Below, in pieces: positions 1 to 64,000 of a stretch of DNA of 64,000 nucleotides. Within the stretch, counting starts at the first letter, position 1, and each line of letters opens with the position of its first letter. The notes beneath the pieces were generated by a model. That model had not been told where the DNA came from, did not search any database, and worked only from the letters and a program-made list of their open reading frames with translations. The DNA lies in contig NZ_CP058334.1 in assembly GCF_013391085.1 (NCBI RefSeq), positions 806,001-870,000 of the forward strand. Direction: 5' to 3'. The stretch comes from Natronomonas halophila. GTDB taxonomy: Archaea > Halobacteriota > Halobacteria > Halobacteriales > Haloarculaceae. Position numbers and translations under genes: made by a program.

Positions 1-212
1 ACGGCCCGAAAACGGTCGGGGCCGTCGGCGGTTATCGTCGCCGCCGTTCCGCTGCCGACGACCGTCGCCTCGTCGGGCGCCGCCCAGAAGGTCCGGGGGG
101 CGTCCGCCGCCGCAAGCGCCGCCTTCGGCTCTGGCGCCGCGGGCAGTCGCATCGACCGGCTGACGAGCCCCGCCGAGGACGGGGCGGCCTCCTCGCTCCG
201 CAACGGTTCCAT
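1..212 (-). CDS. menF: Isochorismate synthase, N-terminal part (runs off window)
   Basis: Reading from the ATG at 212 towards position 1 gives 70 codons with no stop, so only the amino end is present. The stretch FWAAPDEATVVGSGTAA followed by TADGPDRF matches the N-terminal part of haloarchaeal isochorismate synthases, which convert chorismate to isochorismate as the first step of menaquinone synthesis. Menaquinone is the respiratory quinone of haloarchaea. An in-frame GTG lies two codons upstream (218). The chorismate-binding domain is outside the window, so the assignment rests on the N-terminal signature alone. Confidence 0.7.
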   Translation of the reverse strand, partial: MEPLRSEEAAPSSAGLVSRSMRLPAAPEPKAALAAADAPRTFWAAPDEATVVGSGTAATITADGPDRFRA

Positions 213-279
213 TACCACCGTCTTGGGACCCCACCGTTTTAGGTTACCCGTTCAGGGACGGCGCCATAGAAGAGCCGAC

Positions 280-558
280 TTACAGTTTCGATTCCGCGTC
301 GTCCGCGAGTTCCTGCATCCGCTTGCCGATACGGCCGGCATCCGAGAACTCGTCTTCGCTCATCACGTTCGCCAGGGCGTTTCCGAGGACGAACACCGCG
401 TGTTTGTGTTCACTTTTGGACTTGTGAACGTCGTCCGGCGTCACGTCCAGACCTTCGTAGGCGTCGAAAATCGAGCTATCGACGCTGTCCATGTCCTGAA
501 AGTGTTCCATAATCGACACCATCTTGGCGTGCAGCTCCAGAAGCTCGTCTTTGTGCAT
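280..558 (-). CDS. UPF0058 family protein
   Basis: This is a 92-residue protein beginning MHKDELLELHAKM and ending in GKRMQELADDAESKL. It matches the small haloarchaeal UPF0058 family, including the central HKSKSEHKHAVFVLGNALA block rich in His and Lys. The function is unknown; the family is soluble and helical. The ATG at 558 is preferred over an upstream in-frame ATG at 609 because the conserved family begins there. A TATA-like GTTAAACG at 581-588 lies about 26 nt upstream, fitting leaderless transcription. Confidence 0.85.
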   Translation of the reverse strand: MHKDELLELHAKMVSIMEHFQDMDSVDSSIFDAYEGLDVTPDDVHKSKSEHKHAVFVLGNALANVMSEDEFSDAGRIGKRMQELADDAESKL

Positions 559-580
559 ATTCGTGGGTACTGGAAGACGG

Positions 581-588
581 CGTTTAAC
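581..588 (-). promoter_or_regulatory. TATA box of the UPF0058 gene
   Basis: GTTAAACG on the minus strand is centred about 26 nt before the ATG at 558. That is the spacing expected if transcription starts at or next to the start codon. Assigned by spacing and composition only. Confidence 0.45.
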
Positions 589-686
589 GCTTGCGCGGCA
601 ACGCGGCACACACCAGCACGCGGATACCGAACTGTACGTACGAGTACAGCGCAGCCGCTAGACGGGCGACAAGCCGGAAAAACGGG

Positions 687-899
687 TTAGAAGACGTACT
701 CGTCGTCGTGGCCCATCATACCGTCTTCTTCGAGACCGGGGTCTTCGTCCTCCATCGGACCGCTCGTCTTGTAGGCTCGAAGACCGGTCGAGAGTAACTC
801 TTCGATTGCTTCCTCCCGGTTTACGAATTCGCCCTTCTCTACGAGCTGGGCGATCTGCATCTCCAGATGCTCCGGGATAGTCAGGTGTACCTTCGGCAT
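687..899 (-). CDS. Ribbon-helix-helix (CopG-like) small protein
   Basis: A 70-residue protein. Residues 1-42 (MPKVHLTIPEHLEMQIAQL, then EFVNREEAIEELL) have the beta-helix-helix pattern of ribbon-helix-helix DNA-binding proteins. The acidic tail carries a GMMGHDDEY segment. It resembles a conserved haloarchaeal family annotated as CopG-like (I think DUF7120). It probably binds DNA as a dimer; its targets are unknown. No toxin gene is adjacent, so an antitoxin role is not supported. A TATA-like element at 928-935 sits about 29 nt before the ATG. Confidence 0.75.
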   Translation of the reverse strand: MPKVHLTIPEHLEMQIAQLVEKGEFVNREEAIEELLSTGLRAYKTSGPMEDEDPGLEEDGMMGHDDEYVF

Positions 900-927
900 C
901 GGAACGTTGGAAGCTTCGGGGATGGGG

Positions 928-935
928 TATTTAAC
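928..935 (-). promoter_or_regulatory. TATA box of the RHH gene
   Basis: On the minus strand the sequence reads GTTAAATA and lies about 29 nt upstream of the ATG at 899. This fits a leaderless haloarchaeal promoter. Confidence 0.45.
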
Positions 936-994
936 GTTGACGGGCTTTTTTTGCCGCGAGCAAATTCAACCCTCGGTGACCGAAAGTATCTTTT

Positions 995-1007
995 GTGAAC
1001 CGTTCAC
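995..1007. promoter_or_regulatory. Inverted repeat GTGAAC-C-GTTCAC, candidate operator
   Basis: Two perfect 6-bp arms are separated by one base. The repeat lies just downstream of an AT-rich AAGTATCTTT (984-993) and upstream of the molybdopterin-protein start at 1077. A dimeric repressor bound here would block initiation from that element. No regulator is identified. Confidence 0.35.
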
Positions 1008-1076
1008 TCCCGTTGCCCGCGAGAGGTGCCAACCCCGAACGACAGGCCTACCTGTTTTCGACTCGAATCGCCGGCC

Positions 1077-1664
1077 ATGAAGGACGTTACGGACCTCCAC
1101 CGGGAGTTCGACGGCAAACGCCTCCCGCCCGGCCAGCGGGAAACCAGTCGCTTTCCCGTCCTCTCGAAGGGCGAGACGCCATCGGTGCCGACCGACTGGA
1201 CCTTCGACGTCTGGGGAGCCGTCGACGACGAACTCGCCCTCTCCTTCGCGGAGTTCAAAGACCTCCCCAGCGAAACACAGACGCAGGATTTCCACTGTGT
1301 AACCGGCTGGTCCCGCTTCGATTGTGAGTTCCGCGGCGTCACCTTCCCCACGCTCGCCGAGCACGCCGGGGTCACCGACGACGCCGTCCACGTCATGTTC
1401 CACGCCCACGACAGCTACACTACGAACCTCCCACTCGAAGACTGCATGCGCGAGGAGGTCCTCTTCACCTGGGAACTCGACGGCGAACCACTCCCCGCCG
1501 AACACGGCGGCCCCATGCGCGTCGTCACGCCACACAAATACGCCTACAAGGGCGCCAAGTGGGTCTCCGGCGTCGAGTTCCTCACCGAACCCGAACGCGG
1601 CTACTGGGAGAAGCGCGGGTATTCGAATACGGCGAATCCGTGGGAAGAACAGAGATACGCATAG
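1077..1664 (+). CDS. Sulfite-oxidase/YedY (MsrP)-like molybdopterin protein
   Basis: This 195-residue protein has the oxidoreductase molybdopterin-binding fold. The motif DFHCVTGWS has its cysteine at residue 74, the expected thiolate ligand of molybdenum in the sulfite oxidase family. The C-terminal RVVTPHKYAYKGAKW block is typical of YedY/MsrP-type subunits. No signal peptide or transmembrane partner is seen, so it is probably cytoplasmic, and no dimerisation domain follows. The substrate is unknown; reduction of sulfoxides or similar oxidised groups is the family analogy. The ATG at 1077 starts where family homology begins; an earlier in-frame ATG exists at 1026. Confidence 0.85.
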   Translation: MKDVTDLHREFDGKRLPPGQRETSRFPVLSKGETPSVPTDWTFDVWGAVDDELALSFAEFKDLPSETQTQDFHCVTGWSRFDCEFRGVTFPTLAEHAGVTDDAVHVMFHAHDSYTTNLPLEDCMREEVLFTWELDGEPLPAEHGGPMRVVTPHKYAYKGAKWVSGVEFLTEPERGYWEKRGYSNTANPWEEQRYA

Positions 1665-1665
1665 C

Positions 1666-1884
1666 CACTTTTTGCACGCTCCGGCGGCCTGGCGCGCTAC
1701 GGCGCCAGACCCGCCTCCGCAGTCATCAGATTCCCGCGGGAATCTGATGGGCAATCAGACCGCTTCGCGGTCTGATGACGGCAAAAACATGGGGAAAATA
1801 TGCGCGACTCGCTTCGCTCGTCTTCCAACGCTCTCGTTCGCTGCGCTCACGAGACCTTCGGACGCCCCCTCGGAGGATGCTATC
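1666..1884 (+). repeat. Dispersed hairpin-rich intergenic repeat, copy A
   Basis: The element begins with CACTTTTTGCAC (1666-1677). Three inverted repeats follow: 1689-1708, a perfect 26-bp palindrome at 1724-1749, and 1754-1776 (10-bp arms, TTC loop). Then comes an AT-containing block at 1780-1806 (key words GGCAAAAAC, GGGGAAAATATGCGCG) and a 79-bp block at 1806-1884. The first block, the 1780-1806 block and the 79-bp block recur nearly unchanged at 62743-63066 in the same order and strand, while the hairpins there have unrelated sequence. It lies between the molybdopterin gene and the ribokinase gene. The T5 run may also act as a terminator for the former. Confidence 0.85.
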
Positions 1885-1893
1885 CCTATTGAT

Positions 1894-1901
1894 TTTATAA
1901 T
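1894..1901 (+). promoter_or_regulatory. TATA box of the ribokinase gene
   Basis: TTTATAAT within GATTTTATAATC lies just after repeat copy A. It would place the transcription start near 1925, leaving a leader of about 30 nt before the ATG at 1957. Confidence 0.5.
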
Positions 1902-1956
1902 CAAGCTACGCCCGTCCGCCCCCACGCTTTTCGTCGCGCCGGACGCTGGTTCGCAC

Positions 1957-2880
1957 ATGTCGAACGACGAGTCGGCCTCTATTGCCGTCGTCGGGTCCTA
2001 CAACCACGACATGTCCGTGACGGTACCGGGGATTCCGGTTCCCGGCGAGACGGTTATGGGCAAGGATTTCGAGCAGAACGCCGGCGGGAAAGGCTCGAAT
2101 CAGGCCATCGCGGCCGCACGAAGCGGTGGCGAAGTAGCGTTTATCGGAGCCGTCGGTGACGACCGATTCGGCGAATTCGCACGGGAGTTGTGGGACGAGG
2201 AAGGTATCGATTGCTCGGATGTCGTCACTGCTGATTCGTCAACGGGTGTCGCACTCATCCACGTCGAAGAGGGCGGCGAGAACGCAATCGCCGTCGCACA
2301 GGGGGCGAACCACGAACTCAATGGGGCTGACGTCCGCGAGGCGGCGGCGACCATCGGGGGTGCTGACGTTCTGCTCACACAACTGGAGACCACCATCGAC
2401 TCCGTTCGAGCGGCCGCTACGGTCGCCGACGAAGCGGAGACGGAGGTCATCCTCGACCCCGCACCCGCCCAGGAACTCCCCGACGAACTCATGGCCGCCG
2501 TCGACGTGGCGACGCCGAACGAAAGCGAGGTGCGCATGCTGGCCGGCCACGACCCCGACGCTGCCATCGACGAGGAACGGGCTGCCCGCGACGTGCTGGA
2601 CCGGGGTCCCGACGCCGTCGTCGTGACGCTCGGTGCCGACGGCGCGCTCGTGGTGACCGACGGGGAGTCGACGACAGTATCGCCCATCGAGGCCGAAGTG
2701 GCGGATACGACTGGCGCCGGCGACGCGTTCAACGGCGCGTTCGCGGTCGCTCGCGGTGAGGGACGCGGCATCGTCGAGGCAGCCGAGAGAGGGGTCGCTG
2801 CGGGCGCGGCCGCTTGCACCGAACGCGGTGCCGTCCCGTCGCTCCCCTCGCGTTCGGCCATCGACTCGTATCTCGACTGA
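1957..2880 (+). CDS. rbsK: Ribokinase (PfkB family)
   Basis: A 307-residue PfkB-family sugar kinase. The sugar-binding motif GGKGSNQA is at residues 43-50 and the signature DTTGAGDAFNG is near the end, with the catalytic aspartate at residue 256. The family phosphorylates ribose or a related nucleoside-derived sugar using ATP in the cytoplasm. Length is normal. The ATG at 1957 is chosen because the fold's first strand (SIAVVGSYNHD) follows it; upstream reading frame belongs to the repeat region. No ribose transporter is adjacent, so salvage from nucleosides is as likely as uptake. Confidence 0.85.
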   Translation: MSNDESASIAVVGSYNHDMSVTVPGIPVPGETVMGKDFEQNAGGKGSNQAIAAARSGGEVAFIGAVGDDRFGEFARELWDEEGIDCSDVVTADSSTGVALIHVEEGGENAIAVAQGANHELNGADVREAAATIGGADVLLTQLETTIDSVRAAATVADEAETEVILDPAPAQELPDELMAAVDVATPNESEVRMLAGHDPDAAIDEERAARDVLDRGPDAVVVTLGADGALVVTDGESTTVSPIEAEVADTTGAGDAFNGAFAVARGEGRGIVEAAERGVAAGAAACTERGAVPSLPSRSAIDSYLD

Positions 2881-2884
2881 AAAA
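2880..2884 (-). terminator. T5 tract after maoC-like gene
   Basis: The minus strand reads TTTTT about 12 nt past the MaoC-family stop codon at 2896. Oligo-T runs are the usual archaeal termination signal. It overlaps the ribokinase stop on the other strand. Confidence 0.35.
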
Positions 2885-2895
2885 GGAAGAACAGC

Positions 2896-3360
2896 CTACT
2901 TCAGCAGCGAAATCATCTCACAGGAGATGACCGTCTGGTCGCGCTGATTGACGATTTCGACCTCGTTCTTGACGGTGCCGTTGCCGGGGCCCTCGTCTTT
3001 CTCGCGGGTTTCGACGACTTCCGTCTCGACGTGGATGGTGTCGCCGATGAGGACCGGTTGGCGGAACCGGAGGTTGTCCATGCCGTAGAAGGCCACGACG
3101 GCCTCCCGTTCCTCCGGTGTGCGGTTCTGCCACAGCAGGCCGGTCGCGGCGGAGAGGACGAGCATGCCGTGGGCGATGCGCTCGCCGAACGGCGAGTCGC
3201 TCATCCGCTCTTCGTCGGTGTGCAGGTGGTTGAAGTCCCCGGAGATGCCCGCGAAGTTCATCACGTCCGCTTCGGAGATGGTTCGGCCCTGCGTGCGGTC
3301 GGTGTCGCCTTCCTCGATTTCGTGGAAGACGCTGGGTTCGTCGGTGTTAGTGTCGCTCAT
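2896..3360 (-). CDS. MaoC-family (R)-specific enoyl-CoA hydratase
   Basis: A 154-residue hot-dog-fold protein. The hydratase-2 catalytic motif is visible as GDFNHLHTD (Asp42, His47), followed by RIAHGMLVLS. It likely hydrates trans-2-enoyl-CoA to (R)-3-hydroxyacyl-CoA, or reverses that reaction. It is the last gene of a three-gene minus-strand operon and its ATG overlaps the stop of the PaaI-like gene by four bases, so translation is coupled. Cytoplasmic. Confidence 0.85.
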   Translation of the reverse strand: MSDTNTDEPSVFHEIEEGDTDRTQGRTISEADVMNFAGISGDFNHLHTDEERMSDSPFGERIAHGMLVLSAATGLLWQNRTPEEREAVVAFYGMDNLRFRQPVLIGDTIHVETEVVETREKDEGPGNGTVKNEVEIVNQRDQTVISCEMISLLK

Positions 3361-3797
3361 TGGTCTCTGAAGAGTCGGTAGCTGGTGCCGCCGGTAGCGA
3401 CGACTTTCTCCTCGCCGTCGTGCAGCGTCGTGACCTCGCTTTCGGTAAAGCCCATCGAGCCGCCCGCGCGGACGACTTCGGCTTCGACCCGCAGGTCGTT
3501 GCGGGCGGGCCGGACGTAGCGGACGTTGAGGTCCGTCGTCGTCAGCATCGCGGACTCGGGGTTCTCGAACGTCGACCGGAGCGCAAAGCCCGAGGCGGTG
3601 TCGATGACCGTCGCAGTGACGCCGCCGTGGACCGTCCCCGAGGCGATGTTGGCGAACTTGTCGTCGAAGGGCAATTCGAAGACGACGTGGCCGGGTTCGA
3701 CCGTCTCGATGTCGAGGTTCAGCCACTGGAAGAGGCCGTGCTCCTGAAGTGCGGCCTCCAGCACGTCGTCGTGGTCGGCGGCACCCTCGCTACTCAT
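3357..3797 (-). CDS. PaaI-family acyl-CoA thioesterase
   Basis: This 146-residue hot-dog protein carries GTVHGGVTATVIDTASG, containing the HGG motif (57-59) and the acidic residue at 66 typical of PaaI-type thioesterases. It likely hydrolyses acyl- or hydroxyacyl-CoA thioesters, freeing CoA when intermediates stall. It lies between the HAD-ECH fusion (gap of 6 nt) and the MaoC gene (4-nt overlap), so it belongs to the same transcript. Confidence 0.85.
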   Translation of the reverse strand: MSSEGAADHDDVLEAALQEHGLFQWLNLDIETVEPGHVVFELPFDDKFANIASGTVHGGVTATVIDTASGFALRSTFENPESAMLTTTDLNVRYVRPARNDLRVEAEVVRAGGSMGFTESEVTTLHDGEEKVVATGGTSYRLFRDQ

Positions 3798-3803
3798 CGT
3801 GGC

Positions 3804-5759
3804 TCACTTCCCTTCGAATTCGGGGTCGCGGTCCTCCATGAACGCCGAGGCGCCTTCCATCATGTCGTCGGTCGACAGCAGGAGGCCGAAGGCCTGCGAT
3901 TCGAGTTCGAGGCCGGCGGAGATGTCCTGGTCGCGGCCCTCGTTCATCACCTTCTTGGCCTTCCGGAGGGCGATGGGCGCGCCGTTGACGAGGTCATCGA
4001 GGAACTCCTCGACGGTCTCGTCGAACTCGTCCTCGGAGACGGCGCGGTTGATAAGGCCCCAGTCCTCGGCGGTTTCAGCGTCGATGCGCTCGCCGCGGAA
4101 GACGAGTTCCTTCGCGCGGGCCTCGGTCAGCATGCGGATGGCGCGCTGGGTGCCGCCGCCGCCCGGCAGCAGGCCGAGATTGATCTCGGGGAAGCCGAAC
4201 GACGAATCCTCGGTGGCGATACGGAGGTCACACGCCAGCGCGAGTTCGTGGCCGCCGCCGAGACAGAAGCCGTCGATTTTGGCCAGCGTGGGTCGCGGGA
4301 AGTCGTTGACCGTCTGGAAGACGGGCGTGACCTCGACCTCGTGGGGGTCGATACCGGAGAAGCCGGTGATGTCCGCGCCGGCACAGAACGCGCGGTCGCC
4401 CGCGCCTTCGAAGGTGACTGCGCGAACCTCGTCGAGGTCGGCGTTCTCGAGGACGTGGACGATTTCGTCCATCATGTCGTCGTTCAGCGCGTTCATGCGG
4501 GCCTGCCGGTCGAGTTCGACTTCGAGCAGGCCGTCGTCGTTCAGGTCGACGTTGATGGTCGTGTAATCACGCTCGCTGTCCTCGCCGTACTCGTAGAAGC
4601 CCTCGCCGGCGTCCTCGCCGGTCTTGCCGTCCGCGACGAGGTCTTCGAGGTAGTCGGCGGGTTCGTAGCGCTCGGCACCCGTCTCCTCGTGGAGGGTTTC
4701 GAGTTTGTCGAGCACTTCGTCGAGGCCGATCTTGTCGGCGCGGCGGCAGGGGCCTTCGGGGAAGCCGGCACCGAGACGGAGACCGGTGTCGATGGCGTCG
4801 GGCGTCGCGACGTCGTTGCCGATGAGTTTTGCAGCCTCGTTGATGATGCGTGCCTCGACGCGGAGCCAATCGAAGTCATCGGAGACGTCCTCGGGGCCGT
4901 AATCGGCACCCTCGCCGTCCTCGTAGTCGTAGTAGCCCTTGCCGGTCTTCTGGCCGAGTTCCTCGGCTTCGACCTTCTCCTCGACGATGGGCGGCACGGG
5001 CTGTCCGGCTTCCTTGCGGACGTGATAGCCGATGTCGATGCCCGTCAGGTCGCCGAGTTCGAACGGTCCCATCGGGTAGCCGCGCTCGTGGACGAGCGTG
5101 GCGTCGGCCTCCCGAATCGTGGCCTCGCCGTTGCTGACCATCCAGCCGGCCTCGTCGCCGAACGGGCCGAGCACGGAGTTGACGACGAACCCGCGAACGT
5201 CCTTCCGGACGTAAATGGGCGTCTTGTCGATGGATTCGACGAAGTCGTAGGTTGTCTCGGCCGTCTCGTCGGAGGTTTCCTCGCCGTAGATGACCTCGAC
5301 GAGGTCCATCTTCACCGGCGGGTTGAAGAAGTGCATCCCGACGACCTGTTCCGGTCGGTCGGTCGCCTCCGCGATGTCCGTGATGGGAAGCGAGGAGGTG
5401 TTGGAGGCGAGGATGGCGTCCTCGGGAGTGTACTCGTCGAGGTCCGAGAAGATGTCGTGTTTGATGTCCATCTCCTCGGGCGCGGCCTCGATGACGAGGT
5501 CGACGTCCTCGACGGCCGCTTCGAGGTCCGTCGTCGTGTCGATGCGGTCGAGGACCTCGGCGGGCGCCTCGTCGATGCGGCCCTTCTCGGCGAGTTTTTC
5601 GAGGGACCACGAGATGTCCTCGTAGCCGTCCTCGACGAACTCCTCTTTGATGTCACGCATCGTGACGTCATAGCCCGCGAGCGCGACGACTTCCGTAATA
5701 CCGTGTCCCATGTTGCCCGCGCCGAGTACGGCGACGCGGTCGATGGCATCGAGAGTCAT
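3804..5759 (-). CDS. 3-hydroxyacyl-CoA dehydrogenase / enoyl-CoA hydratase fusion
   Basis: A 651-residue bifunctional beta-oxidation enzyme. Residues 1-385 form the NAD-dependent 3-hydroxyacyl-CoA dehydrogenase, with the Rossmann motif GAGNMG at 13-18, HFFNPP in the middle and two C-terminal helical units. Residues from about 390 form a crotonase domain with FCAGADI and PEINLGLLPGGGGTQR. The order (dehydrogenase first) is the reverse of bacterial FadB and is the arrangement known from archaeal crotonyl-CoA hydratase/3-hydroxybutyryl-CoA dehydrogenases. It leads the operon with the thioesterase and MaoC genes. A CCTTAAGG element about 30 nt upstream may be its TATA box. Confidence 0.9.
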   Translation of the reverse strand: MTLDAIDRVAVLGAGNMGHGITEVVALAGYDVTMRDIKEEFVEDGYEDISWSLEKLAEKGRIDEAPAEVLDRIDTTTDLEAAVEDVDLVIEAAPEEMDIKHDIFSDLDEYTPEDAILASNTSSLPITDIAEATDRPEQVVGMHFFNPPVKMDLVEVIYGEETSDETAETTYDFVESIDKTPIYVRKDVRGFVVNSVLGPFGDEAGWMVSNGEATIREADATLVHERGYPMGPFELGDLTGIDIGYHVRKEAGQPVPPIVEEKVEAEELGQKTGKGYYDYEDGEGADYGPEDVSDDFDWLRVEARIINEAAKLIGNDVATPDAIDTGLRLGAGFPEGPCRRADKIGLDEVLDKLETLHEETGAERYEPADYLEDLVADGKTGEDAGEGFYEYGEDSERDYTTINVDLNDDGLLEVELDRQARMNALNDDMMDEIVHVLENADLDEVRAVTFEGAGDRAFCAGADITGFSGIDPHEVEVTPVFQTVNDFPRPTLAKIDGFCLGGGHELALACDLRIATEDSSFGFPEINLGLLPGGGGTQRAIRMLTEARAKELVFRGERIDAETAEDWGLINRAVSEDEFDETVEEFLDDLVNGAPIALRKAKKVMNEGRDQDISAGLELESQAFGLLLSTDDMMEGASAFMEDRDPEFEGK

Positions 5760-5813
5760 ACGACTGCTTCTGTCGGCGGAAACCCCTTAAGGCTACCTCA
5801 TGTCGTTATCGTT

Positions 5814-5839
5814 GTTAGGCACACAGCCAGATGTGCTAA
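5814..5839. promoter_or_regulatory. Imperfect inverted repeat in the fad/lrp divergent promoter region
   Basis: TTAGGCACA and TGTGCTAA form inverted arms that differ by one inserted base, around an 8-nt spacer. The site is between the two divergent genes, nearer the beta-oxidation operon. An Lrp-type dimer site is plausible but unproven. Confidence 0.3.
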
Positions 5840-5894
5840 GGGTTGTAAACCAGACGTCACCGAAACGAATCCGTTGTCCGAGGTGTTGAGAGTG

Positions 5895-5932
5895 TTTTCC
5901 GGTTCGGAAGATATTTTTTCACGCACGGAAAA
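5895..5932. promoter_or_regulatory. TTCCG/CGGAA half-sites flanking the lrp-like gene promoter
   Basis: TTTTCCG at 5895-5901 and CGGAAAA at 5926-5932 form inverted 7-bp arms around the AT-rich ATATTTTTT. A further CGGAA at 5905-5909 makes TTCCG-GTT-CGGAA. The ATG of the regulator gene follows at 5942. The layout suggests autoregulation, as is common for Lrp proteins. Confidence 0.35.
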
Positions 5933-5941
5933 GAAACACCC

Positions 5942-6367
5942 ATGAGCGCGGAGACGGAGGATCGCATTCTCGAGGTCCTCGAAGACGATGCGCAGGCCTC
6001 CTACGCGGAGATTGCCGAGCGCGCCGACGTATCGAAACCGACCGTCCGGAAATACATCGACAAACTCGAATCCGAGGGCGTCATCGTCGGCTACTCGGCC
6101 GACATCGACCCCAAGAAGCTCTCGGGGAAATCCATCGCCCTCGTGGGCATCGACGTGGCCAGCGAACGCTACGTCGAGGCCACTCAGGAACTGAAGGCTC
6201 TCGATGCCGTCGAGTCGCTGTACACCTCCAGCGGCGACCACATGCTGATGGCCGAGGTCCGCGCGCCCGACGGCGACGCCGTCGGCGAGGTCATCGCCGA
6301 GGAAATCCTCGAAATCGAGGGCATCGAGGCCGCCCACCCCTCCTTCCTGCAGGAACGCCTGAAATAA
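5942..6367 (+). CDS. Lrp/AsnC-family transcriptional regulator
   Basis: A 141-residue protein. Residues 1-55 are an HTH (EDDAQASYAEIAERADVS, then KPTVRKYIDKLE) and residues 65-138 an alpha-beta ligand-binding RAM-like domain (ALVGIDV, YTSSGDHMLMAEVRA). Lrp proteins act as dimers or octamers that sense amino acids or other small metabolites. It is transcribed divergently from the beta-oxidation operon, so that operon is the natural candidate target along with its own promoter. Confidence 0.85.
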   Translation: MSAETEDRILEVLEDDAQASYAEIAERADVSKPTVRKYIDKLESEGVIVGYSADIDPKKLSGKSIALVGIDVASERYVEATQELKALDAVESLYTSSGDHMLMAEVRAPDGDAVGEVIAEEILEIEGIEAAHPSFLQERLK

Positions 6368-6438
6368 CCCGCCGTCCGTCTCCGCCCGCGGCTTTCCGTC
6401 GCCCGTGCTGTTTTGCCGGTCGCCGCCCAACAGTAGCT

Positions 6439-6918
6439 ATGGCCACCTACCAGCGCGAGACCTGGGTCGACGCCCCGCTCGAAGACGTCTGGGCGTTCCA
6501 CTCCACCATCGAGGGCCTCGAAAATCTCACCCCCGAATACATGCATCTCGACGTCCACGAGGTCGTCGGCCCGGACGGCCAGTCGGACCCCGAGATTCTG
6601 GCCGCCGGCACGCGCATCGAGATGTCCATCCGGCCGTTCGACGTGGGGCCACGACAGGTATGGACCTCGCTCATCACCGAGCGCGCCGAGTGGGAGGGCG
6701 CCGCCATGTTCCACGACGTGATGGAGGAAGGCCCGTTCCCGACGTGGGAACACACCCACCGCTTTTTCGCCGACGACGGCGGGACAGTCGTCTCCGACCG
6801 CGTCGAATACGAACTCCCGGGCGGTCCGCTCGGGAAGGCGGTCTCGCCGCTCGGCTGGGTCGGCTTCGAACCCATGTTCCGCGGCCGCCACCGGACGACG
6901 AAGCAACTGCTAGAGTAA
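6439..6918 (+). CDS. SRPBCC-fold (START-like) protein
   Basis: This 159-residue protein has the pattern of the polyketide cyclase/SRPBCC superfamily. It opens with WVDAPLEDVWAFHSTIEGLENLTPEYM, continues with strands around residues 40-110, and ends in a long helix. The fold binds hydrophobic ligands in a deep cavity; no catalytic residues can be assigned. It is probably soluble. It lies downstream of the Lrp gene with a 71-nt gap, so it could be co-transcribed or independent. Confidence 0.75.
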   Translation: MATYQRETWVDAPLEDVWAFHSTIEGLENLTPEYMHLDVHEVVGPDGQSDPEILAAGTRIEMSIRPFDVGPRQVWTSLITERAEWEGAAMFHDVMEEGPFPTWEHTHRFFADDGGTVVSDRVEYELPGGPLGKAVSPLGWVGFEPMFRGRHRTTKQLLE

Positions 6919-6962
6919 CGTCCGGAGATGCGGCGTCACGCGAGAAGTGAACCCACGAACCG

Positions 6963-7286
6963 CTACTCGACTGCTCGCCAGGTGGGAGCGGCCTCGAGTT
7001 CCCGCATGGCTGTCCGAACCTCGGAACGGATAGCGCCGTAAAACTGCTCGCGTCCGACCGGCGTGCGAATCCGGATGACGGCCGTCTCGCCGGTGACGCC
7101 GAAGACCGATAGCGACCAGTTGTCGTTCCGGCGTTCCCAGCGCCCGAGGGGCTCGGCCGTCTCGTCCTGAACGGTTCGCGACCCGAGTTCCCAACTCATC
7201 CGGGTCAGATGGGACAATTCGAATGGAACGAGGGATGGGAGAGAAGCGGCACCAGCGGTCCCGTTCGGACTGTCATGAACTGCCAT
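6963..7286 (-). CDS. Conserved hypothetical protein, 107 aa
   Basis: I do not recognise the family. The core RRNDNWSLSVFGVTGETAVIRIRTPVGREQ reads as a small beta-rich soluble domain followed by a helix (FYGAIRSEVRTAMREL). Two starts are possible: ATG at 7286 (107 aa) and ATG at 7199 (MSWELGSRT, 78 aa). The shorter form begins exactly where the predicted structured core starts. An even longer frame to 7373 would overlap the dolichol kinase gene and is less likely. The gene is convergent with the SRPBCC gene. Confidence 0.5.
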   Translation of the reverse strand: MAVHDSPNGTAGAASLPSLVPFELSHLTRMSWELGSRTVQDETAEPLGRWERRNDNWSLSVFGVTGETAVIRIRTPVGREQFYGAIRSEVRTAMRELEAAPTWRAVE

Positions 7287-7351
7287 ATCACGAGAAGTGG
7301 CGTCGCGCGGCAAAAACCCATCTATTTCCACGAGAGGAGTTGCCAATGCCC

Positions 7352-7930
7352 TTACAGGCTCAGTGCGGCCCACATCAGGACGCTAGCGAGGATAGGTATG
7401 GTGAGGTTGTCGTCGACGACCCATCCGCGGATTATCGGCTTGACGCCGTCGGCGACCATCGCACCGAAGGCGCCGGCGGCGGCCGCAAGCGGCGGGACGA
7501 ACGGGTAGGCAAGCGCGAAACTCACGAGGAACATACTGACGAGCACCCGCGGGCGGGCGACCGGGCGGAGTTCGTCGCTGGAGAGGATACCGCCGATGGG
7601 GTCGGCCAGCATCAGCATGAACAGCGCCGGAACCGCGATATCCGGCCGAAAGACCAGCACGACGATGGTACTGCTGAGGACGTACAGCGCATACCCCGCG
7701 ACGGAATCCTGTTCGTACTCCCGGGTCAACTGCTCGTAGATGGCGTGTTCGAGGCCGCCGTAGAGGCGGGCGGCTTCCAGGAGGGCCGTCACGACGAGTC
7801 CGACGGCCGCGAGGGCCTGCACGACCCGCCAGGTGACGAGTCCGACCCCGTAGTGGGCGTCCAGCAGATAGGCAGCGGGGACCACCGCCCCCGAGGCGTG
7901 GACGACCCGGCGGCGAATCTCGAAGGACAT
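7352..7930 (-). CDS. Dolichol kinase-like membrane protein (CTP-dependent kinase family)
   Basis: A 192-residue protein with five or six hydrophobic segments. Features such as EIRRRVVHASGAVVPA at the N-terminus, and LADPIGGILSSDELRP with VADGVKPIIRGWVVDDN in the second half, match the dolichol kinase/SEC59 and phosphatidate cytidylyltransferase-like family annotated as dolichol kinase in haloarchaea. It would phosphorylate dolichol used as the sugar carrier for N-glycosylation of surface proteins. The ATG at 7930 is chosen because homology starts there. It is divergent from the next gene. Confidence 0.75.
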   Translation of the reverse strand: MSFEIRRRVVHASGAVVPAAYLLDAHYGVGLVTWRVVQALAAVGLVVTALLEAARLYGGLEHAIYEQLTREYEQDSVAGYALYVLSSTIVVLVFRPDIAVPALFMLMLADPIGGILSSDELRPVARPRVLVSMFLVSFALAYPFVPPLAAAAGAFGAMVADGVKPIIRGWVVDDNLTIPILASVLMWAALSL

Positions 7931-8000
7931 ATCCGGTCCGTCGGCAGCGGGGGACTTAGATTCGGTCGGTTTCGACCGCGGCGACATCCCAACGGCCACC

Positions 8001-8010
8001 AATATATTTG
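8001..8010 (+). promoter_or_regulatory. TATA box of the 8032 membrane-protein gene
   Basis: AATATATTTG lies about 27 nt before the ATG at 8032, giving a leaderless transcript. Confidence 0.5.
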
Positions 8011-8031
8011 TCCGTTCCATCCAACGGGGGG

Positions 8032-9369
8032 ATGATGAGCCAACAGGACCCCCCGGTCGACCTCGGGAGCGACGCCGCATGGGTCGCCGCCGCAATCTTG
8101 CTTGCGGCGTGTCTCAGCGGCGCCGTCGTCCTCGCCGAGTGGCCCTTCTGGGGGGTCCAGATCGACCAACCGGAGGACCCCGACCTCGTTACCGTCGGCG
8201 ACGCCGAAACCGAACTGTGGCCCTACACGGCCCGCGCAAAGCGGTTCGAGGCGCGCACGCTCGGCATCAACGTCGTCTTCTACGACGACCCCGAGAGCGT
8301 CGAAACCGCACTCAGGGAGCGGTCGGCGTTACGCTGGGAGGAACAGTCCATCGATACCGTCGGCAACGAGACGACGAACGGGACGGCAACCGAGACAGCA
8401 GCCGAACCGACAAACGGGACGGCGGACGGAACGTCGAACGGAACAACGACGGAGACGCCCGCCGAAGAGCGCGTGGAGTTCGACCCCGACGCCGAGCGCA
8501 TCGAGGACGCCATCAAGTTCCGCGAAGCAGAGGGCGCAAAGCGGTACACCTACGTCGAAACCGACGGCGAGGGCGTCTGGCTCGAAGAATCCTACCAGTT
8601 ACACTCCGGGGACTATCTCGGCGCCCGGATGCATATCCGGGCCTACAACGACCCCAACGACGAGTGGACGGCAGTACAGGTCCACGAGGAGCACTGGGAC
8701 TGGTTCCGCCTCCGCCATACCGTCACCGGCATCGACGACCCCCAGCGGAAACTGGAGGCGGACTTCATGGGTGAACCCTACGTTGCCGAAGTGGTCAGAC
8801 AGCCGTTCGGCAACCGGACGGCCGACGGCGACGGCTGGGCGTCGGTCATCTCGCTCGCGGCCGCTTCAGTGATGTTCTTCGGCCTCATGGGACGAATCCG
8901 ACACGTCAAACGAGCAACGCGCCGGTTCACCCGCCGTCAGCGCCGCGAACTCGCGCTCGGTGTCACCGTCTTCGCGCTGTATCTGAGCGTTCGTGCTCTC
9001 GGCATCCTCGGCGAAACGCTGGCGACCGACCTCTCGCCGAAGGTCATCGCCGCGCCGCTGTATCTCCTCTTGGCGGTGGGGACGCCGACCGTCGCGTATC
9101 TGCTCGGCCGGGGGACCGACCGCACGTGGGGCTTTGCCTTCGCCGCTGCGGGCCTCGGGACGGCCTTCGTCGTCGACTTCGCCCTGATGGGCGTCTCGCT
9201 CATCCCGCTTCGGGTCGTCCTCCACCGGGGGGCGGTCGTCATCGCGCTCGGCCTCATCGCCCTCGGCGGGGCGCTGGCCGCCAAGCAGGACGAATACCCA
9301 TCACCGCTTTTCGTCGGCGTTCTCGGGTGGTTAGCGGCGCTTTTCGCCCCGCTTTTCGGCTACCTCTGA
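8032..9369 (+). CDS. Conserved haloarchaeal membrane protein, 445 aa
   Basis: The function is unknown. After one N-terminal membrane segment (AAWVAAAILLAACLSGAVVL) comes an extracytoplasmic domain of about 250 residues. That domain contains a threonine/asparagine-rich linker with repeated NGT sequons, which are candidate N-glycosylation sites. The C-terminal third has about five hydrophobic segments separated by a basic loop (RHVKRATRRFTRRQRREL). Either ATG at 8032 or at 8035 may start translation. The layout suggests a surface-exposed sensor or envelope protein. Confidence 0.7.
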   Translation: MMSQQDPPVDLGSDAAWVAAAILLAACLSGAVVLAEWPFWGVQIDQPEDPDLVTVGDAETELWPYTARAKRFEARTLGINVVFYDDPESVETALRERSALRWEEQSIDTVGNETTNGTATETAAEPTNGTADGTSNGTTTETPAEERVEFDPDAERIEDAIKFREAEGAKRYTYVETDGEGVWLEESYQLHSGDYLGARMHIRAYNDPNDEWTAVQVHEEHWDWFRLRHTVTGIDDPQRKLEADFMGEPYVAEVVRQPFGNRTADGDGWASVISLAAASVMFFGLMGRIRHVKRATRRFTRRQRRELALGVTVFALYLSVRALGILGETLATDLSPKVIAAPLYLLLAVGTPTVAYLLGRGTDRTWGFAFAAAGLGTAFVVDFALMGVSLIPLRVVLHRGAVVIALGLIALGGALAAKQDEYPSPLFVGVLGWLAALFAPLFGYL

Positions 9370-9388
9370 GGCTCGGCCGACGAAGAAG

Positions 9389-9396
9389 CTTATAAG
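9389..9396 (+). promoter_or_regulatory. TATA box of the solute-binding protein gene
   Basis: CTTATAAG is centred about 30 nt before the GTG at 9423, consistent with a leaderless or nearly leaderless transcript and supporting the GTG start. Confidence 0.55.
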
Positions 9397-9422
9397 CATC
9401 CACATGTGAGATATCCCTATCC

Positions 9423-11189
9423 GTGGCATCCGACCCCTCCCTCCAGCGCAGGGCCTTCCTGACTGGTGCAGCCGGCACGGCAGCGGCGACCAGCGGCTGC
9501 ATCGGTAACCTGCGAAACCTCATCGGCCGCGACGCCGCCCAGCAACTCTCCCTGAACATCGCGACGCTGCCGGCATCGGCGGACCCCTATGCGGTCCGGA
9601 TAGCCAACCAATTGAGCAAGAACCTGAATCTGGCCGGCATCGACGCCGGGCCGCCGGAGCCGATGGAACCCGACGTCCTGCTTCGGAACATCCTCATCAA
9701 CCAAGATTTCGACCTCTACGTGCTCCAGTACCCGAGCGAGGGCTATCCCGGCGAACTCCGGTCGATGCTCTACTCGGCGTACGGCGAGGAGGCCGGCTGG
9801 CAGAACCCCTTCGGGTTCAGCGACCTCGAGATGGACGACCGCCTCGACGCCCAACAGGCCGCCGGGCCCGACACGCGCGTCGAGGCCGTCCGCGAGACAC
9901 AGCGACAGGTCGTCCGCGTCCAGCCGTTTACTGTCGTCGCCTTCCCCGACCACATCGCCGGCGTCCGGACCGACCGGTTTACCGGCTGGGATGCGGGCGG
10001 ACTGCCCGAGACGGCGAACTACTTCCAGCTCGAATCTACCGGCGAAACCGACGAACTGTCGCTGCTGTTGCAGGACCCCCGTGCGACGAAAAACCGGAAC
10101 CCCATCGCCGTCGAACACCGGAACCGCGGCGTCGTCATCGGCCTCTTCTACGACCCGCTGGTGCGGCGCATCGGCGGGACGCCGACCCCGTGGCTGGCCA
10201 GCAGCGTCGAGTGGGACGAACGCGGCGACGGCCTCGCCGCGACCATCCGCCTCCGCGAGGCCGACTGGCACGACGGCGAACCGCTCACTGCCTCCGACGT
10301 GGCCTTTACCTACGAGTTCCTGAACGATACCTCGCTCGGAACCTTCGAGACGTCGGTGCCGACGCCGTGGCGTCGCGGCCGGGTCGACCTCGTCGACGAC
10401 GTCGAGGTTCAGGACGACCGGACCCTCCGGATGGCGTTCACGACCGAAAACGTCGACACCGCAAACCGTGCGCTGGAGGTGCTGATGTTGCCCGAGCACG
10501 TCTGGTCCGAACGGACCGACCCCGCCGACCTGGCCGGCGTCGAACTCGCCGGCCAGACCACCGAAGCCCTCGTCTGGGCCAACGAGGACCCGGTCGGCAG
10601 CGGTCCGCTCCGGTTCGAATCCGCCCAGCGCGACGAGAACCTCAACCTCGTCCGCTTCGAGGACCACTTCCTCCACCGCGGCGACACCGAGGGGATTCCA
10701 GATCCCTACGCCAGCGGCATCGACTTCGAGCGTCTCAATTTCGAGGTGATGCCGTCGGCCGACACCGCCGTCGAGGTGCTCGAAAACGACAACGCCGATG
10801 CCTCCGCGAACAGCCTTGAGGCGTCGGTTGTCCCACGCATCGGCCGCAACGACGACATCACGCTAACGATTACCCGAGGACAGTCCTTTTATCACATCGG
10901 ATATAATTGTCGTGAAGCACCGATGTCCGACCCCCGTTTCCGCCGCACCGTCGCTCGCCTCATCGACCGCGAGCACCTGATATCGTCGGTGTTCGACGAT
11001 TACGCGGAGGCGAGCGAGGTTCCCTTCACGGGCGAGTGGACGCCGGAGGGACTCGAATGGGACGGTACCGCGGAACTGTCGTTCCTGGGGGCGGACGGCG
11101 AACTCGCCGTCGACGCCGCTCAGGAGGCCTTCATGGACGCCGGCTACCAGTACGAGGACGACCGACTGGTCCGACGAGGTGGTGACTAA
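9423..11189 (+). CDS. Family-5 (peptide/nickel-type) ABC solute-binding lipoprotein
   Basis: A 588-residue Tat lipoprotein starting with GTG. The signal has RR at 9-10 followed by AFLTGAAGTAAATSGC, with the lipid-accepting Cys at 26. The body carries SBP_bac_5 features such as DWHDGEPLTASDVAFTYEF and LMLPEHVW-like stretches. Family members bind oligopeptides, nickel or other solutes outside the cell and hand them to a DppBC-type permease. No permease or ATPase gene is adjacent, so it is an orphan. Instead its stop codon overlaps the start of a PAP2-family phosphatase gene (TAATG). Confidence 0.85.
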   Translation: MASDPSLQRRAFLTGAAGTAAATSGCIGNLRNLIGRDAAQQLSLNIATLPASADPYAVRIANQLSKNLNLAGIDAGPPEPMEPDVLLRNILINQDFDLYVLQYPSEGYPGELRSMLYSAYGEEAGWQNPFGFSDLEMDDRLDAQQAAGPDTRVEAVRETQRQVVRVQPFTVVAFPDHIAGVRTDRFTGWDAGGLPETANYFQLESTGETDELSLLLQDPRATKNRNPIAVEHRNRGVVIGLFYDPLVRRIGGTPTPWLASSVEWDERGDGLAATIRLREADWHDGEPLTASDVAFTYEFLNDTSLGTFETSVPTPWRRGRVDLVDDVEVQDDRTLRMAFTTENVDTANRALEVLMLPEHVWSERTDPADLAGVELAGQTTEALVWANEDPVGSGPLRFESAQRDENLNLVRFEDHFLHRGDTEGIPDPYASGIDFERLNFEVMPSADTAVEVLENDNADASANSLEASVVPRIGRNDDITLTITRGQSFYHIGYNCREAPMSDPRFRRTVARLIDREHLISSVFDDYAEASEVPFTGEWTPEGLEWDGTAELSFLGADGELAVDAAQEAFMDAGYQYEDDRLVRRGGD

Positions 11190-12079
11190 TGCTGCAACAG
11201 GTCCTGCCGCAACTGCTGGCGGTCATGCTGGTGATGCTCGCGACGGCGGCGCTGGTTTTCGTCGGCCGCGAACGCCTTTCGCGGACCCGCTACGAATACC
11301 GCGACCGGTTCAGTGCGGTCGCGCCGTACGTCGGCCTGCTCTGTATCGTCCTCATCGCCAACAAGATAGCCCGCGACATCGGCCCCGAACTGTCGTGGCT
11401 CATCGGCATCAGCATCACGCCGCTGCTTCAGCGCGTCGACGGGGTGATTCTGTGGCCGCTGTTCGGCACCGAGACGCCACAGTTCGTCATGTGGATTCAG
11501 ACGCTGGCGACGCCGGAACTGACCGCGTACTTCTCCTTTATATACATCTACGGCTACGTCTTCCTGCTCGTCTTCCCGCTAATCGCGTACTTCGCGCTAC
11601 CGAAGCCCGAACCGCTCCGGCGAACCATCGTCGCCTACGGCGCCAACTACATCATCGGCGTGCTCTGTTATATCGTCCTCATCGCCTACGGACCCAGGCT
11701 CATGATTCCGGAGCAGGTCGACGGCCTGCTGTTTACCCACTACTCGGAGTATCAGTTCCTCACCAAGGAGATCAACGACCAGACGAACGTGTTCCCGTCG
11801 CTGCACACCTCGATGGCCGTCACGGCGGCCCATCTGGCGTGGCTGAGCCGTGACGAATACCCGACGTGGGCGCCCCTCGCGGCGGTAATCGCGGTCAGCG
11901 TCGTCATCGCGACGATGTATCTCGGCATCCACTGGGCGACCGACGTCATCTTCGGCATCATGCTCGGCTACGTCAGCGTCCGTATCGGCGTCTACATGGA
12001 GGACACCCCGCCGAGTCTCGAAAAAATCCGCGGCCGTGCGGACAGCCTCTGGCGCGCTATTCCAGGTCGTTCGCGATAA
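11189..12079 (+). CDS. PAP2/Aur1-like membrane phosphatase or phosphotransferase
   Basis: This 296-residue protein has about six membrane helices and the C-terminal PAP2 motifs NVFPSLHTS and [13 protein letters not shown], containing the active-site histidines and aspartate. The leading KxxxxxxRP motif of classical PAP2 enzymes is not obvious. PSLH with LGIH resembles the inositol-phosphoceramide synthase-like (Aur1/PAP2_3) branch. It likely removes or transfers a phosphate or phospho-headgroup from a lipid at the membrane surface. It is translationally coupled to the solute-binding protein gene and its 3' end overlaps purL by 23 nt on the other strand. Confidence 0.8.
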
Positions 12080-14210
12080 CGTCCCGCAGCGCGGCGATTT
12101 CTTCGGCGTCGTAGACCAGTTCTTCCTCGCCGACGCCCAGTTCGAGACGGCCCGAATCCGTCGCTTCGCCCAGACGCTCGACCGGCGCGATGCCGTCGAA
12201 GCGTTCGCGGACCGCCTCGGGGTCGGTCGTCTCGACGACGACGCGGCCGACACACTCCGAGAAGAGCAGTTCCGCAGGGGAAGCGTCCCCATCGAGTTCG
12301 ACGTCAGCGCCGGCCTCGCCGACCATCTCGGCGAGCGCGACCGCGAGGCCGCCGTGGCTCACGTCGTGGGTGGACAGCGTCGACTCGTCGTTGGCCACGT
12401 CGGCGATGGCCGCGACCAGTTCCCTCGCGTGCTCGGGCGGTTTGGGGAAGCGGTCGGATCCGCCGAACTGCGCGAGGAGTTCGGAACCACCGAGTTCGGT
12501 TCGGTCGGGGCCAACGACGAGTAGTTCTCCGTCGCCGTCCAGTTCCGCGGTCGGGGCGTCGTAGCCCTGTTTCGTCCCAGTCATTGCCAGCGTCGGCGTC
12601 GGTGGGATGGGCCCCGAGGGCGAGTCGTTGTACAGCGAGACGTTGCCGCCGACGACGGGCACGTCGAGTTCGCTGCACATGTCCGCGAGGCCGTCGACGA
12701 TGTTCCGGAAGCCGCCGTAGACGTCGGGTTTCTCGGGATTGCCGCCGTTGAGACAGTCGACGGCTGCAAGCGGCGTCGTCCCCTTCGCCGCGAGGTTCGT
12801 GGCGTTCTCCAGCGCGATGGCGCGGGCGCCGTCGTAGGGCGCCGCGTCGGTCCAGTTGGGGTCGGCGCCGGAGGAAAAGCCGAGGCCGACGCCGGGCGAA
12901 TCGTCGTCGCCGACCTCCCGGATGGCCATCAGTGCCGCGTCGTCGCCGGGCTTCATCGCCGTTCGGGTGCCAACCTCGTGGTCGTACTGCCGGTAGACCC
13001 ACGATTTCGAGGCGGTGTTCGGCGAGGCGACGACGGCCTCGAAGGCCTCGGTGAGGTCGACGTCGGGCAGGTCCCGCTCGGACTCCTCGGGTTCGACGTG
13101 GTCGAGGTCGTTCATCGGCGCGCCCTCCGCGAGGTAGTAGGCGTCGACGTCGACGACGGTCTCGCCCTCAAAGGTACAGACGTAGTTGCCCTCGGTCACC
13201 TCGCCGATGACCGAACAACCGAGGTCGTACTTCTCGGCGATTTCCTCGACGGCCTCGACGTCCTCGGGACGGACCTCGTAGCACATTCGCTCTTGGGATT
13301 CCGCCAGCAGGATTTCCAGCGCGTTCATGTTCGGTTCGCGCTGGTGAACGCGGTCGAGTTCGATGTGGGCGCCCAAATCGCCCTTGGCGACCAGTTCGGA
13401 GGAGGCACCGCCGAGGCCGGCCGCACCGAGGTCGCGGGCCGCGCGAATCAGGTCCGCATCGACCAGTTCCTCGTTGGCCTCGATGAGTCGTTTCTCGGCG
13501 TAGGGGTCGCCGACCTGCACGGCGGGCCGGTCCTCGGTTTCGGCGTCCTCGCTCAAATCCTCGCTGGCGAAGGACGCGCCACCGAGGCCGTCGCGGCCGG
13601 TGCCGTTGCCGACCAACACGAGTTTGTTGCCGGGCGTTTGGGCCTCGGCGGTGACGAGTCGCTCCTCGTTGGTCAGGCCGACACAGGCGACGTTGACCAG
13701 CGGGTTGCCCTCGTAGTCGTCGTGGAAGGCGACGCTACCGGTGACGGTGGGGACGCCGATGCAGTTGCCGTAGTGGGAGATACCCTCGACGACGCCTTCG
13801 AAGAGGTACTTGGAGTGTTCGGCCTCGAAGTCGCCGAAATAGAGGCTGTCGGCGAGCGCAATGGGGTAGGCGCCCATCGACATCGTGTCGCGGACGATGC
13901 CGCCGACGCCCGTCGCGGCGCCGTCGAAGGGGTCGACGTACGAGGGGTGGTTGTGGCTCTCGATGCCCATCGTGATGTACGTCTCGCTGTTGTCGCCCGA
14001 CGCGTCCGGGAGGGCGACGACGGCGGCGTCGTCCCCGGGGCCGACGACGACCTGTGAGCCCTCACTGTCGAAGGCCGACAGCAGGGGCCGCGAGGAGCGG
14101 TACGCACAGTGTTCGCTCCAGAGGTTCTCGAAGAGCGTTTCTTCGGCCGGAGTCGGGTCCCGGCCCAACTCCTCGACGACGAGGTCGCGGTCCGACGGCG
14201 AAAGAGGCAT
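12057..14210 (-). CDS. purL: Phosphoribosylformylglycinamidine synthase subunit PurL
   Basis: A 717-residue protein typical of small PurL, which works with separate PurQ and PurS. It performs the ATP-dependent amidation of FGAR to FGAM in purine synthesis. Characteristic segments include [15 protein letters not shown] near residue 30, [30 protein letters not shown], and [19 protein letters not shown]. purQ and purS are not in this window. A TATA-like TTTATC near 14236-14244 lies about 28 nt before the ATG, giving an almost leaderless mRNA. It is divergent from the PHP gene. Confidence 0.95.
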
Positions 14211-14264
14211 TCACCTGTATGCTGTCTTTACCGGGATAAATCGCTTTTCATATGCACGTTTATG

Positions 14265-14275
14265 GATATAAATAC
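14265..14275 (+). promoter_or_regulatory. TATA box of the PHP/asparagine-synthase-like operon
   Basis: GATATAAATAC lies in the divergent region. It would start transcription near 14296, about 30 nt before the GTG at 14328. The TATA box overlaps an alternative in-frame ATG at 14262, which argues against that start. Confidence 0.45.
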
Positions 14276-14327
14276 CGTCCGACGCCCAACCGGGGCGCTT
14301 TTCTCGGGGGGTGTCCTATGCCCGCCC

Positions 14328-15005
14328 GTGCTGTCGGTCGAGCTTCATACGCATTCGGCGCTGTCCTACGACGGGCGCGACCCCGTCGACCTCCTGTTGG
14401 AACAGGCGGAAGCGGTGGGTCTCGACGCGCTCGCCGTGACGGACCACGACGAAATCGACGCCTCGCTGGAGGCCGCCGCGAAGGCCCAGGAATACGACCT
14501 CGTGGGTATTCCCGGCATGGAGGTCTCCAGTTCCGCCGGCCACGTGCTGGCACTCGGCGTCGAGGAGTTGATACCCGCCGGCCTCTCCTTCGAGGAGACG
14601 CTCGACCGCATTCACGACCTGGGTGGTATCGCCGTCGTTCCCCACCCGTTCCAGAAATCTCGCCACGGCGTCGCGCCGCATATCTCGCGGGAAACCCTCG
14701 CGAGTGCCGACGCCATCGAGGTGTACAACTCGCGGCTCTTTACCGGCCGCTCGAACCGGCAGGCCGAACGCTTCGCCGAGGACCACGGCCTGCCGATGAC
14801 CGCCGGCAGCGACGCCCACATCGCCGAGATGGTCGGACAGGCCGTCACCGAGGTCGACGCCTATCACCCGAGCGCCGAGGCGATTCTCGACGCCATTCAG
14901 GAGGGCCGCACCAGCGTCGTCGGCAAGCGCACCCCGTGGTTCATCAGCATCGAGCAGTTCGGGGGCGGGGTGAAACGACGCATCGCCTCCATGCTGCCGT
15001 GGTGA
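14328..15005 (+). CDS. PHP-domain phosphoesterase
   Basis: A 225-residue protein with the metal-binding motifs of the PHP superfamily: HTHS at residues 7-10, VTDHDEID, VPHPF and a C-terminal GSDAH. These would bind two or three divalent metals and hydrolyse phosphoester bonds. The family includes histidinol phosphatase-like and nucleotide phosphoesterase enzymes; the substrate here is unknown. I chose GTG at 14328 because the fold starts there and the TATA box lies upstream; ATG at 14262 is the alternative. Its stop overlaps the next ATG (TGATG), so the two genes are translationally coupled. Confidence 0.8.
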   Translation: MLSVELHTHSALSYDGRDPVDLLLEQAEAVGLDALAVTDHDEIDASLEAAAKAQEYDLVGIPGMEVSSSAGHVLALGVEELIPAGLSFEETLDRIHDLGGIAVVPHPFQKSRHGVAPHISRETLASADAIEVYNSRLFTGRSNRQAERFAEDHGLPMTAGSDAHIAEMVGQAVTEVDAYHPSAEAILDAIQEGRTSVVGKRTPWFISIEQFGGGVKRRIASMLPW

Positions 15006-16117
15006 TGACGGGAGACACTACGAGCGCCGACGACTCCATGCAAGGCGCCGCCCCCGCGACGGTCAGACAGGCGCTGGATACGCGAAACCCGCTAATCGGC
15101 ACCCGTGGGTTCGCCGGAACAGTCGACGGCGCTCTCGTCCGGGACGTGCTCGGTCGCTATCCCCTCTTTTCGGAAGCCGGCACACCGTCCGTTTTCAGCG
15201 CCGACCCGACCGACCTCCGCGAACCCGAGGCCGTTCCGGCAGGCCACCGCCGTACGGAAGAGGGGGATACGCGCGTGTGGACGCTGCCGAACCCCGACCC
15301 CTACGTGGCCGCCGAACGGGCAATCGAGACGGTTCGGGCGGCCATCGTCGATTCGGTCGACGACGCGGGCGAGGAAACCGACGGCGAGGTGCCCGTCGCC
15401 TTCTCCGGCGGTATCGATTCCTCGATTCTCGCCTCGAAACTGGACGGCCCGCTCTACGTCGGCGGCTTCGCCGAGAGCCACGACGTCGAGGCTGCGCGGA
15501 CGGCCGCCGGGGCGCTGGACCGGGAGGTAAACGTCGTCGAGTTCTCTCACGACGACCTCGTTCGCGCGGTCCCCGAACTGGTACGTGCGACCGGCCGGAC
15601 CAACGCGATGGACATCAACATCGCCCTCCCGCTGTATCTGGTCGCCGAACGGGTCGCCGCGGACGGCTACGACCGACTGGCGGTCGGACAGGGAGCCGAC
15701 GAACTGTTCGGCGGCTACGCGAAGGTCGCCAAGGCTCCCGAGGACCCCCGCGTTGACGCCGAAACGGTCCGGGGCGCTACCCGCGAAGTCATCGCCTCGC
15801 TGCCCGACCAACTGGAACGGGACGTGCTGGCCCTGCGGGCGGCGGGCGTCGAACCCGTCGCGCCACTCTTGGACGACCGGGTGGTCGAAACGGCGCTTCG
15901 GCTGCCAGGCGAGTTGCTCGTTTCGGGCGAAACCCGAAAAGTGGCCCTCCGGGAGGCGGCCGATTTCCTCCCCGACGCGGTTCGCGAACGGGATAAAAAG
16001 GCCGTCCAGTACGGGACGCTGGTCTCGCGAGAACTCGACCGACTGGCCCGGCAGGCCGGCTTCAAGCGGCGGATGGACGACCACGTCGGCCAGTATATCG
16101 ACTCGCTGTGTGAGTGA
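15005..16117 (+). CDS. Asparagine synthase-like amidoligase without glutaminase nucleophile
   Basis: A 370-residue protein. The ATP-pyrophosphatase motif SGGIDSS is at residues 134-140 and QGADELFGGY follows, as in the C-terminal domain of AsnB. Residues 35-95 (GTVDGALVRDVLGRYPLF, then VPAGHRR) look like the back half of a class II glutaminase domain. The N-terminal catalytic Cys and first half of that domain are absent. It therefore probably adenylates a carboxylate and uses ammonia or another amine, not glutamine. The true substrate is unknown. It is co-transcribed with the PHP phosphoesterase. Confidence 0.8.
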   Translation: MTGDTTSADDSMQGAAPATVRQALDTRNPLIGTRGFAGTVDGALVRDVLGRYPLFSEAGTPSVFSADPTDLREPEAVPAGHRRTEEGDTRVWTLPNPDPYVAAERAIETVRAAIVDSVDDAGEETDGEVPVAFSGGIDSSILASKLDGPLYVGGFAESHDVEAARTAAGALDREVNVVEFSHDDLVRAVPELVRATGRTNAMDINIALPLYLVAERVAADGYDRLAVGQGADELFGGYAKVAKAPEDPRVDAETVRGATREVIASLPDQLERDVLALRAAGVEPVAPLLDDRVVETALRLPGELLVSGETRKVALREAADFLPDAVRERDKKAVQYGTLVSRELDRLARQAGFKRRMDDHVGQYIDSLCE

Positions 16118-16121
16118 GACG

Positions 16122-16129
16122 TTTTAATA
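16122..16129 (+). promoter_or_regulatory. TATA box of the 49-aa membrane protein gene
   Basis: TTTTAATA is centred about 26 nt before the ATG at 16152. It supports independent, leaderless expression of a gene too short for most gene finders. Confidence 0.5.
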
Positions 16130-16151
16130 GGGCGGTCGTCCAGCCCCGGAT

Positions 16152-16301
16152 ATGGCTCGGCTCACGATACAGGGGCGACTCGTCGTCGCGGGCATCGGGC
16201 TACTCTTCGTCGTCCTGTTCGGCCTGCTGATGCCGTGGTGGCTCTTCGTCCTCTTCGTCGTCGTGATGCTGCCGATGTTCTACAAACTGCTGGCGACGTG
16301 A
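16152..16301 (+). CDS. Small membrane protein, 49 aa
   Basis: The frame starts MARLTIQGRLVVAGIG and ends in FYKLLAT. It is almost entirely hydrophobic, with two membrane-spanning stretches separated by MPWW. A basic N-terminus and a TATA box 26 nt upstream support a real gene. The function is unknown. It lies between the asparagine-synthase-like gene and the convergent universal stress protein gene. Confidence 0.6.
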   Translation: MARLTIQGRLVVAGIGLLFVVLFGLLMPWWLFVLFVVVMLPMFYKLLAT

Positions 16302-16308
16302 GAAGGGG

Positions 16309-16704
16309 TTACTCCCCGGACGGACAGAACAGGACCGGGACGTCGCTGTCCAGCATGACCGACTGGGAGACGCTGCCGAAGAGGGCCTTGCCGGCCGGCG
16401 AGCGCTTGCGCCCGGCGACACAGATGACGTCGGCGTCGGTTTCGTCCGCGTAGGAGAGGACGCGTTCGGCAGGGTCGCCGCTGGATTCGTCGGCCGACAC
16501 CTCGATGTCCGCCGCCTCCAGAATGTCGATGGCCTCGCGGGCGGGGCGGAACTGGGTGATGCCCGCCCCCTCGATGTTGTCGGTGAAGACGTGGAAGACC
16601 GTCACCGAGAGGTCCTCACGGTTCAAATCGAGGTCGACTATGCGTTCGGCCTGCAGTTCCGCTCGCTCCTCGTCGTCGTCGACGGCCAGTAGTACGTGCG
16701 TCAT
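16309..16704 (-). CDS. Universal stress protein (UspA family)
   Basis: A 131-residue alpha/beta protein starting MTHVLLAVDDDEERAELQA. The C-terminal ATP-binding signature is visible as GRKRSPAGKALFGSVSQSVM followed by DVPVLFCP. UspA proteins bind ATP or AMP and aid survival under stress; the exact role is unknown. An upstream in-frame ATG at 16749 would add 15 unconserved residues and is not preferred. Confidence 0.85.
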   Translation of the reverse strand: MTHVLLAVDDDEERAELQAERIVDLDLNREDLSVTVFHVFTDNIEGAGITQFRPAREAIDILEAADIEVSADESSGDPAERVLSYADETDADVICVAGRKRSPAGKALFGSVSQSVMLDSDVPVLFCPSGE

Positions 16705-16813
16705 GCCTCGTCGGGGCCTACGAGCGCCTCCCCCATTATAGGTCGCCACGAATCCCGACCGGAAAGACCGAATCCGGGGTTTCTTTCATGTCGGCAGACG
16801 AACCCGTCCGACG

Positions 16814-17869
16814 ATGACGCCGCTCGAAATCGGGCTTCGGCTGGTCGCAGGAATCCTGCTCATCCTCGCGAACGGATTTTTCGTCGCCATCGAGTTCGCG
16901 CTGACCCGGGTTCGTCAGTACACCGAATCGGAGTTCGACGAACCCAGCCTCCGCCGGGCCTGGGAGATGACCCACGAACTGGAGATCTATCTCACCAGTT
17001 GTCAGGTCGGCATCACCGCCTCCAGTATCGCGGTCGGTATCGTCGCCGAACCGGCGCTGGCAGCCCTCTTCGAGCCGCTTTTCCGCGGGAGCACGCTCGC
17101 GGCTATCGGTGCCGGCGGTATCATCGCCTTCGTCATCATCAACCTCGTCCATCTGACCCACGGCGAGCAGACGCCGACCTATCTCGGCGTCGAACGCACC
17201 AAGACCGTCTGTCGGTACGGTGCGACGCCGCTGTACTACTTCACCAAACTCATCCGCCCGGTGATGGAGATCGGCGACACCGTCGCCAAATGGACCCTCA
17301 GCCTCTTCGGCGTCGAGATGACCGGCGCGTGGCTGGAGACCGGCGAGGAGGTCATCGAGAACCGCGCGCAGTTGCGCAACCGGCTGGACTCGCTGCTGGA
17401 ACGCGGCGACCTCTCCGAGGAGCGCCACGAGGAAATCGTCGGCGCGCTCGATGCCGGTCAGATTCCCGTCGAGAGCGTGATGGTCGACGCCGACGACGTC
17501 GTCTTCCTCTCGACGGCCGACAGTCCCGAGGAGAACTTCGAGCGAATGTTCGAGACGCCGCACACGCGCTATCCGCTGGTCGGCGAGACGACCAACGACT
17601 TCGTCGGCATCATCTACGTCCCCGCGGTTCTCGACCGTATCGACGAGATTCGAGCGGAGGAGACCACTTTCGAGGAAATCGCCGCGCCGCCGATGACCGT
17701 CTCGCCCGAAACGAGCGTCAGCGACGCCATCGACCAGTTTCAGGCCGAAAGTCAGGAACTCGCTCTAGTCATCTCCGAGGGGGAGGTGGTCGGCCTCGTC
17801 ACGGCGACCGACGCTTTCGAGGCCGTGATGGGCGAACTCGAAGACCCCCTCGACGAAGCCATGGGCTGA
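16814..17869 (+). CDS. CNNM/CorC-type membrane protein with CBS pair
   Basis: This 351-residue protein has an N-terminal DUF21/CNNM transmembrane domain (to about residue 190, including ITASSIAVGIVAEPALAALF and HGEQTPTYLGVE). A cytoplasmic pair of CBS domains follows (about 215-345), which usually bind adenine nucleotides. The family takes part in magnesium or cobalt homeostasis and was formerly called hemolysin-like. The C-terminal CorC/HlyC transporter-associated domain of longer members is absent. Confidence 0.85.
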   Translation: MTPLEIGLRLVAGILLILANGFFVAIEFALTRVRQYTESEFDEPSLRRAWEMTHELEIYLTSCQVGITASSIAVGIVAEPALAALFEPLFRGSTLAAIGAGGIIAFVIINLVHLTHGEQTPTYLGVERTKTVCRYGATPLYYFTKLIRPVMEIGDTVAKWTLSLFGVEMTGAWLETGEEVIENRAQLRNRLDSLLERGDLSEERHEEIVGALDAGQIPVESVMVDADDVVFLSTADSPEENFERMFETPHTRYPLVGETTNDFVGIIYVPAVLDRIDEIRAEETTFEEIAAPPMTVSPETSVSDAIDQFQAESQELALVISEGEVVGLVTATDAFEAVMGELEDPLDEAMG

Positions 17870-17887
17870 CCCTCGCCGGGGTCCGTT

Positions 17888-18358
17888 CTATCCCAACTGC
17901 TCGATTGCCTGCTTGCCGAGGTCGCAGATATCGGCCGCCAACTCGTCGTGTGCGTCCAGTTCCTCGGCGGTGAACCACGCCCACGCGTCCGCCGCGGTTT
18001 CGTCGTGGCCCGCCGGGTCGATTTCGCGGCTTTCGGCGCGCCCGAAGTAGACGAAATCCATGTGCTGGTGAGCAACGCGGCCGCTCTCGTGAACGTCGAT
18101 GTCCTCCAGCAGGAAGGCGTCAGGCTGCGGCAGGGATTCGGCCTGTTCGGTGTCGTAGGGGCCGGTTTCGGCGACGAGGTCGGGTTCCAGTCCCGTTTCC
18201 TCGTAGGTCTCCCGGAGGGCGGCCTCGTGGGGGAGTTCGTCGCGGTCGATGTGGCCGCCCGGCGGCAGCCACATGTCCAACTTCTCGTGTTCGTGCAGCA
18301 GAGTTGCGCCGTCGTTGACGGCGTACATCGTCGCCACGAAATGTCGTGTCGTCTCCAT
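17888..18358 (-). CDS. Nudix hydrolase
   Basis: A 156-residue protein. The Nudix box is complete: GGHIDRDELPHEAALRETYE followed by ETGL, with the REtyEE metal-binding core. Family members hydrolyse nucleoside diphosphates linked to another moiety. The substrate cannot be read from sequence. It is convergent with the CNNM gene and 57 nt upstream (in coordinate order) of tfb, which runs in the same direction. Confidence 0.85.
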   Translation of the reverse strand: METTRHFVATMYAVNDGATLLHEHEKLDMWLPPGGHIDRDELPHEAALRETYEETGLEPDLVAETGPYDTEQAESLPQPDAFLLEDIDVHESGRVAHQHMDFVYFGRAESREIDPAGHDETAADAWAWFTAEELDAHDELAADICDLGKQAIEQLG

Positions 18359-18405
18359 ACCGACAGCGGGCGGCGAGGCGGTTTCGGCGTTTCGCTCTCG
18401 GCGAG

Positions 18406-18410
18406 AAAAA
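18406..18410 (-). terminator. T5 tract after tfb
   Basis: The minus strand reads GGGCTTTTTCTC right after the TFB stop codon at 18416, a typical archaeal oligo-T terminator. Confidence 0.45.
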
Positions 18411-18415
18411 GCCCG

Positions 18416-19381
18416 TCAGACGTCCAGGCCTTCTTCGGCTTCCAGCAGTTCGTGATACCGGTTCCGAATCGTCACTTCGGAGATATCGGCGACTTCGCTG
18501 ACCTCGCTTTGGGTCACTTTCTCGTTGACCAGCAGCGAAGCGGCATAAACCGCGGCGGCAGCGAGGCCGACGGGCGATTTTCCGGAGGTGATGCCGGCCT
18601 CGGCGGCGCTGTCGAGCAACTGACGGGCGCGGCGCTCGGCTTCGTCGGAGAGTTCGAGGTCGCTGGCGAAGCGCGGGACGTAGCTCTTGGGGTCGGCGGG
18701 TTGGATTTCCAGGCCGAGTTCGCGGACGACGTAGCGGTAGGTGCGGGCGATTTCGTCCTTGTCGACCCGCGAGACGTTCGTGACCTCGTCGAGACTCCGC
18801 GGAGTTTTGGCCTGTCGGGCGGCGGCGTACAGCGACGCGGTGGCGACGCCCTCGATGGAGCGTCCGGGCAGGAGGTTCTCGTCGAGTGCGCGGCGGTAGA
18901 TGACGGAAGCAGTCTCGCGGACGTTATCCGGGAGGCCGAGTGCGCTCGCCATCCGGTCGATTTCGCCCAGCGCCTGCTTGAGGTTGCGCTCCTTGGAGTC
19001 ACGCGTCCGGAAGCGCTCGTTCCAGGTCCGCAGGCGTTGCATCTTCTGGCGCTGGCTGGACGAGAGCGAATTGCCGTAGGCGTCCTTGTCCTGCCAGCCG
19101 ATATTGGTCGACAGGCCCTTGTCGTGCATCATGTTCGAGGTAGGGGCACCGACCCGGCTCTTTTCGTCCTTTTCGGCGCTGTCGAAGGCGCGCCACTCGG
19201 GGCCGCGGTCGATTTCGTCCTCGTCGACGACGAGACCGCACTCGCTGCAGACGGTCTCGCCGTGTTCGGTATCCGCCCGGAGGGACCCGCCACACTCCGG
19301 ACACACCAGTTCGGACTCGTCGCTCTCGGTGGTTTCCTCCTCTTCCTCGCGTTGCGAACGTCTGACGGTACTGTCAGTCAT
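18416..19381 (-). CDS. tfb: Transcription initiation factor TFB
   Basis: A 321-residue TFIIB homologue. The N-terminal zinc ribbon has Cys27, Cys30, Cys45 and Cys48. The B-finger/linker follows (GPEWRAFDSAEKDEKSRVGAP), then two cyclin repeats (about 115-205 and 210-305). The last part includes the HTH that contacts the BRE (VTQSEVSEVADISEVTIRNRY). TFB recruits RNA polymerase to TBP-bound promoters. Haloarchaea carry several TFBs; which one this is cannot be told here. ATG at 19381 gives the conserved N-terminus; a codon three triplets upstream (19390) also could start. Confidence 0.95.
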   Translation of the reverse strand: MTDSTVRRSQREEEEETTESDESELVCPECGGSLRADTEHGETVCSECGLVVDEDEIDRGPEWRAFDSAEKDEKSRVGAPTSNMMHDKGLSTNIGWQDKDAYGNSLSSSQRQKMQRLRTWNERFRTRDSKERNLKQALGEIDRMASALGLPDNVRETASVIYRRALDENLLPGRSIEGVATASLYAAARQAKTPRSLDEVTNVSRVDKDEIARTYRYVVRELGLEIQPADPKSYVPRFASDLELSDEAERRARQLLDSAAEAGITSGKSPVGLAAAAVYAASLLVNEKVTQSEVSEVADISEVTIRNRYHELLEAEEGLDV

Positions 19382-19440
19382 TTTGAACAAACGGCAGTTG
19401 GTGGAGGAACTGCGCTATTAATCTGTTGTCGCGTCACCGA

Positions 19441-19450
19441 CTTAAATATT
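19441..19450 (-). promoter_or_regulatory. TATA box of tfb
   Basis: On the minus strand this reads AATATTTAAG. Transcription would start near 19415, leaving about 35 nt of leader before the ATG at 19381. Confidence 0.45.
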
Positions 19451-19633
19451 GGGGCCGAGGAAGGCGCTGAAACGCGGTTTAGACCGCTTCTAGCGGCCGT
19501 TCTGTCCGAGGCCCGTCATCGGTGAGAATCAGGGAACGGCGCGGTATTTCCCTAAATAGTCGTGACGGTGGTTCGAAACCGGCGCGCAGGGCCATTCGAA
19601 ACCCTTAGTGACACCCCACGCCCACAACCGACC

Positions 19634-19903
19634 ATGACCGTCGACGAGGAGGAAGTCCGCCACGTCGCCTCGCTGGCCCGCGTCGACCTCGACGAGGAGG
19701 AGGTCGACCGGTTCACCGAGCAGTTCGCCGACATCCTCGACTACTTCGAGGCCCTCGACGAGGTGCCCGAAGTCGAGGCCGAAGCGGAGTTAGCCAACGT
19801 GATGCGGCCCGACGAGGTCCACGAGGGCCTCTCTCAGGAGGAAGCCCTCCAGAACGCGCCGGAGACCGAGGACGGCTACTTCAAGGGGCCGAAGGTATCG
19901 TAA
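19634..19903 (+). CDS. gatC: Asp-tRNA(Asn)/Glu-tRNA(Gln) amidotransferase subunit C
   Basis: This 89-residue protein has the GatC signature VRHVASLARVDLDEEEVDRF at its N-terminus and the extended C-terminal YFKGPKV tail that wraps GatA. It stabilises the GatCAB complex that converts misacylated Glu-tRNA(Gln) or Asp-tRNA(Asn) to the amide. The stop codon overlaps the gatA start (TAATG). The ATG at 19634 is the family start. gatB is elsewhere. Confidence 0.93.
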   Translation: MTVDEEEVRHVASLARVDLDEEEVDRFTEQFADILDYFEALDEVPEVEAEAELANVMRPDEVHEGLSQEEALQNAPETEDGYFKGPKVS

Positions 19904-21171
19904 TGAGCCACAACGCATTCATCACCGAGGAGACCGTCGAGGGCGCCGACGAGGGGCCCCTCTCCGGCGTCACCGTCGCCGTCAAGGACAACATCTCGAC
20001 GGAGGGCGTCCGCACCACCTGCGGGTCGAACATGCTCGAAGACTACGTCCCGCCCTACGACGCCACCGTCGTCCAGCGCCTCAAGGACGCCGGTGCGACC
20101 ATCGTGGGCAAGGCCAACATGGACGAGTTCGGCATGGGGACGACCACCGAAACCTCCGCATTCGGCCCGACGGAAAACCCCGCTGCCGAGGGCCGAGTCC
20201 CCGGCGGTTCGTCGGGAGGCTCCGCCGCTGCCGTCGCCGCCGGCGAGGCCGACATCGCACTCGGCTCCGATACCGGTGGCTCGGTCCGCTGTCCGGCCGC
20301 CTTCTGTGGCGTCGTCGGCATCAAGCCGACCTACGGCCTCGTCTCCCGCTACGGACTGGTCGCCTACGCGAACTCCTTGGAGCAAATCGGCCCGCTGGCC
20401 CCGACCGTCGAGGAGGCCGCCGAGGCGCTGGACGTCATCGCCGGCCCCGACGAGAACGACGCGACGACACGGGAGAACGGCGCCGGGTCGAACTACGCCG
20501 CCGCCGCGGACGGCGACGTCGACGGCCTCACTATCGGCGTCCCGACCGAACTGCTGGAAGGCGCGGACGAGGGCGTTCGTGAAACCTTCGAGGCCGCCCT
20601 CGAGGACCTCCGGTCGCAGGGCGCGACCACCGAGGAAGTCTCGCTTCCCTCCGTCGAGACGGCCGTGCAGGCCTACTACGTCATCGCGATGTCCGAGGCT
20701 TCCTCGAACCTCGCGCGCTTCGATGGCGTCCGCTACGGCAAGTCGGGCGGCCACGAGGGCAACTGGAACGAATCCTTCGCCAACGCCCGTGAGGAGGGCT
20801 TCGGCGAGGAGGTCAAACGCCGCGTCCTGCTCGGTACCTACGCCCTCTCGGCCGGCTACCACGACAAGTACTACAAACAGGCTCAGGACGCCCGCGCGTG
20901 GGTCAAGCAGGACTTCGATTCGGCGTTCGAGGACGTCGACGTACTCGCCTCACCGACGATGCCCGTCCCGCCGTTCGAGATGGGCGAGAGCCTCGATGAC
21001 CCCCTCCAGATGTACCTCGCGGACGCCAACACCGTCCCGGTCAACCTCGCGAACCTGCCCGCCATCTCGGTCCCGGCGGGCGAAACCGATGAAGGGCCGG
21101 TCGGCCTGCAGTTGGTCGGGCCCGCCTTCGACGAGGAGACGATTATCCGCGCCGGCTCCGCGCTGGCCTGA
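19903..21171 (+). CDS. gatA: Asp-tRNA(Asn)/Glu-tRNA(Gln) amidotransferase subunit A
   Basis: A 422-residue amidase-signature enzyme. The Ser-cis-Ser-Lys triad is visible: Lys28 in VAVKDN, the glycine/serine loop GGSSGGSAAAVAAG near residue 101, and the nucleophile region GSDTGGSVRCPAAFCG near residues 121-135. GatA hydrolyses glutamine to ammonia, which is channelled to GatB. It is somewhat shorter than bacterial GatA (about 480 residues), as is usual in haloarchaea. Translationally coupled to gatC. Confidence 0.95.
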   Translation: MSHNAFITEETVEGADEGPLSGVTVAVKDNISTEGVRTTCGSNMLEDYVPPYDATVVQRLKDAGATIVGKANMDEFGMGTTTETSAFGPTENPAAEGRVPGGSSGGSAAAVAAGEADIALGSDTGGSVRCPAAFCGVVGIKPTYGLVSRYGLVAYANSLEQIGPLAPTVEEAAEALDVIAGPDENDATTRENGAGSNYAAAADGDVDGLTIGVPTELLEGADEGVRETFEAALEDLRSQGATTEEVSLPSVETAVQAYYVIAMSEASSNLARFDGVRYGKSGGHEGNWNESFANAREEGFGEEVKRRVLLGTYALSAGYHDKYYKQAQDARAWVKQDFDSAFEDVDVLASPTMPVPPFEMGESLDDPLQMYLADANTVPVNLANLPAISVPAGETDEGPVGLQLVGPAFDEETIIRAGSALA

Positions 21172-21188
21172 TTTCCTGACGCTCCCTT

Positions 21189-22007
21189 TTATACCCCGAC
21201 GATTGCTGCGACCGTCCGCAGAGTGACAGCGGCTGCCTCGGGGTCGCTGAACCGAACGCCGAGATACCCGAACGTTGCCTGCGTCAGGTTGTAGAGGCCG
21301 TGAATGGCCGCGACGACGACGAGGTTATCCGTGAACTCGTAGACGAGCCCCAACACGAGGCCGACCAGCAACAGCACCGACACGCTCAACAGTGCGCCGC
21401 CGATGCTCCCCGGCAGAAAGCCGGTGATGTGGGCGAACGCGAACAGCGTCGTCGCGATGCCGACCCCTCCGACGGGACCGAACGTCTCCCGCAGGCGCGT
21501 CTGGATGACGCCACGGAAGAGCAGTTCCTCGGCCGGGCCGACGATGAAAAGCGAAAGCACCCCGATGAGCAGGAAGATGAGCGGGTCCTGCTGTGCGATT
21601 TCGATGATGCCCTGCTGTTGGCGCTCGATGCCGAGGCGGTTGCCGATGATGAAGGTCCCGATGGCGCCGACGAGCCAGACGACTACCATCCCGACGTAGC
21701 CGGCGCCGAGGGAAATCCAGCCTTCGAGGGAGGGCACCTCGACGCCGATATCGGCCAGCGTGCGGTCCCGATAGCGGAGATACCCGAGCGAGACGGCACT
21801 GAACGCGACCAGTTGAAGCGTCACCACCGACAGGACGACCGCCCGGCGCGGCGTGATGTCGATACCCGCCGAATCGAGCGCGATAGCCAGAAGCGCTGCG
21901 GCACCGTTACCGACGATGAACGCCAGCGCCGCGAGGCCGATGGCGACGGCCACCGCGAGGACGGGCGCGGGAAGCCGGTCGGCAAGCGCGGCATCGATAT
22001 CCGACAT
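21189..22007 (-). CDS. CPBP-family intramembrane metalloprotease
   Basis: A 272-residue protein with about eight hydrophobic segments. The CAAX-protease/bacteriocin-processing motifs are present: EELLFRGVIQ (EExxxR), FAFAHITGF (FxxxH) and IHGLYNLTQ (HxxxN). These residues form the intramembrane catalytic site. The substrate is unknown; prenyl-protein processing or peptide maturation are family roles. It is convergent with gatA. Confidence 0.85.
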   Translation of the reverse strand: MSDIDAALADRLPAPVLAVAVAIGLAALAFIVGNGAAALLAIALDSAGIDITPRRAVVLSVVTLQLVAFSAVSLGYLRYRDRTLADIGVEVPSLEGWISLGAGYVGMVVVWLVGAIGTFIIGNRLGIERQQQGIIEIAQQDPLIFLLIGVLSLFIVGPAEELLFRGVIQTRLRETFGPVGGVGIATTLFAFAHITGFLPGSIGGALLSVSVLLLVGLVLGLVYEFTDNLVVVAAIHGLYNLTQATFGYLGVRFSDPEAAAVTLRTVAAIVGV

Positions 22008-22031
22008 GGGCGGGCCTACGGCCGGTCACGC

Positions 22032-22036
22032 AAAAA
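22032..22036 (-). terminator. T5 tract after the 61-aa membrane protein gene
   Basis: The minus strand reads CCTTTTTGCG eight nucleotides past the stop at 22045, a likely termination site for the regulator transcript. Confidence 0.4.
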
Positions 22037-22044
22037 GGTCGTCC

Positions 22045-22230
22045 CTACCCGTAGCGGACGTACCAGTAAATCAGTCCGAGGACGGCCGGGATTACGATTA
22101 CGAGCGGCAGGGTCAGCACGCCCTCGGGGCGGCCCGCGAGCTGGACGGCCACCAGCACGGCGGCGAAGACGAAGGCGAGCGAACCGACCACGAGTGCGAC
22201 CGTCGAAAACGGGTCGCCGTCCGCGTCCAT
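22045..22230 (-). CDS. Small membrane protein, 61 aa
   Basis: The protein has two hydrophobic stretches (ALVVGSLAFVFAAVLVAVQL and LPLVIVIPAVLGLIYWYV) after a short acidic N-terminus, so a helical hairpin in the membrane is likely. No family is recognised. Starts at ATG 22230 or GTG 22233 are both possible. It begins 4 nt after the stop of the HTH regulator gene and is likely translated from the same message. Confidence 0.65.
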   Translation of the reverse strand: MDADGDPFSTVALVVGSLAFVFAAVLVAVQLAGRPEGVLTLPLVIVIPAVLGLIYWYVRYG

Positions 22231-22234
22231 CACG

Positions 22235-22756
22235 TCAATCGTCGGCGTCGTGGAGGCTCTCGAGGATTTCGGGGTCGGTACGGAACTTCAGGACGTTCGT
22301 CACGACGGAGTTGCGGAGGTTGTGGACGATATCGCCGTGTTCCTTGTAGAACTCGTGAATCCACTGGGACTGGGCGTCCCGGGTCGGGAACATCATGACC
22401 GACTTCCACTGGTATTCCCCATCCGAGAGGAAGTAAAACAGCGTGTTGGGCGAATCCCGGATGAACTCCATCGCCGGACGCCACTGCTCGTCGAAGTTCT
22501 CGGGGTTGAACTTGAACTCGAAGAGCGCGAAGTGAAAGTACTCCTCGTTGGGGATGATGGCCTCCCGAAAGACGCCCTCCTCGCGCATCCCTCGGATGGA
22601 CTCCGAAACGGTGACGTGGGAGACGTCGATGTCGTACTTCTCGTCCAGAATCCGGGCCAGGTCCCGCGAGGACAACTGCGGGTCCCGGGAGAGTTCCCGA
22701 AGGACCAGCACGTCCCGTTCTTTGAAATCCCAGCTAGGGGCGTCACTCGATGGCAT
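22235..22756 (-). CDS. Winged-helix regulator (Lrp/AsnC-like HTH)
   Basis: This 173-residue protein has an N-terminal winged helix (LRELSRDPQLSSRDLARIL, then SHVTVSESIRGMREEG). Its C-terminal alpha-beta domain contains FHFALFEFKF and TLFYFLSDGEYQWKSVMMF, a haloarchaeal family distantly like Lrp. It likely senses a metabolite and controls the neighbouring hydrolase and acyl-CoA dehydrogenase genes. It is separated from the hydrolase gene by only 6 nt in the same operon. Confidence 0.75.
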   Translation of the reverse strand: MPSSDAPSWDFKERDVLVLRELSRDPQLSSRDLARILDEKYDIDVSHVTVSESIRGMREEGVFREAIIPNEEYFHFALFEFKFNPENFDEQWRPAMEFIRDSPNTLFYFLSDGEYQWKSVMMFPTRDAQSQWIHEFYKEHGDIVHNLRNSVVTNVLKFRTDPEILESLHDADD

Positions 22757-22762
22757 GGCCGG

Positions 22763-23623
22763 CTACTCACTCCCCTCCAAGGTGTCAGTTTCGGTGAGGA
22801 ACCGCCGCAGTTCCTCCCGGTAGGTCTCCGAGCGGTCCTCGACGACCCAGTGGTAGGCCTCGTCGAGTTCGACGACCTCACCACCGAGGTCCTCGGCGAG
22901 CCGCTGGCCGTACTCCAGCGGCTGCATGACGTCGTCTGTCGCCCACAGACACAGCACCTCGGCGTCGATAGCGTCGTAGGGAATCTCGGTCGTGTGGTTG
23001 GTGTTCGTAGCGACGGCCGCTCGTGCGATAGCGCGCTTGCCGTTCTCGCGAAGCCACGGCGCCTTCATTCCCGCGACGAACTCGGGGTCGGCATCGCCGT
23101 AAGCGCCCTCGGCGAAGGCGAAATCGAGTTTGGCCTCGAACTCCTCGTCGTCGAGTTCCTCGGTTCCCGGCAGGCCGAGGTTCGAGATGAACTCGACGGG
23201 CCAGGAATCGTAGCAGACGATGTTCGACGCGACGAACCGGTGGACGCGCTCGGGGCTGTGGGCCGCGAAACGAAGCGCCGCACCGCCACCGATGTCGTGC
23301 GCCACGAGCGTTACGGAGTCTTCGCCGAGCGTATCGAGGAGGTCTTCGAGCATCGCCTCCTGAGCGCGAATCGAGCGGTCGAAGCCCTCGTGGCTCGCGG
23401 AGTTGCCGTACCCGAGCATGTCGGGGACGACGACGCGGTAGTCGTCGGCGAAGGCGGGTGCGACGTCACGCCAGAGGAACGACCACGTCGGCACGCCGTG
23501 GACGAAGACGAGCGTGTCCTCGGGGTCCTCGGGGCCGTCCTCGTAGTACGCGACCGACAGGTCGTGGCCGTCGACGGTGACAGTCGTCTCCGACTGTGCG
23601 TCGGTCCACGCTTCGTGATTCAT
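22763..23623 (-). CDS. Alpha/beta hydrolase with Asp nucleophile (haloalkane dehalogenase/epoxide hydrolase type)
   Basis: A 286-residue alpha/beta-hydrolase. The oxyanion motif HGVPTWS is at 42-48. The nucleophile elbow VAHDIGGG puts Asp110 where lipases and esterases have Ser. This is the hallmark of haloalkane dehalogenases, haloacetate dehalogenases and epoxide hydrolases. The acid (WATDD) and His (AYHWVVED) follow in the usual order. The start overlaps the acyl-CoA dehydrogenase stop by four bases, so the enzymes are made together. The substrate is unknown. Confidence 0.8.
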   Translation of the reverse strand: MNHEAWTDAQSETTVTVDGHDLSVAYYEDGPEDPEDTLVFVHGVPTWSFLWRDVAPAFADDYRVVVPDMLGYGNSASHEGFDRSIRAQEAMLEDLLDTLGEDSVTLVAHDIGGGAALRFAAHSPERVHRFVASNIVCYDSWPVEFISNLGLPGTEELDDEEFEAKLDFAFAEGAYGDADPEFVAGMKAPWLRENGKRAIARAAVATNTNHTTEIPYDAIDAEVLCLWATDDVMQPLEYGQRLAEDLGGEVVELDEAYHWVVEDRSETYREELRRFLTETDTLEGSE

Positions 23624-24765
23624 AGGAGGCGGTCGGAGATGATGTTCTTCTGGATCTCGCTGGTACCCTCGTAGATCTTCGTGATACGGGCGTCACGGTA
23701 GATGCGCTCGACGGGGTGGTCCGAGACGTAGCCCGCGCCGCCGTGTACCTGAATCGCCTCGTCGGCGATGTCGACGGCGTTCTCGGAGGCGAACAGTTTC
23801 GCCATCGAGGCCAGGCGGACGGCGGTGTCGTCCTTGTCCTCCTCGACGTGGGAGGCCGCACGGTAGGTCAGCGAGCGGGCGGCTTCGAGGTTCGTCGCCA
23901 TGTCGGCGATCTTGTGCTCGATAGCCTGGAACTCCTTGATCTTCTGGCCGAACTGCTCGCGGTCGTTGGCGTAGTCGATAGCCGCGTCGAGCGCGCCCTG
24001 TGCGGCGCCGACCGCCTGGGAGGCGACGCTGGTTCGACCGGAGGCGAAGAAGTCCATCAGCTGGTAGAATCCCTTGTTCTTCTCGCCGATGATGTTCTCC
24101 TCGGGGACGCGCACGTCGTCGATGACGACCTCCGCGAGGTCCGATGCGCGGATACCGAGCTTGTTGTTGATTTTCGTCGGCTTGAAGCCGTCCTTGTCGG
24201 TGGGGACGAGGAAGGCGGTGATACCGCGGTGTGGCGGCTCCGCGTCGGGGTCGGTCTTGGTCATGACGACCGCGACGTCGGCGACGGTGCCGTTGGTAAT
24301 CCACATCTTGTTACCGTTGAGGACGTACTCGTCGCCGTCCTTCTCGGCGTGGGTTTCGATGCCGGCGACGTTCGAGCCGTGGGCCGGCTCGGAGATACAG
24401 GAACAGGATGCCGATTCGCCGCTGGCGATTTTCGGCAGCCACTCCTCTTTCATCCACTCGTCACCGTACTCCACGATCATCGAGGAACCGAAGCCGGCCG
24501 AGCCGATGGCCGAGCCGATGCCGGGGTCCGCACGCCACAGTTCCTCGGTGACGATGGTGCGGCCGATGGCGTCCATGCCCGCGCCGCCGTATTCGACGGG
24601 GATGTGCGGGGAGACGAAATCCAGTTCCGCAGCCTGCCGGCGCAGGTCCTCGGGATACTCCTGACTTTCGTCGTGTTCACGGGCGACGGGCGCTATTTCT
24701 TCCTGTCCGAACTCGCGGACAGCCTCACGAATCGCCTCGTGCTCAGCGTTGAGCTTAAAGGACAT
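23620..24765 (-). CDS. Acyl-CoA dehydrogenase
   Basis: A 381-residue FAD-dependent acyl-CoA dehydrogenase of normal length with N-terminal helical, middle beta and C-terminal helical domains. Visible features are ACSCISEPAHGSNVAGI-like FAD/substrate contacts (slightly modified from the usual A-x-TEP) and the catalytic glutamate in IYEGTSEIQ near the C-terminus. It introduces the alpha-beta double bond in an acyl-CoA and passes electrons to ETF. It heads an operon with the alpha/beta hydrolase and the winged-helix regulator. A CAGCGTT element lies about 48-54 nt upstream. Confidence 0.9.
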   Translation of the reverse strand: MSFKLNAEHEAIREAVREFGQEEIAPVAREHDESQEYPEDLRRQAAELDFVSPHIPVEYGGAGMDAIGRTIVTEELWRADPGIGSAIGSAGFGSSMIVEYGDEWMKEEWLPKIASGESASCSCISEPAHGSNVAGIETHAEKDGDEYVLNGNKMWITNGTVADVAVVMTKTDPDAEPPHRGITAFLVPTDKDGFKPTKINNKLGIRASDLAEVVIDDVRVPEENIIGEKNKGFYQLMDFFASGRTSVASQAVGAAQGALDAAIDYANDREQFGQKIKEFQAIEHKIADMATNLEAARSLTYRAASHVEEDKDDTAVRLASMAKLFASENAVDIADEAIQVHGGAGYVSDHPVERIYRDARITKIYEGTSEIQKNIISDRLL

Positions 24766-24844
24766 GTACGGACCATTAGCTTCCGATGCAAAATAGATTG
24801 CCCCTCATATCGAACAGCGTTAATTCGATGCGCGGACGGACGTA

Positions 24845-25636
24845 CTATTCTCCCTTGAAGTCGGGTTCGCGGCCTTCCATGAAGGCGGTCGCGCCCTCCT
24901 CGTGGTCGTCGGTCGCGAAAACGGCCGCCTGCGCGGACGCCTCGTTGTCGAGGGCCTCCTTCAGCGAGGCGTCGAAGCCCTGGTTGAGAGCCTGCTTCGA
25001 GTTCCGGAGCGCGATGGTCGGGCCGTTCGCGATGGGGTCGATGAACTCCGCGGCCTGTTCCTCGAAGTCCTCCTCGAAGACGTGGTTGAAGAGGCCGAGG
25101 TCCGCGGCGTCGTCCGCGTCAAGCAGTTCGCCGGTGAAGACCAGTTCCTTGGCCTTGCTGAGGCCGACTTCGCGGGGCAGCAGGTAGGAGGTGCCCGTGT
25201 CGACGGCGAGGCCGACCTGCCGGAAGCCGAAGGAGATGCTCGCGTCGCCCGAAGCAAGCGTGATGTCCGCGGCGATAGCGAGGTTCGCGCCCGCACCATA
25301 GGCGACGCCGTCGACCTTCGCGATGGTCGGCAGGTGGAACTCGGCGATGCGCTGGATGGCGCGGCTCGTCTCGTGTTGGATGCGTTCGACGGCCTCGTGG
25401 AGTTCGGCCTGGTCGCTCATCAACTCGACCATGGAGTTGACGTCGCCGCCCGCACAGAAGGTGCCCTCCTTGCCCGTGATGACGAGACAGCGCACATCGT
25501 CGCTGGCTTCGGCCTCGTCGACCGCATCGACGATAGCGCCGGACATCTCGCTGGACAGCGCGTTGCGGCTGTCCGGGCGGTTGAGCGTAATCGTCGCGAT
25601 GCCGTCCTCGATATCGAGGGTCGCTGCGTCACTCAT
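24845..25636 (-). CDS. Enoyl-CoA hydratase/isomerase family protein (PaaG-like)
   Basis: A 263-residue crotonase. The oxyanion-hole region TFCAGGD is present. The usual catalytic PE motif is replaced: the sequence is FGFRQVGLAVDTGTSYLLPR. The Asp aligned in VDTGTSYLLPR resembles PaaG-type isomerases with a single catalytic Asp. It may therefore be an enoyl-CoA isomerase rather than a hydratase. It lies between the Liv transporter genes and the acyl-CoA dehydrogenase on the same strand with its own 146-nt upstream region. ATG at 25636 is the family start. Confidence 0.8.
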   Translation of the reverse strand: MSDAATLDIEDGIATITLNRPDSRNALSSEMSGAIVDAVDEAEASDDVRCLVITGKEGTFCAGGDVNSMVELMSDQAELHEAVERIQHETSRAIQRIAEFHLPTIAKVDGVAYGAGANLAIAADITLASGDASISFGFRQVGLAVDTGTSYLLPREVGLSKAKELVFTGELLDADDAADLGLFNHVFEEDFEEQAAEFIDPIANGPTIALRNSKQALNQGFDASLKEALDNEASAQAAVFATDDHEEGATAFMEGREPDFKGE

Positions 25637-25680
25637 GATACACCACCACATACGACCCCTCCCTCTAAAGCCTTCCCAAT

Positions 25681-25694
25681 ACGCTGACCAGCGT
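25681..25694. promoter_or_regulatory. Inverted repeat ACGCTG-AC-CAGCGT, candidate operator
   Basis: Perfect 6-bp arms with a 2-bp spacer lie 45-58 nt upstream of the PaaG-like gene. One half, CAGCGTT, recurs upstream of the acyl-CoA dehydrogenase at 24813-24819. A shared regulator, perhaps the winged-helix protein of the same cluster, is possible. Confidence 0.35.
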
Positions 25695-25782
25695 TTAGGC
25701 TTTGTAGTATATTCCTAACGATTGAAAGAATAGAACCGCACGTGGTTTCGGTTGCTCAAAGCGGCCGTTCGCGAGGGACGCC

Positions 25783-26499
25783 CTATGTGACGCCGATGTA
25801 GGCGTCGCGGACGTACTCGCTTTCCTTGAACTCCTCGGCGGTCCCGGAGAGTTCGATGCGGCCGTTCTCGATTAGATAGAGGCGTTCGGCGTGTCGCAGC
25901 GCGAACGTCGAGTTCTGCTCGACCAGCAGGATGGTCAGGCCCTCGTCGAGCAGTCGCTCGATGGCGTCGCTGATGTCGTCGATGATGACCGGCGCCAACC
26001 CGAGCGTCGGTTCGTCGAGCATCAGCAGTTCGGGGTCGCTCATCAGCGCGCGGCCGACGGCGAGCATCTGCTGTTCGCCGCCGGACATGGTTTCGGCTTC
26101 CTGCTCGCGACGCTCGTCAAGGCGGGGAAAGAGGTCGTAGACCATCTGGAGGTCCTCTTTGACCGCCTCGCGGTCGTCGCGGAACTGCGCGCCCATCAGC
26201 AGGTTCTGCTCGACGGTGAAGAACGGGAAGAGGTCCCGGTCTTCCGTACAGTAGACGAGGCCGTCCTCGATGAGTTGTTGGCTCGATACGGCCGCGACGT
26301 CCTGGTCGTGGTAGTTTATCGACCCCTCGAAATCGAGGAGGCCGGCAACCGTATCCAGCATCGTCGTCTTGCCGGCCCCGTTCGGGCCGATGACGCCGAC
26401 GATTTCGCCGCGGTCGACCGACAACGAGACGTCGTCGAGCGCTTGGGTCTTCCCGTAGTATACGTCGAGGTTTGCTATTTCGAGTAGTGGGTCGCTCAT
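25783..26499 (-). CDS. livF: Liv-type ABC transporter ATP-binding protein LivF
   Basis: A 238-residue ABC ATPase. Walker A is GPNGAGKTT, the signature is MSGGEQQMLAVGRAL and Walker B LLMLDEPTLGL, with the switch His in LLVEQNS-adjacent sequence typical of LivF. It powers import by the LivHM permease from the cytoplasmic side. Its start overlaps the livG stop by four bases; it is the last gene of the transporter operon. Confidence 0.9.
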   Translation of the reverse strand: MSDPLLEIANLDVYYGKTQALDDVSLSVDRGEIVGVIGPNGAGKTTMLDTVAGLLDFEGSINYHDQDVAAVSSQQLIEDGLVYCTEDRDLFPFFTVEQNLLMGAQFRDDREAVKEDLQMVYDLFPRLDERREQEAETMSGGEQQMLAVGRALMSDPELLMLDEPTLGLAPVIIDDISDAIERLLDEGLTILLVEQNSTFALRHAERLYLIENGRIELSGTAEEFKESEYVRDAYIGVT

Positions 26500-27227
26500 A
26501 TGTCGCCCTCCGTCGAGAGGTAGGCTTCCTGTACGTCCTCGTTGTTCGCGATCTCCTCTGGCGTGCCTTCCGCGAGTTTGGCGCCGTTATGCAGGACGAC
26601 GACGCGGTCGACCAACTCCATGAGACTGCTCATGTTGTGGTCGACGACGACCATCGTCATGCCCTCCTCGCGGAGCCGTTCGATCTGGTCGGAGAGTTTG
26701 CGGATCTCCGCCTGATTCATGCCGGCAAAGGGCTCGTCGAGCAGCATCATCGACGGCTCCGTCGCCAGCGCCTTGGCGATTTCGAGTCGCCGCACGTCCG
26801 CGTGCGGCAACTCATCGGGTGTCTCGTGGAGCACGTCGTCGATGTCGACCCGCTTGGCGTAGCCGGCGATTTCCTCGTCGGAGGCACCGCCGTGTAGCGA
26901 CGTGATGCTGTTCGGCAGCGTGAACAGCTTGATGTTGCCGGCCACGGGCAGGATGTCGATGGGGTTCGACTCCTGGGAGACCCGCGAGAGGCCCTGATTG
27001 ACGATTTCGTGAGTATCCAGTTCGGTGATATCCGCACCGTCGAACCGGACGTGACCGTCGGTCACGTCGTAGATACCCATCGTACAGTTGAACACCGTCG
27101 ACTTCCCGGAGCCGTTCGGGCCGATGAGGCCGAGGATTTCGCCCTCCTCGACGTCGAAGGAGAGGTCGTCGACTGCGACGAGGCCGCCGAACCGCTTGGT
27201 CAGCCCGTCGATTTCGAGGATGCTCAT
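26496..27227 (-). CDS. livG: Liv-type ABC transporter ATP-binding protein LivG
   Basis: This 243-residue ABC ATPase has Walker A GPNGSGKST, Walker B MMLLDEPFAGM and the switch VVDHNMS. The LSGGQ-type signature is degenerate: the sequence before RRLEIAKAL reads ELPHADV, so both signature glycines are missing. Position, length and the RRLEIAKALATEP block still identify it as LivG. The partner LivF keeps a canonical signature, so the pair would have one normal and one degenerate ATP site. Overlaps livM and livF by four bases each. Confidence 0.88.
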   Translation of the reverse strand: MSILEIDGLTKRFGGLVAVDDLSFDVEEGEILGLIGPNGSGKSTVFNCTMGIYDVTDGHVRFDGADITELDTHEIVNQGLSRVSQESNPIDILPVAGNIKLFTLPNSITSLHGGASDEEIAGYAKRVDIDDVLHETPDELPHADVRRLEIAKALATEPSMMLLDEPFAGMNQAEIRKLSDQIERLREEGMTMVVVDHNMSSLMELVDRVVVLHNGAKLAEGTPEEIANNEDVQEAYLSTEGDI

Positions 27228-28369
27228 TGTTCGTCACCTCCGACGGCGCCGAGTCGATGCCAGACCTTGCGGAACAGGCCGTTCCGCGCGAACACGAGCA
27301 CGGACAGCACGGCCGTCCACAGCAGGAGGTACCGAACCGATGTTTCGAGGTCACCGAGAATCTCGTGGTTGAGGAACTCGAAGAGGAAGGCTCCACCGAG
27401 CGGACCGAGGATGGAGCTCATCCCGCCGAGGACCGCAATCGCGATTATCTCGATGCTGTTGTCGACGATGACGAAGGTACTCGGGTCAACGTTGCCCGTA
27501 AAGCCGACGAGCAGAACGCCGCCGATACCCATCGGAATCGAACTGAGGACGAACGACCCGATCTTGAACTTCGTGGGGTTGATGCCGGCAGCCGAAACCG
27601 CCGCCTCGTTTTCCCGAATCGCGATCAGGATCATCCCGAGGTTCGACCGCGCCAGATACGTCAGTACCAGCGCGATCAGCAGCATCGGGATGACCATGTA
27701 GTAGTACCGCAGCATGGGGTCCCACGTGAAGACGCTCGGCTCTTGGAAGCCGGGAATCCCGCCGAGCGCGCTGTAGGCGGTCGTCAGCCGATAGAACAGC
27801 AGGACCGACACGAACGTAATCAGCGAGAAGTACGGTCCTTCCAGCCGTAGCGTCGGCAGCGCAACGAGCAGGCCGACGATGAGCGCCGCAAGCACCGACA
27901 GCGGTGCCGTGATGAAAAGCGACATCTCGGGGTTGACATTGACCAGCAGGAGCGCGGTCGTGTAGCCGGCGGCACTCGACAGCACCGAGTGGCCGAAACT
28001 GATGTAGCCGGTGTAGCCGCTCTGGATGTCCCAGCTCATGGCGAAGATGGCCCAGATGCTGGCCAGCGCCAGCGTCCGGAGCATGCTGCCGCTGACGAGC
28101 GGGGCCCAGACGCCGGCCGTCAGTAGGCCGACGAACGTGACCAGCAGGAAGAGGAACTGTAACCCCGTCAGTTCGCCGAAGTAGTCGCCGAGCCGTGCGT
28201 TGAACGCGTTCGCGACCGGCGACAGCGCGCGGTCGACCGGCGCCAACACGCGGTCGAAGACGCGGCCGAGCGGGGCCAGTACGTTCTCACGAATCGATCC
28301 GACCGCCTCCTGAACCGAACCGGAGGCGGCAGCCAGGATAGTACCGATGAAGAAAAGCGGGTTAGTCAT
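27224..28369 (-). CDS. livM: Liv-type ABC transporter permease LivM
   Basis: A 381-residue integral membrane protein with about ten hydrophobic segments from residue 70 on. LivM features include FAMSWDIQSGYTGYISFGH and the EAA-like loop AIRENEAAVSAAGINPTKFK. The first 70 residues (a hydrophobic segment, then VGSIRENVLAPLGRVFDRVL) are an extension compared with bacterial LivM. It forms the transport channel with LivH. Confidence 0.88.
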   Translation of the reverse strand: MTNPLFFIGTILAAASGSVQEAVGSIRENVLAPLGRVFDRVLAPVDRALSPVANAFNARLGDYFGELTGLQFLFLLVTFVGLLTAGVWAPLVSGSMLRTLALASIWAIFAMSWDIQSGYTGYISFGHSVLSSAAGYTTALLLVNVNPEMSLFITAPLSVLAALIVGLLVALPTLRLEGPYFSLITFVSVLLFYRLTTAYSALGGIPGFQEPSVFTWDPMLRYYYMVIPMLLIALVLTYLARSNLGMILIAIRENEAAVSAAGINPTKFKIGSFVLSSIPMGIGGVLLVGFTGNVDPSTFVIVDNSIEIIAIAVLGGMSSILGPLGGAFLFEFLNHEILGDLETSVRYLLLWTAVLSVLVFARNGLFRKVWHRLGAVGGDEQ

Positions 28370-29252
28370 GGACGAACTCCCTCCCGTAGATGCCTTCCGG
28401 CATGTAGAGGATGAACAGCAGGAGCAGCGCCAGCGAGAGGATGCCGCGGAACTCCTGCCCGATGAAGGTGACCGTGAACTGTTCGAGGAACCCGACGAGG
28501 TACGCAGCGACCACCGAGCCCTTGACCGAGCCGATACCGCCGATGACGACGATGATAAAGGCCAGCGCGAGCGGGTTGAGCCACATCAGCGGCGTGGCGC
28601 CGTTCGACGAACCGAGGAAGACCCCGGCGATGCCGGCCAGCGCACCCGCGATGAGCCACGTCTTGGCTCGCACCGAGTGCAGGTCGACGGCCGTGAGCAC
28701 CGCACCGCGTTCGCTCATCGAGGCCGCGAGGATGGACCGGCCATCGTCGGTCTGGGTGATGTAGTAATACAGCAACCCGATGGCGATCCACGAGACGACG
28801 AAGCCGACGATTTCGACGTTACGGATGCGGATACCGATACCGTACTGTCCGAGGTTCTGTGCCCCCGAGATGAGCGTCATCCCGAATGGGGTCGAACCGA
28901 ACTGGTAGATGACGAACTCGGTGGCCATCGTCGCGAGGATGACCGTCGCAAGGAACGTGATGACGACGTCGTCCTCGATGTATTTGATCAGTATTTCGTA
29001 CATCGCCAAAGAGAGAACCGCGATAGCGATGACGGCGATCGGAAACGCGATAGCCGGATGTATCGCCGGGACGACCGCATCCCGGACGAGGAGGCCGAAG
29101 ACGTAGGCCCCGGCCATGATAAGCGCGCCGTGGGCGAGGTTCAGGATACCCCCCACACCGAAAATCATCGTAAAGCCGATTGCGATCAGGGCGTAGACGG
29201 CACTAATCATCGCGCCCTGAATAATCAGCGAGGATACCTGGCCGAAGACCAT
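28362..29252 (-). CDS. livH: Liv-type ABC transporter permease LivH
   Basis: A 296-residue membrane protein with eight or nine hydrophobic segments. LivH features include GVGGILNLAHGALIMAGAYV at the N-terminus and ASMSERGAVLTAVDLHSVRA in the cytoplasmic loop that contacts the ATPases. It overlaps livM by eight bases and follows the solute-binding protein gene by 3 nt, so the five genes form one operon. Confidence 0.88.
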   Translation of the reverse strand: MVFGQVSSLIIQGAMISAVYALIAIGFTMIFGVGGILNLAHGALIMAGAYVFGLLVRDAVVPAIHPAIAFPIAVIAIAVLSLAMYEILIKYIEDDVVITFLATVILATMATEFVIYQFGSTPFGMTLISGAQNLGQYGIGIRIRNVEIVGFVVSWIAIGLLYYYITQTDDGRSILAASMSERGAVLTAVDLHSVRAKTWLIAGALAGIAGVFLGSSNGATPLMWLNPLALAFIIVVIGGIGSVKGSVVAAYLVGFLEQFTVTFIGQEFRGILSLALLLLFILYMPEGIYGREFVHD

Positions 29253-29255
29253 CGC

Positions 29256-30596
29256 TTACCGCATCCACGCCGGCATGACGTGTTCTTCCGTACGGTTCTT
29301 CGACGGATAGACACACTCGATTTCCCCGCCCTCCTGCCACTGGGTAACCGGGAAGTTCGAGATGTCACCGTTCTCGTCGCGGGTCTCCTTGAGGTCATGC
29401 GGGTAATCCGAATCCTGCCCGTAGAACTCGATGTTGCCGGCGACACCCGTGTAACTCGTATCCAGCATCGCGTCGATGAACGAGTCGAGGTCCTGCCGGG
29501 GCACGGCGCCGTTGGCGACGGCGTTCTGTGCGATAAAGAGGCCGTCGTAGGTGTTGAAGCCCATGTACATCGGCGCCCGGAACGGCGGGTTCTCGGCGTC
29601 GCCGTACTGCTCGCGGTAGGCTTCGGTGAACGGAACCGTCTTCTCGGTGATGTCGGTGACGCCGGCTGCCCCCGTCTGCGAGGTCGTCTCGTAGAGCGCG
29701 ACCCCTTCGGTCGCGTCGTAGTAGGCGGGCAGCATCGACGCGACGTGGATGCCCTCGATACCGAACTCGTATTCGCCGTCGTGCCAGAGGCCGAGCATCT
29801 GGCCGGCCTGAATGTGGGCGAAGAAGCGCAGGACGTAATCCGCACCCGAATCGTCCACGTCGCTCATGATGGGCGAGAAGTCCGAGGTGTTGATGTTGAG
29901 TGCGCTCTCGTGGACGATTTCGATGTCGCGCTCTTCGAGGTAGCCCGGAATCAGTTCGGCGAACGGTTCCGTCCAGGCCGCCTGGTCGCGCAGGAAGGCG
30001 ACCTGGTCCCAGCCGTGTCGCTCCTTGAGGTACTCACAGTAGCCGGCCATCGCTTCCGCCTGGAAGTCGGAGTTGACGGGGCCGATACGGAAGACGTTCT
30101 TGTACGTCTCGTAATCCTCGCCCGCGAAGTCGGCCGTCAGCGCCGGCGATGCGGAGCCGGTGATGAAGTACGGAACGTCGAAGTTGGAAGTCAGGTCGAC
30201 GACGGCCTGTGAGGCCTCGGAGGCGAACCCACCGATGAGGAGGTCGACTTCCTCCTGCTGGATGAGTTCCTCGGTGACCGACTGCGCCTCGCTGGGGTCG
30301 GCACGCGTGTCTTCGGTGACCAGTTCGACGTCGCCGTTGTTGATGCCACCGTTTTCGTTGATTTCCGCGATAGCCATCTCGGCGCTTCGGGCCGAACCGA
30401 TACCGAGGGGGTTGGACATCGGCCCAATGTGGCCGATCTTGAACCCGTCCGATTCACCGCCGCCGCCATCACCGAGACAACCGGCCATCGAGACACCGGC
30501 CGCGCCGGCCCCGGTTGCTTTCAGGAAGGCCCGGCGGTCGACGCCGCGGTACCCAGTTGTGTCCGTTGACCGACTACTTTTGCCATTGTTAACCAT
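29256..30596 (-). CDS. Liv-type (periplasmic-binding fold I) substrate-binding lipoprotein
   Basis: A 446-residue Tat lipoprotein. RR at 21-22 is followed by AFLKATGAGAAGVSMAGC, with the lipidated Cys at 40 and a glycine-rich spacer. The mature part is a Leu/Ile/Val-binding type fold (FKIGHIGPMSNPLGIGSARS, then AEMAIAEINENGGI). Relatives bind branched-chain amino acids, amides, urea or aromatic and short-chain acids, so the ligand is open. It leads the operon. The acyl-CoA genes nearby suggest a carbon source rather than an amino acid for protein synthesis. Confidence 0.88.
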   Translation of the reverse strand: MVNNGKSSRSTDTTGYRGVDRRAFLKATGAGAAGVSMAGCLGDGGGGESDGFKIGHIGPMSNPLGIGSARSAEMAIAEINENGGINNGDVELVTEDTRADPSEAQSVTEELIQQEEVDLLIGGFASEASQAVVDLTSNFDVPYFITGSASPALTADFAGEDYETYKNVFRIGPVNSDFQAEAMAGYCEYLKERHGWDQVAFLRDQAAWTEPFAELIPGYLEERDIEIVHESALNINTSDFSPIMSDVDDSGADYVLRFFAHIQAGQMLGLWHDGEYEFGIEGIHVASMLPAYYDATEGVALYETTSQTGAAGVTDITEKTVPFTEAYREQYGDAENPPFRAPMYMGFNTYDGLFIAQNAVANGAVPRQDLDSFIDAMLDTSYTGVAGNIEFYGQDSDYPHDLKETRDENGDISNFPVTQWQEGGEIECVYPSKNRTEEHVMPAWMR

Positions 30597-30627
30597 TGGT
30601 CCGGTACCTTCTTACAGAAGATACCCC

Positions 30628-30635
30628 TTAAATCT
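30628..30635 (-). promoter_or_regulatory. TATA box of the Liv operon
   Basis: The minus strand reads GATTTAAG, centred about 35 nt before the ATG at 30596. It would give a leader of roughly 10 nt. Confidence 0.45.
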
Positions 30636-30687
30636 GCGGTACGTTTTGGACCAGTTGCCCAGATGAAATAAACCGCCGTCGCAAGTT

Positions 30688-31443
30688 TTACCGCGCCGTC
30701 CAGCCACCGTCGACCGCGAATACCGACCCCGTGGCATACGACGCGAGGTCGCTGGCCAGGAACACGGCCGGACCGGCGATTTCCTCGGGGTCCGCAAAGC
30801 GGTCCATCGGCGTCCGGTCGAGAATCGACTGCCGGAGGTCCTCGTCTTCCTGCAGGTCCTCGGTGAGGTCCGTCGCGACGTAGCCCGGCGCGAGGCAGTT
30901 GACCCGTACCTCGGGAGCCCAATCCAGCGCGAGGCTCTTGGTCAGGCCCACGAGACCGTGCTTCGAAGCGACGTAGGGGTGCTGGCGGGGGAGGCCGACC
31001 AGCCCGCCGACCGAGGCGACGTTGACCAGCGAACCGCCGGATTCCCGCAGCGACGTTTCGGCGGCCCGAGCACAGGCGAAGGCCCCGCCGAGATTGACGT
31101 CCATCACCTGCTCGTAGCCCTCCTCGGGGACCGACTCGGGAGTGCCGAGCGCCGATGCCGGATTGATGCCCGCGTTGTTCACCACGACGTCGATACCGAG
31201 ATCCTCGTCGATGCGCTCGAAGACCGCCTCGACTGCCTCGGTGTCGGCGACGTCGACGGTTTCGACGCGGCTCTCGACGCCGCGCTCGCGGACCTCGTCG
31301 ACGACTGCTTCGACGGACGATTCCGTCCGGGACAGCGGGACGACGTTCGCGCCAGCGTCGGCGAAGCCAAGCGAAATCGCCCGCCCGATGCCACGCGTGC
31401 CGCCGGTGACGACGGCCGTCGTGCCGGAAAGGTTCAGGTCCAT
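30688..31443 (-). CDS. SDR-family oxidoreductase (FabG-like)
   Basis: A 251-residue short-chain dehydrogenase. The cofactor motif TGGTRGIG is at 13-20, NNAG is in the middle and the catalytic YVASK is present with an upstream Ser (NVASVGG). The C-terminal DGGWTAR is typical of classical SDRs using NAD(P)H. It is close to FabG-type 3-oxoacyl reductases, but the substrate is not determined. It precedes the Liv operon on the same strand with a 91-nt gap. ATG at 31443 is chosen; the longer frame to 31524 adds unconserved residues. Confidence 0.85.
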   Translation of the reverse strand: MDLNLSGTTAVVTGGTRGIGRAISLGFADAGANVVPLSRTESSVEAVVDEVRERGVESRVETVDVADTEAVEAVFERIDEDLGIDVVVNNAGINPASALGTPESVPEEGYEQVMDVNLGGAFACARAAETSLRESGGSLVNVASVGGLVGLPRQHPYVASKHGLVGLTKSLALDWAPEVRVNCLAPGYVATDLTEDLQEDEDLRQSILDRTPMDRFADPEEIAGPAVFLASDLASYATGSVFAVDGGWTAR

Positions 31444-31550
31444 ATCGGGACTCGCGTGGCGGGCCGGCAAAAAGCCCGTGGCGCGGCTCACCATCCGAGC
31501 GTCCGTCCGGTTCGTAACGCTCATACGGCCGATGGGTCTACATACCCGTA

Positions 31551-31835
31551 ATGGACCTGCGCGTCATCGAGAACCTGGAGACCGAACTGTCCATCGAGAT
31601 TCAGGACGAAGACCACACCTTCATGAACGTCCTCAAGGACGCCCTGCTGGAGGTCGACGGCGTTGCCGCGGCGACCTACGACATGAACCCCGAACAGTCC
31701 GGTGGCCAGACCGACCCCATCGTCACCATCAAGACCGACGGCAGCATCGACCCCCTCGATGCGCTCGAAGCGGCCGCCGACGGCGTCAAATCCAAGACCG
31801 ACGCCTTCCGCGACGCCTTCCAGTCCGCCGCCTGA
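31551..31835 (+). CDS. rpoL: DNA-directed RNA polymerase subunit L (Rpo11)
   Basis: A 94-residue protein matching archaeal RNA polymerase subunit [21 protein letters not shown] at residues 13-32 is the conserved core of the RPB11/alpha-like dimerisation domain. It pairs with subunit D to start assembly of the polymerase. The gene stands alone, divergent from the SDR gene and followed by a non-coding stretch of about 260 nt. Confidence 0.95.
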
Positions 31836-32099
31836 ATTTTTCGGTGAATCCGTATGATGTCGGTTTTCCTTTCAATCCCGAATAGACACTAGTTCTATTT
31901 TATAAACCGAACTTGGCGACTGCTCGGGCACAAACAGCCGGAAGGAGTAGTTGGTAGCACGGGTTCTTTATTCGGCATTGGTCGAAGTAGCTGTAAGGAC
32001 GAGCGTGGAGATCGGCCGAACTCTCTCTGCCCCCAAAGGTAGATAGTCAGAGGTTCGAACTGTGAACGATTCTCGGGTTGGTCATACGTCTCGGACGAA
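31836..32099. other. Non-coding stretch, lower GC
   Basis: No supported gene lies between rpoL and the small membrane protein at 32100. The sequence is AT-richer than its surroundings (for example CTAGTTCTATTTTATAAACC near 31889-31908). Short frames on both strands have no haloarchaeal composition. Confidence 0.5.
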
Positions 32100-32375
32100 T
32101 CAGTTTGTCCAATAGAGTCTGCCACCGTTTGCCAGAAGAGTGATTCCCAATAAGGAGGCCAGAATGAAGACTGGCCACGCGAAATCGTATACATACTGGC
32201 ATCTTCGGTACACGATTTGACCTGCCTCATTCAGATGTAACCCTTGCGGTGGCACCGTCCTCTCACAGGCATGTTGCCCCAGAGTGACGAACCCAAGACC
32301 CTCACCCCAACCGACATACAGCGTCAAAAATCCAGCAAGAATACTTCCGAACGCGAGGATGTTGGTTCGTTTCAC
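32100..32375 (-). CDS. Small two-helix membrane protein, 91 aa
   Basis: No family is recognised. The frame has two membrane segments (ILAFGSILAGFLTLYVGWGE and PVFILASLLGITLLANG). They are separated by a loop of about 40 residues with two cysteines (HACERTV, RRCQYVY) that could form a disulfide outside the cell. I place the start at GTG 32375 (reading MKRTNILAFG) because a TATA box at 32398-32406 is then 27 nt away, fitting a leaderless mRNA. A GTG at 32387 would be only about 15 nt from the TATA box. Local GC is below the window average. Confidence 0.55.
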   Translation of the reverse strand: MKRTNILAFGSILAGFLTLYVGWGEGLGFVTLGQHACERTVPPQGLHLNEAGQIVYRRCQYVYDFAWPVFILASLLGITLLANGGRLYWTN

Positions 32376-32397
32376 AGGGCCACACACCAGCCCATTT

Positions 32398-32406
32398 GTA
32401 TATTAA
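32398..32406 (-). promoter_or_regulatory. TATA box deciding the start of the 91-aa membrane protein
   Basis: TTAATATAC on the minus strand is centred 27 nt before GTG 32375. Confidence 0.45.
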
Positions 32407-32481
32407 TTCGGGGTCTTGTACTGGCTGGTTCGTAGATTCCCTCTACTGAACGATTTCTCTCACTAGTCGATTATACCGGGA

Positions 32482-32949
32482 TTACTCGTTGTCGCCCCGA
32501 ACAGGGAGACTAGCCGCAGTCGCATCGATTTCGAAATCTGGCCCTTTCCTGCCAGAGACCGACCCTGGTTCAAGAACGAATGCCCTGACTGTTGAGGTAT
32601 CTTGGCCCGGAAAGACATGGCTGGAGGGGAACTGGTCATTTTGTGCGAGGGCCATTCCGGCTTCTTGGCCGTCTTCGGAGAGTTGGTCGAGTGACCCCTG
32701 AACAATCACACTCGCGAAGTCACGCGCTGTTTTCGCATCCTGAACGGTGAAGCAGGCGGTGTCTGTTTGAGTTAGAAAGGTTCGTCGTTTGCTCTCTGCG
32801 GGCATCGCTAACTCGAAATAGAGCTTTCCGTTCCGATAGCCGAAGGATTCGGGAGTACCGTAGGCTTCTGCGTCGGCACAAGTAGAGAGGACACCGGTTT
32901 CCTGCTGCTGAAGGAAGGCCCCAATCTCATCGGCGGTCATCTTGAGCAT
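32482..32949 (-). CDS. Pyridoxamine 5'-phosphate oxidase-fold protein
   Basis: A 155-residue split-barrel flavin-binding protein (FLQQQETGVLSTCADAEAYG, RNGKLYFELA, then ASVIVQGSLDQL). The haloarchaeal family is annotated as pyridoxamine 5'-phosphate oxidase family, but these short forms usually bind FMN, F420 or heme and rarely make PLP. The true activity is unknown. An in-frame ATG at 32940 is an alternative start; an AT-rich ATAACATATG near 32973-32982 fits leaderless initiation at 32949. Confidence 0.75.
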   Translation of the reverse strand: MLKMTADEIGAFLQQQETGVLSTCADAEAYGTPESFGYRNGKLYFELAMPAESKRRTFLTQTDTACFTVQDAKTARDFASVIVQGSLDQLSEDGQEAGMALAQNDQFPSSHVFPGQDTSTVRAFVLEPGSVSGRKGPDFEIDATAASLPVRGDNE

Positions 32950-33102
32950 ACTGTTAATTCAAATAGCAGACACATATGTTATTTCCCCGGGACGAGCCGA
33001 ATATGAATTCTGCATTGATTACCCCACCGCCCACCCCATCAACCGATTTCGTTTTTCGACCTTCCGAGCAGCAATCACCCGCGAGTCGGCAGATGAGAAA
33101 CG

Positions 33103-33107
33103 AAAAA
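33103..33107 (-). terminator. T5 tract after hisF
   Basis: The minus strand reads TTCTTTTTCG about 11 nt past the hisF stop at 33118. Confidence 0.45.
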
Positions 33108-33117
33108 GAACCGCTGG

Positions 33118-33933
33118 TTAAATCCGAACCGGAACGCCCCGCTCGTCGAGGTACTCCTTGACTTCCTCGATGGTGTACTCGCCGAAGTGGAAGATAGAGG
33201 CCGCAAGCGCGGCGTCAGCGCCTGCCTCCTCGAAGACTTCGTAGACGTGTTCGGGGCTGCCACAACCGGAGGAGGCGATGACGGGCGTCGAGACGTTGTC
33301 GCAGACAGCCTTTATAAGCGGAATATCGTAGCCGTCCTTCGTACCGTCGCGGTCGATGGAGTTGACGAAGAGTTCGCCGGCGCCGCGGTTCTCGGCCTCG
33401 CGGGCCCATTCGACGACGTCGATACCGGTGCCCTCGCGGCCACCCTTCTTCGTGCATTCGAACCAGACGTCCTCGCCGTCGGCCTCGAAGTAGTGTTCGC
33501 CCTCGTCGTCGTAGCGCCGGCGGGCGTCGACGCTGATGACGATACACTGACTGCCGAAGGCCCCTGCGCCCTCGGTGATGAGTTCGGGGCGTTCGAGGGC
33601 GCCCGTCGTGATAGAGACCTTGTCCGCGCCAGCGCGGAGCGTCTCCTTGATGTCGGCTTTCGTGCGGATGCCGCCGCCGACGGTCAGCGGGATGAACACC
33701 TCGTCGGCGACCGAGGAGACGGTATCCAGCATCGTCTCTCGGCCCTCGGCGGAGGCGGTGATATCGAGGAAGACGAACTCGTCGGCGCCCGACTCGTTGT
33801 ACTTCTCGGCGAGTTCGACCGGGTCGCCGGTGTATTCGAGGTTCTCGAAGTTGACTCCCGTATACACCGCGGCGTTCCCCTCCTCGTCGACGTCGACGTC
33901 GATGCAGGGGATGATGCGCTTGGTCAGAGCCAT
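33118..33933 (-). CDS. hisF: Imidazole glycerol phosphate synthase subunit HisF
   Basis: A 271-residue (beta-alpha)8 barrel. The catalytic Asp in RIIPCIDVD (Asp12) and the second in [13 protein letters not shown] are present, along with phosphate-binding loops ([18 protein letters not shown]). HisF cyclises PRFAR with ammonia delivered by HisH, giving IGP for histidine synthesis and AICAR for purines. hisH and other his genes are not adjacent, as usual in haloarchaea. It is divergent from the metallo-beta-lactamase-fold gene. Confidence 0.95.
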
Positions 33934-34032
33934 TTAGTCGTCTCGACGTACGCCACCTCGCCGCTTGACCGTTTCGGAGTCACGACCCCCGTGTAGAAAG
34001 GCACAAACGCGCCGACGAACAACCCACGGCCG

Positions 34033-34620
34033 ATGACCACCGTCCACAATATCGCACAGGGTGTCCGCTCGTTTACGAGCAACGCCTTCCTCATCGAGGG
34101 CGACCGCACCGTACTCGTTGATGCGGGCAACGAGTTCGACGCCGTCGACCGCATCGAATCGGTGACCGACGACCTCGACGCGCTCGTGCTCACCCACACG
34201 CACCCGGACCACGTCGGCAACGTCGCCAGCGTCGTCGACGCCTTCGACGTCGACGTCTGGGGCTTCGACCCCGACCACGAACTCGTCGACCACGCCATCG
34301 CCGACGGCGAGACGGTCGCCATCGGTGACGGCGACTACCGCGCGCTCCACACGCCGGGCCACAAGGACGACCACCTCTGTTTCTATTCGACCGACGACGG
34401 CCTGCTCTTTGCGGGCGACCTCGTCTTCGCCAACGGTGGGTTCGGCCGCACGGACCTCGAAGAGGGCGACCGCCCGACGCTCATCGAGAGCATCGATTAC
34501 CTGCAGAAAGAAGTCGGCAACGCCCTCTCGGCGATGTACGTCGGCCACGGTCCCGCGGTCGAAACGAACCCCGCACACCATATCGAACTCGCCGGGCAGG
34601 CGGCCCGGATGGGCCAATAA
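34033..34620 (+). CDS. Metallo-beta-lactamase-fold hydrolase
   Basis: A 195-residue MBL-fold enzyme with the dinuclear metal motif THTHPDHVG (His55, His57, Asp59, His60), a downstream HTPGHKDDH and FAGDLVF. It is similar in size to glyoxalase II-like and short hydrolases. Substrate unknown. The next gene converges on it with one base between the two stop codons. Confidence 0.85.
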   Translation: MTTVHNIAQGVRSFTSNAFLIEGDRTVLVDAGNEFDAVDRIESVTDDLDALVLTHTHPDHVGNVASVVDAFDVDVWGFDPDHELVDHAIADGETVAIGDGDYRALHTPGHKDDHLCFYSTDDGLLFAGDLVFANGGFGRTDLEEGDRPTLIESIDYLQKEVGNALSAMYVGHGPAVETNPAHHIELAGQAARMGQ

Positions 34621-34621
34621 C

Positions 34622-35467
34622 TCAGACCGCCGAAAGCAGGGCGTCGTAAGCCTCCGAGTACGCGTCGGCGACGACCGGCAGATCGCCTCGTTCTTCGCTC
34701 GATAGCGCCGGGAGCGTCACCGAGGCCACCGGGTCGAGTAACTCGATGACGTGGTCGACCCGCTCTTCGAGGCGGCCCTCGTGGGCGCTCCCGCTTGCGA
34801 CCTCGCAGGCCTTCGCGTATCGGTCCCCGGGGTAAATCCGACAGCGACGCGGTTCGACGACCGCGACGGCATCCGGTTCGAAGCCAGCCAGCGGCCGGGC
34901 GATATCGGAATAGGATTCGACAATCGCGTCCTCGCGGGTAGCGATTTCATCGCTGAGCGCGGCCAGCGCCGGTTTGTGCTTCTCGGCCATCAGGTCGTTC
35001 AGCGCCGCCAGCGACTCCACTTTCGGCGCCGAATCGAGCGGGAATGCCCGCTCGGCCGCCGGCGGCACCGTAACGGTGCCGTTGACGACGTACTCGTCGC
35101 GCGGGTCGTTTTCCCCGCCGTTGTCCCCTTCGACATCGCCAAGGCGTGTCACCCGGTCGACGACGAAGGCCCGGCCCTCGCGTCCGAGCAGGCCCTTCCC
35201 CTTGCCCGGGGTCGGCAGCCAGAGACGATGAATCGGGTTGATGGCCTCGGGCCGCACGTCGCCCGGTGCGGCGGCCGCGAGTCGCTTGGCGTCCTTGCCG
35301 TAGAGGCGGCCACGGTCGACCGCATCGCGGTAATCGTCCTGGTCGTACCAGTAGTCGTTGCCGGCCCGCGGTTTGTAGCCGCGAACGCCGGTCCGCTCGA
35401 TGAGGCCGGTCGTAAAGGTCGTCTTGCCAGCATCGACCTCGCTTGCGCCTGCGACCAGCAGTTGCAT
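34622..35467 (-). CDS. Predicted P-loop ATPase (BioD/CobB-like fold)
   Basis: A 281-residue protein conserved in haloarchaea. Walker A is GASEVDAGKTT at residues 7-17, with the long spacing and Asp seen in dethiobiotin synthetase-like SIMIBI enzymes. RGYKPRAGNDYWYDQDD follows, as in the KP(v)xxG loop of that family. The rest (MAEKHKPALAAL, FEPDAVAVVEPRRCRIYPGD) is specific to this group. The reaction is unknown. It starts exactly at the stop of the 87-aa gene (no gap), so the two are expressed together. Confidence 0.7.
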   Translation of the reverse strand: MQLLVAGASEVDAGKTTFTTGLIERTGVRGYKPRAGNDYWYDQDDYRDAVDRGRLYGKDAKRLAAAAPGDVRPEAINPIHRLWLPTPGKGKGLLGREGRAFVVDRVTRLGDVEGDNGGENDPRDEYVVNGTVTVPPAAERAFPLDSAPKVESLAALNDLMAEKHKPALAALSDEIATREDAIVESYSDIARPLAGFEPDAVAVVEPRRCRIYPGDRYAKACEVASGSAHEGRLEERVDHVIELLDPVASVTLPALSSEERGDLPVVADAYSEAYDALLSAV

Positions 35468-35731
35468 CTATTTGAGGCCGTAGTAGCCCGGTTCGTTCTC
35501 GTCGTCCGGTTCGGCGAAGACGAACGCGTCGCTGTGGTCGAGCATCCACGGGATCGCCCAGTCCAGCAGGATGTTCTCGGTTTCGACGTCGAGTTCCCGC
35601 TCGGGGTCGACCCCCTGCAGGCGGCGGGCGATTTCGTAGACGGTGTACATCTGGTCGTCCTCGAGAACCTCCTCGGGGTCGCGGAACTGGAACTCCCGGA
35701 GGTCATCGAACTCCTCGCGCGGTCGTGGCAT
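35468..35731 (-). CDS. Conserved haloarchaeal protein, 87 aa
   Basis: A small acidic soluble protein with a predicted helical core (DDQMYTVYEIARRLQGVDPE, then NILLDWAIPWMLDHSD) and the C-terminal GYYGLK. It resembles a haloarchaeal family of unknown function (I believe DUF5827). Its TAG stop is directly followed by the ATG of the P-loop ATPase gene, so the products may form a complex or share a pathway. Confidence 0.75.
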   Translation of the reverse strand: MPRPREEFDDLREFQFRDPEEVLEDDQMYTVYEIARRLQGVDPERELDVETENILLDWAIPWMLDHSDAFVFAEPDDENEPGYYGLK

Positions 35732-35795
35732 GGCTCCGGGTAGGTCGTCACGCCTTTTAGGCGTTGATTACCGTCGCTCCCCGGAGCGGGAACAG

Positions 35796-35800
35796 AAAAA
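35796..35800 (-). terminator. T5 tract after the DUF4382 gene
   Basis: The minus strand reads GGTCCTTTTTCTG about 20 nt past the stop at 35821. Confidence 0.4.
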
Positions 35801-35820
35801 GGACCGACGTCGGCGACGCG

Positions 35821-36408
35821 CTATTCCGGGGTAGCGGTGCCGTCGTCGCCCTCATAGTCGACGGTGATACCGTCGGGCACTGGCTGGAGGACGTAGCTAC
35901 CGGTCTGGCCGCGCTTGACCGGCGTGAAGTCCGCCGTGAACACCGTCCGGGTGTTCTCGCGCACCTCGAACGACTGGTTGAACGTCAGCGGGGCCTCACC
36001 CGGCACCTCGACGGTCGCCTCGCTGCCGTCGTTCAGCGTCGCGTCGACGCCGTCCGTGTCCAGTTGCAGGAACTCGTAGGTGCCCGTCTCCAGTTCCCGC
36101 TCGTCGACCAACTGTGTCTCGCCGTCCTGCAACTGGACGAGGTCGGCCTCCTGCGGTTCATCGTACTCGTAATACTCCCGCTCGGAGGGCGTCTCGCCGG
36201 ATTCGGTGCCGGAGTCGGCGCCGTCCGGACCGAGCCACATCCCGACGACGGTAACGATACATTCCTCGAAGTCCCCGATATCGCCGGGCTGGTCGGTAAC
36301 CCGCGTCGCGAGCGTCCCGGTGGAACCACCGAGACAGCCCGCGAAGCCGACCATGCTCGCCGTCGCTGCGCCCGTCGTTACAAGGTACGTACGTCTGTCC
36401 ATGTTCAT
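35821..36408 (-). CDS. DUF4382-type Tat lipoprotein
   Basis: A 195-residue exported lipoprotein. RR at 5-6 and a hydrophobic stretch lead to FAGC, with the lipid-accepting Cys at 25. The mature domain (TRVTDQPGDIGDFEECIVTV and LETGTYEFLQLDTDGVDATL) fits the DUF4382 family of surface beta-sandwich proteins. Role unknown; probably membrane-tethered outside the cell. ATG at 36402 (MDRRTYL) is an alternative start. Confidence 0.75.
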   Translation of the reverse strand: MNMDRRTYLVTTGAATASMVGFAGCLGGSTGTLATRVTDQPGDIGDFEECIVTVVGMWLGPDGADSGTESGETPSEREYYEYDEPQEADLVQLQDGETQLVDERELETGTYEFLQLDTDGVDATLNDGSEATVEVPGEAPLTFNQSFEVRENTRTVFTADFTPVKRGQTGSYVLQPVPDGITVDYEGDDGTATPE

Positions 36409-36459
36409 AGTTGTTTAATAAAACCGATAGTCGCTAAATCCTAACGGCCAAAACCCAGA

Positions 36460-36942
36460 TTACGCGTCCGAGTCGGACGTTTCGGTGGGTTCGTTGCTAT
36501 CCGTGTCGTCGTCAGCGTCGCCGTCGTCAGCGCTTTCGTCAGCGTCACTATCGCCGTCCTCGCTGTCGGCCGCCTCGTCGTCAGCGGCGTCGTCCGCGAG
36601 GAGGTCGTTCAGCGACTGGCCGAGGTTGTCGACCTCACCGTTGAGGTACGACTCGATGGTGTCGTGAATCTGGCTCACGTGGTCCGGGACCTGCTCGGGC
36701 AGCCCGTCGCTCGGGCCGACACCGTCGGCGTTACCCTCACGGGCCTCGCTCGCGTTGGCTGCGTCGCCGTCCTCGGCGTCGTCAGCATCGTCAGCGTCCG
36801 CATCGGCCGGCACGTTTTCGTCGTGCGCGTCCGTGGCGTTGTCGTTCGCTGCGGCACCGGGGCTGGCGGCACCGAGCGCCGCCGCGCCACCGATGAGCAG
36901 CATCGTTGCGACCGCGACCGTGATGAGTTGTTTCGCTCTCAT
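36460..36942 (-). CDS. Secreted Asp/Ala-rich low-complexity protein
   Basis: A 160-residue protein with a Sec-type signal (MRAKQLITVAVATMLLIGG, cleavage after the Ala-rich stretch). The rest is dominated by Asp, Ala, Glu and Ser. One ordered segment of about 45 residues in the middle (LPEQVPDHVSQIHDTIESYL) is probably helical. The flanks look disordered. Haloarchaea often make such acidic secreted proteins; no function can be assigned. Confidence 0.65.
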   Translation of the reverse strand: MRAKQLITVAVATMLLIGGAAALGAASPGAAANDNATDAHDENVPADADADDADDAEDGDAANASEAREGNADGVGPSDGLPEQVPDHVSQIHDTIESYLNGEVDNLGQSLNDLLADDAADDEAADSEDGDSDADESADDGDADDDTDSNEPTETSDSDA

Positions 36943-37153
36943 TGCACTCGGGTCTGGGACGGACAGCCACTTAACGGGGGTAGACCCCGAAGTCGGATTT
37001 AGCCGGTTTGAACGCTTCTAAAGCCGAATTAAGCCGGATTAAATCGCCTTTCGAGCGGCAGCGTCGCCGGCCCGATTCATGTATTTAGCTCTGTTGGCCG
37101 GGCCGAATCGCCGCCCGGGTCGGCCGCACGAAACGGTTGCTTCGGCAATAATG

Positions 37154-37163
37154 CCTTTATATA
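37154..37163 (+). promoter_or_regulatory. TATA box deciding the start of the membrane-anchored regulator
   Basis: CTTTATATAC is centred about 25 nt before GTG 37184. It overlaps the alternative ATG at 37151, so that ATG would lie upstream of the transcript. Confidence 0.5.
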
Positions 37164-37183
37164 CACGCATCCTTCTCACGGAC

Positions 37184-38281
37184 GTGAACCGGGGATTCGT
37201 CGCCGTAGTAATCGTGTTCGTCGTCGTCGCTGGCGTCACCGTGCCCGGGCTTGCGGCCGCCTCAACGGGCACCGCCGCAGCACCGACACTCCAGGAGGAC
37301 ATCAACCCCGACGACGTCGTGATGGAAGTCGACGTCGAGGCGGACGGCGATGCCGCCTGGCGTATCGAATACCGGATGCGACTCAATACCGACCAGGACG
37401 AACAGGCATTCGAGAACCTCTCGAACGACATCGAATCCGACCCCGGCCCGTACGTCGAGCGGTTCCACAACCGGATGAACGCGACGGCTGACAGCGCCGC
37501 CAACGCGACGGGGCGAGAGATGGCCATCACGAACGTCTCCGTCTCGGCCACGCGGGAGGAACTTCCGCAGGAACGCGGCGTCGTCACCTTCACTTTCCGG
37601 TGGTCGAACTTCGCCGCCACCGACGGGGACCGCCTGCTCGTCGGCGACGCCATCGACGGCCTCGTCCTCGACGAGAACACCTCGCTGTTGATCACCTGGC
37701 CCGACGAATACGCCCTCCTCGATGCGAATCCCTCACCGACCGAATCACGGGACGGGACGGCAAGCTACGACGGCCCGACCAACTTCGCGACCGGCGAGCC
37801 GCGGCTCGAACTCGGTCCCAAGGATGCCACGCCCGCCGATAACGGGCTGGCCGGGTCCTCCTTCCTCGTCGGGGGTCTTCTCGTCCTTCTGGTCTTCCTC
37901 CTTGGGGGGCTGCTGCTCGTCTGGCGGCGTGGCGGCATGTTTGGCGTTGGAGGTGAGAACAACGAGAATGACGGAGATGGCGGCGGTGGCAGTTCCCCAG
38001 CCGCCGCGGCCGAAGACGAAGCCGAACCCACACCAACCGACCCGGACCTACTGAGCAACGAAGAGCAGGTCCTCCAACTCATCGAGCAGCACGGCGGGCG
38101 CATGAAACAGCAGGCCGTCGCCGAGGAGTTGGGCTGGACCGACGCCAAGACGAGTCAGGTCACGAAGGGCCTCCGCGAGGAGGGCGACCTCGAAGGCTTC
38201 CGACTCGGCCGGGAGAACGTGCTGGCGCTACCCGACGAGGACATCACGGAGGACGCCGACGGCAGCGACCGCGAGCAGTAG
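37184..38281 (+). CDS. Membrane-anchored winged-helix regulator with extracytoplasmic domain
   Basis: A 365-residue protein with a leaderless GTG start. The N-terminus is a signal sequence (FVAVVIVFVVVAGVTVPGLA). An extracytoplasmic domain of about 190 residues follows (the DUF7345-like type), then one membrane helix (SFLVGGLLVLLVFLLGGLLL), an acidic glycine-rich linker and a cytoplasmic winged helix of about 65 residues (SNEEQVLQLIEQHGGRMKQQ, then VTKGLREEGDLEGF). This matches a haloarchaeal class of one-component transmembrane regulators. The signal and target genes are unknown. Confidence 0.8.
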   Translation: MNRGFVAVVIVFVVVAGVTVPGLAAASTGTAAAPTLQEDINPDDVVMEVDVEADGDAAWRIEYRMRLNTDQDEQAFENLSNDIESDPGPYVERFHNRMNATADSAANATGREMAITNVSVSATREELPQERGVVTFTFRWSNFAATDGDRLLVGDAIDGLVLDENTSLLITWPDEYALLDANPSPTESRDGTASYDGPTNFATGEPRLELGPKDATPADNGLAGSSFLVGGLLVLLVFLLGGLLLVWRRGGMFGVGGENNENDGDGGGGSSPAAAAEDEAEPTPTDPDLLSNEEQVLQLIEQHGGRMKQQAVAEELGWTDAKTSQVTKGLREEGDLEGFRLGRENVLALPDEDITEDADGSDREQ

Positions 38282-38301
38282 CGAGGGCGGCCGCCCCAAC
38301 A

Positions 38302-38308
38302 CTATACT
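38302..38308 (+). promoter_or_regulatory. TATA box of the KaiC-like gene
   Basis: CTATACT is centred about 26 nt before the ATG at 38331. This is leaderless spacing, and indicates separate expression from the regulator gene 50 nt upstream. Confidence 0.45.
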
Positions 38309-38330
38309 TCTGGCGGGCCGTTCCGAACGT

Positions 38331-39260
38331 ATGGTACCCGGCTCCGCCTCGGCGGCGCGCGACCTCAGCGACTCGATCGATTACATTCCCTTCGGAATCC
38401 GCGGATTGGACGGCGACGTTCGCGGCATCCCGACGGGCAGTTGCGTCCTGTTGGCCGGCGCACCCGACGCCGGCGGCGACGCGTTCACGTATACGAGCCT
38501 CGCACGCCTGATGGCCGCGAAACACCGCCCGGAGACGGTCCGCAGCGAACTCGCCGACCGGGCCGAACACGTCCCCGAATCGGTGACCTACCTGACCCTG
38601 AGCAACGACCGCGAACACGTCTACAGCGAACTCGACGCGGTCCTCGACGACGAGAGCTTCGACGTACTGGCCGACCACATGACCGTCGCCGACTACTCAC
38701 AGCGGTTCATGGACCTGCTCCCGGTCCCGTCGGCGCTGTTCGAGGCGCGTCGAAAGACGCCGAACGACTCCGAGGAAGCGTCCCCGCTCGAAGCCGCCGA
38801 GGGGGTGGATGAACCGGCCGACCCCGACCCCGACGTGGAGACGTTCGGCGACCTGCTGGAGGATATCGGCGACCGCCTCGCCGAGGCGAGCGACAACCTC
38901 ATCGTCGTCGATTCGCTGTCGGACCTCGAACGCGCAACGGAGTTCGGCCTACCGCGGAACCACAAACTCGCCTTTTTAATCGGGCTTCGTGAGGCCGTCG
39001 TCAACTGGGGGACCGTCGCCTTCGTCAAATACGACAGCAGGGCGGCCGAAGTCCGGCAAAACGACACTATTCACGGGCTCCTGCACGGTCACATCTACTT
39101 TTATTCGAACGACGAAGGATATACGACCTATCGAACGGTCCGTGTCGGCTCCTTCGGCGGGGCCCTCGACATGAAACGGCAGACCGTCTTCGACTCGATT
39201 ATCGACGAGCACGGCTTCCGAGCCAAGGCGACGAAGAAGATCGGCCGCAAACACTGGTGA
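38331..39260 (+). CDS. KaiC-like/HTR-like RecA-fold protein with degenerate Walker A
   Basis: A 309-residue RecA-superfamily protein of the type called HTR-like in haloarchaea. The layout matches KaiC-like domains: YIPFGIRGLDGDVRGIPTGS, then the P-loop position LLAGAPDAGGDAFT (43-50), and Walker B LIVVDSLSDL with Asp194. The Walker A Lys and Thr are replaced by Gly49 and Asp50, so normal ATP hydrolysis is unlikely. An acidic insertion (residues 145-170) separates the halves. Possible roles are regulatory or scaffolding; relatives occur near signalling genes. Confidence 0.7.
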   Translation: MVPGSASAARDLSDSIDYIPFGIRGLDGDVRGIPTGSCVLLAGAPDAGGDAFTYTSLARLMAAKHRPETVRSELADRAEHVPESVTYLTLSNDREHVYSELDAVLDDESFDVLADHMTVADYSQRFMDLLPVPSALFEARRKTPNDSEEASPLEAAEGVDEPADPDPDVETFGDLLEDIGDRLAEASDNLIVVDSLSDLERATEFGLPRNHKLAFLIGLREAVVNWGTVAFVKYDSRAAEVRQNDTIHGLLHGHIYFYSNDEGYTTYRTVRVGSFGGALDMKRQTVFDSIIDEHGFRAKATKKIGRKHW

Positions 39261-39298
39261 GGCAATCGCGACAACTGTGGCTATCCGGTGTGGCGCGC

Positions 39299-39309
39299 GA
39301 AAGAAAATC
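39299..39309 (-). terminator. T-rich tract after sod
   Basis: The minus strand reads GATTTTCTTTC about 20 nt past the sod stop at 39330. Confidence 0.4.
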
Positions 39310-39329
39310 GATGGTGTGACTACGGTACC

Positions 39330-39935
39330 TTACTGCTGCGTGGCCTTCTCGTACTGCTCGGCGACGTTGTCCCAGTCGACGACGTCGAAGAAGTTGTCGA
39401 TGAAGCTGCCGCGGTCCGGACCGTAGTCGTAGTAGTAGGAGTGCTCCCAGACGTCGACCGCCAGGATGGGGTGGCTACCCCAGAGCGCGCCCTGGTCGTG
39501 CTTGTCGACGACGAGGTTACGCAGCTGGTCGGCGACGGGGTCGTAGACCAGCAGCGCCCAGCCACCGGCGGCGCCGGCAGCGGCCTTGAACTCGCCCTTC
39601 CAGGCATCGAAGGACCCGAAGTCCTCCTCGATGCGGTCGGCGAGTTCGCCGTCGGGTTCGCCACCGCCGTTCGGGGCCATGTTCTCCCAGAACAGCGTGT
39701 GGAGATAGTGACCGCTACCGTTGTGGGTCACGTTGCGGATGGCTGCGGGGGAGCCACCGAAGTCGCCCGCCTCGCGGTTCTCCGCGAGGGTCTCCTCGGC
39801 GCTTTCGAGGCCGTTGACGTAGCCCTGATGGTGGGTGTCGTGGTGCCACGTCATGACCTGCTCGGAGATGGACGGTTCGAGGGCGTCGTAGTCGTACGGG
39901 AGCGGCGGTAGTTCGGGGTTGGAATGTTCAGGCAT
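39330..39935 (-). CDS. sod: Superoxide dismutase (Mn/Fe)
   Basis: A 201-residue Mn/Fe superoxide dismutase. Metal ligands and signatures are visible: MTWHHDTHHQGYVNG, SGHYLHTLFWENM, and DVWEHSYYYDYG with the Asp-x-x-x-His ligand pair. It removes superoxide in the cytoplasm; haloarchaeal forms use manganese. Unlike many neighbours it has a Shine-Dalgarno GGAGG (39945-39949) about 9 nt before the ATG, and a TATA-like TTTTAAC near 39977-39983, so its mRNA has a short leader. It sits next to the photolyase gene on the same strand. Confidence 0.95.
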   Translation of the reverse strand: MPEHSNPELPPLPYDYDALEPSISEQVMTWHHDTHHQGYVNGLESAEETLAENREAGDFGGSPAAIRNVTHNGSGHYLHTLFWENMAPNGGGEPDGELADRIEEDFGSFDAWKGEFKAAAGAAGGWALLVYDPVADQLRNLVVDKHDQGALWGSHPILAVDVWEHSYYYDYGPDRGSFIDNFFDVVDWDNVAEQYEKATQQ

Positions 39936-39944
39936 TTATATCGT

Positions 39945-39949
39945 CCTCC
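39945..39949 (-). promoter_or_regulatory. Shine-Dalgarno of sod
   Basis: GGAGG on the minus strand ends 9 nt before the ATG at 39935. Notable because most genes here look leaderless. Confidence 0.5.
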
Positions 39950-40066
39950 ATTTCTAGGACTCTCCGCGATGACTGTTAAAACTTCGTTGTCAGAGGCTAA
40001 CATGCACCGAACCAAAGACCGACAGATAGCGTGCGGACGGGGCCGAAGAGATGGCGCCGAAACCGG

Positions 40067-41458
40067 CTACGTCTCCTCCTCGCCACGGGCACGCTTGAAC
40101 ATCGCCAGCGCTTCCTCACGGCGCTCGCCGTGGTCGACCACCGGTTCGGGGTAATCAGGAGCGGCGGCCTCGCGCTCGTCCTCGGAGAGTTCGTGCCACG
40201 AGTGAATCGTCTCGGGGTCGGTTTCGCGGAGTTCGGGGACGTACTCTTTAATATAGGTCGCCTCGGGGTCGTACCGCTCGCCCTGTGACATCGGATTGAA
40301 GATACGGAAATACGGCTGGGCGTCGGTGCCCGTCGAAGCCGCCCACTGCCAGCCGCCGTTGTCGTTGGCCGTGTCGTGGTCGACCAGATGCTCCCGGAAG
40401 TGGTCGTAGCCCTCGCGCCAGTCGATGAGCAGGTCCTTCGTCAGGAACGAGGCGACAATCATCCGCACTCGGTTGTGCATGTACGCCTCCTCGCGGAGTT
40501 GGCGCATCCCGGCATCGACGATGGGGTAGCCCGTCTTTCCGGCCTTCCAAGCCGCCAACAGGTCCTCGTCGTTTTCCCACTCGATTTCGTGGTCGTATTC
40601 CTTGTAGTTCTCCGTGACGACGCTCGGGTTGAAGTGGAGGACGTGCGTGTAGAACTCCCGCCAGGCCAACTGCGAGCGGAACTCCGCGACGGATTCGGCG
40701 GCCTCGTCTTCGGCGTGGGCTTGCGTCTCCCGCACCGCCGCATCGACTTCCCGAATGCCGATGGTCCCGAACTTCAGATGCGGCGAGAGTCGGGAGGTGG
40801 CTTCTTCAGCCGGGTAATCGCGGGCTTCCTCGTACCGGGTGACGTCCGTCGCGAGAAAATCATCGAGCAACTCCCGGGCCGCCTCGGTGCCTGCCTCGGG
40901 GATGGACGCTGCCGGGGCATCGAAGCCGAGATTCGACAGCGTCGGAATCGGTTCGCCGTCGGAGGCCTCGGCCAACTCCGGCACCTCGTAGGGATCGGCC
41001 TTCTCCCTATCGCGCCACTTCTTCCAGAAGTAGGTGTACACCGAATAGGGGTCGCCCTGATTCGTCGTGATGGAGCCGGGTTGGTGGCAAATCGCGTCGT
41101 GGAACTGCTGGGGGAGGACGTCCCACTCCGTCAGTTCCTCAGCGACCAGTTCGTCGCGGCGCTGGGCCAGCCCCGAATAATCCCGATTCCACGAGACGGT
41201 GTCGACGTCGTGCTCCTCGGCGAGATCCAACAGCACGTCGGCGGGAGCGCCGTGGCGGACGAAGAGGTCAGACCCACGCTCCCGGTAGGCGTCTCGCAGG
41301 GATTCGAGCGCATCCAGCAGGAAGGCCACGCGCGGCGCGCCGGCGTGTTCGAGGACGTTCTCATCGAAGACTAACACTCCCGCAGCCGGCTCGGAGGGGT
41401 CGGCCAGCCCGCGGTTGTCGGCCACGCGAAGGTCCCGCCGGTGCCAATGCAGGCGCAT
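40067..41458 (-). CDS. phr: Deoxyribodipyrimidine photolyase
   Basis: A 463-residue class I cryptochrome/photolyase. The N-terminal alpha/beta domain binds the antenna chromophore (MRLHWHRRDLRVADNRGL). The C-terminal helical domain binds FAD and DNA, with WREFYTHVLHFNP, GYPIVDAGMRQL, HNRVRMIVASFLTKDLLIDW and NGGWQWAASTGTDAQPYFRI all intact. It repairs UV-made pyrimidine dimers with visible light. The pairing with sod on one strand suggests a light and oxygen stress module. Confidence 0.93.
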   Translation of the reverse strand: MRLHWHRRDLRVADNRGLADPSEPAAGVLVFDENVLEHAGAPRVAFLLDALESLRDAYRERGSDLFVRHGAPADVLLDLAEEHDVDTVSWNRDYSGLAQRRDELVAEELTEWDVLPQQFHDAICHQPGSITTNQGDPYSVYTYFWKKWRDREKADPYEVPELAEASDGEPIPTLSNLGFDAPAASIPEAGTEAARELLDDFLATDVTRYEEARDYPAEEATSRLSPHLKFGTIGIREVDAAVRETQAHAEDEAAESVAEFRSQLAWREFYTHVLHFNPSVVTENYKEYDHEIEWENDEDLLAAWKAGKTGYPIVDAGMRQLREEAYMHNRVRMIVASFLTKDLLIDWREGYDHFREHLVDHDTANDNGGWQWAASTGTDAQPYFRIFNPMSQGERYDPEATYIKEYVPELRETDPETIHSWHELSEDEREAAAPDYPEPVVDHGERREEALAMFKRARGEEET

Positions 41459-41570
41459 TGGCTTTCGAATCGGGCGTTCGGCGTGTAAATCTCCGGGTCG
41501 GACCGCTCGTCTCCTGGTTCAGGATACAAATCGCGGAACCGAACAGCAGTAACGGGCGAAAAATGACGCT

Positions 41571-42506
41571 CTACTTATGCGGGTCCAGCAGGTCGTAACT
41601 GCGTTCCCACTCGTAATCGTCGTCGTGGTAGCGCTCGGCCAGCGGTTCGTCGGGCATCTCGCCGAGTTCGCGTTTCTCCTGCCCGTAGGAGGGTCGGTCC
41701 GCCTCGTGGTAGAACCGGCCGGTCAGCACCTCGCCCTCGTAGAGGGCTTCCTCGGTCTTCTGCATCATGTCGGCGGCCTCTCGCCGGTCCGAGACGTCGA
41801 AGTCGTAGTCGTCGCTCTGCTGGACGTCGACGTAGGGGACGTACTGCTTGGCGTCCTTGTTCCAGGTCGGACACTGGGTCAGGAAGTCGATATGCGAGAA
41901 GCCGTCGTGTTCGATGGCTTCCACGAGGATTTCCTGAGCCTGATTCGGGTTGACGGCAGCGGTTCGGGCGGCGTACGTCGCGCCGGCGGTCAGTGCCGTC
42001 GTCAGGGGCCGAATCGGCGACTTCGCGGAGCCGTGGGGCTGGGTCTTCGATTTGTGGCCCTTCGGGCTGGTGGGCGAGGTCTGGCCCTTCGTCAGCCCGA
42101 AAATCTCGTTGTTGAACACGATGTAGGTGAAATCGTGGTTCTCCCGGGCGGTGTGCATGAAGTGGTTGCCACCGATACCGTAGCCGTCGCCGTCGCCGCC
42201 CGCCGCGATGACTTCGAGTTCGGGGTTGGCGAGTTTGGCGGCCCGGGCGATGGGCAGCGCACGGCCGTGAATGGTGTGGAAGCCGTAGCTGTCGAAGTAA
42301 CTGCTCAGTTTGCCGGAACAGCCGATACCGGTCACGAGCAGGATCTCTTCGGGGTCCTTGCCGAGGTCGGCCATGGCGCCTTTCAGCGCCTTGAGGACGC
42401 CGAAGTCACCACAGCCGGGACACCAGGTCGCCTGTGGCTCGATACCGGGTGTGTACTCGTCGCGTTCTACCTCGCGGTCCTCGCCGATTGCGTTGAATGC
42501 GCTCAT
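41571..42506 (-). CDS. korB: 2-oxoacid:ferredoxin oxidoreductase, beta subunit
   Basis: A 311-residue thiamine-diphosphate subunit. It has WCPGCGDFGVLKAL near the N-terminus and the TPP/Mg motif AAGGDGDGYGIGGNHFMH. With the alpha subunit it oxidatively decarboxylates a 2-oxoacid, making acyl-CoA and reduced ferredoxin. Sequence features fit the haloarchaeal 2-oxoglutarate enzyme better than the pyruvate enzyme, but this is a judgement from memory. ATG at 42506 follows the alpha-subunit stop by 2 nt; a TTG at 42512 could also start in frame. Confidence 0.85.
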   Translation of the reverse strand: MSAFNAIGEDREVERDEYTPGIEPQATWCPGCGDFGVLKALKGAMADLGKDPEEILLVTGIGCSGKLSSYFDSYGFHTIHGRALPIARAAKLANPELEVIAAGGDGDGYGIGGNHFMHTARENHDFTYIVFNNEIFGLTKGQTSPTSPKGHKSKTQPHGSAKSPIRPLTTALTAGATYAARTAAVNPNQAQEILVEAIEHDGFSHIDFLTQCPTWNKDAKQYVPYVDVQQSDDYDFDVSDRREAADMMQKTEEALYEGEVLTGRFYHEADRPSYGQEKRELGEMPDEPLAERYHDDDYEWERSYDLLDPHK

Positions 42507-42508
42507 GG

Positions 42509-44398
42509 TCAATCACCTGCCGCGGGGACGAACCGGGTGGTCGGCGCGGGTTCGCTCCCCTCGATGATGGTTTCGAACCCCTCGACGATTTCGTGGGGTT
42601 CGAACGGGTTGCCGTTGTACTTCAGGAGGCTGTTCATCTTGGGCCCGAACCGACCGATTTCCTTCTGGACGAGTCCGCGGAACTGTGCGGAGGCGGTCAT
42701 CTCGACGACGAGCGCCTCGTCGACCGATTCGAGGAATTCGGTGATTTCGGCTTCGGCCAGCGGCATGACCCCGGAGACACCGAGGGACTTGACGCTGTGG
42801 CCGGCCTCGTTCAGGCGGTCGACGGCCTCCTCGACGGTGCCCTGCTGGCTGCCGAAGGTGAGGATGCCGTAGTCGGCGTCCTCGGGGCCGTGGTAGGACT
42901 GGTGGCTGCCCTCCTGCTCGTCGAGGTCATCGCGAATCGTGTCGAGTTTGCCGAGGCGGCGCTCCAGTTGGGCCACGCGGTTGTCGGGGTCCTCGCTGAT
43001 GTGGCCCTCGGGGGTGTGTTCGTTGCCGGTCGCGAGGAACTTGCCGCCCTTCTGACCTGGAATCGAGCGGGGGGAGACGCCCTTGTCGTTGTCGGGGTCG
43101 TGCTGGAACCGCTGGAACTTGCCGGAGGCGTGGTGGGCGGCCTCGGCGAGTTCCTCCTCGGTGAGCGTCTCGCCGAGGTCCGGGTTCGGTTCGCGGTCGA
43201 AGAACGACTCGTCGACGTTCCGCAGTTCACCGGAGAGTTTCTGGTCGTAGAGGACGATGGCCGGCAACTGGTACTCGTAGGCGATGCGGAACGCCTCGCG
43301 GGTCTGCTCGTAGGCCTCCATGACGTTGCCCGGCGCGAAGACGACCCGCGAGGAGTCACCCTGACTCGTATACAGGACGTGTTCGAGGTCGCTCTGTTCG
43401 GGTTTGGTCGGCATCCCCGTCGACGGCCCGGCGCGCATGGCCTCGATGAGGACGACCGGCGTTTCGGTCATCTCGGCGAGGCCGAGCGGTTCGGACATGA
43501 GTGCGAAGCCACCGCCCGAGGAACCGGACATGGCCTTGACGCCAGCGTGGGACGCCCCGAGCGCGAGCGCGGCCGCGGCGATTTCGTCTTCGACCTGTTC
43601 GGAGACTCCACCCATCTCGGGGAGGTACTTGCTCATCAGCGTGAACACCTCGGTCCACGGGGTCATCGGGTAGCCCGAGATGAACCGACAGCCCTCGTCG
43701 AGGGCGCCGAAGGCGATGGCGTTGCTGCCCGACAGCAGGACCTGCTCTTCGTCGTGGTCGCCGGTCGGCATCCGGAGGTCATGGGAGAACTCCATCTCTT
43801 TGACCTGCTGGTAGGCGGCTTCGAGGATTTCGAGGTTGGCCTCCAGTACCTCGCCGGACATGGCGTCTTCCATGAGGTCCTCGACGTGTTCGAGGTCGTA
43901 GTCGAGCAGGGCGGCGGTCGCGCCGACGCCGGCGGTGTTCCGCATGACCTCGCGGCCCTTCTCGCGGGCCATCCCACGGAGGTCGAGCGGGTAGACGTTC
44001 CAATCGTTCTCCTCGACGCGCTCCTCGAAGTCGGGAATCTCCTCGGGGTCGATGAGTCCCTCGTCGTAGACGATGACGCCCCCCTCGCGGAGTTCGTCGA
44101 GGTTCTCCGCCAGCGGTTTGGCCTCCTCGTTGCCGTAGTAGGCGTCTTCCTGTGGGTTACGGGCGAAGGAGTCACCCAGCGCCAGTAGGAAGTTGTAGCC
44201 GTCGCCCCTCGATGCGACGTCGTCGGGGCCGGCCCGGACTTCGACGTAGGTGTGGCCGCCGCGAATCCGCGACGGATAGTGCCGGTGGGTGAATACGTCG
44301 AGTCCGGACCGCATCAGCGCTTTCGCGAAGTTCTGGCTCGTCGAGTCGATTCCGTCGCCGGAACCACCCGCGATTCGCCAGACGATTTCCTCTGTCAT
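42509..44398 (-). CDS. korA: 2-oxoacid:ferredoxin oxidoreductase, alpha (gamma-alpha fused) subunit
   Basis: A 629-residue protein combining a gamma domain (VWRIAGGSGDGIDSTSQNFA, then THRHYPSRIRGGHTYVEV) and an alpha domain with GSNAIAFGALDEGCRFISGY and PMTPWTEVFTL. This is the two-subunit haloarchaeal form lacking a separate delta (ferredoxin-like) subunit. It supports the TCA cycle or 2-oxoacid breakdown with ferredoxin as acceptor. ATG at 44398 is chosen; the upstream frame to 44446 has no homology. It has a leader of roughly 60-70 nt. Confidence 0.88.
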   Translation of the reverse strand: MTEEIVWRIAGGSGDGIDSTSQNFAKALMRSGLDVFTHRHYPSRIRGGHTYVEVRAGPDDVASRGDGYNFLLALGDSFARNPQEDAYYGNEEAKPLAENLDELREGGVIVYDEGLIDPEEIPDFEERVEENDWNVYPLDLRGMAREKGREVMRNTAGVGATAALLDYDLEHVEDLMEDAMSGEVLEANLEILEAAYQQVKEMEFSHDLRMPTGDHDEEQVLLSGSNAIAFGALDEGCRFISGYPMTPWTEVFTLMSKYLPEMGGVSEQVEDEIAAAALALGASHAGVKAMSGSSGGGFALMSEPLGLAEMTETPVVLIEAMRAGPSTGMPTKPEQSDLEHVLYTSQGDSSRVVFAPGNVMEAYEQTREAFRIAYEYQLPAIVLYDQKLSGELRNVDESFFDREPNPDLGETLTEEELAEAAHHASGKFQRFQHDPDNDKGVSPRSIPGQKGGKFLATGNEHTPEGHISEDPDNRVAQLERRLGKLDTIRDDLDEQEGSHQSYHGPEDADYGILTFGSQQGTVEEAVDRLNEAGHSVKSLGVSGVMPLAEAEITEFLESVDEALVVEMTASAQFRGLVQKEIGRFGPKMNSLLKYNGNPFEPHEIVEGFETIIEGSEPAPTTRFVPAAGD

Positions 44399-44493
44399 TG
44401 ATATCACTGCGCCCGGAAGGGCGCCTTGATCGAACTTCGGGTGCATCGACTAAAGGGTTTGCGAACAATTCACACAGATTAATAATGACATAG

Positions 44494-44505
44494 GTGTTTA
44501 AACAC
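44494..44505. promoter_or_regulatory. Perfect 12-bp palindrome GTGTTTAAACAC upstream of korA
   Basis: The site lies about 100 nt upstream of korA and 140 nt upstream of the DICT gene in their shared divergent region. It contains a TATA-like TTTAAA, so it may be a promoter, an operator, or both. A second inverted repeat (CGTTAT-AA-ATAACG) lies at 44537-44550. Confidence 0.35.
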
Positions 44506-44608
44506 GGCCGCTATCATGCGTTTCGTATCAATAGTTCGTTATAAATAACGGACGTTTGACGGTAATCGGCGCGATAAACGGGGGCGTTTTCGGGAACGGT
44601 TGGCACAG

Positions 44609-44616
44609 GCTTATTA
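44609..44616 (+). promoter_or_regulatory. TATA box of the DICT-domain gene
   Basis: GCTTATTA is placed to start transcription about 7-10 nt before the ATG at 44647. Confidence 0.45.
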
Positions 44617-44646
44617 GGTGGAATGACTTGCGTGTATCACAAGCGG

Positions 44647-45372
44647 ATGTCTCTGACCGAACTCATCGCGGGGGTCGAGGAACACGAGAAGACGCTGACC
44701 GTCTTCAACGGTGACGACGCCGCCGTCGCCGCCCTCCGCGAGCAATTCCACGACCGGAACCTCTCGGTGACCGCCGAGCGGACGCCGAGCGGCAAACCCA
44801 ACGCCTTCGCCGTGCTGTCGGAGGACGGCGAGTTCGTCACCGCCGCCAGCCTCGACGAGATTCGCGGCCCCGAATCCGACGAGAACGACCCGGACTTCGC
44901 CGAGGAGGCCTACCGGCCCATCCTCGACCATCTCGACGAGACGATGTTCACCTCCTACGATATCGGACAGATGGTCGCCGCCTCCCGGGAAATCGAGGAC
45001 CGTGCGTGGCGACTCGGCAAGGGGTCGCTCCACTCGGGGTTCCAGAAACTCTCCATCCTCGAAGACCAGATGGACATCTACGAACAGTTGGCCGAAAAGG
45101 GCACCCTCGACGTCTACGCCTACGCTGTCCCCGATACCGACGTGCCGAAACACGACAGCGACCTCACGATTCACGTCGAACGCACCGACGAAATCGAGCG
45201 GTCGTGGTTCGTCGTCTACGACGGCGCCGGTATCGACGTCAACAAGTGCGCCCTGCTGGCCGAAGAGCGTGAACCCCGGTCGTTCTACGGCTTCTGGACG
45301 TACGACCCGGATACGGTCGACTGGATTATCGACCACCTCGAATCCACCTACGGCCTCGTCGAATCCCAGTAG
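44647..45372 (+). CDS. DICT sensory domain protein
   Basis: A 241-residue protein resembling the DICT sensory domain, named from diguanylate cyclases and two-component systems. LTELIAGVEEHEKTLTVFNG opens the fold and SYDIGQMVAASREIEDRAWR is the conserved middle helix. No output domain is fused, so it would signal by protein contact. The family is linked to light or redox signalling, but ligand and partner are unknown. It is divergent from korA. A longer frame starting at 44623 is possible but would begin upstream of the expected transcript start. Confidence 0.75.
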   Translation: MSLTELIAGVEEHEKTLTVFNGDDAAVAALREQFHDRNLSVTAERTPSGKPNAFAVLSEDGEFVTAASLDEIRGPESDENDPDFAEEAYRPILDHLDETMFTSYDIGQMVAASREIEDRAWRLGKGSLHSGFQKLSILEDQMDIYEQLAEKGTLDVYAYAVPDTDVPKHDSDLTIHVERTDEIERSWFVVYDGAGIDVNKCALLAEEREPRSFYGFWTYDPDTVDWIIDHLESTYGLVESQ

Positions 45373-45505
45373 GTCGACCGACGAATCGGACCGAGCGCTT
45401 TCCGGCGGCCCATCCCGGACCCCGTCGTCTCGTTCGACTCGCCCGCGTCGGGACGTTTCCTCGATAGCCGCGCACGCGAGAAAGTAAAAATGCTTTTCCG
45501 GGAGG

Positions 45506-45523
45506 TGATTGAACGTTCAATCA
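45506..45523. promoter_or_regulatory. Perfect 18-bp palindrome, operator of the NEW3/RND operon
   Basis: TGATTGAACGTTCAATCA is perfectly self-complementary and ends 2 nt before the ATG at 45526. A TATA-like GTAAAAAT is at 45484-45491, so the predicted transcription start falls inside the palindrome and a bound dimer would block initiation. Sites like this are typical of TetR-family repressors controlling exporters. No regulator gene is next to it. Confidence 0.6.
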
Positions 45524-45525
45524 AC

Positions 45526-47295
45526 ATGGACCGGACGGAGTCGACCGATGGAGAAAGAACTAGTGATGCGACCTGTGCTGCGAACGCGGGTGACGACAGC
45601 AAGAACGACCAGCGCGGCGGCACCGGAGGGAACGGATACGGCGGGCGTATCCTCGATGGGATCGGGACGCGCTCTATCGGCTCCCGAATCGCGGTCGTGG
45701 CGCTCGTCTCGCTGCTCCTCGTTTCCGCGGTCGCTCCGTTTTTCGCCGGCACCGCGGCCGCGAACGTCACCGGCGAACCGGACATCTCGCTCACCATCGC
45801 CGACAACCGCGTCGACGCCGGCGAAAGCACGAGCCTCGAAGTCCGCGTCGTCAACCGCGGCGAACTCGAATCCGGTAGCGACATCGGCAACGTCCAGGCC
45901 GAACGGCGCGCCACGACGGCCCGCGGCCTGACGCTCGAGCCGAAGAACAACGGCCCGATTACCGTCCACACCAACACGCAGGCCATCGGGAACGTCCCCG
46001 ACGGCGAGGCGGTTCCGGCCCGTCTCGACATCACCGTCGCAGAGGACGCCGACCCCGGCACCTACCGCATCCCCGTCGAAGTCAGTTACAAATACAGCCC
46101 CTTCGTCTCCGAGCGGGCCAGCAACTCCCAGCGAAACGAGGTTCGCAGTCGGACCAAGCACGTCCGGGTCGTCGTCGACGAGGAGGGCCACTTCGAGGTC
46201 ACCGGCGTGGAATCCTCCGCCGAACCCGGCAGCGACGGCCGCGTTTCGGTAACCCTCAACCACACCGGCGACCGCACGCTGGACGAGACCACCGTCGAGT
46301 TCCAGTCCCGGAGTTCCGGCCTCGCCTTCGGGGCCAGCGACCGAACGGCAGCGTATCTCGGCACCGTCGAACCCGGCGACCAGCGAACCGTTCAGGTCGA
46401 AGCCTCCTTCGCCGAGGACGCCCGCACGCGGGAGTACCCCGTCGACCTCACGATGAACTACGACGAGCGCGGCAGTGACGGCACCGGCGAGCGGGACGTC
46501 ATCGGCGTCGCACCCGACGACGACCAGACGTTCGACTTCGAGAACGTCAGTTCCACCCTCCGAGTCGGACAGGACGGCACGGTCCGCGGCACCGTCGTCA
46601 ACGAGGGCCCCAACGAGGCCCGCAACGTCGTCGTGACCCTCGTACCGCCCAGCGAGAACGTCCGGGTCCTCGAACCCGAGGTCGCACTGGGCGAACTGGA
46701 GGCCGGCGAAGAGGTCCCGGTGGCCTTCGACGTCGAAGTCTCCAGTGCCGCCCGGGAGGGGCCCCGACAGTTCACCCTCCAGACGGACTACGAGAACCTC
46801 GACGGCGACACCCGGAGCGCCGACGACGTCCGCTTCCGACAGACCGTCGAACAACGGCGGGACGTCTTCACGGTCGAACCCGTCAACGCCACCCTCACGG
46901 CCGGTGGCTCGGACCGCGTCGTCCTCGCGGTGACGAACAACGACGACGAGACGGTCACCGACGTCTCGGCGAAGGTCTTCGCCTCCCAACCGCTGTCGAT
47001 GAGCGACGACGAGGCGTTCATCGACGAACTCGAACCCGGCGAAACCGCGCGAATCCCCTTCCGGGTCAGCGCCGCCGACAACGCGATGGAGAAGGCCTAC
47101 CCGATATCCATCGACTTCCAGTACGTCGATGAATCCGGCGAGACGCGCCTGACCGACAGCTATCGGGTTCCGGTCGACGTCGAGGAGCAAAGCGGCGGCC
47201 TCTTCGGCTCTATCGGCCCCGCTATTCCCCCCGCGCTGGCCGCCCTCGGCCTCGCACCGCTTGCCCCCGTCGCCCTCCGCTACCGGCGCCGATAG
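45526..47295 (+). CDS. NEW3/COG1361-type surface protein linked to RND exporter
   Basis: A 589-residue protein. A 50-residue hydrophilic N-terminus precedes one membrane segment (IAVVALVSLLLVSAVAPFFA). At least three extracytoplasmic beta-sandwich repeats of about 100 residues follow, of the NEW3/CARDB type (for example RVDAGESTSLEVRVVNRGEL and LRVGQDGTVRGTVVNEGPNE). A C-terminal hydrophobic anchor and RYRRR complete it. Both ends are thus membrane-anchored with the repeats outside. The stop codon directly abuts the RND gene start, so this is probably its accessory subunit. The ATG at 45490 is rejected because it precedes the operator. Confidence 0.8.
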   Translation: MDRTESTDGERTSDATCAANAGDDSKNDQRGGTGGNGYGGRILDGIGTRSIGSRIAVVALVSLLLVSAVAPFFAGTAAANVTGEPDISLTIADNRVDAGESTSLEVRVVNRGELESGSDIGNVQAERRATTARGLTLEPKNNGPITVHTNTQAIGNVPDGEAVPARLDITVAEDADPGTYRIPVEVSYKYSPFVSERASNSQRNEVRSRTKHVRVVVDEEGHFEVTGVESSAEPGSDGRVSVTLNHTGDRTLDETTVEFQSRSSGLAFGASDRTAAYLGTVEPGDQRTVQVEASFAEDARTREYPVDLTMNYDERGSDGTGERDVIGVAPDDDQTFDFENVSSTLRVGQDGTVRGTVVNEGPNEARNVVVTLVPPSENVRVLEPEVALGELEAGEEVPVAFDVEVSSAAREGPRQFTLQTDYENLDGDTRSADDVRFRQTVEQRRDVFTVEPVNATLTAGGSDRVVLAVTNNDDETVTDVSAKVFASQPLSMSDDEAFIDELEPGETARIPFRVSAADNAMEKAYPISIDFQYVDESGETRLTDSYRVPVDVEEQSGGLFGSIGPAIPPALAALGLAPLAPVALRYRRR

Positions 47296-49761
47296 ATGGA
47301 CGTCAACTACCAACGCTACGTCGACCGGGTCAACACCCTCATCACCGAGCGGCCGGGGACCGTCATCCTCGTCTTCCTGCTGGTGACCGCCGGGTTCGCC
47401 GCCGGCCTCGGCAGCGTCGAAACCGCGGCGGGCACCCAGCAATTCGCCCAGAACGTCCCCGCCGAGCAGGCCTTTCAGGAGGTCAACCGCCAGTTCACCC
47501 CCACCTTTACCGCCGATACCGGGAGCACACAACTGATTCAGAGCGGCGAGAACGTGCTGGGTCGAACCGAACTCCTCCGGATGCTCCGGGTTCAGGAGGA
47601 ACTGGCCGACCGGCCGGCGATGCGCGTATCCAGTACCTCCAGTGCCGCCAGCATCGTCGCCCAGCAACTGGACCCCTCGGCGACGACGCCGGAAGAACAG
47701 CAGCAGGCCATCGAGGGCGCGACCGACACGGAAATCCGCGAAGCCGTCCGGCAGGCCGACGAGCAGAACCCACGGTTTTCGGGCCTGCTATCGAACGACT
47801 TCAACCGCGGGTCCGCGAGCGCTTCGGCGACCATCGGCGTCGTCACCCACCAACTCCCGGCCGGCCTCGAAGCCAGTTCCGGGCAGGGCGGCGCGAGCCC
47901 GCTGACCCCGATTCAGGAGCGGGCCCAGTACGTCACCGAGAGCGCGGGCGGCGACATCCGCGTGTTCGGGTCCGGCATCACCGCCGCCGAGTTCACGATG
48001 GTCATCACCGACACGCTCCGTATCGTCGTCCCCGCCGCACTCCTGCTGATTACGTTCTTCCTGATGGTCGCCTATCGGGACCTCGCGGACCTGCTTTTGG
48101 GCGTCGTTTCCCTCCTGATGGCGCTGGTCTGGACGTTCGGCTTCATGGGCCTGGCCGGCATTCCGTTCAGTCAGGTGCTGATAGCGGTGCCGCCCATGCT
48201 GCTTGCGGTCGGCATCGACTTCGGCATCCACGCGGTCAACCGCTATCGTGAGGAACGCGACGAAGGCTACGACATCACCGAGGGGATGCGCCAGGCCAAC
48301 GACCAGGTGCTCGTCGCCTTCTTCATCGTCACCGGGACGACGGTCATCGGCTTTGCCGCCAACCTGACCAGCGACCTCGTTCCAATCCGTGAGTTCGGTA
48401 TCGTCGCCGCCATCGGCATCGTCTTCACGTTCCTCATCTTCGGTATCTTCCTCCCGGCCGCGAAGGTGAAACTGGACCACGCCCGCGTCAAATATCCGAT
48501 TCCGACCTTCTCGACGGCGCCGATGGGGTCGGGCGAATCCCGACTCTCGGACGTACACGAGGTCGGCATCACCATCGCCCGGGCGGCCCCGTTCGCCTTC
48601 GTCATCCTGTTGCTCGTCGGCAGCGGGTTCGCGGGCGTCTACGCGACGGGCATCGACACTACCTTCGAAAACGAGGACTTCCTGCCGCCCGAGGAACCCC
48701 CGGAGTATTACGAGTACGCGCCCGAACCGCTCGAACCCGGCGACTACAGCGTCACGCAAAACATCAACTTCCTGCAGGACAACTTCCAGTCCGGACAGGA
48801 CGACACCGTCACCGTCTACGTCGAGGGGCCAATGGAGGCGCCACACGCCCTGAAGTCGATTCATCGCGCCGGCGACGACCCGCCCGATAGTTTCGTCCGC
48901 GAGGGCGGCCGCGCCGACGAAACCAGCCTCGTGACGGTGATTCAGGACCACGCCGAGCGCGACCCCGAGTTCCGCCGACTGGTCGACCGCAACGACATCG
49001 ACGCCGACGGCGTCCCCGACCGCAACCTCGGGGAAATTTACGACTACCTGCTCGACTCGCCGGCCAGCGGCCAGACGCGGCAGTACCTCACCGAGGACCG
49101 CCGGGCGACCCGGGTCGTCTACTCCGTCGAGTCCGACGCCTCCCAACAGGAGATTACGGCCGACGCACGGACCGTCGCCGACAGACACCGATACGAGGCC
49201 ACCGCGACCGGCAACACCGTCGTCTTCCAGGCCATCTCCGACCTCATCCTCCAGTCGGCGCTGGTGAGCCTCACCGTCGCGCTTACGGGGACCGCCGTCT
49301 TCCTCGTCTTCATCTACTGGCTGTTGCTGGGGCGGGCGAGTCTCGGCATCGCCAACGTGATTCCCGTCGCCATTACCGTCACGCTCATCGCCGCCTCGAT
49401 GCGCGCGCTCGGCATCGCGTTCAACGCCTTCACCGCGACCATCCTCGCGATTACCATCGGCCTCGGTATCGACTACTCGGTTCACATCACCCACCGCTTT
49501 GCCGACGAGTACGAAAAGCGGGGTCAGGAGGTCTACGCGGCGCTCGAACCCACGATTCTGGGGACCGGCGGCGCCCTCGCGGGCAGCATGCTCACGACCG
49601 TCTTCGGCATCGGCGTGCTCGTCCTCTCGCTGTTTCCTGCAATCGGCCAGTTCGGCTTCTTGACCGCGCTGAGCGTCTTCTACTCGTATCTGGCGTCGAT
49701 TTTCGTCCTCCCGTCGGTACTGGTCGGATGGGCGTGGGCGACCGACCGCATCGCGGGCTGA
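47296..49761 (+). CDS. RND-superfamily (MMPL/SSD-type) exporter
   Basis: An 821-residue transporter with twelve predicted membrane helices in two halves. Each half has a large extracytoplasmic domain after the first helix. The SSD-type motifs GIDFGIHAVNRYREE and GIDYSVHITHRFADEYE occur at equivalent places in the halves. RND/MMPL proteins export lipids, hydrophobic compounds or drugs using ion gradients. The gene follows the NEW3-protein gene with no gap and shares its palindromic operator. The cargo is unknown; a membrane-lipid or surface component is plausible. Confidence 0.88.
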   Translation: MDVNYQRYVDRVNTLITERPGTVILVFLLVTAGFAAGLGSVETAAGTQQFAQNVPAEQAFQEVNRQFTPTFTADTGSTQLIQSGENVLGRTELLRMLRVQEELADRPAMRVSSTSSAASIVAQQLDPSATTPEEQQQAIEGATDTEIREAVRQADEQNPRFSGLLSNDFNRGSASASATIGVVTHQLPAGLEASSGQGGASPLTPIQERAQYVTESAGGDIRVFGSGITAAEFTMVITDTLRIVVPAALLLITFFLMVAYRDLADLLLGVVSLLMALVWTFGFMGLAGIPFSQVLIAVPPMLLAVGIDFGIHAVNRYREERDEGYDITEGMRQANDQVLVAFFIVTGTTVIGFAANLTSDLVPIREFGIVAAIGIVFTFLIFGIFLPAAKVKLDHARVKYPIPTFSTAPMGSGESRLSDVHEVGITIARAAPFAFVILLLVGSGFAGVYATGIDTTFENEDFLPPEEPPEYYEYAPEPLEPGDYSVTQNINFLQDNFQSGQDDTVTVYVEGPMEAPHALKSIHRAGDDPPDSFVREGGRADETSLVTVIQDHAERDPEFRRLVDRNDIDADGVPDRNLGEIYDYLLDSPASGQTRQYLTEDRRATRVVYSVESDASQQEITADARTVADRHRYEATATGNTVVFQAISDLILQSALVSLTVALTGTAVFLVFIYWLLLGRASLGIANVIPVAITVTLIAASMRALGIAFNAFTATILAITIGLGIDYSVHITHRFADEYEKRGQEVYAALEPTILGTGGALAGSMLTTVFGIGVLVLSLFPAIGQFGFLTALSVFYSYLASIFVLPSVLVGWAWATDRIAG

Positions 49762-49842
49762 GGGCGACGGGCTATCGGCCGTCTATCCGGTTTCGATACC
49801 GGCGTAACGGCTTTCGGGACAGACTCCTAACGGGCCTGCATC

Positions 49843-50400
49843 GTGGCATCGATAGACGAGTGGCTGGCCGACGCGACGGGGAGTTACATGCTTCAGGCAC
49901 CGGCGCTGTCGGGCGCGCCGCTGTTTCTCGGCCGGGTCGGCAAACGACGCGCCGGCGAGACGCTGTTCGTGACCGCGACGCGGAGCGCCGGGCGATTGCA
50001 CCCCGAAATCCGGTCGGCGATGACCGAGGTCATCGACTGTGCTCCCGGCAACTCCGACAACCAACCCGACGTGGGGTCACCGGCCGACCTCACCGGCATC
50101 TCGATGCCCCTCTCGGAGTTCATGAAACGGAGCGACGCCCCGGCCGTCGCCTTCGATTCCGCGTCGACGCTACTCTTCTACACCGAGGAAGCCGCCGTCT
50201 TCCGGTTTTTAAGCGTCCTCACGGCTCACCTTCGCCGATACGACGGCCTCGGCCTGTTCGTCCTCACGCCCGCGGCCCACGACGAACAGACGGTCCGCAC
50301 GCTCGCGCAGGTGTTCGACGGCCGCATCGAGTTCGATGGAGAGGATGACCGCATCCGCGTCGACGCACCCGGCGCTCCTGAGGGCTGGCAGGCCCGCTAG
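49843..50400 (+). CDS. RecA-like signalling domain protein without P-loop (DUF7504-like)
   Basis: A 185-residue soluble protein starting with GTG. The second half (VAFDSASTLLFYTEEAAVFR followed by FLSVLTAHLRRYDGLGLFVL) matches the Walker B half of KaiC-like proteins seen in haloarchaea (DUF7504-like). No Walker A motif exists, so it cannot be an active ATPase. It belongs to the same broad fold as the protein at 38331. Its 3' end overlaps the convergent lactonase-like gene by 4 nt. Function unknown. Confidence 0.55.
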   Translation: MASIDEWLADATGSYMLQAPALSGAPLFLGRVGKRRAGETLFVTATRSAGRLHPEIRSAMTEVIDCAPGNSDNQPDVGSPADLTGISMPLSEFMKRSDAPAVAFDSASTLLFYTEEAAVFRFLSVLTAHLRRYDGLGLFVLTPAAHDEQTVRTLAQVFDGRIEFDGEDDRIRVDAPGAPEGWQAR

Positions 50401-51197
50401 AGGCCGCCCCGAATCCGCTCGAACTGGTCGAGGTCGTGGCCGTAGATGACCCGCGCGTCGTGGCGGCGTTCGAGGTCCTGTAGGAACCGCTGGCTTTCCT
50501 CGCAAGCCCGCGAGTCGGTCAGCAGACTGGCGCCCATCGACCGGCCGGCCTCGTAGTTGGCTTCGAGAAAGGCGACGTCACCGGCTATCAGGACGTTTTC
50601 GGCGCCCTCACGCTGGATGAGTGCGCCGAGCGACCCCGGCGTGTGGCCGGGGACGTGGAGCAGTTCGATGCCGTCCAGCAACTGGTAGCGGTCCTGGTCG
50701 ATGACCTCCCACGCGAGGTCGTGGTCGAAGTCGGACGCGAGATAGGCGTCCCCGCCGGCCGGCGATTTCGCCGACAGGTAGGCGAATTCGAGTTCGCGAC
50801 GGTGGACGTAGACGGGGACGTCCGTTCCGTCGAAATGATAGAGGCCGCCGGCGTGGTCGAGATGGAGGTGTGACTGGACGACGCAGTCGATATCGTCCAG
50901 CGAGTAGCCGACGTCGTCGAGTGCGGTTTCGAGGTCGTGGTCGCCCGCGTCGGGATGGGCGAACGCCTCGTACAGCGGGTCGGGCCAGTAGCCATCGGCC
51001 GCATCCGGGTGCGAACCCGTATCCCAGAGGACCGTTCCTTCAGGGTGGTCGATGAGCAGGTTCCAGACCGCGAACTCCTCGTATTTCAGGTCCGGGTTGC
51101 GGTCGCTGTGGGTCGCGGCCACCTCGCCATCCAGCGCGTAGTTCACGTCGGCGTGGATGCGACCCCTGTCGAGAACGTGGATACCCATACCACTCAT
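50397..51197 (-). CDS. N-acyl-homoserine-lactonase-like metallo-beta-lactamase-fold hydrolase
   Basis: A 266-residue enzyme with the lactonase metal motif SHLHLDHAGG (His110, His112, Asp114, His115), HVPGHTPGSLG and the later GDVAF and YGHD ligands. Family members such as AiiA open the lactone ring of acyl-homoserine lactones. In an archaeon the natural substrate is uncertain and could be another lactone. Cytoplasmic; no signal sequence. It is divergent from the glycosyltransferase pair. Confidence 0.8.
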   Translation of the reverse strand: MSGMGIHVLDRGRIHADVNYALDGEVAATHSDRNPDLKYEEFAVWNLLIDHPEGTVLWDTGSHPDAADGYWPDPLYEAFAHPDAGDHDLETALDDVGYSLDDIDCVVQSHLHLDHAGGLYHFDGTDVPVYVHRRELEFAYLSAKSPAGGDAYLASDFDHDLAWEVIDQDRYQLLDGIELLHVPGHTPGSLGALIQREGAENVLIAGDVAFLEANYEAGRSMGASLLTDSRACEESQRFLQDLERRHDARVIYGHDLDQFERIRGGL

Positions 51198-51289
51198 ACG
51201 GACTCGCGGCGTTTTGCTTTTCCCCCCGTCGAGTACCGCTGGCGGCCAATCACCGAAAACTAAGTCCGAGTACCCCGGAGGGCCGACAA

Positions 51290-52387
51290 GTGCGCGTCCT
51301 CAACTATCTCGAACTCGAATCCGAACTGCAGCGAAGCGGCATCGGGACGGCGGCCCGCCACCAGCGCAAGGCGCTGGCCGACACCGACCTGCAGGTGGTC
51401 ACCTCGCCGTGGAAGGGCGGCGGCTTGGCGAAAGCGACCGCCAAGCGTGCCGTCGGCGATTCGTTCTTCGAGTCCTACGACCTCGCACATTGCAACCTCG
51501 TGGGCCCGGGCTCCGTCGCCGTCGCCCGCCACGCGAAGCGAAACGACATCCCGCTGGTCCTGCACGCCCACACGACCCATCAGGACTTCGCCGAGAGCTT
51601 CCGCGGGTCGACGACCGTCGCCCCCGCCTTCGGCAAGTACCTCAAGTGGTTCTACTCGCAGGCGGACCTCGTGCTGTGCCCCAGCGAGCACACCAAATCC
51701 GTCCTCGATTCCTACCCCCTCGATGCCCCGGTTCGGCCGATTACGAACGGGGTCGACATCGAATCCCTGGAGGGCTACGAGTCGTTTCGCGAGGAGTACC
51801 GCGAACGCTACGACCTCGATGGGACCGTCGTCTTCTCCATCGGCAACGTCTTCGAGCGGAAGGGCCTGACGACGTTCTGTCGGCTGGCGGAGACGACCGA
51901 CTACGAGTTCGCGTGGTTCGGCCCCTACGATACGGGGCCACTTGCCTCCTCGACGGTCCGCAAGTGGGTCCGGAACCCGCCGGAAAACGCCACGTTCACC
52001 GGGTGGATACCTGACATTCGTGGCGCCTTCGGCGCGGGCGACATCTACCTCTTCGCGACGAAATCCGAAACACAGGGTATCGCCGCCCTGGAGGCGATGG
52101 CCTGTGGCAAGCCCGTCGTGTTGCGGGATTTACCCATCTTCGAGCAGTTCTACACCGACGGCGTCGACTGCCTGATGTGCGACGGTCTAGAGGAGTTCCG
52201 CGAGGCGATTAATCGGCTCTCCGAGAATCCCGAATTGCGCGACCGACTCGGCGAGAACGCTCGCGAGACTGCCCGCGAACACAGCCTCGAACGGGTCACC
52301 GAGGAGCTACAGGACGCCTACGCGACGGCCCAACGGGTGGCCGACGGCGAGGAGACGGCCTCAGGCGACGAAGTCATAACCGATTAA
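51290..52387 (+). CDS. GT4-family glycosyltransferase
   Basis: A 365-residue GT-B enzyme starting with GTG. The N-terminal acceptor domain has SGIGTAARHQRKAL, and the C-terminal domain has NGVDIESLEGY and the nucleotide-sugar motif ATKSETQGIAALEAMACGKP with the E-x7-E pattern. It transfers a sugar from a nucleotide or lipid-linked donor. The acceptor is unknown; a membrane glycolipid is likely because the next gene is also a GT4 enzyme of the PimB/diacylglycerol type. Confidence 0.85.
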   Translation: MRVLNYLELESELQRSGIGTAARHQRKALADTDLQVVTSPWKGGGLAKATAKRAVGDSFFESYDLAHCNLVGPGSVAVARHAKRNDIPLVLHAHTTHQDFAESFRGSTTVAPAFGKYLKWFYSQADLVLCPSEHTKSVLDSYPLDAPVRPITNGVDIESLEGYESFREEYRERYDLDGTVVFSIGNVFERKGLTTFCRLAETTDYEFAWFGPYDTGPLASSTVRKWVRNPPENATFTGWIPDIRGAFGAGDIYLFATKSETQGIAALEAMACGKPVVLRDLPIFEQFYTDGVDCLMCDGLEEFREAINRLSENPELRDRLGENARETAREHSLERVTEELQDAYATAQRVADGEETASGDEVITD

Positions 52388-52411
52388 ACCCCGGTCGGCC
52401 AAGCCCCGTCC

Positions 52412-53503
52412 ATGAAGACCGTCGCGGTATTTACGGATACGTACCTCCCGACGGTCAACGGTGTCACCTACACCGTCAACACCTGGCGGGACCGCTGGCT
52501 CGACCGCGACGGCCGGATGCCCGTCGTCTATCCCGACGCCGACGGCTACCAGCCGGATGCCGGCGAGTTCCCGGTTCGAAGCCTCCCGTTCCCGTTCTAC
52601 GAAGGGTTCCGGTTCGGCGTTCCGAGGATACCCGACGACCTGCCGGACCCCGACGTCGTCCACGCCCACACCCCCTTCGCGCTCGGCTTGGCCGGCCGAC
52701 GCCTCGCCGGGAAACGCGACATCCCGCTCGTCGTCTCGTATCACACGCCCGCCCACGAGTACGCCGATTACATCAGCGACGCCCTCGCGGGCGTGATTCG
52801 GCGGGCCGCCGACCGCTACGAGAAATGGTATTTCAGCGAGGCCGACGCGGTCGTCGTCCCCTCGGAAACCGCCGCGGAGACGGTCGATACCGGGTCGACG
52901 CCGACACACGTCATCTCGAACGGCGTCGACACCGACCGGTTCCAGCCAGCGGACGAGGAGACGGTTTCGGCCTTCCGTGACCGACACGGCCTGCCCTCGG
53001 GGCCGATAGTCGGCTACACGGGACGACACGGCTACGAAAAGCGGCTGCAGGACCTCCTGACCGCGACCGAGGGCCTCGACGTGACGGTCGCCATCGGCGG
53101 CGACGGCCCGGCCCGCGAGGACCTCGAAGCCCAGGCCGGCGACCGCGAAGACGTCCATTTCCTCGGGTTCCTCGACCGCGAGGACCTGGCGACCTTTTAT
53201 ACGATGCTCGATGCGTTCGCGTTCCCCAGCCCCGTCGAAACGCAGGGACTGGTCGCGCTGGAAGCCATCGCCTGTGGGACGCCCGTCGTCGCCGCCGACA
53301 GCGGCGCGCTCTCGGAGACCGTCGACGACGGCGTCACCGGCTACCACTTCCCCGTGGGCGATACCGACCGCTTCCGGGCGGCCATCGACCGCACGCTATC
53401 CGACATCGAAACCCTCTCCGGGAAATGTCTCCAACAGCGTGACCGCCTCTCCGTCGAGCGGTCCATCGATAAGCTCGCCGACGTATACGACGACGTCAGT
53501 TAA
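52412..53503 (+). CDS. GT4-family glycosyltransferase (PimB/lipid glycosyltransferase-like)
   Basis: A 363-residue GT-B enzyme. It begins MKTVAVFTDTYLPTVNGVTY as in mannosyl- and glucosyl-lipid synthases, contains VVHAHTPFALG and NGVDTDRFQP, and ends the catalytic core with SPVETQGLVALEAIACGTPV. Similar enzymes make glycosylated diacyl- or diether-lipids. It follows the first GT4 gene with a 24-nt gap, so the two probably act in sequence on one acceptor. Downstream the GC content drops. Confidence 0.88.
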   Translation: MKTVAVFTDTYLPTVNGVTYTVNTWRDRWLDRDGRMPVVYPDADGYQPDAGEFPVRSLPFPFYEGFRFGVPRIPDDLPDPDVVHAHTPFALGLAGRRLAGKRDIPLVVSYHTPAHEYADYISDALAGVIRRAADRYEKWYFSEADAVVVPSETAAETVDTGSTPTHVISNGVDTDRFQPADEETVSAFRDRHGLPSGPIVGYTGRHGYEKRLQDLLTATEGLDVTVAIGGDGPAREDLEAQAGDREDVHFLGFLDREDLATFYTMLDAFAFPSPVETQGLVALEAIACGTPVVAADSGALSETVDDGVTGYHFPVGDTDRFRAAIDRTLSDIETLSGKCLQQRDRLSVERSIDKLADVYDDVS

Positions 53504-53685
53504 TCGTCGTCAGTGGGCCACTCAGCCCGTATCGTGGGTAGTTTCTTGATTCGGTCAGTACAGGTGGTCTATGAAGTAGTTCGCAGGAATGGAGGAACAG
53601 TCGTAAAGGCTTCTCTTGAAGGGCTGATTCTCGGGGAGAATTATTATGTTACCACATCACACTATATTCGTGAGGTGGGGACTCA
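53504..53685. other. AT-richer intergenic stretch at the edge of an accessory patch
   Basis: No gene is supported. The sequence has lower GC than the glycosyltransferase genes before it. It holds ATGTTACCACA (53646-53656, also present at 55236-55246), an ACTATATTC TATA-like element (53661-53669) and a purine-rich GAGGTGGGG before the next start. Confidence 0.5.
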
Positions 53686-54159
53686 ATGGCTCAAACTCAG
53701 TCGAACATCGAAGACGTCATCGCTGACTACGAGGCGTTGTGGAACGGAGACTTTTCAAAAATCGGGGTGATTGCAGAGTCTGCTGCCGTGTACGACCCAG
53801 CGGCGCCAGATGGAGAAGTCCACGGCCGGGACGCCATCGAAGCGTTCCTCCAAGAGACCCGTGAGGCGTTTCCCGATTTCACCCTTCGCACACAGGAAAT
53901 GCTCGTAAAAGACGAGATGGTCATGGTCGAGTGGACGGTGACCGGAACTCTCGAAAACGAGTTCTATGGTGCGCCCCCAAGTGGTCGGTCAATGGAAATC
54001 AGCGGAATGGCAAAAACCATCGTGAGAGATGGACAGGTACAGGAAGACCGTCTCTACTATGACCAAAAAGACATGCTCGCTCAGCTCGGGTTTACCTTTC
54101 CAGACGTGATTTTCCTGCTGCCGAAATTAGTATGGGGCAAACTTGCTGGAGGTCGGTAA
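53686..54159 (+). CDS. SnoaL-like (NTF2-fold) polyketide cyclase/ester cyclase family protein
   Basis: A 157-residue protein with the SnoaL pattern: DYEALWNGDFSKIGVIAESA near the start, HGRDAIEAFLQETREAFPDF in the middle, and VEWTVTGTLENEFYGAPPSG. NTF2-fold cyclases, isomerases and ligand-binding proteins share this build; no reaction can be fixed. Base and codon use are less GC-rich than in surrounding genes, suggesting more recent arrival. Confidence 0.75.
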   Translation: MAQTQSNIEDVIADYEALWNGDFSKIGVIAESAAVYDPAAPDGEVHGRDAIEAFLQETREAFPDFTLRTQEMLVKDEMVMVEWTVTGTLENEFYGAPPSGRSMEISGMAKTIVRDGQVQEDRLYYDQKDMLAQLGFTFPDVIFLLPKLVWGKLAGGR

Positions 54160-54448
54160 CTCGTCTTCTTGACAGACAGCAGAAGAACGAGTCGGTCAGT
54201 AAGCACGCTCGACCTTGCGGCTGGTTCGTTGCTGGCACTCTGAAATATAGTGCGTCGTATTCCAGCGGAGTCTCCGTCGTATTCTCAGGCATTCGCCGAG
54301 ACCGGGGCAAATATAGCCAGCACAGCACGCGCTTGAATCGGCCGATGCAGCCGAACAATGAATAGTTATTCCGCGAATCTGGATTGCAGCGCGTGTAGCT
54401 CGCCACGTACGGCCACGGCCCACAGAACCCGACAGCAGAACGAGCCTG
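54160..54448. other. Gene-poor stretch, no supported coding frame
   Basis: Open frames of 70-105 codons exist on both strands but none has a haloarchaeal amino-acid profile or a recognised family, and they overlap each other. The stretch is AT-richer than the window. CGAGCC and GGCTCG (54441-54462) make a small stem at the end of the following minus-strand gene. A decayed mobile gene is possible but not shown. Confidence 0.45.
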
Positions 54449-54898
54449 TTAGGACGGGCTCGTGCTCGTCTCTACCTCATATCGCGCCGGTTCACTATCC
54501 ACCTGCGCGGGAATCGTCTCAAACTGCACCTCCCTTCCCGCACTCACATCAGTAGCATTCCACATCCCCTCACCAACACGCGTATCCGACTCATCGAAGA
54601 ATCTTGCTTTGACCTGTATGTAGCCCTGTTCCGAGTCGGTCGTGTTCTTCACCGTCCCGACGACTTTCACGCCCATCATTTCATCGTACTCCATCGAATG
54701 GTCGAGAATCTTTACAGCTGGCTCGTCTGACTCCGGGGTTGACGTACTCGTCTGCTGCTGCGTGTTAGTGTCTGTTGCCTCGCCACCATCGGCGTTCCCG
54801 TTGCCACCGCTCGCTGTATCACCCGACTCGGTACAGCCAGCCATCACCGTCATGGCTACGCCAGAAACAACGGTCGTGACGAACATACGTCGTTTCAT
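54449..54898 (-). CDS. FxLYD-like exported lipoprotein
   Basis: A 149-residue protein. KRRMFVTTVVSGVAMTVMAGC is a Tat-type lipoprotein signal with lipid-accepting Cys near residue 21, and a Ser/Thr/Gly/Asn-rich tether follows. The globular part (VKILDHSMEYDEMMGVKVVG, then GYIQVKARFFDESDTRVGEG) has the layout of FxLYD domains, small surface immunoglobulin-like modules. Function unknown. ATG at 54898 is chosen because the signal sequence begins there. Confidence 0.7.
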   Translation of the reverse strand: MKRRMFVTTVVSGVAMTVMAGCTESGDTASGGNGNADGGEATDTNTQQQTSTSTPESDEPAVKILDHSMEYDEMMGVKVVGTVKNTTDSEQGYIQVKARFFDESDTRVGEGMWNATDVSAGREVQFETIPAQVDSEPARYEVETSTSPS

Positions 54899-55313
54899 CG
54901 TACGCTCAGCCTCCCTCGCATATCCGTCCAAACAAGGGAGGTCACCAAAGTAATGCAATGGATACGGGGTGTAATCGGTAAATAATGAGGTCGCCCACAC
55001 TCGGAGACAGAATAATATAACTCACTACCACCGACCCTTACACGGCCTCCACCCGCGTTATCATCCAATTTGACCTACTTCGTCGGTCGGTTATCGAAAA
55101 CTGGCTCAGTTAAAATCCTCAGCAATTGATACATCTTACCCCAGTTTCGGTCAATAAAGAGTGTTGATTTAGCAGTCAGAATACTCGCAAAGAACACCCA
55201 CTGGGTGCAAGTTCAGGGTTCCCAACAAAAGTTACATGTTACCACACAACGTACCTTTGAGTGCAAGCTACCAGAACGAGCACGAAACCCACCACGGCCA
55301 CAGAGTTCATCCA
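54899..55313. other. Long AT-rich intergenic region between divergent genes
   Basis: About 415 nt without a supported gene. It carries AT-rich patches that could be promoters (AATAATATAAC near 55011-55021, TCAATAAAGAGTG near 55152-55164) and the 11-mer ATGTTACCACA at 55236-55246, which also precedes the SnoaL-like gene. A frame open from 55236 joins the GAF gene but adds 26 unconserved residues. Confidence 0.5.
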
Positions 55314-56177
55314 ATGGCACATAGCATCTGTACACCGGAAGCGGGCGGAGAGTTGCCCTATTTTCAGCGGCTGTGGCGAACATTGTTGGCCCCCAATATC
55401 GACCCAAAATCCAGAACCGAACAACTGTTCGACCACGAGACCATCGAATTCGACCTTGAATACGCGTTTCTGTCGTATATCGACCTCGAACACGAGACGG
55501 AACGCTTCGACATTACACATGGCTCCCACGAGGCACTCAACCCGGGGACTACCATCCCCCTCTCGAAGACCTACTGTCGGAAAACCATCGCAGACCCCGA
55601 AGGGACACTAGCAATTAGTGATGCCATCGCAGAAGGCTGGGAAGACGACCCAGCATACGAAGCATTCGGGATTAGCAGTTACCTCGGGACGACGGTCTCC
55701 GTTGACGACGAACTCTATGGAACGCTCTGCTTTGCGAATACTGCCCCCCGTGATGACCCAATCAGGGACGAAGAGAAAGCCCTCGTCGAGATGCACGGCC
55801 AATGGGTTGGGCATACATTGGATCTCTGGGAGGGTCCACCGATTCGGGAGCAAAATATCGATCGCGTTGAGAAACGCGTCGTTTCTTCGGACGCAATCGA
55901 TTCGATGATGGACGCACTCAGAAAGCCCACACGGCGCGTTATTCTCATGGCGCTGTTAGATGACACCACTGAGACTACCATCGCTACCCTTGAACGAAAG
56001 CTAAACCATGAGCACGCCCGAATGCGCCTGGCCCATAGCGATTTACCCAAATTAGCAAACGCCGGATACATCACGTGGGACAATGAGACGGAGACCATCT
56101 CCAAGGGGCCGAGATTCTCCGAGGTGGAACCACTCGTTCAATTGCTCCACGAGTATAATACGGCATTCCCTGAGTAG
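55314..56177 (+). CDS. GAF-domain regulator with C-terminal wHTH-like domain
   Basis: A 287-residue protein from the preferred ATG 55314 (MAHSICTPEAGGELPYF). Residues 20-180 are a GAF-type sensor (YAFLSYIDLEHETERFDITH, SYLGTTVSVDDELYGTLCFA). The last 95 residues (ALRKPTRRVILMALLDDTTE, then LPKLANAGYITWDNETETI) form a winged-helix-like DUF7344-type domain. This layout is common in haloarchaeal one-component regulators related to bacterio-opsin activators. The ligand is unknown. Codon use is AT-richer than average. ATG 55236 would add 26 residues. Confidence 0.75.
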   Translation: MAHSICTPEAGGELPYFQRLWRTLLAPNIDPKSRTEQLFDHETIEFDLEYAFLSYIDLEHETERFDITHGSHEALNPGTTIPLSKTYCRKTIADPEGTLAISDAIAEGWEDDPAYEAFGISSYLGTTVSVDDELYGTLCFANTAPRDDPIRDEEKALVEMHGQWVGHTLDLWEGPPIREQNIDRVEKRVVSSDAIDSMMDALRKPTRRVILMALLDDTTETTIATLERKLNHEHARMRLAHSDLPKLANAGYITWDNETETISKGPRFSEVEPLVQLLHEYNTAFPE

Positions 56178-56424
56178 AGGCTCCGACTCAGTCGAACGTT
56201 TTCCCCCGGCTCATTTCACGTTGAATCTGCGAATGGAGAAATAGAATTTCACAGGAACACTCGATAAGCAAGCGCATTCTTTCGGCTGATTCAGCCAAAC
56301 TCATCTGCAGTCGTTAGCAACGACGGATCGGTCGATGTAGCGTCGAGATAGCACCAGCTAAGGGGCGTAATCATCTGAAAAATCGAAATTGGTGTCCGTC
56401 GCTATGGGCGACGGGTGTGTCGTA
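56178..56424. other. Intergenic stretch without supported gene
   Basis: About 250 nt, still AT-richer than average, between the GAF gene and the convergent cold-shock gene. I see no RNA gene or conserved frame. Confidence 0.5.
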
Positions 56425-56631
56425 TTACTGCCGGACGACGTTCGCCGCGCGGGGGCCCTTGGGCGAGGACTCGATGTCGAACTCGACTTCAGTACCTTCC
56501 GTGAGGTCTTCGCCGCCGACGTCCTCCATGTGGAAGAACACGTCTTCGTCGTCGTCTACTTCGTCGCTGTCAGTCGAAATGAAACCGTAGCCGCCTGTGT
56601 CGTTGAAGAAATCAACCTTTCCGTTAGCCAT
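56425..56631 (-). CDS. cspA: Cold-shock domain protein
   Basis: A 68-residue cold-shock protein. The RNA-binding motifs are present as GKVDFFNDTGGYGFIS and DEDVFFHMEDV, corresponding to RNP1 and RNP2 with acidic haloarchaeal surface changes. It binds single-stranded RNA or DNA and may melt mRNA structure. A GGTTAT element about 27 nt upstream (56658-56664) suggests a leaderless mRNA. The longer in-frame extension to 56712 is not conserved. Confidence 0.92.
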   Translation of the reverse strand: MANGKVDFFNDTGGYGFISTDSDEVDDDEDVFFHMEDVGGEDLTEGTEVEFDIESSPKGPRAANVVRQ

Positions 56632-56767
56632 TACAGCCAAACGGAGGGTGCAGCAGGGGATAACCCTTCCGAGGGTCGAGGTACCACGACTCCTCACGCT
56701 ACATGCGGACACGATGTCATGGCTGATTCGGCCAGTATCTGTCTAAAGAGGATGCGCGCGAGTCCGT

Positions 56768-57196
56768 TCAACACCGTTGCTCGCAGACCCGGTCGATGAT
56801 ACGCCCGGTCGAGAGCAGTTCCCCGTCGTATTTCTGGTCTCTGGCCGAGGCGCGGGCGACCTCACAGTCGATGCCCTCCTCGGCGAGCATCGCCGACAGC
56901 GTCTCCTCGTCGTGGTGTTGGTCGTGGCCCAGTACGATGACGTCGGGGTCGATGTTCCGGATGGGGACGAAGAAGTCCTCGGTGTGGCCGAGGTGGGCCT
57001 CGTCCACCGGGTCGAGCGCCGCGACCATATCCCGGCGCTGGCGGTCGTCGAGGACCGGCTTTTCTTTATGAGTGACGTTGGCGCTCCGGGCGATGATGAC
57101 GTGGAGCTCATCGCCCATCGACTTCGCGTCGGTGAGATAGTGGAGATGGCCCGGATGGAGGATGTCGAAGGTGCCCTGAGCGACGACGCGCCTCAT
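56768..57196 (-). CDS. ribL: FAD synthase (archaeal RibL type)
   Basis: A 142-residue nucleotidyltransferase. [14 protein letters not shown] (HxGH at 14-17) and the C-terminal STGRII mark the cytidylyltransferase fold. Archaeal RibL transfers AMP from ATP to FMN to make FAD. The size and [20 protein letters not shown] segment match that family. It overlaps the JAMM gene by four bases, so the two are translated together. Its last residues contain two cysteines (RVCEQRC), as in characterised RibL. Confidence 0.85.
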
Positions 57197-57696
57197 CGTA
57201 GCTCCCGGTCGATGTCCGCCTGCGTGAAGTCGAAGAACTGGTCGTCGGGCAGTTCCACGTCGATGACCTCGAGGTCGCGGGGCTGGCCGTCGTTGTCGAA
57301 GGCCTGCCAGTCGTCGCGGCCGTAGGGCGCGCCGACGATGATGTGGACCTGTCCGCGCGTGAACGTGGCGAGGTCGGCGTCGCTCGGGCGCAAAACGCCG
57401 TTCGGATGTGAGTGGACCGACCCGACGCTTTTGACGTCGTTCGGCATGTAGCTCGGGTTGAACTCCGCGCTGACGGGGTTGGTCTTGGTCCCCGGCGCCA
57501 GCAGGACGTCGGTGATGACCGTCCCCTCGCGGTCGAGGTCGAGTTTTCGCGCGTCGGTGCCCCGCAGTTGGCCCATGTACTCGTTGGGGTGGGCATCCTC
57601 CGAGGCTTCGAGGGCGAACTGCAAGGCGTCATCGGCGATACCGATGACCTTGCTCGACCGGAACAGGTTCGGCGTCAGCGACCCGAGCAGACCCAT
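57193..57696 (-). CDS. JAMM/MPN-domain metalloprotease-like protein
   Basis: A 167-residue protein with a complete zinc site: Glu39, then [16 protein letters not shown] containing His95, His97, Ser105 and Asp108 (E-HxH-x7-S-x2-D). Archaeal JAMM proteins of this type cleave isopeptide or linear bonds to the small modifier SAMP, or process sulfur-carrier proteins. Whether this one does so is inference. It leads a two-gene unit with ribL. ATG at 57696 gives the family start; the frame is open up to 57771. Confidence 0.85.
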
Positions 57697-57803
57697 ACGT
57701 ACGTCTCCGGCATCGCGCCAACTAAGGCTTCCGGACCGTCCGCCGAAGCCCGACGGAACCAACAACAACACTCTTAAACCCAGTCGGGGCCGAAAATTTA
57801 GTA

Positions 57804-59711
57804 ATGACTCGTTCCGCCGCCGGCGACGCCGGCAACCGGCCCGATGGGGCCGTCCACGACCTTGCTCCCGCCTGTACCCTCGACGACATCGAGGAAGGCA
57901 CGCAGTACGTAGCGACCGTCAACGGGGTCGTCGAGTACGGCGTTTTCGTTGACCTCTCCGAACACGTCTCCGGCCTCGTTCACGAATCGAACCTCAAGGG
58001 CGACTACGACGTCGGTGACGACCTCGTCGTCGAACTCGTCGAAATCCGGGAGAACGGCGACCTCGGATTCGAGGAAGTCGACGCCGACCCCGAGGACGTC
58101 GAGACCGTCGCCGTCGAACACGGCGACGACGTTCGCGTCCCCGACCTCGGCGACCGCATCGGCGATACAGTCCATCTGGAGGGCATCGTCGTCCAGATCA
58201 AACAGACCGCCGGCCCGACCATCTTCTCCATTCAGGACGGCGCGGGTACCGTCCCGTGTGCCGCCTTCGAGGAAGCCGGTGTTCGCGCCTACCCCGACAT
58301 CGAACTCGACGACACCGTCCGCGTGACCGGCACCGTCGAGACCCACGAGGACGCCCTGCAACTCGAGGTCGACAAACTCGTCCGCCTCCGCGGCGAGGCT
58401 GCCGAAGAAGCCCACGAGGCCGTCGAACAGGACCTCGAAGCCCGCGCCGAACCTGCCGACGTCGAACCGCTTATCGAGTGGCCTGCCTTCGAAAAACTCC
58501 GCGACGACCTCGCCGAGGTCGCCCGCGAACTCCGCCGGTCGGTGCTGGACTCCCGCCCGATCCGCCTCCGCCACCACGCCGACGGCGACGGGATGTGCGC
58601 GTCCCTCCCCGTCCAGTACGCTCTGGAGAACTTCATCGCGGAGGTCCACGAGGACCCCGACGCACCCCGCCATCTCTTCAAGCGTCTGCCGTCGAAGGCC
58701 CCCTTCTACGAGATGGAGGACGTCACCCGTGACCTCAACTTCGCCCTCGAAGACCAGGAGCGACACGGCCAGCGCCTCCCGCTCCTCTTTATGGTCGACA
58801 ACGGGTCGACCGAGGAGGACACGCCCGCCTACCGCGCGATGGACCAGTACGACATCCCCATCCTCGTCGTCGACCACCACCACCCCGACCCCGACGCGGT
58901 CGGCCCGCTCGTCGAGGAACACGTAAACCCCTACCTCCACGACGAGGACTACCGCATCACGACCGGCATGATGTGTGTCGAACTCGCGCGGATGATCGAC
59001 CCCTCCATCACCGAGGACCTGGAACACGTCCCCGCCGTCGCCGGCCTTTCGGACCGCTCGAAGGCCGACGCGATGGACGACTATCTGGGACTCGCCGAAG
59101 AAGCCGGCTACGACGAGGAGGACCTGCAGGACATCGGCGAAGCCCTCGACTACGCGGCCCACTGGCTCCGCTATCAGTCCGGCGAGAACCTCATCAACGA
59201 CGTGCTCAACCTCGATTGTGACGACGAGGACCGCCACCGCGAACTGGTCGAGTTCCTCTCGACGCGCGCGGCCGAACGCGTCGAATCCCAACTCGACGAC
59301 TCCGAACCACACGTCGAACACGAGCGCCTCGACAACGGTGCCAACCTCTACCGCCTCGACGTCGAGAACCACGCCCGCCGATTCACCTACCCCGCGCCCG
59401 GCAAGACGACGGGCGAACTCCACGACCGGAAGGTCCAGGAGACCGAAGAGCCGGTCATCACCATCGGCTACGGCCCGGACTTCGCCGTGCTCCGCTCCGA
59501 CGGCGTCCGTCTCGACATCCCGAACATGGTGACCGAACTGCAGGACGAAATCGAGGGCGCGGGCGTCTCCGGCGGCGGCCACCTCGTGGTCGGTTCCATC
59601 AAGTTCGTCTCCGGCATGCGCGAACCCGTCATCGATGCACTGGTCGAGAAGATGGAGGACGCCGAACTCGACGAGGCGCTCCGCAGCACGCTCCTCCGCG
59701 ACGAGGAGTAA
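57804..59711 (+). CDS. S1-OB-DHH phosphoesterase (RecJ-like)
   Basis: A 635-residue protein. An S1 domain (about 31-85, GVVEYGVFVDLSEHVSGLVH) is followed by an OB-fold (about 122-195) and a DHH domain with HADGDG at 258-263, MVDNGS at 330-335 and DHH at 357-359. A DHHA1-like C-terminus contains GAGVSGGGHLVV. The DHH residues bind manganese and cleave single-stranded nucleic acid or small phosphodiesters. Haloarchaeal proteins of this build are called RecJ-like and may act in replication or repair. The gene ends exactly where the convergent PLD gene ends. Confidence 0.85.
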   Translation: MTRSAAGDAGNRPDGAVHDLAPACTLDDIEEGTQYVATVNGVVEYGVFVDLSEHVSGLVHESNLKGDYDVGDDLVVELVEIRENGDLGFEEVDADPEDVETVAVEHGDDVRVPDLGDRIGDTVHLEGIVVQIKQTAGPTIFSIQDGAGTVPCAAFEEAGVRAYPDIELDDTVRVTGTVETHEDALQLEVDKLVRLRGEAAEEAHEAVEQDLEARAEPADVEPLIEWPAFEKLRDDLAEVARELRRSVLDSRPIRLRHHADGDGMCASLPVQYALENFIAEVHEDPDAPRHLFKRLPSKAPFYEMEDVTRDLNFALEDQERHGQRLPLLFMVDNGSTEEDTPAYRAMDQYDIPILVVDHHHPDPDAVGPLVEEHVNPYLHDEDYRITTGMMCVELARMIDPSITEDLEHVPAVAGLSDRSKADAMDDYLGLAEEAGYDEEDLQDIGEALDYAAHWLRYQSGENLINDVLNLDCDDEDRHRELVEFLSTRAAERVESQLDDSEPHVEHERLDNGANLYRLDVENHARRFTYPAPGKTTGELHDRKVQETEEPVITIGYGPDFAVLRSDGVRLDIPNMVTELQDEIEGAGVSGGGHLVVGSIKFVSGMREPVIDALVEKMEDAELDEALRSTLLRDEE

Positions 59712-61367
59712 TCACCACTCCCAGTCGGTTACGACGCTGTCACGGCCGACGAACGTGATTTTTCTGGCGACCAACAATCCACCAGCCCCGGCGACGGCCA
59801 CCGCGCCGAGCAGGCCGGCCGGGAGTGGCCGGTCCGTCGCATCCGGTTTCGACCAGTCTTCCTCGAAGACGTCCGCGTAGTAGGCCGCCACCGCCTCACC
59901 CTCCAGTGCAACGACGACTTCGCGGTTTTCCGTTCGCGCGGTCGGCCCCCAGTTGAGACTCCCCAGGAGGACCGTCTCGTCGACGACGACGCCTTTCGTG
60001 TGAATCTTCTCGTAGCCGCGTGCCTCGTCGACGCGGGCCTGCAGGTCCCAGCCCTCCGCTTTCGCCCGTCGGTTGAGCCACGAGACGAGGGCCGCGTTGT
60101 CCTCCTCGGCGTACCACGCACCCGAGAGATGGATGCGGACGGTAACACCGCGGTCGGCGGCCCGAAGCACGGCCCGCAGGAGACGCTCGTTGCGGCCGTC
60201 GATACGCATCTGCTGGACGAGGACCCGCTCGTCGGCGGTATCGATTCTGTCGACCATCCCGTCGGCAGCGTTGTCGGGTGCCACCAGTACCGTCGCCGAA
60301 TCGACCGGCAGTTCCTCGGGCGGATGCCGCGACTCGAACTCACCGAGGGCGGGGTTGGCCTCGGCGAAATCACGGCCTGCGCGATATTCCTCCCACGGCG
60401 TCGCCGCTCGCCAGCGCCAATCGGCACCGTGGAGGTCCGCAAGCGACGCCGCTGCCTCGCCGTTATCGAGGATGACGCCCCATCCACGACTCGACATGCC
60501 GCCGGTGCCCGCGGGCTTGAAGTTCTCCGTGAGCACGAGCGCGCGGTCGTCGACGACCGCGTATTTCGGGTGGTGATGTTCGTAGCAAGTATGTGGCCCC
60601 GACAGCAGTCGGACCGAAACTCCCGCCTCAGTGAGGCGGTCGAGTTGGCGCTGCTGGCGGACCGTCATCCCGCCGACCGGCGACCCATCGAGCAGCACGC
60701 GAACCGCGGCACCGTTTTCGTGGGCCTCGACAAGCGCGTCGGTTACCCGTGCGGAGGTGAGCGTGTAACCGGCAAGGAGGAGGCGCTCGTCCGCGGCCGC
60801 GAGCGTCTCGACAGTCACGTTGTCGCCATCCGGGAGCACGAACGCCGTCGCTGTCCCGCCAGCGGTTCGGACCGGTTCGAACGTCGTCGCACCGACCGGC
60901 CGCCAGCGGCCGGCCTCGAAGTCCCGAACCCGCGATTCCGGCGCGTCCCGGTACTGTGCGCTGTCGATGGTCCGGTTTCCGGCACGGAGTACGAGTCGGT
61001 CGCCGCCGTTCGCTAGCAGGAGCCGGCCGCCGAGCGGCGCGACCGCGTGGTCAGTGTGCCGGCGCGCTGCTGAGGGGTCCATTGCGAAAGCGACCGTCCC
61101 CTCGACTGTCCGGTTCGGCAAGCGGGCCGTCGTTTTGCCGTCCGTCAGCGTCCAGCCGGTCGTGTTCGTCGGGTCGGGAAAGCGGACGGTGACGAACTCG
61201 CCGGGGTCCTCGCGGGCAACCGGGGATGGATACGCCGAGACGAGCGTCGCATTCGAATCTTCGTGCTTCGGGGTCGTGCCGTTCGGCGCTCCAGCAGCGT
61301 GGCCGACGCCGACGCTACAGACCAGCAGTACGATGACGAACGCGAGCGCGGCGCGACGGACGAACAC
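59712..61367 (-). CDS. Exported phospholipase D-like protein with N-terminal beta domain
   Basis: This 551-residue protein has a signal peptide (FVIVLLVCSVGVGHAAG) and a beta-sandwich of about 110 residues resembling lamin-tail domains (GEFVTVRFPDPTNTTGWTLT). Two PLD half-sites follow: HHPKYAVVDDRAL near residue 265 and IHTKGVVVDETVLLGSLNWG near residue 475. A membrane helix sits near the C-terminus (LLGAVAVAGAGGLLVA). The HxK residues form a two-lobed phosphodiesterase site outside the cell. Substrates could be phospholipids or extracellular DNA. Confidence 0.85.
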   Translation of the reverse strand: MFVRRAALAFVIVLLVCSVGVGHAAGAPNGTTPKHEDSNATLVSAYPSPVAREDPGEFVTVRFPDPTNTTGWTLTDGKTTARLPNRTVEGTVAFAMDPSAARRHTDHAVAPLGGRLLLANGGDRLVLRAGNRTIDSAQYRDAPESRVRDFEAGRWRPVGATTFEPVRTAGGTATAFVLPDGDNVTVETLAAADERLLLAGYTLTSARVTDALVEAHENGAAVRVLLDGSPVGGMTVRQQRQLDRLTEAGVSVRLLSGPHTCYEHHHPKYAVVDDRALVLTENFKPAGTGGMSSRGWGVILDNGEAAASLADLHGADWRWRAATPWEEYRAGRDFAEANPALGEFESRHPPEELPVDSATVLVAPDNAADGMVDRIDTADERVLVQQMRIDGRNERLLRAVLRAADRGVTVRIHLSGAWYAEEDNAALVSWLNRRAKAEGWDLQARVDEARGYEKIHTKGVVVDETVLLGSLNWGPTARTENREVVVALEGEAVAAYYADVFEEDWSKPDATDRPLPAGLLGAVAVAGAGGLLVARKITFVGRDSVVTDWEW

Positions 61368-61406
61368 GAACCGGGTTGGTCCCGGCCTGGTACAAAAAGG
61401 GTCGGC

Positions 61407-62696
61407 TTAGGCGGCGGAGGCGTCGCGGGCCTTTTCGGCTTCGACCTGCACGGTGTAGGCGCGGTCGTCGTCGTACTCGGCGGCGGCTTCAAGCGCGAGC
61501 TCGGTGCCGATCTGAACCAGCGCCCACGCGGCGGAGGCCCGAACCTCGTTTTCTTCGCTTTCGTCGCCCAGCACGTCCGAAAGCGGGTCGATGGCGCGCG
61601 TGTCGCCGATAAGGCCGAGCGCCCGGGCGGCCTGCGAACGGACGACCGACTGCTCGTCGGCCAGCGCGTTCGCGACGGCCTGTGTCGCGTCTTCGCTGCC
61701 GATTTCGCCGAGCGCACGGAGCGTCACCTTCTGGAGCGGCGGGTTGCCGCTGTCGACGTATTCGACGAGCGTGTCGACGGCGCGTTCGTCGCCGATTTTC
61801 CCGAGCACCTCGATTTCGGGGCGGTTGCGCTTCTGGGCACGCTCGTGCATGATATCGAACGCCTCCTCGGACCCGAGTCGTCGGAGCGCGTCGATGCAGT
61901 TCTCCTGCATGAAGTCGGACTCGAACTTCTCGAGGGCCTGCACGATACGCTCGGGGTCGTTTTCGGATTCCGCGACCCGGATGACCGTCAGTTCAGGCGG
62001 GTAGTCCTTCCGGTTCTCGGAGTTCATCCGGTCGTAGAACCCTTCCGCGCGGAGCTGTTCGACCACCGTCAGGTCGCTCCACTCCTCGGCATCCTCGAGG
62101 CCGGTTTCCAGTTCCTCGGCCGCTTCGAGCAGCGCGTCGATGGTCTCGGCGTCCTCGTCGGGGTCGAGTCCGCCCTCGACGGCCGACCCGCCTTCGACGA
62201 TGGTCTCGCCGACGTCCTCAAGCGCCGCCGCGAGGTCCTCCAGTTCGTCGCTGGCAGCCGAGAAGTCGGCATCGAGTTCCTCGCCTGCCGCATCGAGGAA
62301 CGTTTCGGCGGCCGTCGCTGCGTCCGGTTCGCCGTCCTCCGTCCAGCGCGTCTCTCGGAGCTTCGTCGCCGCCTCGTCGAGGATGTCCTGTACGTCCTCG
62401 GCGTAGGGGCCGCGTGCCTCTTCGAGGGCACCGCGAAGCTCCTCGATGCGCGAGGTCAACTGCTCCTCGCGGGACTCTTCGTCTTCTTCCTCCGGTTCCG
62501 GGAGGTCTGCCGCCTCGACGTCGGCCTCGACCGAATCGAGGTCCGCCTCGGCGTCGTCGAGGTCGGCCTCCGTTTCGGCCGCTTCGATGGCGCTTTCGAC
62601 GTCATCGAGGCGGGATTCGAGGGTGTCGGCGTCGAGGGCCGTCGTCTCCTCGGACGCGTCGGCGTCCTCGGCGTTCTCGTCGTCCCCGTTGCTCAT
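61407..62696 (-). CDS. HEAT-repeat protein with acidic coiled-coil N-terminus
   Basis: A 429-residue very acidic protein. Residues 1-110 are rich in Asp, Glu and Ala with heptad-like spacing (SRLDDVESAIEAAETEADLD) and are likely a coiled coil. The last 190 residues contain about five HEAT repeats (for example ESDFMQENCIDALRRLGSEE and VTLRALGEIGSEDATQAVAN). Such repeats form a curved scaffold for protein binding. No enzymatic motif is seen. Repeat copy B lies directly upstream. Confidence 0.8.
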   Translation of the reverse strand: MSNGDDENAEDADASEETTALDADTLESRLDDVESAIEAAETEADLDDAEADLDSVEADVEAADLPEPEEEDEESREEQLTSRIEELRGALEEARGPYAEDVQDILDEAATKLRETRWTEDGEPDAATAAETFLDAAGEELDADFSAASDELEDLAAALEDVGETIVEGGSAVEGGLDPDEDAETIDALLEAAEELETGLEDAEEWSDLTVVEQLRAEGFYDRMNSENRKDYPPELTVIRVAESENDPERIVQALEKFESDFMQENCIDALRRLGSEEAFDIMHERAQKRNRPEIEVLGKIGDERAVDTLVEYVDSGNPPLQKVTLRALGEIGSEDATQAVANALADEQSVVRSQAARALGLIGDTRAIDPLSDVLGDESEENEVRASAAWALVQIGTELALEAAAEYDDDRAYTVQVEAEKARDASAA

Positions 62697-62742
62697 ACAC
62701 GCCTATCCGGAAGAACGGGGCAAGAGCGTTTCCCTTCGTTCC

Positions 62743-63066
62743 CACTTTTTGCACGAGAACGCGGGTCGCACCCGCTCCAGGGTGCGACCCCGGTTGCGTG
62801 GCGGCTTCGCCGCCACGTTATAAGGTCGCGGCTCTGCCGCGACCCACTCGGCAAAAACTTGGGGAAAATATGCGCGCCTCCCTCCAGCCGCGGCCCTGCG
62901 GGCCGCGTTAGTCGGTCGACGCTACCGGACTGCGGGCGCCTCCGGCGCCATTGTCCGGCGAACCGCCTCGGGGGCGTTCTCAGGAAGACTCGCTTCGCTC
63001 GTCTTCCAACGCTCTCGTTCGCTCCGCTCACGAGACCTTCGAACGCCCCGCTCGGCGGATGCTATC
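62743..63066 (+). repeat. Dispersed hairpin-rich intergenic repeat, copy B
   Basis: CACTTTTTGCAC (62743-62754) is followed by three hairpins: 62764-62789 (10-bp arms), 62797-62817 (9-bp arms, TTC loop) and 62824-62844 (9-bp arms). The block at 62850-62876 differs from copy A by one base. About 110 nt absent from copy A follow, then an 80-bp block (62987-63066) nearly identical to 1806-1884. It lies upstream of the HEAT gene and downstream of pssA, both on the minus strand, so its orientation to transcription is opposite to copy A. Confidence 0.85.
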
Positions 63067-63083
63067 GCCAGCAAAATCCGGCC

Positions 63084-63767
63084 TCACGCCTCGCGCCAGT
63101 ATATAAACGGCGCGAGGACGAGATACGCGACGGCGAACAGCAGTAGCGACCGGGGGAACACGCGGTTGACGGCGGTGGGGAAGAACACTGTCAGGGCCTG
63201 CAGACCGCCGAGGATGAGCGCGTCGCGGGCGTACAGTTCGGGGTACGTGATGGCCGCGACCATCAGATAACAGAAGACGGCAGTGATGCCGAGCAGGGCC
63301 GCCGGGTTAGTGAGGCCGGCGAGGTAGGCGACGGCGAGGATCGTCGCCGCAAGCGTCGTCTGGACGCCCTCCGTCGTCGGGTCCTCGCGGTCCTGAAGCA
63401 TATAAAAACCGAGTCGGACGACCGCCATCGAGACGAAGAGGGCGGGGATGGCGACCGACGCAGCGCCGAGCGGCGTCCCGAGTACGGGGAGGCCGCCGTC
63501 GGTCGCGACCGCGTAGACGAAGACGGCGGGGGCGACGCCGAAGGAGGCCACGTCGGCCAGCGAATCGAGATAGTCGCCGACGGCGGTGCCACCGCGGGCG
63601 CGGGCGATGACCCCATCGAGGCCGTCGGCGATGGCTGCAAGTAGGATGAGCCGCGCGCTGAGTGCCGGGTCGACGAGGGCGACCGCGGCCGCGACGAATC
63701 CCAGCGCCGCGTTGGCGACCGTGATAGCGTCGGCCAGCCCTAACTGTCCCAGAAAGCGCGGCTGCAT
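63084..63767 (-). CDS. pssA: Archaetidylserine synthase (CDP-alcohol phosphatidyltransferase family)
   Basis: A 227-residue membrane protein with about eight helices. The family signature is seen in DGLDGVIARARGGTAVGDYL followed by DSLAD, that is DGxxAR...G...D...D. It condenses CDP-archaeol with serine to make archaetidylserine, precursor of archaetidylethanolamine. The serine specificity is inferred from similarity to PssA rather than from key residues. ATG at 63767 begins the conserved MQPRFLGQLGLADAIT. It is divergent from the halocyanin-like gene. Confidence 0.8.
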   Translation of the reverse strand: MQPRFLGQLGLADAITVANAALGFVAAAVALVDPALSARLILLAAIADGLDGVIARARGGTAVGDYLDSLADVASFGVAPAVFVYAVATDGGLPVLGTPLGAASVAIPALFVSMAVVRLGFYMLQDREDPTTEGVQTTLAATILAVAYLAGLTNPAALLGITAVFCYLMVAAITYPELYARDALILGGLQALTVFFPTAVNRVFPRSLLLFAVAYLVLAPFIYWREA

Positions 63768-63861
63768 GGCTCTTGTCGGGCGGTCGAAGACGGCGGCCTT
63801 AGTACGTTCGCTTCGCGCCGGAACCGGGGCGCCTTTGGCCATCGGGTCCCGAATTGGGCGT

Positions 63862-64000
63862 ATGGACCGACGGGCGTATCTCCGGACCACGGGCGCGGCC
63901 CTCGCCGTCGGCAGCGCCGGCTGTCTCGATGCCTTCGGCGGCGGCCTCGACGACGAGGACTACGACATCGGTATGTCCGCCAACGCCTTTCTCCCCGAGG
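63862..64000 (+). CDS. Halocyanin-like cupredoxin lipoprotein, N-terminal part (runs off window)
   Basis: The first 46 codons start MDRRAYLRTTGAALAVGSAGC, a Tat lipoprotein signal with twin Arg at 3-4 and lipid Cys at 21. The mature end DYDIGMSANAFLPE resembles the first strands of haloarchaeal cupredoxins (halocyanin family). These carry copper and move electrons at the outer membrane face. The copper ligands are beyond the window, so this is a family guess. Confidence 0.65.
   Translation, partial: MDRRAYLRTTGAALAVGSAGCLDAFGGGLDDEDYDIGMSANAFLPE

Follow-up and report, generated by a model that had tools for sequence, protein, structure and literature searches.

The window, by which we mean the whole 64,000-nucleotide stretch of Natronomonas halophila DNA that was analysed, spans C1:806001-870000 of a one-contig genome of 3.21 Mb (labelled G000) and carries an exporter operon in which a NEW3/CARDB (COG1361-like) gene is followed by an RND/MMPL gene, the two coding frames abutting at 47295/47296 (Table 1). 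A DICT-domain gene lies upstream, and the exporter pair is followed by a DUF7504 gene and then by a metallo-beta-lactamase gene on the opposite strand. Orthologues of the window RND protein occur in 141 of 146 family genomes; the NEW3 protein as query gave no match in 84,980 genomes, probably due to fast divergence of this protein. An in-frame ATG at 45490 was considered as the start of the first gene and is less likely than the ATG at 45526, which we prefer because the genes of relatives start directly behind their own palindromes. An earlier note on this DNA had stated that no repressor is encoded next to the operon, and the immediate neighbours indeed include no TetR or other regulator gene. 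The DICT gene has only its DICT sensory domain, with no DNA-binding domain found, and the nearest TetR_N gene of the genome is located at C1:880256, outside the window.

Table 1. Features of the exporter locus, in window coordinates.
Feature	Position	Strand	Basis
DICT-domain gene, syntenic upstream neighbour	44623..45372	+	Pfam DICT 4.4e-16; synteny
TATA-like TAAAAAT, putative core promoter	45485..45491	+	inferred by eye only
Perfect palindrome TGATTGAACGTTCAATCA, predicted operator	45506..45523	.	sequence read directly; predicted BetI-type TetR site
NEW3/CARDB (COG1361-like) gene, first of exporter operon	45526..47295	+	Pfam NPCBM_assoc 1.3e-16
RND/MMPL exporter gene	47296..49761	+	Pfam MMPL 1.6e-36
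DUF7504 gene, third gene in synteny, perhaps co-transcribed	49843..50400	+	Pfam DUF7504 3.6e-23; synteny

The sequence TGATTGAACGTTCAATCA is a perfect palindrome of 18 bp that ends 2 nt upstream of the ATG at 45526, exactly in the sequence and at the place reported before. Judging by eye from the TATA-like element, transcription would be expected to start at about the centre of the palindrome. A full-length Shine-Dalgarno-like motif (GGAGGTGAT, 45501-45509) overlaps its left half, but we do not consider this motif to be the real function of the region: it ends 16 nt before the start codon, a distance beyond that of a standard ribosome site, and it would lie outside the transcript if transcription begins within the palindrome. 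The palindromic character of 45506-45523 is not significant by itself, given that a first-order Markov model of the window composition predicts 0.7 perfect palindromes of 18 bp or longer per window and 3 are seen. The site gains its significance from a copy at the promoter of a distant TetR gene. Even when up to 3 mismatches are allowed, TGATTGAACGTTCAATCA is the sole match within the window, where shuffling predicts 0.02 matches. Perfect palindromes of at least 20 bp are rarer (only 0.13 expected per window), and two others were seen: CATCAGATTCCCGCGGGAATCTGATG, of 26 bp, at 1724-1749 between a gene end at 1664 and the next gene, with another hairpin behind it (ATCAGACCGCTTCGCGGTCTGAT, at about 1755-1777), and the GC-rich CGCGGTCGTCGACGACCGCG, of 20 bp, at 60542-60561.

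The earlier note had proposed scanning the genome for a TetR-family gene preceded by the same site, and such a gene was found. The near copy TGATTGAATGTTCAATCA at C1:2349689-2349706 is the only other genomic site with at most 1 mismatch and stands 21 bp ahead of the start codon of the TetR gene C1:2349728-2350321, between this gene and a divergently oriented second COG1361-RND operon. This TetR, about 1.5 Mb from the window operon, is the only matching one in the genome. Its site, its distance and its neighbouring operon each lend independent support to the earlier suggestions that the palindrome is a TetR-type operator, that its repressor is encoded elsewhere, and that more than one exporter may be controlled; two would be expected from the sites. 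We disregarded a match at C1:2933209 that has 3 mismatches and falls within an open reading frame. The genome contains three RND/MMPL operons and a further weak match, and the third RND operon has no site of the TGATTGAACGTTCAATCA type. A MATE-family exporter gene (L016:1069-2511) sits just past the second RND operon and is convergent to it.

The protein encoded at C1:2349728-2350321 matches TetR_N (PF00440, 39.9 bits against a cut-off of 24) and has a BetI-type C-terminal domain (PF13977, 47 bits against 27); its best NCBIfam match is BetI itself at 41.5 bits, far under the cut-off of 201.3. Among solved structures, the TetR-like PDB 3crj is the nearest in sequence (E = 5e-31); the entry is named "Transcription regulator", and we take it to be a haloarchaeal protein. 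The genome has four TetR_N genes in total, and the recognition helix KSTSLVYHHY of the distant TetR differs from those of the other three. Two of these others are preceded by TGACTGACTAGTCAGTCA-like palindromes that are different from TGATTGAACGTTCAATCA and nearly identical to each other (TTACTGACTAGTCAGTCA at C1:1345590-1345607 and CGACTGACTAGTCAGTCA at C1:1582434-1582451), and these two TetRs may share targets. The TGATTGAATGTTCAATCA-type site at the distant TetR is kept in three other members of the genus (G117, G118, and G131).

A degenerate version of the site, TGAHTGAAYRTTCADTCA, occurs in 32 of 146 family genomes, mostly beside TetR genes, and operator type appears to track recognition-helix type across the family. 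We examined the 300 bp upstream of 78 TetRs, counting as a site any match at 14 or more of the 16 informative positions. Such a site of the operator class accompanies 32 of 51 TetRs with the helix KSxSLxY compared to 3 of 27 others (Fisher p = 1e-5, which is optimistic since the TetR sequences are related); for the remaining 19 of the 51, no near site was found within these 300 bp. TetRs of other helix types adjoin other palindromes, for example, CSKSLLHYHFD with TGACTGACTAGTCAGTCA. In genus g11 (G075, G078, G079, G081, and G082), COG1361-RND operons with RND proteins 63-65% identical to the one in the window carry TGACTGAACGTTCAATCA, the end of which lies exactly 3 nt in front of the COG1361 start codon, together with further copies of the operator class and an adjacent divergent TetR with matching recognition helix. 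Away from the listed TetRs, sites of this class precede a MATE exporter gene (G134), unrelated genes, and an ABC ATPase gene in G057 that has a TetR on its other side. Such a site also lies immediately upstream of a cytochrome P450 gene in G042 (L166) and G043 (L167). A TGATTGAATAGTCAGTCA-like site recurs in G117 (L173), G118 (L134), and G131 (L135). In the first of these it precedes a gene for a MATE exporter, possibly a second target there for the same class of TetR.

Members of the genus share the gene order around the exporter operon (DICT, exporter pair, DUF7504, metallo-beta-lactamase). The RND proteins of the syntenic operons form one clade (100/100), and those of G117, G118, and G131 group with that of N. 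halophila more weakly (82/76). No TGATTGAA-type palindrome precedes the orthologous operon in G117, G118, G119, G124, G126, G127, G131, or G133, so that TGATTGAACGTTCAATCA lacks the footprinting support that close orthologues would usually give. The earlier note had named just this absence from related species as evidence against its reading. The absence is literally true in the genus, but it leaves the reading intact because most of these operons have different operators and regulators.

Most of these same-genus operons indeed have another inverted repeat and/or another TetR at the same spot. G118 and G131 encode a TetR of another helix type between the DICT and COG1361 genes and have TACCTACCGAACGGTAGGTA 4 nt before the ATG. 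In G117 (G117:C1:1301500-1313000, around 3780-3890) the local TetR is deleted down to its first codons and TACCTACCGAACGGTAGGTA is intact before the COG1361 gene; this orphan operator has no other copy in the G117 genome, and TACCTACC sites were found nowhere else in the genus. As judged by eye from the translation, G119, G124, and G133 have a third, divergent TetR type in the gap; other inverted repeats are present there at least in G119 and G133, and the gap of G127, read in part, is similar. The N. halophila operon has no local TetR and a TGATTGAA-type site in place of the operators of its relatives. The differing operators and local TetRs of these orthologues imply that the operon has changed its repressor. 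The N. halophila site may be either new or an old one that was retained: the g11 operons have the same class and the nearest relatives do not. On balance we favour repressor replacement: a single genus shows three unrelated operator/TetR arrangements at the same syntenic operon, and in N. halophila, which has no local TetR, the TetR of the paralogous pump would have gained control through an operator at the same position and thereby coupled two formerly separate pumps.

It is very likely that the palindrome is the operator of the trans-encoded BetI-type TetR C1:2349728-2350321 and that this protein controls both its own neighbour pump and the window pump. The common operator, its position, the association of helix and operator, and the lack of a local regulator are evident from the sequences, and from them we infer binding, repression, ligand release, and co-induction as follows. 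The dimeric TetR would bind TGATTGAATGTTCAATCA in its own promoter region, facing the divergent COG1361-RND operon, and would also occupy TGATTGAACGTTCAATCA in trans. There, between the TATA-like box and the ATG, the site would cover the predicted transcription start, and a dimer sitting on it would keep the archaeal initiation complex from assembling or from escaping. A ligand, probably the exported compound or a mimic of it, would then free the TetR and turn on both pumps together. The genome has no further good site, and a small regulon of two exporters rather than a larger set is therefore to be expected on sequence grounds.

Three other explanations can be weighed against this proposal. 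The site could be a relic of a lost local TetR of the same class, with the distant TetR no longer in control in practice and the operon constitutive. G117 offers a precedent in its deleted TetR and retained TACCTACCGAACGGTAGGTA, and in the g11 operons a local TetR does accompany this operator class. Decay would be expected of a relic, however, and 45506-45523 is a perfect palindrome; moreover, the same genome encodes a TetR with matching helix and a near-identical site, so that binding would be expected unless specificity has drifted. We thus regard a relic as unlikely. Palindromes of such length are bound by several helix-turn-helix families, and our survey covered part of the regulators in this genome, so that the site might instead be bound by another of the four TetRs or by a dimeric protein from outside the TetR family. 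Yet the three other TetRs differ in their helices, two of them have a different palindrome in front, and the sole other copy of the site adjoins the BetI-type TetR, making a different regulator quite improbable.

The least plausible explanation is a chance palindrome with no regulatory role, to which we give hardly any credence. The count of perfect palindromes in the window is compatible with it, but the sequence recurs in a TetR promoter of the same genome and, at the matching position ahead of the start codon, in the homologous g11 operons, and a second match in 64 kb would itself be rare even when 3 mismatches are allowed. We thus retain control in trans by the BetI-type TetR as the preferred reading.

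The proposed control resembles the TetR/TetA paradigm in having a helix-turn-helix TetR, a palindromic promoter operator, and a pump as target. Divergent genes with a TetR regulator less than 200 bp away are usually repressed by it (PMC3511530), and the arrangement at C1:2349.7 kb is classically divergent; unlike in the paradigm, the window operon, at a distance of 1.5 Mb, would be reached in trans as a second target, and the promoters are of the archaeal TBP/TFB kind. TetRs are commonly encoded beside their targets but need not be (PMC6790063), and this arrangement is absent at the window operon and present at the second one. Multi-target TetR regulators are known, including some with efflux systems among several targets of one TetR (reviewed in PMC6790063), whereas only two genomic sites are predicted here and both are at COG1361-RND operons. 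The choline-responsive repressor BetI (TIGR03384) shares the BetI-type C-terminal domain, and the box of one alphaproteobacterial BetI, ATTGACG*CGTCAAT (PMC12442346), has the same outer half-site ATTGA. In contrast to BetI, the distant TetR scores under the NCBIfam cut-off and its predicted targets are RND pumps and not betaine genes. Our literature searches found no relevant paper on the operator TTGAACGTTCAA and no characterised case of haloarchaeal TetR/RND control or of a TetR acting on archaeal COG1361-RND pumps.

This type of switch is ordinary and well known, and what is instructive is the rewiring history of the operon, a clear case of repressor change. For N. halophila, an anonymous palindrome becomes a testable regulon of two pumps with a candidate repressor gene in an archaeon. 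The genus provides a natural series for the study of repressor change, comprising operons with another TetR and another operator, with the TetR deleted and the operator kept, with a third TetR type, and with a TetR predicted to act in trans. Beyond the genus, the operator code predicts targets of BetI-type haloarchaeal TetRs, among them RND, MATE, ABC, and P450 genes in other species.
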